DNA from: Caprimulgus europaeus
Lineage: Eukaryota > Chordata > Aves > Caprimulgiformes > Caprimulgidae
DNA: 64,000 nucleotides
Direction: 5' to 3'
NCBI GenBank assembly: GCA_907165065.1
Contig: OU015525.1
Location: 41,398,037 to 41,462,036 of the forward strand
Part shown: piece by piece, positions 1-64,000 of the stretch
Position numbering within the stretch: position 1 is the stretch's first letter
How the letters are laid out: each line of letters begins with the position of its first letter
The notes under the pieces: generated by a model
What the model saw: only the letters and a program-made list of their open reading frames with translations
Told to the model about the DNA's origin: nothing
Database searches by the model: none
Made by a program: the position numbers and the translations under genes

Positions 1-3000
1 GCAGGAGCTTCTGAGAGAATAAGAATTACTGATGTTCATTATGGGCACTGCCGACCTCCTCAGAGTCTATGTTAGTGCTTGTGATCTCAACAGCAGCCAT
101 GTTTGTCACCTGGCTGCTCTTTTTGGATGTCCTAGGATACCTTATTTAGTTCGGGACAGAGTCTGTTCTTTCTTATCATCACAACCACCTCTTTCCTGCA
201 TCTACACATTTGCTGTCGCAGAACTGCCCAGCCTCTTGGCTCTCATGCACACCCTGTACTTGCTGTTCTGTTTTCTGCTGCAGTCAGCAGAATTGGTTTA
301 GTAAGATAATAAAAGTAATCCTTGTTCTTCCCTTAGCTAGACAGGTTGTTAACATTTCCAAAGGTTATTTGAAGGTCTACACCAGCGTGGATCAGCCTAT
401 CTCTTGATAATGTGGCAAGTGTCACTTTCCAAGGGAGAGGACTTCTGGGGATAAGAGAGTAATAGCGGGACATACTGAGCTCACAGACCTGGAAGGCTTG
501 CGGGAGTATGACATGCAATTCAACCTGATGGGAAGTATGGTGGTGCAGGGGTCAGAGGGGCACTCTGGGTGGTAATAGGGAGGGTACCATTTGGCACAAG
601 CTTGGGACAAACCGAAGCAGAAGCCTCCGGCACAAACTTAGGGGTGTGCAAGAGCTGGGGAGCAGCATTCCTCATGTACTATCTATGTTGTTAATAAAGC
701 ATTTAGGACCAGAATGAATGCCTAAAAAATGCTAAGAAAACCCAGGAAAAGAAAAAAAAGAAAAAAAAAGCCTTCTTGGAGCATTTGGGATAGATGGTAG
801 TTTTGGCTACCAGCTCCTTGGCTGTCTTTTCCAGGCGGGCAGGTTTCTGTGCTCACAGTTCTCTACCTTAAAGAGAATAACCTTAAGTACAAAAAAGGGA
901 AACCCTAGATTCTTTGCCATGGAGTACCTTTTCTTCTCTGAAGAAGTATGTGTATGTCCCTGCTCAGGATATGATCCACCGCTGTAATGCAAATAAACCT
1001 GTCAGCACTATCTCACCTGTCCTTTCTTTCCCACTGTTACCCCTAACCACCTTGCAGAACTTTTCAAAGAGATATCTTTTGCCCTTAACTTTCCCAAGTC
1101 CCTTTGATGTCCCCACTGAAGCATCTGTGGAAAATGGTGAACTGTGTCTTGATATGTATTGCTCACAAAGGTCTGCAGCGCAGTGCAGCATAAGGAGTGA
1201 TTTCTGAGGAACATCAGCTATATTTATGGCTTGCATAGTTTTATGGCTTGACTTCAGTTAGCTTGGCTGTGAGCCAATGACAGTGCTGTGTTGGCAGACT
1301 GGTTGTGTGAACACTGAGGCAAAGGCAAGGGATAAGGAAAAGATTTGATGAAGAGATCTGATGCAAGGCAGGAATCTAGGATAAGGTCTATGACAGAGAA
1401 GCCTGACCATGGCGAATGTCCACAGACACATTAGAGATGGCCAACGCATGTAAGATTGTTAAGCTTGCAGGTGACATCCATGAACAGAGCAGAGGCAAGA
1501 GGGGACAGGGGCAAACTCCTGGGATAGGTCTGGCTGTAAAAGAGCTGCTGAATTTATACTACAGCAAAGCCATCTTAAAATTCGTGGATACAAATTTAAT
1601 CCATCTACTGTATATATCAGGGCAGTGCCTTCTATTAGATGGCCACTAGCAGTATTTAAAATGAGATTTACGGTTGTACAGCACCACAGCCTTAGAAGCA
1701 AATATGGCAGTATAAACACAACTCAAATGCCAAAAGCAATTAAAGACTGAGCTTTGGTGGGGTTAGGCTAGTCTTGTAGGTGGCATGCATGTTAAGAGAT
1801 ATCTGATTAACTAAGTTTATTTTTATCCATAAGAAGTAAAATGGCAAGCTAATGGACCTTTTTTTCTGTGGTCCATATGGTAACATAAAACTTTATTAAA
1901 CAGTTTCCATGAACAAGTCCAACAGTTCACACTACTAACACAAGGTTATTAGTGCAACCTGCAACTAAGTTCCACACGTGTGCACACATTGCTGTCACCA
2001 AGGCAGCCTTCTTGTTTATAAAAGGTTAAATTTAAGTAAGCTGGTATTCAGAATTAAAACACATTTGGTCACTAAAGGAAACACAGAAGTGCACTATGTA
2101 CTCTACCAGTGCATAGAAATGCATATATTACATTAGGTATGCAAATTACCTAATGAAAAGTGTGGCCAATTTGCTTTGGAAGGCCACCAAAGAGCGAGCA
2201 ACAAGAAGAGTGGAGAGTATCTGAATCGTCCAGAAGAAAGTAAGGGACTCCCAGCACTTTGGATATCATTGCCAAAAGAGCTCAACTGGATTCCATCTCT
2301 TTCAGGCTCTTAAATGAGCTCAAACAGGACACAGCTGACCACATCTGACTCTGCATGTTCTCATACTTCTCTGTTTGACTTCTGATTTCCTCTTCAATTT
2401 GACATTTAGAGTTAATAAAAATATATAGAGCTATGAAGAATTTAGCTCTTTCTGTAAATTTTCTAATGCTTTTTAATTATAACATTATTTCCGTATAGAT
2501 CACAGTTTTGGATAAGCACTGACATTTATTTAGATGATTAAGCAGATTGATTAGTCACAAAAAAGATTTTAAAAGTGGAAAAACCCACCTACAGTAGAGA
2601 TAGATATATACTTCATAATTTGCAAGTATAGCTGAAAATGTAAAATGTTTACTGAGTAATACACTAAATGAGAAAAAAACATCAGATAATCCCTGAAACC
2701 ATATACTGGATTAGATTTGTAGATAATTAGATAAATATTTTCTCTAAAAAGGCAAATGTGCTCTTTTAGGATGATTAATATGCGCACATTTTTAAACATG
2801 GTAGCTGTTGTCCCCTTGCTCAGTGACATTACTCAAAATGCCACTCTGCTTTGCCGCCACCTCTGCACAAATGTAGTGCATGGTCAGGGACTGACATTAC
2901 CCAGCCTCCAAAGTAGCTGCCTGCCCTGGTGTGTCAAATCAATGCCTGCCAACTATGGTGATGGGGTCATTGAGCAACGGTGAGTTGATCTGCCAAGCTC

Positions 3001-3711
3001 ATGATCAGAGGATGGTTCACAGCAGTCCCAAAGCAGTAGAAAAAAAATTCCATTAGTGACAGCTACAGCCCTGACGACCATTTTGAGCAAAAACTGCCAC
3101 AGGACTCTTACACCACTAAGCTGGAGAGAGCTTCTGTAAGATGAAGATGCTTCAAAACAAACGGGAATGTGACTGCACAGCAAGCTCATAGCCACACCTT
3201 AAAGAAAATCAAAGAACCAGAGCTTGGGCATCACTATCTGCCACCTCCACATCTCTGTCTTAGAGTTGTCTTACTTAGACATTACGGGAGAATAAGCCTA
3301 ACGCAAAACCCAGTATCACTCACTTTTCTTGGTTACCATCTTATGTGAATAACTCCCCATTTCATACTCTCCATAATTCATGCACACTAATGCAAAATTA
3401 ATTAGACTTTTAGTAAGACATTTTTGAAAGAAATCCACGTCAACACTAACCTTTAAAATGAATCAGTGGAACAGCAGATAAAAGCTTTTTGAGCTGAATT
3501 CTTTAGATGCTCTAGTAACAGAGCTACTACCGGGCACATGTAACTATGTGGCCGCTTTCCTTATGCTATTTTTTTACCTTTCTGTCTTCCATTTTCTTTT
3601 GCATGGTGTCTTAATTGTTCTGGGCTTTGCTTTTTGAAGGTTTTCTCCCTGTTCTCTTTTGCCCTTTACCTTTTCTCCTATCCTATTATCTTTTATCTCT
3701 TCTTCAACAGG
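1..3711. other. Non-coding stretch downstream of TGS1, no gene recognised
   Basis: I see no exon, RNA gene or identifiable mobile element here. Open frames on both strands stay below about 100 codons, overlap each other and match nothing I recognise. The 1.8-3.5 kb part is AT-rich. The region is probably intergenic between TGS1 and whatever lies to the left (LYN, if mammalian order holds). Confidence 0.6.
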
Positions 3712-4135
3712 GATCAATTTACAAACTGAAGCAGGTTCAGCAGAGAGCCACAAAGATGATTAGAGAACTGGATTGCATGACATGAGGAGAAGCTGAGATT
3801 TGTGTTCATCATGGAGACGAGGTGGCTTGGTGGTCTAATTCTAGTCTTCAGCTACTTGAGGATGTGTTACAGACATGAAGGTGCCAGATTCTTGGAGAAG
3901 CAGAGTGAAATGACAAGAGGCGTTGGCCAAAGTTGCAGCAATAAAAATTCTAATTGGATTGGATAAAAAAATATTCTCACCATGGGAGTGGTTAAACCTG
4001 CAACAGATGCCTGTAGGATCTCCATCCTTGGAGATACTCAGAACTACCAGACAGGCCCCCTGGCAACCTGATCTAACTTTGAAGCTAGCCCTGATTTGAG
4101 TTGGAAGTTGGAATCACAGCATTCTGTGACTCTAT
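3712..4135 (+). mobile_element. CR1 LINE 3' fragment
   Basis: The stretch begins with the typical CR1 wording around 3735-3770 (cagagagccacaaagatgat, then a gagaactgg-like block). It runs through the block ending 'gatctccatccttggagat' and closes with an 'attctgtgactctat' tail near 4120-4133, which resembles the short 3' repeat of avian CR1. The 3' end points right, so the element is in plus orientation. It is 5'-truncated, has no usable reading frame and looks old. Confidence 0.8.
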
Positions 4136-7100
4136 CTTCAAATCTCTTTGGTCATATCCAACACATCTGCTAATCTCAGTTTTCTTTAACCAACCCCACT
4201 CAAGCCTCCTGCCCTGCCTGGTCAGCCATCGGCAACACTGGTCCCAAAGTGAGACCGTGCTTTTGATTCATGTGCCCACTTTCCACTCTGCAACTTTTCA
4301 TCATGTTCTCCCATAACTCTGTTGTCTTTGGACTGGAGGAAGTCACTTTAGCTCTCTGCTGCTCTGCAGGTAGTGACTGGAGGAAATCTATTGAACAATA
4401 AGAAAACTGCTGAGAGAGTCACAACCAGCTTGTTGCATACAAGGTTGAGCCCATCCATCCAGATTGCATCCAGATGCTGTATCCAGTGTCTTACACTGCA
4501 TGCAGCCATTTCAATGCTTGATATTTGAAAGCCAAATTTAGAAATATGGCTCTTAACATCCTGTTTAGTATAATGACAAGAATAGCAAATCCTGACGAAA
4601 AAATATAAAAACATAAAAAAGATATTAAGACACATTTGTTCTCATCCAAGCGTATCACAAAGACAAACCGTATAAAAAAACCCAAAAACAAACAACAATT
4701 AATTGCACAGGTTTAACCTTGCCTGCCAGAGCAAAACTTCTGTGCTCCATTTAAACACTGAATGGCATTTAAAAATCAAAAATCAAAGTAGCAAATATCT
4801 AAGAACTGCATAGTAGCTGTAGTCAGTAGTATATTTTTTCTTGAAAGGTGGGTTATGAAAAGTCACTTTAGCAAGAGTCTGACTTTGACTACCAACAAGG
4901 GTATTAACTTGCTGTTACGGCAAGTAGGGCAAAGTTAAGGCTACTTGCTAATTGTAAGCGCACAGAGAAACCTAACAAACTGATGCTTCCTGAAAGCATT
5001 AGCTCAGAATAGAAGCTGCTTAGAATAATAAAAATATTAAATTATAGCACTTAGAAATGTTGTTGGCCAGACAAGTCCCTCAGGCACGGCAGATAGAGTC
5101 TTCAAGGACTAAGCAGTCCATTTACATCTGACCTTGTGGCTTTCCCCTCCTCTATGCAGTGGAGAATATGAACGCAGATAAACAGGAACCAGCATGGGCT
5201 ACTTCTTTAAAAAGAGAAACACTGAAAGTCTCTGTGAAGGAGTCCCACAAGACTTCTATTGCTCAAGGAAACTGTCAGGTTGAATGAGACAGCCAGAGGA
5301 AAGAAGGACTCAGTGGTGTGGAGGACTTCACTGAGCAGCCACACTTTGGTGGCACGTGTCAGGAGGGAGCTGACAAGACTTTGTGGACCCTCAGATGGGG
5401 ACCATGTGAATGTGATGAGGTCTGAGGGGACACCAGAGCCCCCAGCTATGGCGGGGGAAGCTTCAGCTAGTTTCTCAGGACCACTTTCCTGGGTATCACA
5501 CTTGTGAGGGGAAGTATGTCTGCCACACCATACTGTGGCAGGACATGAAGGCAAAGGAAGGCAGAGGCAGATGTTCGTGAGGCACAAAGATGTCTGTAGG
5601 ACAGTCTGATGATTGTCGTTCAGCCAACTGTTGCAGGGAACGGAAGGCTATGCAGAGGAGGGGTGTTTGACCCAGCCTTGGCTTCGAGGCAGTCAGGAAG
5701 CACCTGCGTGGGACTGCCACAGTGTGCACCTACCTCTGCCAGCAGCTGCCTGCAACCTTCTGAGGCTGAGCGCACCAGCCAGGATCAAGCCCCCATGCAG
5801 AGGAGTCGTGCAGCATCTGCCAGCACAGCTCGGGGCAGGCACGGGCCATGGCTGCTGGGAGGCAACACCACATCACCTCCCTCTGCAGCTCCAGGCTCTG
5901 TCATGGGGACTTTCCAACCCCAGGAGACTGGGGTGAAGCCGAGCCATCAAAGAACAGTTTCCTTTGTTTCCTTCTCATTCTCCTGCCTTGCCTGTAAATA
6001 ACAATGTGAAGCCTGATGATGGTTTGTGCTGTGTTTAAGGAAGGGAACAGTGGTGACCTGCATGTAAGCCACCTACCAGGGGACAGCTGGCGGACAATTA
6101 CGGACTCTCTCATGCCAAAACCAGCATGCCATTTCTGAACATGCTGCTGTGAAGACATTGTGAGTGTGACACTTCTTGATGCTGAAACAGGCTTTACAAA
6201 AATAAACAAACACAATGATAAATGTAAAAACTAACAGCAGCATAACACAAACTCTCTTTCCCTTCCCAGCTTCACTATTTTTTTTCTGTGACAATTTTAA
6301 AAAACTTTTCAATTAACTACTCAGAAAATACTCAGCATTTTTGTGAACTGGCTCAACTGTGTCAGTCACCAAAGACAAAAGAAACAAGTATAACCCCAAA
6401 CTAGTGTTTTAGGTGTGCTTTGATGTACGAAGAGAAGTAAAGGATTACAGTGATTACACCAGGCTAGGTGATGAGAATGTAACAGAAAACTGATACCACA
6501 GTCACCAAAAACAAACATTGAAAGCAGGTTAGCGGGTAAACTAAAGAGAGTTCCCAGCTATTACAGAAATAAAATACCATCTGGAACAAAGCAACTTTCC
6601 TGTGGCACTTTTCATAGTATGTTTTACTAAGCCAACTAAATCAAAGGTTTTTTTAGAAAACAATTGTGTGAGAATAATTAGGGAAAATAGATAAGGTTCA
6701 AGGTACTATTTGAAGAAAAGTAGAGAAAAAACAAGTTATTCAGGAAGACTATCACAATTAAAAAGGAGAAAAAGAAAAGGCTCTACACTGCTAGTGTCAA
6801 ACAGCCTCAAGAGAGGCTGCAGAGCCTGAAGCTGGATGAAAGAAGTGCTCAGGGGTTAGGAGGACCACGAAGAAATTAATAGTAACCTTTACCTTTTGAT
6901 CAAGGCTAGAAAGTAGTGTTTTGAGTGGTTCCTGGAATTAAATGGTTAAATTTTTTTCACCCACACCAGCATTAGTTTACTGTAACAGGACTTTGAGGTT
7001 TGGAGCTGAGGCTTTTTGAGGATAAGTAAACATATATACATGCAAATCCAGAGACAGTCCCTGCCCCAGAGACTTCCCAGTCTAGACTTAAGTCACGAAT

Positions 7101-10100
7101 CCTGATGTGGAAAGCAGATAGAGAGTGGAAGATGTTTTGTTGATTAAAACAGTTGTGAAATAGATGGCACTGGAAGAGGATGGGAGAATCAGTGATTGAA
7201 AAGTGGAAAAAAAAGTTTGCCAATATAAAGAACAAAATGCCTGCTGCTAATACACCTGTGAGCAGATCAGGAGAAGACTTAAAGAATGAGAGGTTGAAGA
7301 AGTGTATATGAGAGGTGTGTAAAAGAACTAGAGGGAGCTTCTCACCCTGGAGTTGATGTAAATTGCAAACAAAACCAAGGAGGGCCACATTTATTTTTCT
7401 GCCTCCTTGGGCTGCATGTGTATGGGAGAGAGAGGAAGAACAGTGCCAGAATTAAACATGCATGAAAGCAGTTAGACACTGATCTTCCCTCACTCATTTC
7501 ACTATCAGATCATGAAGTTATGAGACTTATTTATTGACAGATTTGGTTCCTGCTAATTATTAATAGGGTTTATTGAAACCACCACCGCAACTGAAGACCA
7601 CTGTGCTATGTACTGTGTGAACACAGAAAGACATTTCCTGACACTAATAAAGGGCGATAATAATAATAATAATAAATACAATAAGTGGCAACAAAAAATT
7701 GAATAAAATCCTCTATACCTCAGTAACATATGACCGTTCAAGTTTCATCAGCTAAATGTGTCACAGTAGGGACAAATTTTGAAAAGGGATTTTAAGGAGG
7801 AAGAGGAATTTCTGGAGATTCCAGTTATTTCATGTGAAGCCATGCCTCCAAAATTCTGTCAGGAATTATTACTGAAAGTTAATTTGTTGTGTCTCCACTA
7901 ATTCCCTTTCACTTGGTCTGCCATCATAAATCTCTCTGTTTAATTTTTGGTGATTATATATGTATACACATGCAGATGCAAACTGTCTTTCAGGCTTACT
8001 CTAAGATTTCTGATTAGATGTTTATCTACCTGATATTTATTTTTCCAAGTCCTTTGGATAAAATCAGATCGACTTTTGATAGCTCTAAGGCTCAAAGCTC
8101 TGTTTGTACTTGCAGATAGAGTAGAAAGAGGAAAGATTTTTTTTTTGTCAGTTTTCCAACTTTTCCTTCTTTCTCTGTTACCTTTAAATATGCCAGCTCT
8201 ATGACCAGAATTATTATGCTCTAATTTATTGTTTTCTTTTGTTGGGAGCAGGATTTGTTTGACTTCAGTTATGCCACTCTTACTGGTATTCTGGTCAGCT
8301 GTATCCCCTAATTAGCATCCAAAAGAAAGAAAATAAGTCTCTTTCTTAGAAATTCCCCTACTGGCATGCAAGAGCTAAAAAATGGTTGGGGAATATTCGT
8401 CTCAAAACTTTGGGTGAGAGAAGGGACTGCTGGTACAGAAACCCCACTTCCAGGTCTTTTCCAGAAAAGGGACGGTGAAGACTCATAGCTACGCTCTCCC
8501 TCAGATGATAGTAACTCCTGAAACTCCTCCACAAAGCAAAAGGGTCAGGAAGATAACATCAGCTTCTCAACCTCCCTCTGGAGGCTTTACCTTTGAATTC
8601 CCTGCCACTGGCCAGGAGGAGACCACAGTCTCTCTGTGTATCTCTGTACCGAGGTGGGTAGTCACCCCAAGAGGTGACTTGTGACTTCCCTCTCCTGATG
8701 TGGGAGAGGATCTAGGCATAGAGGAGTGCCTGGGCAGGACTCCACTGCCACTTTCTTCCCTACTTCACTATTTATGTTGTAGGGCAAAAAAAAAAAGTAG
8801 AAGTTAAAGAAACTGCACAACGGTTACAGGATGTCCTGTTGCATTTATCTAGTGCTGCAGGCGAATGACTCACCCAAAATATTTGATGATCGGAAACTAT
8901 TATGTTTTTCTTTCTTTCTCACATATCTTCCTGAAAATATCAAGCACTCAAACTCTGAAACATGGTTAAAGGCGACATCTTAAAGCTGTACGAATTCAAG
9001 GAAAGAATAAGGAAACTAAGTCTGTCTTTGAAAGCTTCTCATAGTCCAGGAAAAATCATGTGACAAAAATGGGCCTGCCCACCTCTGAAAGCTGTGTTAC
9101 AAGAAAGCTCTTTTCAGATTACTGAAAAAAGTCCTGCTCAGACCATATTCTTTGACATGGATTATATACTGAGTTTATCACCCCAATTTTTTATTTATTT
9201 TTTTTTCAATAAAGAGATGTCCTGGAATCGTTAGTCATGCCAGCCACAATTCACACCAGCATTAACAACATCAGAGTGTTCTCAGTTCATGTTTTATGGA
9301 ACCCAGTGCAAGATTCCTCACCTATAAGTGTCCAGGCTGTGGATTGATGGTGCGTGGTCTGTGCCCAGCTGTGGGGATGCTTGGTGACTGCTTCCTCCCT
9401 GTGTCACATCTCCTCTGGACCAGCCTGGCAGGGAGGGAAACCTGAATGCCAGTCCCTGCTCCAAGTGATGTTTAAAGTAAATTGAGATCAGTTACAAAGC
9501 CTAGTTGTGCATGGCCCTGTACATACCTGTCCAAAAGAGTCATCACTCCAACACACACAGTTATCCTCATTTCATACAGAAGAACTGGAGGAACTGTTAT
9601 GATAAATTTCCCAAAGCCATGCGGAAAGTCTGTGGGAATGGAGCCTGTTTCCACTGAGCACCGGTGTAATAGCCTGGGCACTCAGCTTTAAGGAAGGGAC
9701 CATGAGCCCTTTAATAAAGGTACAGAGTGAACAAGGTGTATGTTAAATTGTGAGAGTACCCAACACACATTGCTGTAGGCTGACTATCAGCACACACTTT
9801 TGGACCTGTAAAGGAAAAGAAAAAATCATAAACGTGGCTGATTGGGGATAGGAGCAAAGGCTGTTAAGAGGGTATTCCACTAGGAACCCATTTTTTTTCT
9901 GGTCATGCCTAAGAATCAGCCAAGAAACATTAGGCATGTTAACATAGGAGGAGTGAATAAGGGGTCAGAATGGCCATCAGATGTTTTTATTTACCTTCAG
10001 GATTTAAGACTGTCTTGCTTCATATTTTCTCAGCAACCACAAATCTAGAAATTTACATGTGATTTTTTTCATTGTGTTAATGAAGTCAAGATTATCATGT

Positions 10101-13100
10101 GGTTCCTCGATTACCATCAGCCAGAGAACTAGGAAAATGTCAGATCTCATGACATTCACAAGATTGTGAGAGCTGCTAGGACTGGCTCTGAGAACACAGA
10201 ATTATCTCTACAAGCTAAGCTTATTTTTGGTAATGGGCAGTCAGCTATTTCTGGGTAAAATTTCTACCTCTCTTTTGCCAGGGACAAGGCAGAAAAAAAG
10301 GTGGGAGGCAGAAGAGGAACAATTTAAGCAGCTCAACAGCTTGGCCAGACTCCGAGCTCTGTTCTGACTTTCAGTTCAGAGCTTTGGACCCAAGCACCAT
10401 TTACACAGAAGATATTGTTTTATAAAAGTCCACTGGGTTATGCAAAGCAAGGCATAACTAAAGGCAGTCTAAGAATATCATACTTAAAACTCACAAAGTC
10501 CGTGTCTTAAAAAGTCCTTTTATAGGCCTTTTCCAAAATAATAGCTCCCTCAGGCTCAAGTGTCTCCTACCCAAGTAAAGATTTTGTTTAATTCATAAAG
10601 AAGTTGATTTGTCTGCTAGATTGTTTCCCATGGATCAGCCTGTTCGCAAACACAAAACATACCGGCATCCAGCTGGGTGTTACTGCTGCCAATTTCAAGA
10701 CAATAATGGTTCAGTACAGAGCAAAATTCAAAACTTTTATTCCACAGAGCAATAAAATCAGTAGACGTTGCCTACTGACACACTGCCAGAGTAAATATTA
10801 CCTCCTGTATAAGTTTCCATTCAGAGCTTTCATCAGGTCAAAGTATGACAGACATTATCAAGCTTTACACTGCATTAAAAGAGTTTTCATGAATGATTGA
10901 AAAACATTTTAATTACATTTTCAAACATATTACTCATTGCATCTTAACGATCTACAATCTCCCTCAACAGCAGTGTATAATGGGTTGGCGCTGTTAGCCT
11001 GAAGACAGGGTTGGGATTTTTTTTTGTGATGAAGCCCTCAGGGAAGAGCTAAATGTCTTCCATGGCATTTCTGGCACCCCAAGAAAGATGTCCCCAGCAC
11101 ACAAAAAACGAGAGGAAGTGTCTGAGTTTAGTGACCATTGGTAGGTTAAGTTAGGGAGCTGTCTCATTTTTGGTGGAAACACTCGCTACACATAGACCTG
11201 CTAGAAATCAAATAAATGTTCTAGAAGCAAGAGCATCTGTATATTTTTCCCTTAAAAATAAAACCAGTATGCTCTGACCTTGTCACATGTAACAGAAAGT
11301 CACTTTGGCTCTTTCTGCACCTTCAGTAAAGCCATATACCAGTTCACAGCTTTGTTGTACAGTCAGAGCAAGATGTCCTGTGCACAAATACACCCAGGGA
11401 GTGATCAACAAACCTTGTTCTGTCCTGGCCTCCAGTGTGGCCATTTCATCTCCCCACATTGGCAGTTAAATGGAGGAGGCATTTGCTATTTGACCAATCT
11501 GAGCTATTGCAGAGATAGAAAACCCCATATCAGCTGTGAGAAAACCTCAAGCTTTGTAGTGGGCCTGAAAGATGAAGAGACTTGGTGGATGGCAAACCCA
11601 AGGTGTGAAGCAAGTTTCAAACCTGATGACCTGTCGTACTGACTATCTGCCAGCAGCTCCTTTACTTTCATACTCTAAGAAAACCAGCTGAGATGCTTAA
11701 TCTAGCAATAGAAAAGCAGCAAACTTCTGGGTAGGCAACAAGGTAAACAGGCTTTAGCTTCTGAATGATATGCCTGTGTAGTCTGGTGAGGAGGACAACA
11801 GTTTACCTAATGAAATACAGTTGACTGCACTGCAGTTTGAGGGCTCTAGGTATCTCCCAGTCATTACAAAGGCTAATGTTGATTCTCTCTGAGAAAACTG
11901 TATTCCCCAGCCAGGACACGGACCATAAAATGCACATGGAGCCTCCTAACAAGGCTTTAAAAGAAACTAGTTTCATTATTTCTATTAGATAATCTGGTCT
12001 CTTTTCCCCAGTTCAATACAAGCCCTTGTGGCCCATCTTCCAAGGTTTCAGCTGGTCTGGATTTTTTTTTTTTTTTTCTTTCTTCGGTTTATCCTTCCTT
12101 TAAAATGTCCTTTTAGAGCTTACTCCAGTGAAATACCATAAATTTTTCAGGAAAACATTTTTCTGGTTTAGGGACATACCTTAAGCTGTGGTATCCAGCA
12201 GCGCCACGCAATTGAATCCTTCCCTCTCTTTGCTTTTATTGACTTGCTCTGCTACTTTGCTTCTTTTTAGGTCAGAGTCAGATTTTTTTTTTTTAAAGGC
12301 AGTTTTTAAAAGAAAGATTTTATCTGCTCTACCCACTGCTTACCAGCTTTGTTTTCAGCTAGATGTGCACGCATGGCATTTTCAGGCTGCTCCGTGCTGT
12401 AGCCTGGCAATGGTCAGAAGTGTCCCCTCCCAGGGCTGGGGAATGCGTGCACAATTGGCAGGAAATGTAAGAGCGACCCAAGAGAGGCTAATACGGAAGC
12501 TGTTCATTAGGGCTGCTTCAAGTAAATGTGTTCTACAGCAACATGCCAAGGGATGGGAATTGCTTAGGGGATGGCATTTTTATTGTGGTCAAAAAGAGGC
12601 ACTCCTCTGCGAGAGATATCATTTGGTGGAAGAGAAACTCTGAATAAACGACACAGAATGAGCCACAGAAATTCCAAAGACAGGAAAGATGATCTTTGGG
12701 GCATCAAGAGTTAAAACTGGGAGGTTGTAATTTATTTATGGAAAAGAGCTAAGAGCTTTGTGTATGTGGTAACCAGTCCCGGCTCTTGGAGCCATCAAGG
12801 TGGCAGAATCAAACTCAGAATGCTAATTACTGTAACTGAAGAATGAGTATACTTATTATCAGATATAAAGCAATTTCAGAAACACCCACAGTTTTAAAAT
12901 AATAGTAATAACAGTAATTGAAAACATGAACTGACAAGTCACTAACAAGCCATTATATCACAGCAGTGTGGAAAAGCCTCGCATCTTTACAAAGCACAAT
13001 CCTTGTCAATCCTTGACAAATACACACACCCCAACATGGTCTAAAGAGCAGAGCACAGAAGATGTTAAAATACATCACAGGCCAGCAAACAAATTGTGGT

Positions 13101-13625
13101 ATTTCTGCTAGGTCTTTTTGTTACTGGAGTAAGGTGGAAGTCAAAACCCTGTATCAGTACTGGCTTCAAAAAGACACCAGTTTGTCCAAACAGGTTTGTT
13201 CCTTGGTGTAAACCAAACTAACTTTTCTGAGCTACCTGGTTTTACTTGGACTCAGACAGGGGTCATAGACTTCTCTTATTTGGGCTCATGTGGGGTAAGA
13301 AAAAAACTTAAGGACATCAGAAGCTAAAAGACTGGTTCTATATTTCACACAAAGGAGTGATTCAGAAAGTGTGTTGCACAGAGGCTCATCAGCCAGAAGT
13401 CCCAGGTAAGCACACTCTCTGCAGGGAGCTGCCGCTCCTCCCTGCTGGGAGGTGCCACTCCTCCCCTCCTGTGTCTCCTGAGTCGAGACAGGTGAGACAA
13501 GAGAGGAGGACATCAATCCCATGTTGGTCTCTGTTTCCTCAGCCTGCCTTGAAAGGAAAAAAAGAAAAAAAAGTTCTGCAGATAAACAAGAAACTTGGTC
13601 AAATACAGACTATATGCAGTAGGAG
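4136..13625. other. Non-coding stretch, no gene recognised
   Basis: This 9.5-kb block has no exon set that I can join. Its longest open frames are a plus frame of about 130 codons at 5609-6001, a minus frame of 138 codons at 6972-7388, plus 11280-11642 and plus 12188-12643 (151 codons). None resembles a known family or carries a clear domain, and splice sites around them are not compelling. The 5.2-6.0 kb part is more GC-rich than its surroundings but is not CpG-rich. Confidence 0.55.
7657..7675. repeat. Short (ATA)n trinucleotide microsatellite
   Basis: A run of about six ATA/TAA units lies in AT-rich intergenic DNA, flanked by partly matching 'aataa' sequence. Confidence 0.85.
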
Positions 13626-14010
<385 letters not shown>

Positions 14011-17000
14011 GCTTTCTTTTCTTCCAGTCATTCTTGTCTTCATTTCATGGAATTCAGTTTTTGGAAGTAGTAGCATAACACAGCTGACTGAGAAAACAGC
14101 TACATAAAAATTCCTCCTCCCTATTCCACATTGGCATTCAGCAGCTCTATGATACCTTATCCTGTGGCTGCCCATGGAGAGCGACAAGCAAAGGAAGTGG
14201 GAGGAGGAAGAGGGGATGTATTTGCATTCCTTGTACTTTCTGATTTTGTGATTTTAATCTGATATAATCTACAGGATCATCCAGTCTCTAATTAGCCCCA
14301 GAGCTAATGATCTGAAAGACCACTGTAAGTCAGTTTGTCTTCCTACAGCCCTTCTGTGTGCCCTGCACCAAGAGCAGCTCAGCCACATCCAGGTTTGCCA
14401 TTTCCTCCAGATTTGTGCAACCTTAGAAGATGAGATTGATCTGGACCCTCATCCTGATTTTGCAGTTACACAGAGGGGGCTGGGGAATTGGGGTCTGACT
14501 TTCTCAGCCTTTTCCCGTGAGCTCGCAGCAGGGCTGTGATTTGCAAGTTTCCATCTGTGGACAGCCCCAGCCTGCTTACTGCCACGCACAGCGCGGTTAC
14601 GCTTTGCTCTCTCCTTGTGTCTTTCCGGATGTCTGCCATCTGGCAGACCCCGCTCACATTTACAGTGCTCTCCAAAGAGGGTGACGGATTTACTCACCAC
14701 CAGCCGCACAAACACACACATTGTACAGGGCTGGCTGTGTGCCTGGCGTCTCCCAGCTACAGCACAGCCCACCCACTCTGCACATCTCAAACCGGATCCC
14801 TAATCAGCTTAGTATACAATAATAATTATTCAAAACAATCTTTCCCCCCTTGCTACCACTTCATTAATTTCTTAGATGCAGTGGCATCATTTCTTTTCCA
14901 AGTTATACCCAGCAGCTCCACTTCTGCATCGCAGGTCTGGAGCTGCACTGTCCCCAGCACCCAAGGGCGTGAGGACAGACGGTATCTCTGCCCACTTGGT
15001 GCCTCACAAGATCAAGATGAATAGGGAAGAGGTGGGGGTAGCGTGTGAGATAGCCTATCTAGATAACTGCGGTGTTTACATAGCAGCATCTGATATTTTA
15101 GGAAAATCCATGGTAGGTATATAATTAGCAGAATAATATTTATTATTAAATTAATCTCTGAGCCAACACCTGTAAGGGTGGAGCTCTCACATGAGGTGAC
15201 ATACAGTTTTAGTCCATAGAAAGTGCTGTGTAAGGGAAAGAATGATAATTTTGTAGAGGCAGCCAGGACTAGGCTGTTCCCTGTCCTATGCTATGCCAGT
15301 GATACTCCAGTCCTCTGCTGCCTTTCGCTGCTTTGCAGCCCTCACGGCTCGATGGAGGAAGAGCCCCGTGCCCCCCGCGCTCACAGGGCCCTTGCCGGCA
15401 GCCGGTGGGCACTGATTTCACAGTCCCAGCTGGGACTGCTCTTCCCTAGAGAGCGAGATACTGGTAGTTTGCCAGCCAGCCTGAAATCACTCAGCTCAGA
15501 CTGAAATGAATTTTAAGTGAAGGCAAAGTGAAACTTTATTGACATGCAAAGTAGAAGCGTTCAGTTACCGTTTGTAGAGACAGACAGACAGAAATAAGAA
15601 GAATCACAGATGGCTAGCAGTGATTTTTTTTTTTTTTTAATTTATTTTAATTCTTTTAGCTTCAGTTAGCCCTCCAGTTCTTCCAGCTAGAGAGCACTGA
15701 GATGCTGAGCTGGAGTTCAGTCCCTGCATAAGGCACTCATCTCTAGATATCTCTAGACTGATAGTTTAATTTTTAAATTAATTTTGTGGTTACCACACCC
15801 AGACCCCCACCCTTTACTGCAGCTCACACTGCAGTGTAGTCTTCGAGTGTGCAAGCAGCATTCCTGCCAGGGGAAACCCAGTCAGAAGATCACTTTTACC
15901 ACCAGTGTGCACTCAGCCCACAGGACGAGATTAGAGCCGCTCTGTGCTAAAATCCCAGCGACGTGTGCTGTGTGGGGCCTCTGCACTGGCTGTTTTCCTC
16001 TGTTGCTCCCTTCCTAGGGTGCTGCATTGCCCACGTGGACCTGGCTGTAGTAACCTCTCCTGCACAGCTGGTCTGAGCTGCCCTGATAGGAAGGTGACAT
16101 GACAGAAAGAAACCTGAAAATCTTTCTTTAGCTATAAGGAAGGGAATGGAGTTCATGACATCCATAGTACCAAGTAAGCGTTCAGCTACAATAATCAGGT
16201 TATCAGCAAGAAGTCTTGACTTCAAAACTTTACTGTGTACTTTTTATATATCTTGTTTATTCACAGCAATTTGTGTCAACCCTCAACTACCTTAGCAAAT
16301 ACATTTTATAGGGCAAGCAGCAAACTGCAGCATTGCTATTTTCTCTTACAACCAGAAAACTAACAGTTATCACACCTCAGCAGCTAAGTGTCACTGCCTC
16401 AGGCCACTGACTCATTTTGACCTGTTTTTAATGAAAAACTAACCAGGAAAGGACAGTGCAGGTGCTAGCCTCCATAGATGGGGCCTGGCAGACAGCTGCA
16501 ATGCCTCCTTCCCCCAGTTTTCTTCAGAGACCCATGGGGAGCTTGAAGTGGTTCAGACGTGCTGTGAAGAAGGTACCTGGTACCACCCTGCTGCCTATTC
16601 AGGTCATATTGGCCAGTTATTCCCTACCCCCAGCACTGGACAGCTGGCTGCCAGGCCTACCAGCTAAAGCATCTGTGGAATTTATCCATAAAATGCAGTT
16701 TGCCTGGTGTGCTACAGCACTTGGGAGTCCTGCTATGGCCAGCATGGAGCAGCTCCTGTGTTTACTTCCTCTGTGATAAGCTGTGGAAAATGATACTGCT
16801 GGTGGGGATCTTAGCATTGCCACTTGGCGTGTAGTCTCAAAAACATGACTTGACACCTGTTACCAAGGTCATCTTATTGCTTTTCTCATCTAAATGAAAA
16901 ATAAAGTCCCCTGTGTGACTCAAAAGGCAAAATAAAACTCATATTGCAGACGAGGAGAGGAAAGGAAGAGGTAGTGTTTGCTTAACACAATCTGGACTCC

Positions 17001-17431
17001 AGCAGGAATTTGATGTTTTCTTAATACTGCTTAATCTACGTTATTGTGAGTTGCTAGGGACTTTGCCATTCCTGTTTGCTCATGATGGTCCTGCTGGGCA
17101 AGGCAGCAGCATCTTTAGCATCATAAAAGCTGTGCAGTAATCCAGGTCTACTCTCAGGCATTCCCTCAAACACCTGCAGTAGCCTGGGCACCACGATCTG
17201 CTTTTCCTTTCTCTCTTAAAACTCATGAACTTCCTGCAAGACCAGATACCTATAAAGTGTGATTATAAGTTCTGGCTTTTTTCATTTCTTAGCCAAGCAG
17301 TTGACTTCCAAGCTGGGACCCACTGCTCCTTGGAATTTCTTCTCCTGGCAGTTTTCCCAGGTCCCTAACCCACACTGCTGATCACGTCTGTCCAATGCTC
17401 TGAGCTGGACAAATACTCATGTTCACTTCTC

Positions 17432-17659
17432 TCATGGTTCATATCTGCCCAACAGCTGCTCATCACTGGTTCCTCCTCTAGACCAAGTGGAGATCATGAA
17501 TCTTCTAGGGTTTTCTGAGTCTTCTGTGCTGGCATAACTCATTTTTTTAGCTAACTGGATAGTGTCAATTTTGCCAAATCTGCCAAAGTGAATTTCTTCT
17601 TGGCAGACCTCGATTCTGTAGCCACCGTAACTATTTGTGAACTGGTTTTCTACTTGCAA
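17432..17659 (-). other. Unrecognised 75-codon open frame
   Basis: The frame begins MQVENQFTNSYGGYRIEVCQ and contains HFGRFGKIDTIQLAKKMSYA, with an even, mostly polar composition unlike the low-complexity frames around it. It ends in a stop at its left edge. A weak acceptor-like 'ctccttgcaag' lies at its upstream edge. I cannot assign it to a family. It may be a chance frame, a fragment of an old retrocopy, or an exon of an unknown transcript. Confidence 0.15.
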
Positions 17660-18117
17660 GGAGATTAAATTATTTTACCACTTTGAATTTTTGTAACATG
17701 TGACAACCATTTTGGATTAGGTCATTCTTCTCATTAACGGAGAAAATAAACGTGCAAGAAATCAGACTGTTTCTTACCTTAACATATTTATAATAAATGC
17801 CCCCAGTTCTTTAAACAAAGCTGATAAATCAAAGCAGCAGCAGAATGGTCAGCATCTCAGCCTCCCTTCATCTCTGTGCCTTAGGCCAAAACATGAGGTG
17901 GACCTGCTTATGAAGCAATTGCAAAATAGTTACATTTCAGACATTCTTATCTGATTTCTGAACTATTATAATGCATCCGGGTCTTGGTTTTGTGTCAGCT
18001 GTTCTTGTTTGATTTTTTTGTATTTTTTTTAACTGCAAGGCCCACAGATTTATTTTTAGATGAAAGCTTGTTTGTTGGTTTTTGTTTTTTTTTTGTTTTG
18101 TTTTGGTTTTTTTCCAG

Positions 18118-18405
18118 ACAATGCTTTTTACAAGCTGCATAAAAAAATCAAAGACTGCCGGTAAAGTCACAAAACTTGGCAGCAAGAAGCAAAAGTGGAC
18201 AGAAACAGTGTCTCTTGCAGAAGTTACAATCCAGGCACCACAGCACTCAGCTCTGCAGCCTGAACATGGCCCTGCTAGCCCTGTGCTCTGTCCTGCTCCC
18301 AGTACTCAGCTCATTCCTGAGCCATCAGAAGCACTTGCTCGTAGCAGATGTCCCATGACAACACAGGTTGTTCTCAAACCTGACTTTTATCAGCATCTCT
18401 TCTAG
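18118..18405 (+). other. Possible terminal exon or chance open frame
   Basis: A long T-rich tract ends in 'tttttttccag' at about 18107-18117, a textbook 3' splice site. An open frame follows directly, starting MLFTSCIKKSKTAGKVTKLG at 18121 and running 94 codons to a stop at 18403-18405. No family is recognised and no partner exon is seen. The poly-T may be only the tail of a retroposed sequence, so coding status is doubtful. Confidence 0.15.
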
Positions 18406-21077
18406 ACAGGATTTATGAATATCCTGGCTGGTAGTTTCTGTATCAGGTGAAGAACCTCCGTAAGACCTGCTTTTCTTGGGAGAACTGGGCTTCTCAGCGT
18501 CAAAACCCAGCATGAAAAGCACTTCCAGGAGCACAGTTTCTCCTGCAGCAGAAGCCACAGCCTGGGCTTCCCCATGCAGCCACTTCCTGGGGAACTCCAG
18601 CTTCCCCTTTGAGGATGGTTGCTTTCCAGCTGTATAGGTCTGAGCCTGAGCTGTAGATCACATTACATCTTCTGAGAACATCCAAATACTCTGAGGTCCA
18701 ACCTTGGATAAACCCAGCTGCAACTTGCACTCACCGGAAATCATTCCTCCACCGGCATGAGTGGTACCCCTGAGAGACCCCCCAGGGCGATGGGCTCTGC
18801 CAGTTTCGAGTTTTCTTGGGCAAAGCTGTCCATGTGTAACCTTCCTAGGCAGCCTCTCCAACTAAGTTGGCGTATACCAGGAAAGCAGAGCGTACAATTT
18901 GCTCCCCTGTTTGACATAATCATAGGCTGTCCCAGCACCGGAACAATTTAATGAGTACCTTAGGATGGGTTTTGCTGTCAGATCATAATACCACCTTTCA
19001 CAAAAGCTCTTGCTACTGTCACCATCGCTGTGTCTGACACTGTGACAATGTGATGAACCCCCAGAGCTCTAGGTAGCAGTGCACTGATATGATAAATGTA
19101 TCTATTCAACCTGCAATAACTATGCAGGGGAATATCCCCTCTGATGCCCATTCTTTGGCCACTTTTTTAGGACAAAGGATTGGGGAAAGGTATTTCAGTA
19201 CTCCCAACACAACAAAGGCACACTGTGAGCCACTCCTTACTGATGTTTATGCAGTGCTAAAGCTCTGGTGATGCCATTGCACTCCCCCAATAAGCCACAG
19301 GGGTTTCACAAGAAGGTTGAAGTGCAATCTTGAGAGAAAGGAAGGACATAAGTTGAGCCACAGAGAGTCAGGAAGGATCACGCTGTCATCAAACCCAAAC
19401 TGCCTCCAACAGCACTTTTTCTTCCTCAGCAGTAGAGAACCCAGAAACCCAGAGCAATGTTTTGGGTTTTCAGAAGCTCGTGCTGCTGGGAAGCGCTTTG
19501 AAACTCGCTCTGGTTTTGGGACATCTTGAGGTGACCAGCCAAGACCTCAGGGACATGCTGAAAGGAAGAGCTCAGAAAATGCATTTGCATGAGACTTGAA
19601 GAAGAGTGCACATGGGGTGGATGGCAGAACCGTGCTCCCTAGCACCCAGAGATATCCCCGTCGTGACATGGGCTAAGAAGACACTGATCTGGGGTCTCTG
19701 TATGGAGAAATCTGGGACTGACTCAGGTTGGTAGGCAAAGGAGGAGGTAACTGGTGAGACCACACAATACATTGCAGGGGTGTTTCGCAGAGCTGTGCGC
19801 CCAGCATGGCCAGGGAATTCCCCAGCACAGGGAAACCCTCAAGCAGAGCCCAGCCCTCTGTTAGGACTACCCTCCTTCCTTGGTATTTGGAGGTGGGAAA
19901 ATTTGTGGTGTGGAAAGGAAGGACAGTTAAAGCAAACTGAGCATGAGGCATATGAAAGCAGAGAGTAAACCAAGTGAAAACGATCCAATTTTCTACTGAT
20001 TTGTTCAATGAGTTACTGCAAGTAATTTTCCCCTTGTGCTATTTATGGGGTTTCCCTCTTCTGAACGCTACCACAGTCACTGCGGTGTAACATCAGTTTG
20101 TTTATATAACCCATGAGTGGCACAGACAGACACAGATGTTACTTCAGAACCACTACACTGGGGGAAGATTTTCTAAAACCTGCACGTTAAAACTTCACGG
20201 AACACTGATTTTTTACCATAACACTAGTGGGGCCTCCTTCAGAGAAGGGCACAACACTAACTGTCCTTCCACGAAGAGATGGCTGCTCAGCCTCACTGCT
20301 GCTCTGCTCCCCTTGAATCTCCAATTAGGCTTCAGAAGAAGAAATGGATAGGTTTGGTTCAATACTAGATTTAATTAAGATAAATCTAAGAGATTAGGAG
20401 CTCAAGAGGACAGTGAAAAGTATATAAAAGTATGTATTTATTGCATTTAGTCCAAATGTTAGTTAACTTCCTAAAAAAAAAAAAAAAAAAAATCCGCATT
20501 TTCCCTACAGCTTATTTTGCGGCTTAAAACTGGTAAAAGATCAAACCTCTGTGAGTATTTACTTCACAATAGCAATGTAACTTCTTTGTAGCCTAAGATA
20601 TATTCAAAATACTACTCGAATCCTGAAAGTGTATTAAAACTCTAGGCGTGAGATGCCCAGAAATTTAACTGTGTCAGCCCATGCTAACTCTTTTCCTACA
20701 CTACAAAATGGAAAAATGTTTTACAGAAACTCAGAGATGAATGAAGCTGTCCTCCATGAAGAGTTGAAATTACCAACAATGAAGTAAAAATACTCGTAGA
20801 CGTATTTTAGACTTAACAGACTGAATGTTTCACAGCTTTGGGGAACTTCACCTGGTCTGTCCGAGTGGGAAGCTGAGGGCAAACATTTATCACAACCCAG
20901 CAGAGTGTATTCTGACTTCAAGTTGTATTTAAACAAAAAAACCCAACCAACCAAACAAAAAAAAAACCCATTAAAAAACCCCATAAAACCAAACCACCTT
21001 TCGTACAGAGAGGAACAACCACAAACCAGGATATTCTTCTGCTTTTCGTGTTTCGTGTGTTTGCAAAGCTCAGCAAG

Positions 21078-21120
21078 TTGATAAATATCAATTTAAATTT
21101 ATCAATCACCGTTGATAAAT
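21078..21120. repeat. Perfect 9-bp inverted repeat plus a third direct copy
   Basis: TTGATAAAT at 21078-21086 and ATTTATCAA at 21097-21105 form a perfect hairpin with a 10-bp loop. A further GTTGATAAAT follows at 21111-21120. It lies in AT-rich non-coding DNA and no function is known. Confidence 0.6.
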
Positions 21121-22711
21121 CATTCCTTTTTACCAGCAAGTTCATTATATTGGAAGTAAACATTAAAATAATACCTTTTATGTCATATTTCAGCTTCTAC
21201 ATTTTGCATACTGAACAAAATCTGACTGCATTCCTGAAGGTAGAAGCAAATTCACTGGTATTTCCCCACAGAGCTTCCTTTTACAGAAACAGCTCAAAAT
21301 GCTTCTAAAGCTACTCTTTAACCTTAGGGAGGAAGAGGACCAAAGAATTAGACTACAGTATTTCTGCAACCAGCAATAAGCCAAATATAGTCATATTTTA
21401 GTGTAGAGTACTGTGACATACATAGTATTAATTTATTTATTCTTATTTGGCCTCATGACTCTTTCTTGGACTCTTTTTGTAGCTTGTAGTGAAAATTTAA
21501 AAGCATCATTACATTTATGTGCCACTGCTAAGAGTAGGTTTGGACCCCTTGTAATAGTAGCACCCCCTGCTTCCTCGTAGCAAACTCCCAAGGATCACTG
21601 TAAAACAGGTAATTTCTTTCCTTTACAATTGCCTTTAAATATAGACACAGAGGCTGGCACTGTAAGAGCACTTCTTCCTTGCTGCAGTACAGTGGCAAAA
21701 TGCAGTGGCACAAATTAGTCCTATTATCTTCAAAGTGATCTAAAATACCTCACATGAAACACGGATGTAACAGTCATGAACAGTTCAGCACTTGTCTGGT
21801 ACTGGATGGACAGTAATTTTAGAAAAACAATGATGTCCCAAGTGTTATTCCACTACACTGTGAACTTGCACTTTTAAGTTGCATATGTGTCTTTTAACAT
21901 CCCATACACACACAGACACTATGGTCTCCTAACTGATTTGAAAAGCTGGATTTTCCTTTGGGGGGGGGGTGAAATACCCTCTTTTTCTATTATTTTACAC
22001 TGATATTCTGGAGTTTTGCTTAGTCTCTGCTGCCTTCAGCGTCCTGCTGCACTCTGAGCAGAGAAGCAGCACTAATTTACTGTCTTAGAAACTATATTCC
22101 TACAGTCTCGCCTCAAAAACAGGCTGAAAAGTGATCGTGGGTACTTGCTGTAAGTGCATTTCAGTAAGAGCGCACTAGACACTCCTTGCTTGCCTCCTTT
22201 CCTGCTTGAAGAAGTGCCCAAAAGCCAGTCTGTCCTCCAAAACCCCAAGTGGGAGCAGAGAGCCCTCACCAGGGAGAGTTGGGCTCCCCCTGCCCTCCCT
22301 GAAGCTTTGGTAAAGATCCAAAAGGCCTCAAAAAGAGGGGGGGACACACATACCTCTCTGGTTCCTGAGACAAACCTCCAGTCACAAGGTTTCTTCAAAA
22401 TACCTCTGTAATGAAGAGGGCGGTCCACTCTGGTGGTGTACCTGACCATCTAGTTCCACCTGATGCTCAGATGCTTTTCTTTCTCAAGCTCAGACAGCAG
22501 TTCTTGACACACAGCAGCTTTCAGGCTGTTCTTTTTGACCTTCTGAATGCTCAAAACCAGAGCAAGTACAGAAGTAGCACTCGTGAGAGTTGCAAAGAAA
22601 TCCTGAACTGGTTGGACTCAAAACTTGCAAGACTGCATTTTATATAAGATCTTTTTTCTTACATTCACAGCTCCTCTACATTTACAGTTTTGTCAAAATT
22701 ATTATAAAACA

Positions 22712-22717
22712 TTTATT
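22712..22717 (-). terminator. TGS1: Likely TGS1 poly(A) signal AATAAA
   Basis: Reading the minus strand, AATAAA appears about 145 bases after the stop codon, followed by a T-rich stretch (tgttttataataattttg). This would give a short 3' UTR of roughly 165-175 bases. An upstream TGTA lies near 22800. It is the best-placed signal downstream of the stop codon. Confidence 0.6.
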
Positions 22718-22862
22718 GACAGTAGCAATAAACACAACGAATTTCTGTAAACAGAAATTAAAGTGGAAAATGGCTGTAAGTCATCTTTGACCAGCCAGCT
22801 GTACAAATGCTTAAGCAAAGCAGCAGTCAGGGAGGTTGGGTTTGGATGAATCCACGCTGAAT

Positions 22863-47245
<24,383 letters not shown>

Positions 47246-47873
47246 CCCCGCGGGAAGCCCCACGCCGCCTCACGGCCCCGACGCCGCCTTCCGCCGGAAC
47301 TGTCGGAGCGCCGGGCCCGCCCCGAGCCCTCCCGGCTGCGGCACAGGGGGCGGCCCGAGCCCGGCCGAGCCGATCGGCCTGGCGGGGGCGTGCGTGGCGA
47401 CGCTGGTGCGGACTGTACCCAGGGGGCGGCAGCCGCAGCGGATGCGGGGGTTCAGGTTTACCACCCGCCGTGCCTGCCAGCGTCCCAGGCCGCCCAGCTG
47501 CAGGGCAGTCGGGCTCTGCAGAGCGGTAGCTGGGGCTGCGTAAGGGCAGCCGGGGCTGTGTGGCTCCTGCTGCTTTCAGTGACTCCCTGCGAGGAATATT
47601 GGTATTTTGATGGTGTTCAGAGCCGGGGGAAGGGGGACGGGAAAGGAGGGGAGGCAAGGATATTGCAACAAAACTCTGCGACAAAAAATATCGCAGCAAA
47701 AATCTGGGAAAACCCGGAGTGGGAAACAGGAGTGGAAAGTCTGAGCAAAGCATCTTGGAGTAGTCAGTGGAGCAGAACTAACGGGAGAGCTTAAAATGAG
47801 GAGAGAACGGGGACAGGGCTGACAGAGGGAGTGGAAATGAAAAGGAAGCCTGGTGAGAGATAGAAAGTGTTTA

Positions 47874-48075
47874 GAATAGAATCACAGAATAGTTTGGGCT
47901 GGAAGGGACCTTAAAGATCACCTAGTTCCAATCCCCCTGCCATGAGCAGGGACACCTTCCACTAGACCAGGTTGCTTAGAGCCTCATCCAACCTGGCCTT
48001 GAACACTTCCAGGGAGGGGCAGCCACAAACTGTTCCAGTGTCTCACCACACTCACAGTGAAGAATTTCTTCCTAG
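47874..48075 (-). mobile_element. CR1 LINE 3' fragment
   Basis: The plus strand reads 'tagaatcacagaatagtttg', 'ggctggaagggacc', 'ttaaagatcacctagttcca' and 'ccactagaccaggttgc', the reverse complement of a CR1 3' end. It is better preserved than the other CR1 pieces here. It lies just beside the CpG island. Confidence 0.92.
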
Positions 48076-50406
48076 GAGAAGAAATAGGAGGTTTGTATGA
48101 GAGAAGAGAAGGTGCAATGTTGAGGAGACCTGGAGTGGTGCCCTGTGGAATTAGATTTTATCCTTGCCTCTACTGCAGAGACTTTACATGATGATGCACA
48201 AGGTTTGAGAGATTTCCTACCTAAAACACTGAGCAATGGACTATTCAGGTCTACTTAGATTATTCTGAGTTTATCTGTAAAGTGCATGAAATCCAGGTCT
48301 CTCTGAAGACCTCCTAAACATCACTGGGACAGGATTTCTCAGATAATTACAGGCTTTGTCATCTCTTCTTGCCTGCTAGCCTGCCTACTAGACACCAGAA
48401 GAGTATTAGAACCAAGTGTATCGTACGTGCCTGCCCTGCTTTTAGGCCCCCTGCAACACATCTGCTCTTGGCAAGCTGGGGTACTGCGCTTTATGTTAGC
48501 TATGTTCAGTGCATGATGTGCTGTGCGGTTTGTCTGCTGTGATGTCTCGTTCTGTTTGCACCAGTACATTTCGGGTAACAAGTCCATACAGCCTCATGAG
48601 GATGCAAGATGTCCTCAGGATTTGTAAAATGTTTCTGGTAGGAAATATGCAAAGGGGAGTTTGGAGGCAGAAGGACTGACCATTCAGGTCTAAGTAGCAC
48701 AACTACTGTCTGACAACAAATTCCATCCACTTAGCAACAAAAATCTCAAACTTAATTGTATCCTGAATCATGCGCCATCTTACATCTAATATAACCAAAA
48801 TTATTAAATGCTGTCATTAGTCAGGACTTGTGATTCATCTATCGCAATAGTAATTAAATACTCTATAAATACAGGGAAAGGTTGCACCAGTTCTATCACT
48901 TGTATGGGTATAACTGCATCTGCAATTAGGATGCTACATCACCTTCGTATTTCAAAACTGAAAAAGCAGTAAAATAAAAATCTTTTAACACAAAGAGGCA
49001 ACAGCCATGTGCAGAGTGTTTAAAAGTTGAATTGTGAATCGTAAAATATTTTGAGAATTATTATACTCATCTTAAGGAAGCAATGCTACGTTTCAAGTGA
49101 AATGCAGAGATTACATTTGTAGAGGAACAAGATGGCTGTTCTTTTGTAATAACCAAGCTTGATATGCTGCAGCCCCCAGGAGAAGCCACAAGCAAGTAAG
49201 GCTAAACATGTGGGAATGCCTCCTAATACTCTCCCATTCTCCGGTCATCTGCAGCTGATGGCATATGGCCTGTTTAATCTTCTCATAATACTTGTCCAGT
49301 CTTCCTCTTGACCCATCATCCAGCAGTGAATTTCACCTGTCTATCAGCTTGTGTGAGAAGTCACCTTTTTAATTTTGAACATGGCTTCTCCCAGCTTCAC
49401 CTGATGCTTCCTTTATTGAAAGAGTAAGTGAGCAACTGGGTCTCTTCCAACTTGAGATATATGATTCTATGACTGTTTCACATTGAGCTGGTGTGGGCTT
49501 GATATGTCCTTCCACTGGAACCTGAAATGATTTACCTGATCCACACAAATGAAGCCAAAACAACCAGCAGCTCTGTAGCATGTTCCCCTGGCTGCCTGCC
49601 CTCCTCTGCCCATCCTTGTTTTCCTCTGGCAGGTCCCGTTCTCAAACGTTTCCTCTCCACTTTCCTCACCTCTTTTCTGCTCCTTGCTCTCCCACACTGT
49701 CTTAGGTCTCAGCTTTAAAGGACCTTCTTGGACCCATTTGCTGCTATTTTTTTAATATCTTGGGTGATAGTGAAGACCTCAACTTCTGGTGATCCTGGCT
49801 TTGCTGCTTTTATCTGCACTTCTCAGAAGATGACCTTGCCTCCCAGCCTACTTCAGAGCTCTTTAAAGCTCTTCATTATTCCTTTTTTTTTTTTTTAAAT
49901 CCCTTTTCAAGGCTAACTTCCATGACAGAGACTGACCAAATAACAGTAAGTTGAGGGATGCTGAGAGTAGCATCCTTAGATATTGAAAATAAAACAAAGG
50001 CAAATATATGCAATGTGTATAAAATAGAAAATATTCTCACAGGACCTCTTACACGCACAACTCCCTTATCATGTATGAGAAGTGCTGTAGATATAAAGCA
50101 AATATTTCTGAGTCAAGCTGAGGTTTATTAAATGCTTATATAAGAACATATAGAAAAGAACCTTCACTGTTTTCTCGGAGGAAATTATGGAATTATATAT
50201 GTATCTGAATATAATTAAAAAAACAAGTAGTTTATCAACATTTTGGTTTATAAGCAGATGATAAGATTAAGAACAGTATTTAAACATAGTAAAATTTTCT
50301 AAGTTACATGTTACAAAAGACAAGTAATTCTATAATCTTTCTGTAGTGAATAAGCTGAGAGAAATATTTGAGAGTGTTTAACTCAATATACTGTATTCTC
50401 TTTTAG
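48076..50406. other. Non-coding stretch right of the promoter, no exon recognised
   Basis: I see no coding exon. If a TMEM68-type gene starts at the CpG island, this is its first intron. A short CR1-like 3' tail lies at about 49425-49475. Confidence 0.5.
49425..49475 (+). mobile_element. Very short CR1-like 3' tail
   Basis: The sequence 'ggtctcttccaacttgagat' followed by 'atgattctatgactg' resembles the last 50 bases of a CR1 element. The body is missing. Confidence 0.45.
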
Positions 50407-50724
50407 CAGGAAGGGATATGGAGACCTGAATGCCGTACCTGAGAATTTCTAATCTCTGCAATTTATATATCAGAAGAATTGATTCAGCTGAAGTATCTGG
50501 ATGATTTACTGCAATGTGTGCCCTGGTTCTGGCTGATCCAAATGCCAGTTATAATGCTCTTTGTACCTGAGGTTTTTCAGCTTAGTGTTCTATACCCTTT
50601 CAGCCTTTTGCTTCACATTTACAAAAGAAAGGATACTTAAAGGGACATTATTCCAATGAACCGTGGGACAGAAGGTGGCAAATGGTGACATATCTGTGGA
50701 ACTTGTATGGAAAGTTATGGCATG
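50407..50724 (+). pseudogene. Decayed TMEM68-like coding exon 1
   Basis: This would be the first coding exon of a TMEM68-type acyltransferase (DGAT2 superfamily, ER membrane, neutral lipid synthesis). It follows acceptor 'tctcttttag' and ends at donor CATG|GTAATT. Reading codons from 50461, the frame carries SEELIQLKYLDDL, then a hydrophobic segment with PVIMLFVP and LHIYKRK. These align without gaps to remembered TMEM68 (LEEWFGVEQLEDYL, PLILLILP, LHIYKRK). Right after KRK a one-base loss at about 50632-50634 shifts the frame. The next frame then reads YSNEPWDRRWQMVTYLWNLY and KLWHG, matching YSHNLWDG and VWHG. In the first frame a TAA follows at 50638. Upstream of the SEEL block the frame also contains a TGA. 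Overall similarity is low and there is no clean start codon, so I call it a pseudogene exon. Confidence 0.65.
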
Positions 50725-53700
50725 GTAATTGGGGGTTTTTCTTTTAGCTTGAAAATAGTTGTTAATGAAGAGGAGGAACTGAAGGAAATGTCAGTTCTCC
50801 AGTTCCAGATGTACACAGAAGGACATACAATTGGCTTAAGGTTCAGAGACCCTCTAGTCCTCTAAAAAGGTATTTGCCAAGGTATAAATGACCAGATACT
50901 CAAGTATTGTTCATGACTTGCAGAACTGAAGGTCTCTCAGTATTATTACCTCTTCACTTTTTTGTGAAGACTAGAGTCCACTAAGCAAATGCAAATCATA
51001 AGGTCAAGGCACTTTGACATATGTGAGGTCACTACACGAGGTAGTTGTGACCATCTGTGAGAGAGGAAATTTTTTTCTGTGTCAAAATCCCCTTTGACAC
51101 TTAGATATGAATGACCTGGCACACGAGAAAGTAATTTTATGTGGCCACATTGACTCAGTGAGAATTAAACACTTAAAGTGCCAAAAACCTTGCACCTCTA
51201 GTTCTTGTTCAGCACATAACATTTTTTTTTTTGCTTTTATTTTGAAGTACATTAAGCCATCCCAGCTAGATTTGATGTTTTCTTTAAATGGTTGATGAAC
51301 CAAACAGATATTTAAAAGGACACAAAGCAAACATTGTATCCAGGCATGTTATTTAGATATGTCACTTACTGTATAGTGCATTTTTGATCCTCTAATTGCC
51401 TTCTTAAAGACACCATCAGTCTCAGCCTTCTAGTAGCGGGTAGAATTTCCTAATTATGCTGTAACTGTACTCAGATTGTGTCATTAGACAAACCCGTGGG
51501 AGATGCGGGTTCTTGTAATCATTGTGGTTGTCTTTGCTGTTATGGTTTGTTCAGCACTTGCAATTACAGTAAAATAATAACACTGTTAAACAGTAATTAC
51601 TTGGCTTTCACAGAAGCAAAGCAAAAATGTTTAAGTGAAATTCTATTGGAAAACAATAAATAAATGAATGTTTCAGTCACAGCTCCATGCCCTTTGATTC
51701 CAGGACAGAGTATGAATTTTAATCACTTCTATTTTTATACTGGGCTCTGGGGTTTTTTTGTTGTTTTGTTTTCTTTTGGTTTGGGTTTATTTGTGTGTAT
51801 GTGTGTTTGTGGTTAGACTTTTTTTTTTGGTGGTGGTGGTGTCTTTTCTGTTTCTTTTTCTGCATAAGCCAGGCCAAGTAAGCATATGTGATATTTCACC
51901 AGAGTGGAGAAATTGTCACAGAATAAATAATTGTTTTGTTGCAGCATTGAGGAGTCTCATCGGTTATTGCTGGTACTGCTGCTTTAATTCCTACATAAAG
52001 ACTCTTCTAGCTCATGCTTGGAGGCAAGAGCCAGAAAGACCAGAAAGATAACAGCTAACTTTTATAATGCTTGTGCCATGGATTTGATTATTCCTTGGTT
52101 CCATATGTGTTCACAGCCCAGATGAATACTGTCAGTGCCTGTGGTCTTCAAAGCACCTTTGAATCCTGTGGGAACCATAACTAATTGGAACAGTACCTTT
52201 TTGGTTTTGTGAGTTATCAGACACAGTTAACCCACTGTGTGTGTTTCTCCCCATTGTAGTCTTTGGTTTAACTTTTTGTTTTCCTTTTTTTCTGTGGCAG
52301 TACATGCAGTTAGATTGGATTCAGTTACATAGTCCTAGATAATGGCCCAGACCTTTTATTTTACAAGCAGACTATTCATTTGCAATATTGGAAGTGCTGC
52401 TGATGTAGTTTAAGCCAGAGGACACCACATCCTGAGACCGTGAACACATTGGGGACATCTTAAAAAATTAATTCAAAGATGTGTAGCTTTAATTCTTCTC
52501 TACTGTAAAGTATATTTTTCTTTGAATTGGATTAGTTTTTACAGTGCAGCCTTCTGTGACTTCCTATAAGGGTGTTTTATAGGGCTTTATAGAGCTCTGG
52601 TTTTCAGTGCAGCTCTGAAAATAATAATAACTTTATGTTTCTTTGTTGTGTATTAATTTTTGTTTGCAAGTTTGTAGACCTTTTGGCATTGTGTAAGAGC
52701 CCTAGTCATAGACCATTATGCTAAGTAGTAAGTACATACTAAGTGAAAAGATTGTGTCTGATCTAAAGAGTGGGTAGCAACTTTGTGTAAAGAATGCAAG
52801 ACTTTTGGGAGTTGTATTATGCTTTCAGGCCAAAAACTGATGTCAAAGAAAGACAAATCAAAGGTCATGGCCATAGGCAAGAGCTTATAGAAGCAATTAT
52901 TTTTTCGCCTCAACAACCAGCACTGACCACAATACAAGATCCTACTGGTTTAAGTAACTGCAGGGTAACAAAACTAATCTAATGGATCTAGCTGCCCAAG
53001 GAATAGGGTGGCCAAATTAGGGATGGGCCCTTGCCTGTCTGCAGTAAAAAGAAGCTCAATATTAGTGCTTCCGGAATAAAAAGGAGATCTTCCAGGCAGG
53101 GGTTTTCCTCTGTCAGTGAACTTGTTCCTGCTGAGGTGCTGACCTGCACATGGAAGGATGCTCTCACTTGCAGCTTAATGTCTGAAGCTAAGGCAAGCTG
53201 TAGCAGTAGTAGGCTGGCCACTTTCTGGATCTTCAGTTTTGTGTTAAAACTTTAAATGATTGGTAACTTTATTATTTTCTTTCTGTTAAGTTAATAACAA
53301 TTACAGATGTGTTTCTTTCATGGTACCTTTGGATTATGTAATTTTAAATTTATTTCTGTGTTTCATTATTAGTATTTTCAGTAAAATTCTTGGGGATATG
53401 TTGTTTCTCTGGAACTAATCGTTGGACCATCTTGCTCCCCATATTTGAGGATCCAAAAGCTTTGGCTGCGTTTTTCTTTTCAGTGATTTTTGCTGAATGG
53501 GAAACTTTTATTTCATTCTGCTCTCTCTATATTCTCTTAACCCATCAAGTATTTTTAATTTCCTTACTTACAGCATATGGCTATGAGAAACTATAGACAG
53601 TTTGTTCGTCTGGGTTTATTTCCTGAAATTCAAGGGTTCAGCTGTAAATAACACTGACATATATGAGGAGAGACTACCTCCTGAAATATCATTTACAGGT

Positions 53701-54749
53701 AAGAAATTTCCTTTCTCTATTACAAGCTCATATTAAAGGGTGACCACATGTAGAAAGGAACAGTACAGGAATGCACCAAACCAGCAACTTCCTTTGAGGT
53801 GAAGAGCAATATAATTAGTGGATGAAGGAGTTTGTTAGATTCTAACTACATTTACGCTAGGAAAGAGCTATTGTAACTTGAGTGTGATTCAGAGGTACTT
53901 AAGCTAATTCCTTACTGTTTTTTTTAATAGCATATGACTTTTTTAACACAAGGGAGTGTGGCAGGGAAGGCTTGGTTTAACTCAAATTAGGATCAAAGTG
54001 GTTTACTGATTTATTAATGACACATAATTAGCCAGCAGGCAGTGAACTTCACATTCTGGATCAATATCAGCAGGCTGCCAGATAAACCAGAGTACAAAAC
54101 ACTCGCAAGATGTTAAAGAGCACCTGCAAGTTTCTAAACACTCTGATCTCCACAGTTTCTAATCCCACAGGAGCACGCTCACCTGTGTGCACCTCTCTCT
54201 CACAGGGCGGGGGGTGACAAGCATACCCCCCTCTTTTGGCCATGCATGTTCTCCCGCTGGAGACGAGGCTGCTCTGCCTTTGTGCGTAGCAGTGCAGCTC
54301 CCTGCTCCCTGCTAGTCCTTGCGCTGGCGAGAAGGCACCCCATGAGTTCCTGCACGTGCCCCAAGCTGTGGGTCCTTCTGCGACTGCACCCCGTCCTGCC
54401 AGCTCTGCTCTCCCCATGGGACAGGAGGGTGCTGCAGCAGGCGAGGTGGGGACATGGTGGTAGCGGGGGGCTCCTGGCAGCACCCAAGATGGGGGTCTGA
54501 CTGCTGCCCTGGGCACCTGCCCACTCCCCAGCCTCACCTCATGGTCATCAGTTTCCTTCCACCTTTTATACTTCTCAAGCTGATGCTTTTCTGAAAAGCC
54601 TCTTGGTAATGCCCTGGTTGCTGCTTAATCCAACAGATGCCTATTGTAAACAAACATTGTCATTATTAGTTTCCTCATTTGGTACCCATTTTTGGGGTAA
54701 CTTCCTCTTAGACCAGGCAGTTTTGGGTGTCCTGTCTGCATGGGCTGTT
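50725..54749. other. Non-coding stretch between the two TMEM68-like exons
   Basis: It starts with the putative donor GTAATT. AT-rich; a T- and GTG-rich low-complexity patch lies at about 51748-51870. Open frames at 51758-52051 and 52794-52982 look like chance frames. No conserved exon is recognised. Confidence 0.5.
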
Positions 54750-54930
54750 TACAGAATCAAGGAATTGCTGAGATTGAAAAAGACCTTTAAGATCATCAAG
54801 TACAATCATTAACCTAACACTAAACCATGTCACTCAGCACTCCTGCCTTACTACCAGTTGCTTTCCAGGCCATGCTACCAGGACAGGTCCATCAGGAGGT
54901 TTTGTTACCTCAAAACTCAACTGGTATGTA
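54750..54930 (-). mobile_element. CR1 LINE 3' fragment
   Basis: The plus strand reads 'agaatcaaggaattgctgag', 'attgaaaaagacctttaaga', 'tcatcaagtacaatcattaa' and 'ctaaaccatgtcactcagca', the reverse complement of a CR1 3' end. The left part is clear; the right boundary is uncertain. Confidence 0.82.
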
Positions 54931-54962
54931 ATTACTATTATAACATTTCATATTCTCAACAG

Positions 54963-55102
54963 GTGAGGAGCTTTGTGGGGTGGAAGAAATGCCAGATGGT
55001 CCATCACTCACCCTGGAGCCATCCCTACTGGCTCCTTGTGCATCATTGCTGGTTTATCTGGCCAGAGCACAGTCTTGCCATTTCAAATTTAAAATACCAG
55101 GG
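54963..55102 (+). pseudogene. Decayed TMEM68-like coding exon 2
   Basis: Acceptor 'tattctcaacag' precedes GTGAGGAGCTT. Joined to the previous exon, the split Gly codon is completed and the frame reads WHG then EELCGVEEMPDGPSL, matching remembered TMEM68 WHG-YEVHGMEKIPEDGPAL. A second frame then carries THPGAIP at about 55006-55026, matching the acyltransferase motif YHGAIP with its His kept. The first frame returns with HFKFKIPG at 55081-55102, matching HFVFKIPG. The match thus moves between frames, so several indels have broken the exon. The expected donor after KIPG reads GGGAAAT and has no GT. Confidence 0.7.
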
Positions 55103-57489
55103 AAATATTCTCCTTGTATGAGAAAATGCTAATTAAGAAATATTTTAAATCAAAATATTTTGATGAAACTCACAGATAAAAATGTATCGACAGTAATTCT
55201 GGTAAGAAAAGAGTAATATAGAGAGACAAACCAAAAGGGCAGTTATCTCAGTTATCCCTCTTCATTCATGGTCAAATGTAGCTAACCAAAAGCTAAGGAA
55301 AAAAATAAGCCATGTATGCTATGGTAGATCCCTAGATAAATTTGAATGATATATAGTGGCATAATTATATTTTCTGTTTTGTTTTCTATTTATTTTCTCG
55401 TAATTGCTAGCATTTGATTTGTTGTTGACCATAACTGAGCATGGGACCCAGTAATAATATTTTCACAGAAGTATCTGTTAAAAATTTTGCATCTCTTTCC
55501 CAACTGTTTCTCACAGCCTATCCCAAACTGAGCTTATTTATCACTACAGATATCATGTGACTTCTAAGACGTTAGTCTTGGGAAATCTGTGATGTGTTAT
55601 TGCTCACAATTGCTAATGGGGAATAACTTTCCACAAGGCACTACTATAGCATTATTAACATACAGCATGGCAGTGCCCATTCTCCTGCTTGTGTCTTTCA
55701 TTAACATTACATTTTATCTAAGGTATATCCAAGAAATTTTATTTCCATCCTCTTTCAGTACACAGTGATTTTCCAGTGCTTTTAAAATACTGGTTCCCTG
55801 CTGCAGTTCTGATTGCAGTTTCTATTGACAACTGCCAAAAGCGAAGAGGCACGTAGCAGGGACATGGGAGCAAGGGCTGGGGACTGACTAAATCTGGTTT
55901 GCCAGCAGAAAAACCATGATGTTGGATGATATCCTAAAAATAATGTAAGTTAAATAATGTATTGGTAAATTGATTTTCCTTCTGGGCTCTCCAAACTCTA
56001 AAATAAAGCTCTTTTAGCCATGGCCAGGTGATGACTTAGCAAGGAGACGAGGCAGTGGAAGATGTTACTGTGCTTGCTGGTTTAGCGATGCTCTCCTGCT
56101 GGGAATTACCATCTCCACGGCTCTGCTCAGGAGGGACAGCATTTGTGACCATTAGGTTCATCAGAGACAAAATAAGCTAGGTTAGTCTAATATGAGAATA
56201 AGCAAGATGAACCAAACAGGCTGATTTAGTTTGAAATGGGCCAGGAGCATCCACATGAGCTGTTTGGTCAGCTGGTGTGTGGGAGCACCACTTCTGGCAG
56301 AAAGGCAGCAGCAGCCGCTGGGGCAGAAGGTTTTTCTTCAGGCCCTTGGGATGCAGGAAAGCCTTCAAAAGAAATAATTTGTGTTCAACACAACAAAATA
56401 CTTGCTGTGTATGTATAAAAGTATGAATTATGAAATATCTAGTTTCCCATTCTGCAAGACCTCTTGCCTTCAGTACAAAGCCAGTAAAGGGATAGAGGTG
56501 AAATATGAATTTTTTTTTGATGAAAATCACATTTTTTTCATTCATACATTCAGAGGAAAAAAATTATTATCAATAAATAGATTCTGTTGTGGTCTGATGT
56601 GCATCAGACTTCATGCTATGAAACAGCCTCTAACTGCTTCTTGCCTGCAACTACAAAAGTGTGGAATACTCCTTATATACAGCTGAACACTTCAGAGAGG
56701 TACTCCTCCCTCTTTAGGTTTTCTTTCCTTGTCTTCTGCAACTTCATGTTTGCTGCGTTTCCAATATCTCCTAATTATTTATTCCCCATCTCTTGCTGCT
56801 TTTATGATACACGGAAGGTTTCATGTTGAGATATTGAGAATAAAATTGAGATAAACAGCAGTCCTACTTGAGTTCTGTCTGGGCAAACTTCTTTGGATGA
56901 ATTAAACTATTGTCAAATATACAGTAACATGTCGATAGCTGGGAGTGAAATTCTTCAAAATTAGTTTCTTAGCAGGGTTTTCCCTCTAAATGTTGTCTGT
57001 AGACTTACATTTCCAAATTAGAAAACAAATCCTAAAGCCTTTTAGATTATGTATTTTACCTGTGTATGTCATGAATATAAAGACTGAAGTTCCTGCAACT
57101 ACCAGGTGTTTGTTCTAATTTTTTTCAGTTCTTAACAGGCAAACATTGCAGTTCAGACTGTAAGAGACAAACATGAAAAACCACCAGGAAGCATGCCAAG
57201 AGCTTTATTAGAAAGATTTCACAAACATTAGAAATTTGACTAATATATTTTAATATGTTGAAATATTTTATCTGAAGAAGTCTTCAAATTAATGAATTGC
57301 TAGAGCTCACAGTATTTTAGGGGAGAAGTTTTAATTCTTTAATAGATTTATTTAAATGTATTTGTTTTCAAAGTCAAAGTCACTGTACTTGTAGTTGATT
57401 TTCTTCTTTCTATAAAACATCTGAGATACATTCTCTTTTCCAGATAAGCTCGTGCCTTCCTTGACCTCTAGTTCCCACAGACTTTAAGT
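55103..57489. other. Non-coding stretch, no clear exon
   Basis: AT-rich. A good acceptor at 56711-56717 is followed by a frame reading FSFLVFC, which weakly resembles the next TMEM68 segment, but the likeness fades at once. Confidence 0.45.
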
Positions 57490-57729
57490 AGCAGGTGCAA
57501 GCATTTGGTCCGGGTCTTGAAAATTTTATTCCTCCTTATTTTTATTTGTCTCGGCTTCTATCTGAGACTGCTTCTAGGCAGGACAAGAGATGAGATGACC
57601 TTTTCATGGGGTGGGAATATAACAGTAAAGTCACAGGAAGTGAAACTTTTGATGTTTTTTGTTGAACTGCTTTTCCATTTAATGTCACAAGGGTTTGCAG
57701 CAGAGACAGTTTCTGTCTCTTTTATCTAA
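57490..57729 (+). pseudogene. Very weak TMEM68-like exon 3 candidate
   Basis: Open frame from about 57505 to a stop at 57727-57729. Fragments in order (CKHLVRVLKIL, FSWGGNITVKSQE, QGFA) are reminiscent of the TMEM68 blocks CALHGPREKCVEIL, ISPGGVREALISDE and RGFAQ, in the right order and place. The spacing is wrong by several residues. It could be chance, and I give it only because it lies where the next exon would be expected. Confidence 0.2.
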
Positions 57730-60589
57730 ACATCAAAAGACGTACTGTTTTCCAAACAAGAGATACAGAATCAGGCAGTGTGAATCACAGAAAGAGTTTA
57801 TCACTCTGACCTGCATTTACTGTCTGTTTCAGAAAAAAAATGAAGTTTAGAAAGAGAGTTTGTGGCAGCATTTGGTAGGCCATTACTCTCATCCTTCTAT
57901 TTTTCCATTAGTGTTATTCTAATGTCTGTTATTATTACATTGATGTTTTTGTTGTCAACATTTTTACCTTAGTGTGAATTTATATTTCCAAACGTCCTTT
58001 TTTTTAGCAGTGATTTTAGCAAAAGATACCTATATGATAAAGTAACATGGAGAGAAATTATCCTTTATGTTGCTACTATATGGAGATTCACAAAAAAAGA
58101 TAATGTTTTTTCACTAGTTTCATTTTTTTTTTTTTACTAATAAGACAAACTCAATGGATTTTTTTTTAAATGTAGTTTGAGTTTTTGCTTTTTTTTTTTT
58201 TTAATCCTCAGTAGCATAATAAATACCAACTTTATAGGAGGTTTAATGTGTTTATTTTGGGCTCTTGTTAATTAAAAGGATGAGATGTTCTTTTGATACT
58301 CTTTTGCACAGGTCCAAACAAAACTCATCATTTTGCCATATCAGGTTTTTAATTAGTATGACTGTGGCAGTTTCAGACAGTAGTGAAGTTTGGGTCTGTG
58401 CCCTATAGGGTGCCCTGTAAGCCCATATTTGGTCTAGATCAGGCACTGTCACACATTTCTTCTGAATTAGAAAGAGGGAGAGGAGGAAAGAGGGGGGAGA
58501 GGAAGAAGCCTTAATCCTTTTTCCTGGGCCATTTCTCTAAAGCCTTTAAGAATTCTAGGACTCTGGCACATGAATGTGATTCAAGACACAAGGCAGGGCT
58601 CACTGGGCAGTCTGGACAGGGTGTCACGTCAGGTCCTACCACGGTGATTAGAAAAACTGTTTCTACTGGAAACCCACACTGATGACTTGTTTTTTCCAAT
58701 TCTGTTGTGTTAAATCTTAAAGTGGTAGATTTATTCTCTGCTCTTCATTTACAATGAAATACTATATTCCCCAAAACCAAGACTAAATGCAAAACCATAA
58801 TGAGTCTAACTGCTTTGAGGCACAGTACTTTATTTGAGAAGTGGCACATGAGGATGGATAAGATGTGTCATTCAATAGAGAGAAGGATGTTTCAGTATCT
58901 TCCAGCAGCAGTGGCTTGTAACCCTGAGAGAGGCCTGGAGAAATGTGGTTTTGGATCATGGTGCTGGCTGAAGAACATTTTGAATTGTGAGCAGGAAAGA
59001 TTTCCCTAGTTGCTTGAGTCTTACAGTGGTTGGAAAAGCAAAACTCTGTATTGTATGACAAAATTATTCACAGTTGTGTGATTTTACCAGCAGTTTCTTT
59101 TAACCTACATATCTCTAAACATTTGACCTAAAGCAAGTCTGTGCAAAGAAAAAGCTTTAGAAGTTCAAGGCAGAGATTTTAGAGCTGAAGAGAATTCCTG
59201 GTTTCAGTCTCTCATCAGCTCCTCACCAGGGTAATAACCTGTTCTGGCTATGCTAGAGCAAATATACTGTAGCTGTAGAAAGAGGGATAGGATATCATAT
59301 TAAAACATGATTAGAATATGAAATGTTCGGTGGTTGGTTTTTGTTTTTGTTTTTTCCCCCCTTGGCTTGTATCTGGAAAGTCCACAGAAACCAGAAAAAC
59401 AGATCAAAAAGCAAAGACTGTCTGTCCAGGCAGCTGCCATCTGTGTTGCTGCCGCTGGCTGGGGTTGTCTCAGTGCTGGCCCTACTGTGGCTCTGTTGGT
59501 TTTTTCCAGTGTTACTGATGTATAAGGTTGGGGTCTCAAACACTTTGCAAAACCACAAGAAAGAGACTTCAGCATTGAGACTGGTTTTTATGGTAGTTTG
59601 ACTCCATGGCTATGTTCTGCCAGGTTTACTAAGAGCCAAAACACATTTGGCCTAACGATAAGCGGATTAGGAGTTAAGAAATACTTTCTTGTAGCACAGA
59701 GGTCTACCTAAAGCCTGAAGGTGTCCCCTATGGCCATCCATCATCTCTGAGTCTTTATGCTCTTTTACAGTGATCAGAAACAACACAGCTTGCAAAAGTA
59801 TTTTGTCCTTATCCGTTAATAAACCTGTGTGTAAACTGTGCATTAACCAAAGATCCAGGGAGCTTGGCAGTACCTACTGAGACTTTTTCTTGCTCTAAGG
59901 AGGAGGAACAGTGTAGGAGAGGTTGACGTAGGTAGGGTTTCACAAATGTATATTGTGGCTCTTAGATGCTCATTAAAGCATTACGCACAGACTTACAAAA
60001 TGGTCAAGGCACAGGGACCAGTATCTGCAAAGAAAACCTGAAAGACAGTAGCTAAAATGTGATTATGGGTGATCAGAAGAGAGACAGTGTGATTCAGAGC
60101 ATTAAGCAAGTGGAATAGAGAATATGGCACATCTTGTTTTTGATTTAATCCTTGACTTGAAAGCTTGATGGTTGAAAGCTTACTGCCATCTTTATATAAG
60201 CTGTTTGCCTGATGTGAAGTAAGTTTGGGATTAGCTTGGTTAGCCATAGCACAACAAACATCAACATAGTTGGTGGAGTTAATCCTTACTGACAGCCTTA
60301 GGCACTAGCTATGCCAGGAAATGAAGCAGGATAGGGAAGGGTCAGATGCGGTGGTGCAATCAGCATTTCTGTTCAAATGCCAGCATCGTCCCTTGTGTAG
60401 TTTTGGCCCAAGCCACTTAGCAGCCTCCCAGATGGTTCCTGGGCACACTCTAGGGCAAAAGAGAATTAGCCTCTGACTATTCCCATCAGGCAGAATGGAT
60501 TAAGCTACCCCACTCTGGGAGAGGAAAGAGAAAGGAGTTCTGTCTCATGGATATAAGGACCCCTTGTCCTCAAGGCCAAGGAACAATGA
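57730..60589. other. Non-coding stretch, no gene recognised
   Basis: Poly-T runs occur at about 58125-58202 and a purine-rich patch at 58467-58507. Open frames near 59.3-59.6 kb overlap on both strands and match nothing known. No TMEM68-like block was found. Confidence 0.5.
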
Positions 60590-60594
60590 CAATG

Positions 60595-61215
60595 TGTGGT
60601 GGGTTTAGCCTGGCTGGGAGCCAAACACCAAACAGCCACTCACCCTCCTGCAATGGGATTGGGAAGAGAATCAGAAGGGTAAAAGTGAGAGAACTCGTGG
60701 GTGGAGATAAAAACCATTTAATAATTGAAATAAAATTGAAATTAAAATAACGATGATAATAGTAATAATGGAATATATGAATGAGTGATGCATGGTGCAA
60801 TTGCTTACCACCTGCTGACCGATGCCCAGCCCAGTCCCAGATAGTGATCCCAGAGCAGAGACAATCCCCAAACTGAAACCACAATCCTAGAAGAGTGAAA
60901 GCCCAAGAGAGAGAGAGAGAGAGCCCAAGAGATCCTAATTAATATACTGAACATGAGGTCATATGATGTGGAATATCCCTCTGGTGTATCTAAATGCCAG
61001 TTTGGGTTTGCTAATTTACTGTGCTCCCCACGAGTTTCTTCTGCACCTGCAGACTAGCAAAACATGGGAAATTGAAACTTCCTTTGTTTTCTTAGCAACA
61101 ACTAAAAACATATTATCAACATTCTTCTCATAACAAATCCCATACTGAAACCAAAACACAGCACTGTTCTAGCTACTAAAAAGAAAATTAGCTCTATCCT
61201 AGTGAAATCAGGACA
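60595..61215 (-). mobile_element. Solo ERV LTR with 5-bp target duplication
   Basis: The element is about 621 bases, starts TGTGGTGGGTTTAGCC and ends GGACA on the plus strand (TG...CA ends). CAATG stands directly before (60590-60594) and after (61216-61220), a 5-bp target duplication as expected for class III (ERVL-type) elements. It holds a (GA)n run at about 60908-60924. Orientation is inferred from the family's TATA-like box, which reads on the minus strand in the 62.7-kb copy. No viral gene lies beside it. Confidence 0.85.
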
Positions 61216-61220
61216 CAATG

Positions 61221-62677
61221 TAAACAAATCAAATTTATACCTCTGATGTGATAAGGATACGGAAAGTAATGTGACGGTGAATCATCTGTATTCAACCAGT
61301 CTCTGTTGTCATGATGATACCTCTGTGGGTAGCAAGTGTGGATAACAGCAGCCCCCAAACAAACCAGAGGTAAGCCTAACTGCAGAGATTTTATTTTGTC
61401 TATATTAAATGTCTCAGTTACAGCTTGAAGTCCAGGGCTCCAAGATGAAGTGCATTATTTGATCGAGGCTCCCAGAACTACCACCCTGCAACTGTGCATG
61501 GGAGGCCCTGGGCAGCTCCATTCTTTCTAGAGGTCCTGCCGTCACCTCTCCTGTGGGACACTCTGCCTGCCAGGTTAGAGTGTCTCTTTTACCCTGAGCT
61601 GACTGTTCCACAGACAGGCACATTTCTCAGGGTGTTTAGAAAACAAAATACATAATGAATTAAGTTAAAGAAAAAACCTCCAAACCTTGCTGTAAAGCAA
61701 AGTACAAACCAAACCTGACAAATACACAGAAACTCCAAAGAGCGGTCAGAGCACAATTACAAGACAGAAAATATAAAACAGTGATATACCAGCCAGGAGG
61801 AATATTACAACAGTGGATATAGATATCAAATATAGATGGAGATACAGATATATAAAGGGGAGAAATAGACATTACAGTTTCTGTCAGACTACAGAAAAGG
61901 TAAGTACTAGAAATAATATTAGGGGGATTTTTTAAGAAAGAGGAGAAGGGGTACTCTGTTTAAGCTGTGGTACTTAATTATTCTGGAACCTCAAGAGTAG
62001 AACAAAGAATGATAAACTACATATGAATAATAGAAGAACTTATTCCTGTAGAGATATATGGTGTATAAACGGCTTTTAAAGGAATTAAGAATACAGTCAT
62101 TTTCAGAGTCATTTCACATCATTCTTTGGGGGATCAGGAGAGTTTATGGGTAGGCAATACTAAATACAAAATTATGAAACTAAGCAAGAAACTACAGACC
62201 TCTTTTAAATTAATTTGTCAATGATATCTTAAAGATATCAGTTAAAAAACAAACCCTGTTTTCATTATTCTTTCAGTATTTAGGCAAAGTGATTTTGGAA
62301 AATAAAAGGATGTGTGGATGGCACACTTTAGGATGATTAGAAGCAATCCCCATCAGAGCACTGGAAACAAAAGGAAATTAGCTGGCTGCACTGTGGTTTC
62401 ACTTCATGGCTCTGATGGAAACAAAATAGTGGCTGAAGAGTCGAATTAAGAACAAGAGACAGTATTTGTCGTAACATGAGAGGCTCTCTAACTGAATTAA
62501 GTAATGGTTCATTGAGCAACCAATGTACCAAGTCACGACTAATCCCCCTGACAGGTTGCTTTTATAGCTCAGAACACCAGATTTGGTACAAACAAAAAAT
62601 GTGTTTCTCTTAGCAGCGTCTGTACACCCTGTGAAAGTAGGAGGAAGCACATTGTAAGCGCTGCACTTCATCACTTT
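61221..62677. other. Non-coding stretch between two LTRs
   Basis: No retroviral gag, pol or env frame is visible in these 1.46 kb, so the flanking LTRs are best read as separate solo elements. AT-rich, with a GATATA-rich patch at 61811-61853. Confidence 0.6.
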
Positions 62678-63226
62678 TGTTGTGGTTTAACCCCAGCTGG
62701 AACCTAAGCACCACATAGCCACTCTCTCACTCTCCGTACGGTGGGACTGGGGAGAGAATCAGAAGGGTAAAAGTGAGAAAACTCGTGGGTTGAGATAAAG
62801 ACACAAGCAAAGCAAAACAAGGGATTAATTCACTGCTTGCCATAGGCAAGCAGGTGTTCAGCCATCTCCAGGAAAGCAGGTCTCCATCAGTTACTTCAGA
62901 AGACAAGCACCATCATTCTGAATGTCCCCCACTTCTTCCTTCTTCCCCCAGCTTTATATGCTGAGCATGATGTCATACAGTAGGGAATGTCCCTTTGGTC
63001 AACAGAGTCAGCTGCCCCAGCTGTGTCCCCTCCCAGCTTCTTGTGCACCCCCAGCCTCCTCACTGGTGGGGTGGTGTGAGAAGCAGAAAAGGCCTTGACT
63101 CTGTGTAAGCACTGCTCAGCAATAATGAAAATATCTCTGAATTATCAACACTGTTTTCAGCACAAATCCAAAACACAGCCCCACACCAGCTACTATGAGG
63201 TAAATTATCCCAGCCAAACCAGCACA
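62678..63226 (-). mobile_element. Solo ERV LTR, same family as at 60.6 kb
   Basis: The plus strand starts tgttgtggtttaaccccagc and ends aaaccagcaca, with typical internal blocks (tgagaaaactcgtgggttga, ccagctttatatgctgagca). On the minus strand the last block gives a TATAAA. This copy fits the common avian LTR consensus better than the other two. I found no clear target duplication. Confidence 0.88.
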
Positions 63227-64000
63227 GTTTCACAATGGAGTACACTAAAAGTGGCTATTGGTTTAACTTCATCCAACAGTAGATGCACCATAAAACTGAT
63301 AATGAATCTATAAAACTATATGAGACATCAAAAATCAGTCCTCTCACACTCAGTTCATCGACAGACATTCTGGGAAGATTGGTCTGTCAGGAGGTCTGGT
63401 GTGCTACTAGAGCCAGGCATTTCAGCCCAGCCTACCCTGTGGAAGATGCTGTGGCTATGGTTCAACCATACCCTGACTGACACCCTAGTGTCATTACAGT
63501 AGTCTGAGCTTTCCATCCACCTGACATTTCCCCAGGGAACAGTGAGCAGTAAAATAGCAGCTTACTGTCATGTGAAGTGTTAGGAGGCTTCAGAGCAGGC
63601 ATCGTGTTTGGGGAAGGAAGGCTGGCCAGGGCTCAGAAGGTCTCCCGCACCAGTGGACATTCAGTTCACACTCTGAGTGTGAATCCAGTAGCATTAAATG
63701 TTGGAGACTTTTGATGGCATCATAGGTTCTGCAGAAGAACTGTGCAGGAATACATGCTGATGAGCTGTACAGTGGCTTTTAGTCCAGTCTAATCTTAATT
63801 TCAAAAAAGGGTGGGTTTCTGCAGGACCACTGAAAGGATGGTCTAGGTAGGTCAGTACCTCCCTTACCACTTCTTCAGCAACCTGGCTGAGGAGCAGGAA
63901 TCTAAGCGAATGGATAGAAGTGCAACAGAGTAGTGCTGACAACGAAGAACAGTTAATACAGATGCAAGGAAGATGAACCAGAGCTGGACATGAAGATGGG
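63227..64000. other. Non-coding stretch at the window's right end
   Basis: No exon or element is recognised. Short open frames on both strands overlap and look like chance. Confidence 0.5.

What the first reader, a model, noticed from the sequence alone, without database searches (positions are those of the whole stretch)
50407..55102. Decayed TMEM68-like gene head-to-head with TGS1
Two plus-strand segments match the first two coding blocks of TMEM68, including LHIYKRK, the WD...LW...LWHG block, the E..G.E..PDGP.L block, GAIP and FKIPG. The donor and acceptor join in phase 1 within the WHG codon, so it is an exon-intron gene and not a retrocopy. Both segments carry frameshifts, the second donor is lost, and identity is low. 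TMEM68 is well conserved in vertebrates as far as I know, so this is either loss of the gene in this lineage or a dead tandem copy beside a living one.
Basis: partly seen in the sequence, partly recalled or inferred. Interest (0 to 1): 0.8.

Follow-up and report, generated by a model that had tools for sequence, protein, structure and literature searches.

The report
Dead third TMEM68 copy beside TGS1
A bird chromosome carries the broken remains of a third copy of a fat-making enzyme gene next to TGS1; two intact copies stand beside it, and turtles appear to keep the same third copy whole.

Summary
Two plus-strand blocks of a TMEM68-family gene lie at 50,410-50,724 and 54,963-55,101, with splice sites and phase matching living genes. 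It is a pseudogene: no start codon, an in-frame stop, frameshifts, both catalytic residues replaced, a lost donor and three missing exons.

TMEM68 is not lost in this lineage. The same chromosome holds two intact relatives 32 and 56 kb beyond the window, A ("TMEM68-like") and B ("TMEM68"), with a second dead fragment before them. The relic does not look like a recent duplicate of either. It groups with a third sauropsid branch, C, found in turtles and squamates (ultrafast bootstrap 100). As an object it is an ordinary multi-lesion pseudogene; the family history is the moderately interesting part. Whether all birds share the loss could not be tested.

The parts
50410..50724 (+). Relic coding exon 1 (PSI1 e1): acceptor CAG at 50407-50409, GGG where the start codon is expected (50413-50415), in-frame TGA at 50440-50442, a 1-nt frameshift near 50632-50636, donor GTAATT from 50725 intact
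   Evidence: tblastn P0222 E 1.3e-11; HMM 26.6 bits; best of 20 shuffles 5.6 bits; bases and junctions
54963..55101 (+). Relic coding exon 2 (PSI1 e2): acceptor AG intact and in phase, at least two frameshifts, positions of catalytic His and Asp replaced (HPGAIPTG against YHGAIPID), donor lost (GG for GT)
   Evidence: tblastn P0177 E 2.8e-4, P0222 E 5.6e-4; weak alone by HMM, 5.0 bits; junctions
57139..57231 (+).
   Evidence: tblastn P0222 E 1.1e-7; HMM 23.5 bits; junction
55102..57138 (.). 2.0 kb where coding exons 3-5 would lie (11.3 kb in copy A, 12.1 kb in copy B): no trace of them found
   Evidence: family HMM with filters off, E up to 0.5 shown; tblastn
46701..47900 (.). CpG island holding the TGS1 first coding exon; candidate old shared promoter of TGS1 and the relic
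   Evidence: CpG scan; sequence; shared use is inferred
22866..47245 (-). TGS1, facing the relic: coding stretches from about 47.2 kb down to 22.9 kb
   Evidence: tblastn of recalled human TGS1, ten stretches, E 1.8e-4 to 9e-37; first exon read by eye

Best explanation
The locus is the fossil of a third TMEM68-family gene (branch C) in a tandem array that arose in sauropsids after they split from mammals. The array here runs TGS1(-), dead C(+), a second dead fragment(+), living A(+), living B(+). The dead copy lost its start, frame, catalytic pair, a splice donor and its middle exons, and codes for no enzyme. The living copies keep H130 and D136, the pair reported as the active site of human TMEM68 (DIESL), and presumably carry on acyl transfer to make triacylglycerol. 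Shown: lesions, array, intact A and B reading frames, grouping with turtle branch C, and that a search of this genome with a turtle C protein found no intact C. Inferred: A and B are active; redundancy with them allowed the decay; exons 3-5 went by deletion; the loss is old (roughly tens of millions of years); the loss is shared with other birds.
For: Lesions and splice phases. Living copies A and B: six coding exons each, GT-AG junctions, 330 codons, no stop inside the exons; Pfam Acyltransferase 41.8 and 43.1 bits. Branch: PSI1 with turtles P0177 and P0222, SH-aLRT 94.2 and UFBoot 100; whole branch C 99.5/100 (98 of 109 rows); FastTree 0.951 and 0.993 on all 109 rows. Of 61 columns where the C1 turtles differ from both bird A and bird B, the relic shows the C1 residue in 22; the same count is 6 of 56 for A-only and 2 of 46 for B-only columns. 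A genome search with turtle C (P0177) hits only A, B and the relic at E up to 1, 13 of 13 candidates scored. Branch membership of listed entries: birds 35 A, 21 B, 0 C of 56; crocodilians 7 A, 1 B, 0 C of 8; turtles 0 A, 3 B, 11 C of 14.
Against: The relic gives only 157 alignable residues and its branch is long (0.51 against 0.09-0.13 for the turtles), so long-branch error is possible. In the larger 252-row tree support falls to 0.945 for relic plus C1, 0.932 for C and 0.612 for the next node. By simple score the lead of the C turtles is modest: 104 and 100 bits, then 93.6 for a turtle of branch B and for a fish. The rows compared are those that three searches listed (120 each of 881, 540 and 995 hits), so a poorly annotated bird C could be missed. 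The genome searches did not list the relic's own exon 2 or the second dead fragment, so weak remnants elsewhere could be missed too. Exon 6 is still open, which is odd for an old relic, though 30 codons can stay open by chance.
Confidence: 0.87

Rival explanations
1. The relic is a younger tandem duplicate of the living bird A or B gene that died soon after it arose.
For: It lies in tandem with both. With a B-type query block 1 also scores well (turtle B P0096, E 6.6e-13), and a turtle B protein is third by score (93.6 bits).
Against: It groups with turtle branch C with UFBoot 100. C1-only residues match 22 of 61, A-only 6 of 56, B-only 2 of 46. The two best matches are turtle C proteins (104 and 100 bits).
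Confidence: 0.07
2. Unitary loss of TMEM68 itself in this lineage.
For: The relic holds the place next to TGS1 that TMEM68 holds in mammals (recalled from the human map).
Against: Two intact relatives lie on the same chromosome 32 and 56 kb beyond the window; B groups with TMEM68 of birds, turtles, a crocodile and squamates.
Confidence: 0.01
3. A living but divergent gene, mis-assembled or using other exons, or a non-coding RNA started from the TGS1 CpG island that keeps exons 1, 2 and 6.
For: Exon 6 is open, and the e1 acceptor, e1 donor, e2 acceptor and e6 acceptor are all still canonical.
Against: Start codon, frame, catalytic pair, a donor and exons 3-5 are all lost in one gene, in a genome of 1.18 Gb in 121 contigs. 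No transcript data were at hand.
Confidence: 0.05

Closest known systems
TMEM68 / DIESL (PMC10482677, passages seen)
   Same: Exon blocks, LHIYKRK, the WHG phase-1 junction and the GAIP block are those of this family; the living copies A and B carry the His130/Asp136 pair.
   Different: The relic lacks both catalytic residues, exons 3-5, a start codon and an open frame.
Turtle TMEM68-like, branch C1 (P0177 Carettochelys, P0222 Chelydra)
   Same: Closest relatives: 60% identity over 35 residues of block 1, and 55% of 31 (P0177) or 57% of 35 (P0222) over the last exon.
   Different: Predicted as near full-length proteins of 312 and 304 aa in turtles (P0222 lacks a starting Met); broken here.
Bird TMEM68-like (branch A here; a chicken TMEM68-like, LOC421125, is named in PMC12203006, passages seen)
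   Same: Same array (in this genome) and same exon plan.
   Different: Intact, and a different ancient branch. That the chicken LOC421125 is branch A was not tested.

Membership tests
TMEM68/DIESL gene family (by descent) | Sequence similarity over several exons beyond chance | tested here: met
   blocks 1 and 3 far above shuffles, block 2 weaker
TMEM68/DIESL gene family (by descent) | Same exon boundaries and intron phases | tested here: met
   e1/e2 junction and e6 acceptor match copies A and B
TMEM68/DIESL enzyme (by function) | His130/Asp136 catalytic pair and open frame through the acyltransferase domain | tested here: not met
   HPGAIPTG in place of YHGAIPID; frame broken; exons 3-5 not found
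Sauropsid branch C | Groups with turtle/squamate C genes with strong support | tested here: met
   UFBoot 100 on 98 rows; diagnostic residues; lower support (0.93-0.95) on 252 rows
Sauropsid branch C | Same place next to TGS1 in turtles | not testable with these tools
   No turtle DNA at hand
Pseudogene | Several independent lesions, no intact frame | tested here: met
Pseudogene | No protein product or spliced transcript | not testable with these tools
   No RNA-seq or proteomics
Retrocopy | No introns | tested here: not met
   A 4.2-kb intron between exons 1 and 2 with splice sites at the family position, and 2.0 kb before exon 6 with an acceptor at the family position

The most novel reading that the evidence does not exclude
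Sauropsids carried three ancient TMEM68/DIESL genes in a row beside TGS1. Archosaurs (birds and crocodilians) lost the one nearest TGS1, while turtles and squamates kept and multiplied it; the relic here is the fossil of that loss.
Probability: 0.55. Interest if true: 0.45.

Novelty: new member of a known kind. Interest (0 to 1): 0.35.

Why it matters
TMEM68 (DIESL) was reported to make triacylglycerol independently of DGAT1/2 (PMC10482677, passages seen). If sauropsids have several copies with different fates, 'TMEM68' in chicken or lizard data is not one-to-one with the human gene, and comparative work on fat storage or yolk (a chicken TMEM68-like is proposed for egg number in PMC12203006, passages seen) should treat A, B and C apart. 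The relic places, and with other genomes could date, a gene loss; the tandem array around it also gives a likely reason for fused gene models in thrushes and alligator.

Tried and rejected
Rejected: loss of TMEM68 as such (two intact copies). Rejected: retrocopy (intron in phase). Rejected: a weak HMM hit at region coordinate 139,721 (E 0.0044), which is a low-complexity leucine run. Rejected as chance: a tblastn hit at region coordinate 147,701-147,865 (E 0.001 for one of 108 queries; the alignment runs across an exon boundary with an 18-residue gap and the HMM does not list it at E 0.5). The second dead fragment (e2 only, region coordinate 70,819-70,975) could not be placed in a branch: top scores 42.0, 42.0 and 41.2 bits to mixed branches. 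No TMEM68 relative in solved structures at E 1e-5. Rfam: no match at gathering scores. A genome search with Pfam PF01553 gave 8 matches on other contigs (C2, C6, C20, C21, C25) and none on C3; these were not examined one by one, and neither TMEM68-type query hit them at E up to 1. dN/dS was not attempted: only distant paralogs were at hand. The species was not identified; copy A is 95% identical to a Ciconia protein and copy B 93% to a Podargus protein, so it is a bird, probably neoavian. flags stops inside the matches for B exons 4 and 5; these lie in flanking intron bases, not in the exons.

Full report
What was checked. The window is C3:41,398,037-41,462,036 of a 1.18-Gb genome in 121 contigs held as G000. 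With default scoring, turtle TMEM68-like P0222 finds block 1 with E 1.3e-11 and block 2 with E 5.6e-4, and it finds a third block, the last coding exon at 57.14-57.23 kb, with E 1.1e-7 (relaxed settings). A recalled human TMEM68 finds the same places more weakly, block 2 only with relaxed settings. A family HMM over six frames gives 26.6 and 23.5 bits for blocks 1 and 3; 20 shuffled copies of the window gave a best of 5.6 bits. Block 2 alone scores 5.0 bits by HMM, no better than shuffles, so its standing rests on tblastn with turtle C proteins, its place between the other two on the same strand, and its in-phase acceptor.

Anatomy of the relic. Exon 1 begins after CAG at 50,407-50,409, as in the living copies. 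The expected ATG reads GGG, and a TGA follows at 50,440-50,442. Between the KRK and LK blocks five bases stand where the family has six, which shifts the frame, and the exon closes at TGGCATG|GTAATT (50,724/50,725). Exon 2 opens after CAACAG at 54,963 in phase 1, needs at least two frame changes, has HPGAIPTG where the family has YHGAIPID, and ends in CCAG|GG with the donor lost. Exons 3, 4 and 5 were not found; the distance from exon 2 to exon 6 is 2.0 kb, against 11.3 kb in copy A and 12.1 kb in copy B. Exon 6 opens after AACAG at 57,139, is open for 30 codons and stops at TAG 57,229-57,231. The phase-matched intron rules out a retrocopy.

The array. Searching the genome with Apteryx TMEM68 and then with a turtle branch C protein gives 13 matches each, all on C3 between 41.448 and 41.533 Mb. 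These searches did not list the relic's exon 2 or the second fragment, so they are not sensitive to weak remnants. Right of the window come a second dead fragment (exon 2 only, C3:41,468,855-41,469,011, 18.5 bits by HMM), copy A (C3:41,493,814-41,507,330) and copy B (C3:41,517,969-41,533,107), all on the plus strand. A and B have six coding exons, GT-AG splice sites, 330 codons and no stop in the exons, and match the Pfam Acyltransferase family with 41.8 and 43.1 bits. Both keep His130 and Asp136, which PMC10482677 (passages seen) names as the active site of human DIESL. Copy B keeps an Asn-X-Ser sequon at residue 5, the glycosylated site of that paper; copy A has lost it. CpG islands lie at the TGS1 start (46.7-47.9 kb) and about 6-7 kb before the first coding exon of A and of B, so each living copy appears to have its own promoter.

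Which gene died. In a tree of 98 sequences the relic groups with turtle P0177 and P0222 (SH-aLRT 94.2, UFBoot 100) inside a branch C of turtle and squamate genes (99.5/100). The bird and crocodilian genes sit in branches A and B. Mammal TMEM68 falls outside all three sauropsid branches (98.7/100 for the sauropsid group), so the array arose on the sauropsid side. Independent of the tree, the relic has the C1 residue in 22 of 61 columns where C1 is unlike both bird A and bird B, against 6 of 56 and 2 of 46 for A-only and B-only columns. By simple score the turtle C proteins lead (104 and 100 bits) but not by much (next 93.6). Among entries listed by the three searches, birds fall 35 in A, 21 in B and 0 in C of 56; crocodilians 7, 1 and 0 of 8; turtles 0, 3 and 11 of 14. 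Those listings are the best 120 each of 881, 540 and 995 hits, so absence of C in birds is suggestive, not proven. A 252-row FastTree keeps the grouping with lower support (0.945 for relic plus C1, 0.932 for C, 0.612 for the next node).

Mechanism and age. The likeliest course, inferred, is redundancy: with A and B alive, copy C drifted, lost its frame and its middle exons. The relic's branch is 0.51 changes per site against 0.09-0.13 for the turtles from the same node. In branch B this bird's line is about 2.4 times longer than the turtle line (0.263 against 0.109). Scaling by that and by a recalled neutral rate for birds gives an excess worth some tens of millions of years; this is rough and biased low, because only alignable pieces count.

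Literature. Searches for TMEM68 with bird, pseudogene, tandem duplication, TGS1 and bidirectional promoter, DIESL, the term TMEM68-like, and sauropsid/turtle/gene-loss terms (titles and starts of abstracts seen; in some only 20 of 52 and 10 of 7,971 papers were listed) showed no paper on this array or loss. PMC12203006 (passages seen) names a chicken TMEM68-like gene among loci for egg number, with TGS1 in the same region of chromosome 2. PMC11350698 (passages seen) lists an unnamed duck pseudogene on chromosome 2 about 0.33 Mb from a marker in XKR4; whether it is this relic is unknown. PMC11663968 and PMC6182297 (passages seen) do not bear on it. That mammal TMEM68 and TGS1 lie head to head is recalled, not tested here.

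Verdict. TMEM68 is not lost; a third, ancient paralog is dead in this genome. As an object it is ordinary; as a piece of gene-family history it is a modest, testable finding.

Noticed in passing
G000:C3:41468855-41469011 (beyond the window; L022 near its end): Second dead TMEM68-family fragment, exon 2 only, with stops and frame changes (HMM 18.5 bits); branch undecided. A weak CpG-rich stretch lies 1 kb before it (region coordinate 69301-69800).
   Followed up: partly
window 13627-14010: AAAG tetranucleotide array, about 95 copies at 98% match; it makes long spurious open frames on both strands.
   Followed up: no
G000:C3 copy A, residue 5: Copy A has lost the N-terminal Asn5 sequon that copy B and mammal TMEM68 share; turtle C1 protein P0177 lacks it too.
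   Followed up: no
proteins P0006, P0112, P0055: Public gene models in two thrushes and an alligator fuse two neighbouring TMEM68-type genes into one protein of 452-542 aa, likely annotation errors. P0125 and P0136 are also long (640 and 510 aa) but were not inspected.
   Followed up: partly
region coordinates 88501-89800 and 112501-114200 (C3:41486537-41487836 and 41510537-41512236): Each living copy has a CpG island about 6-7 kb before its first coding exon, so the duplicated unit may have included a promoter.
   Followed up: no
alligator and crocodile proteins P0055, P0121, P0122, P0123, P0142, P0153: Branch A appears to have multiplied in crocodilians.
   Followed up: no
duck chromosome 2:40713142 as given in PMC11350698: A lead: the paper's table puts a marker beside an unnamed pseudogene about 0.33 Mb from XKR4 markers; it could be the duck counterpart of this relic or something else.
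   Followed up: no
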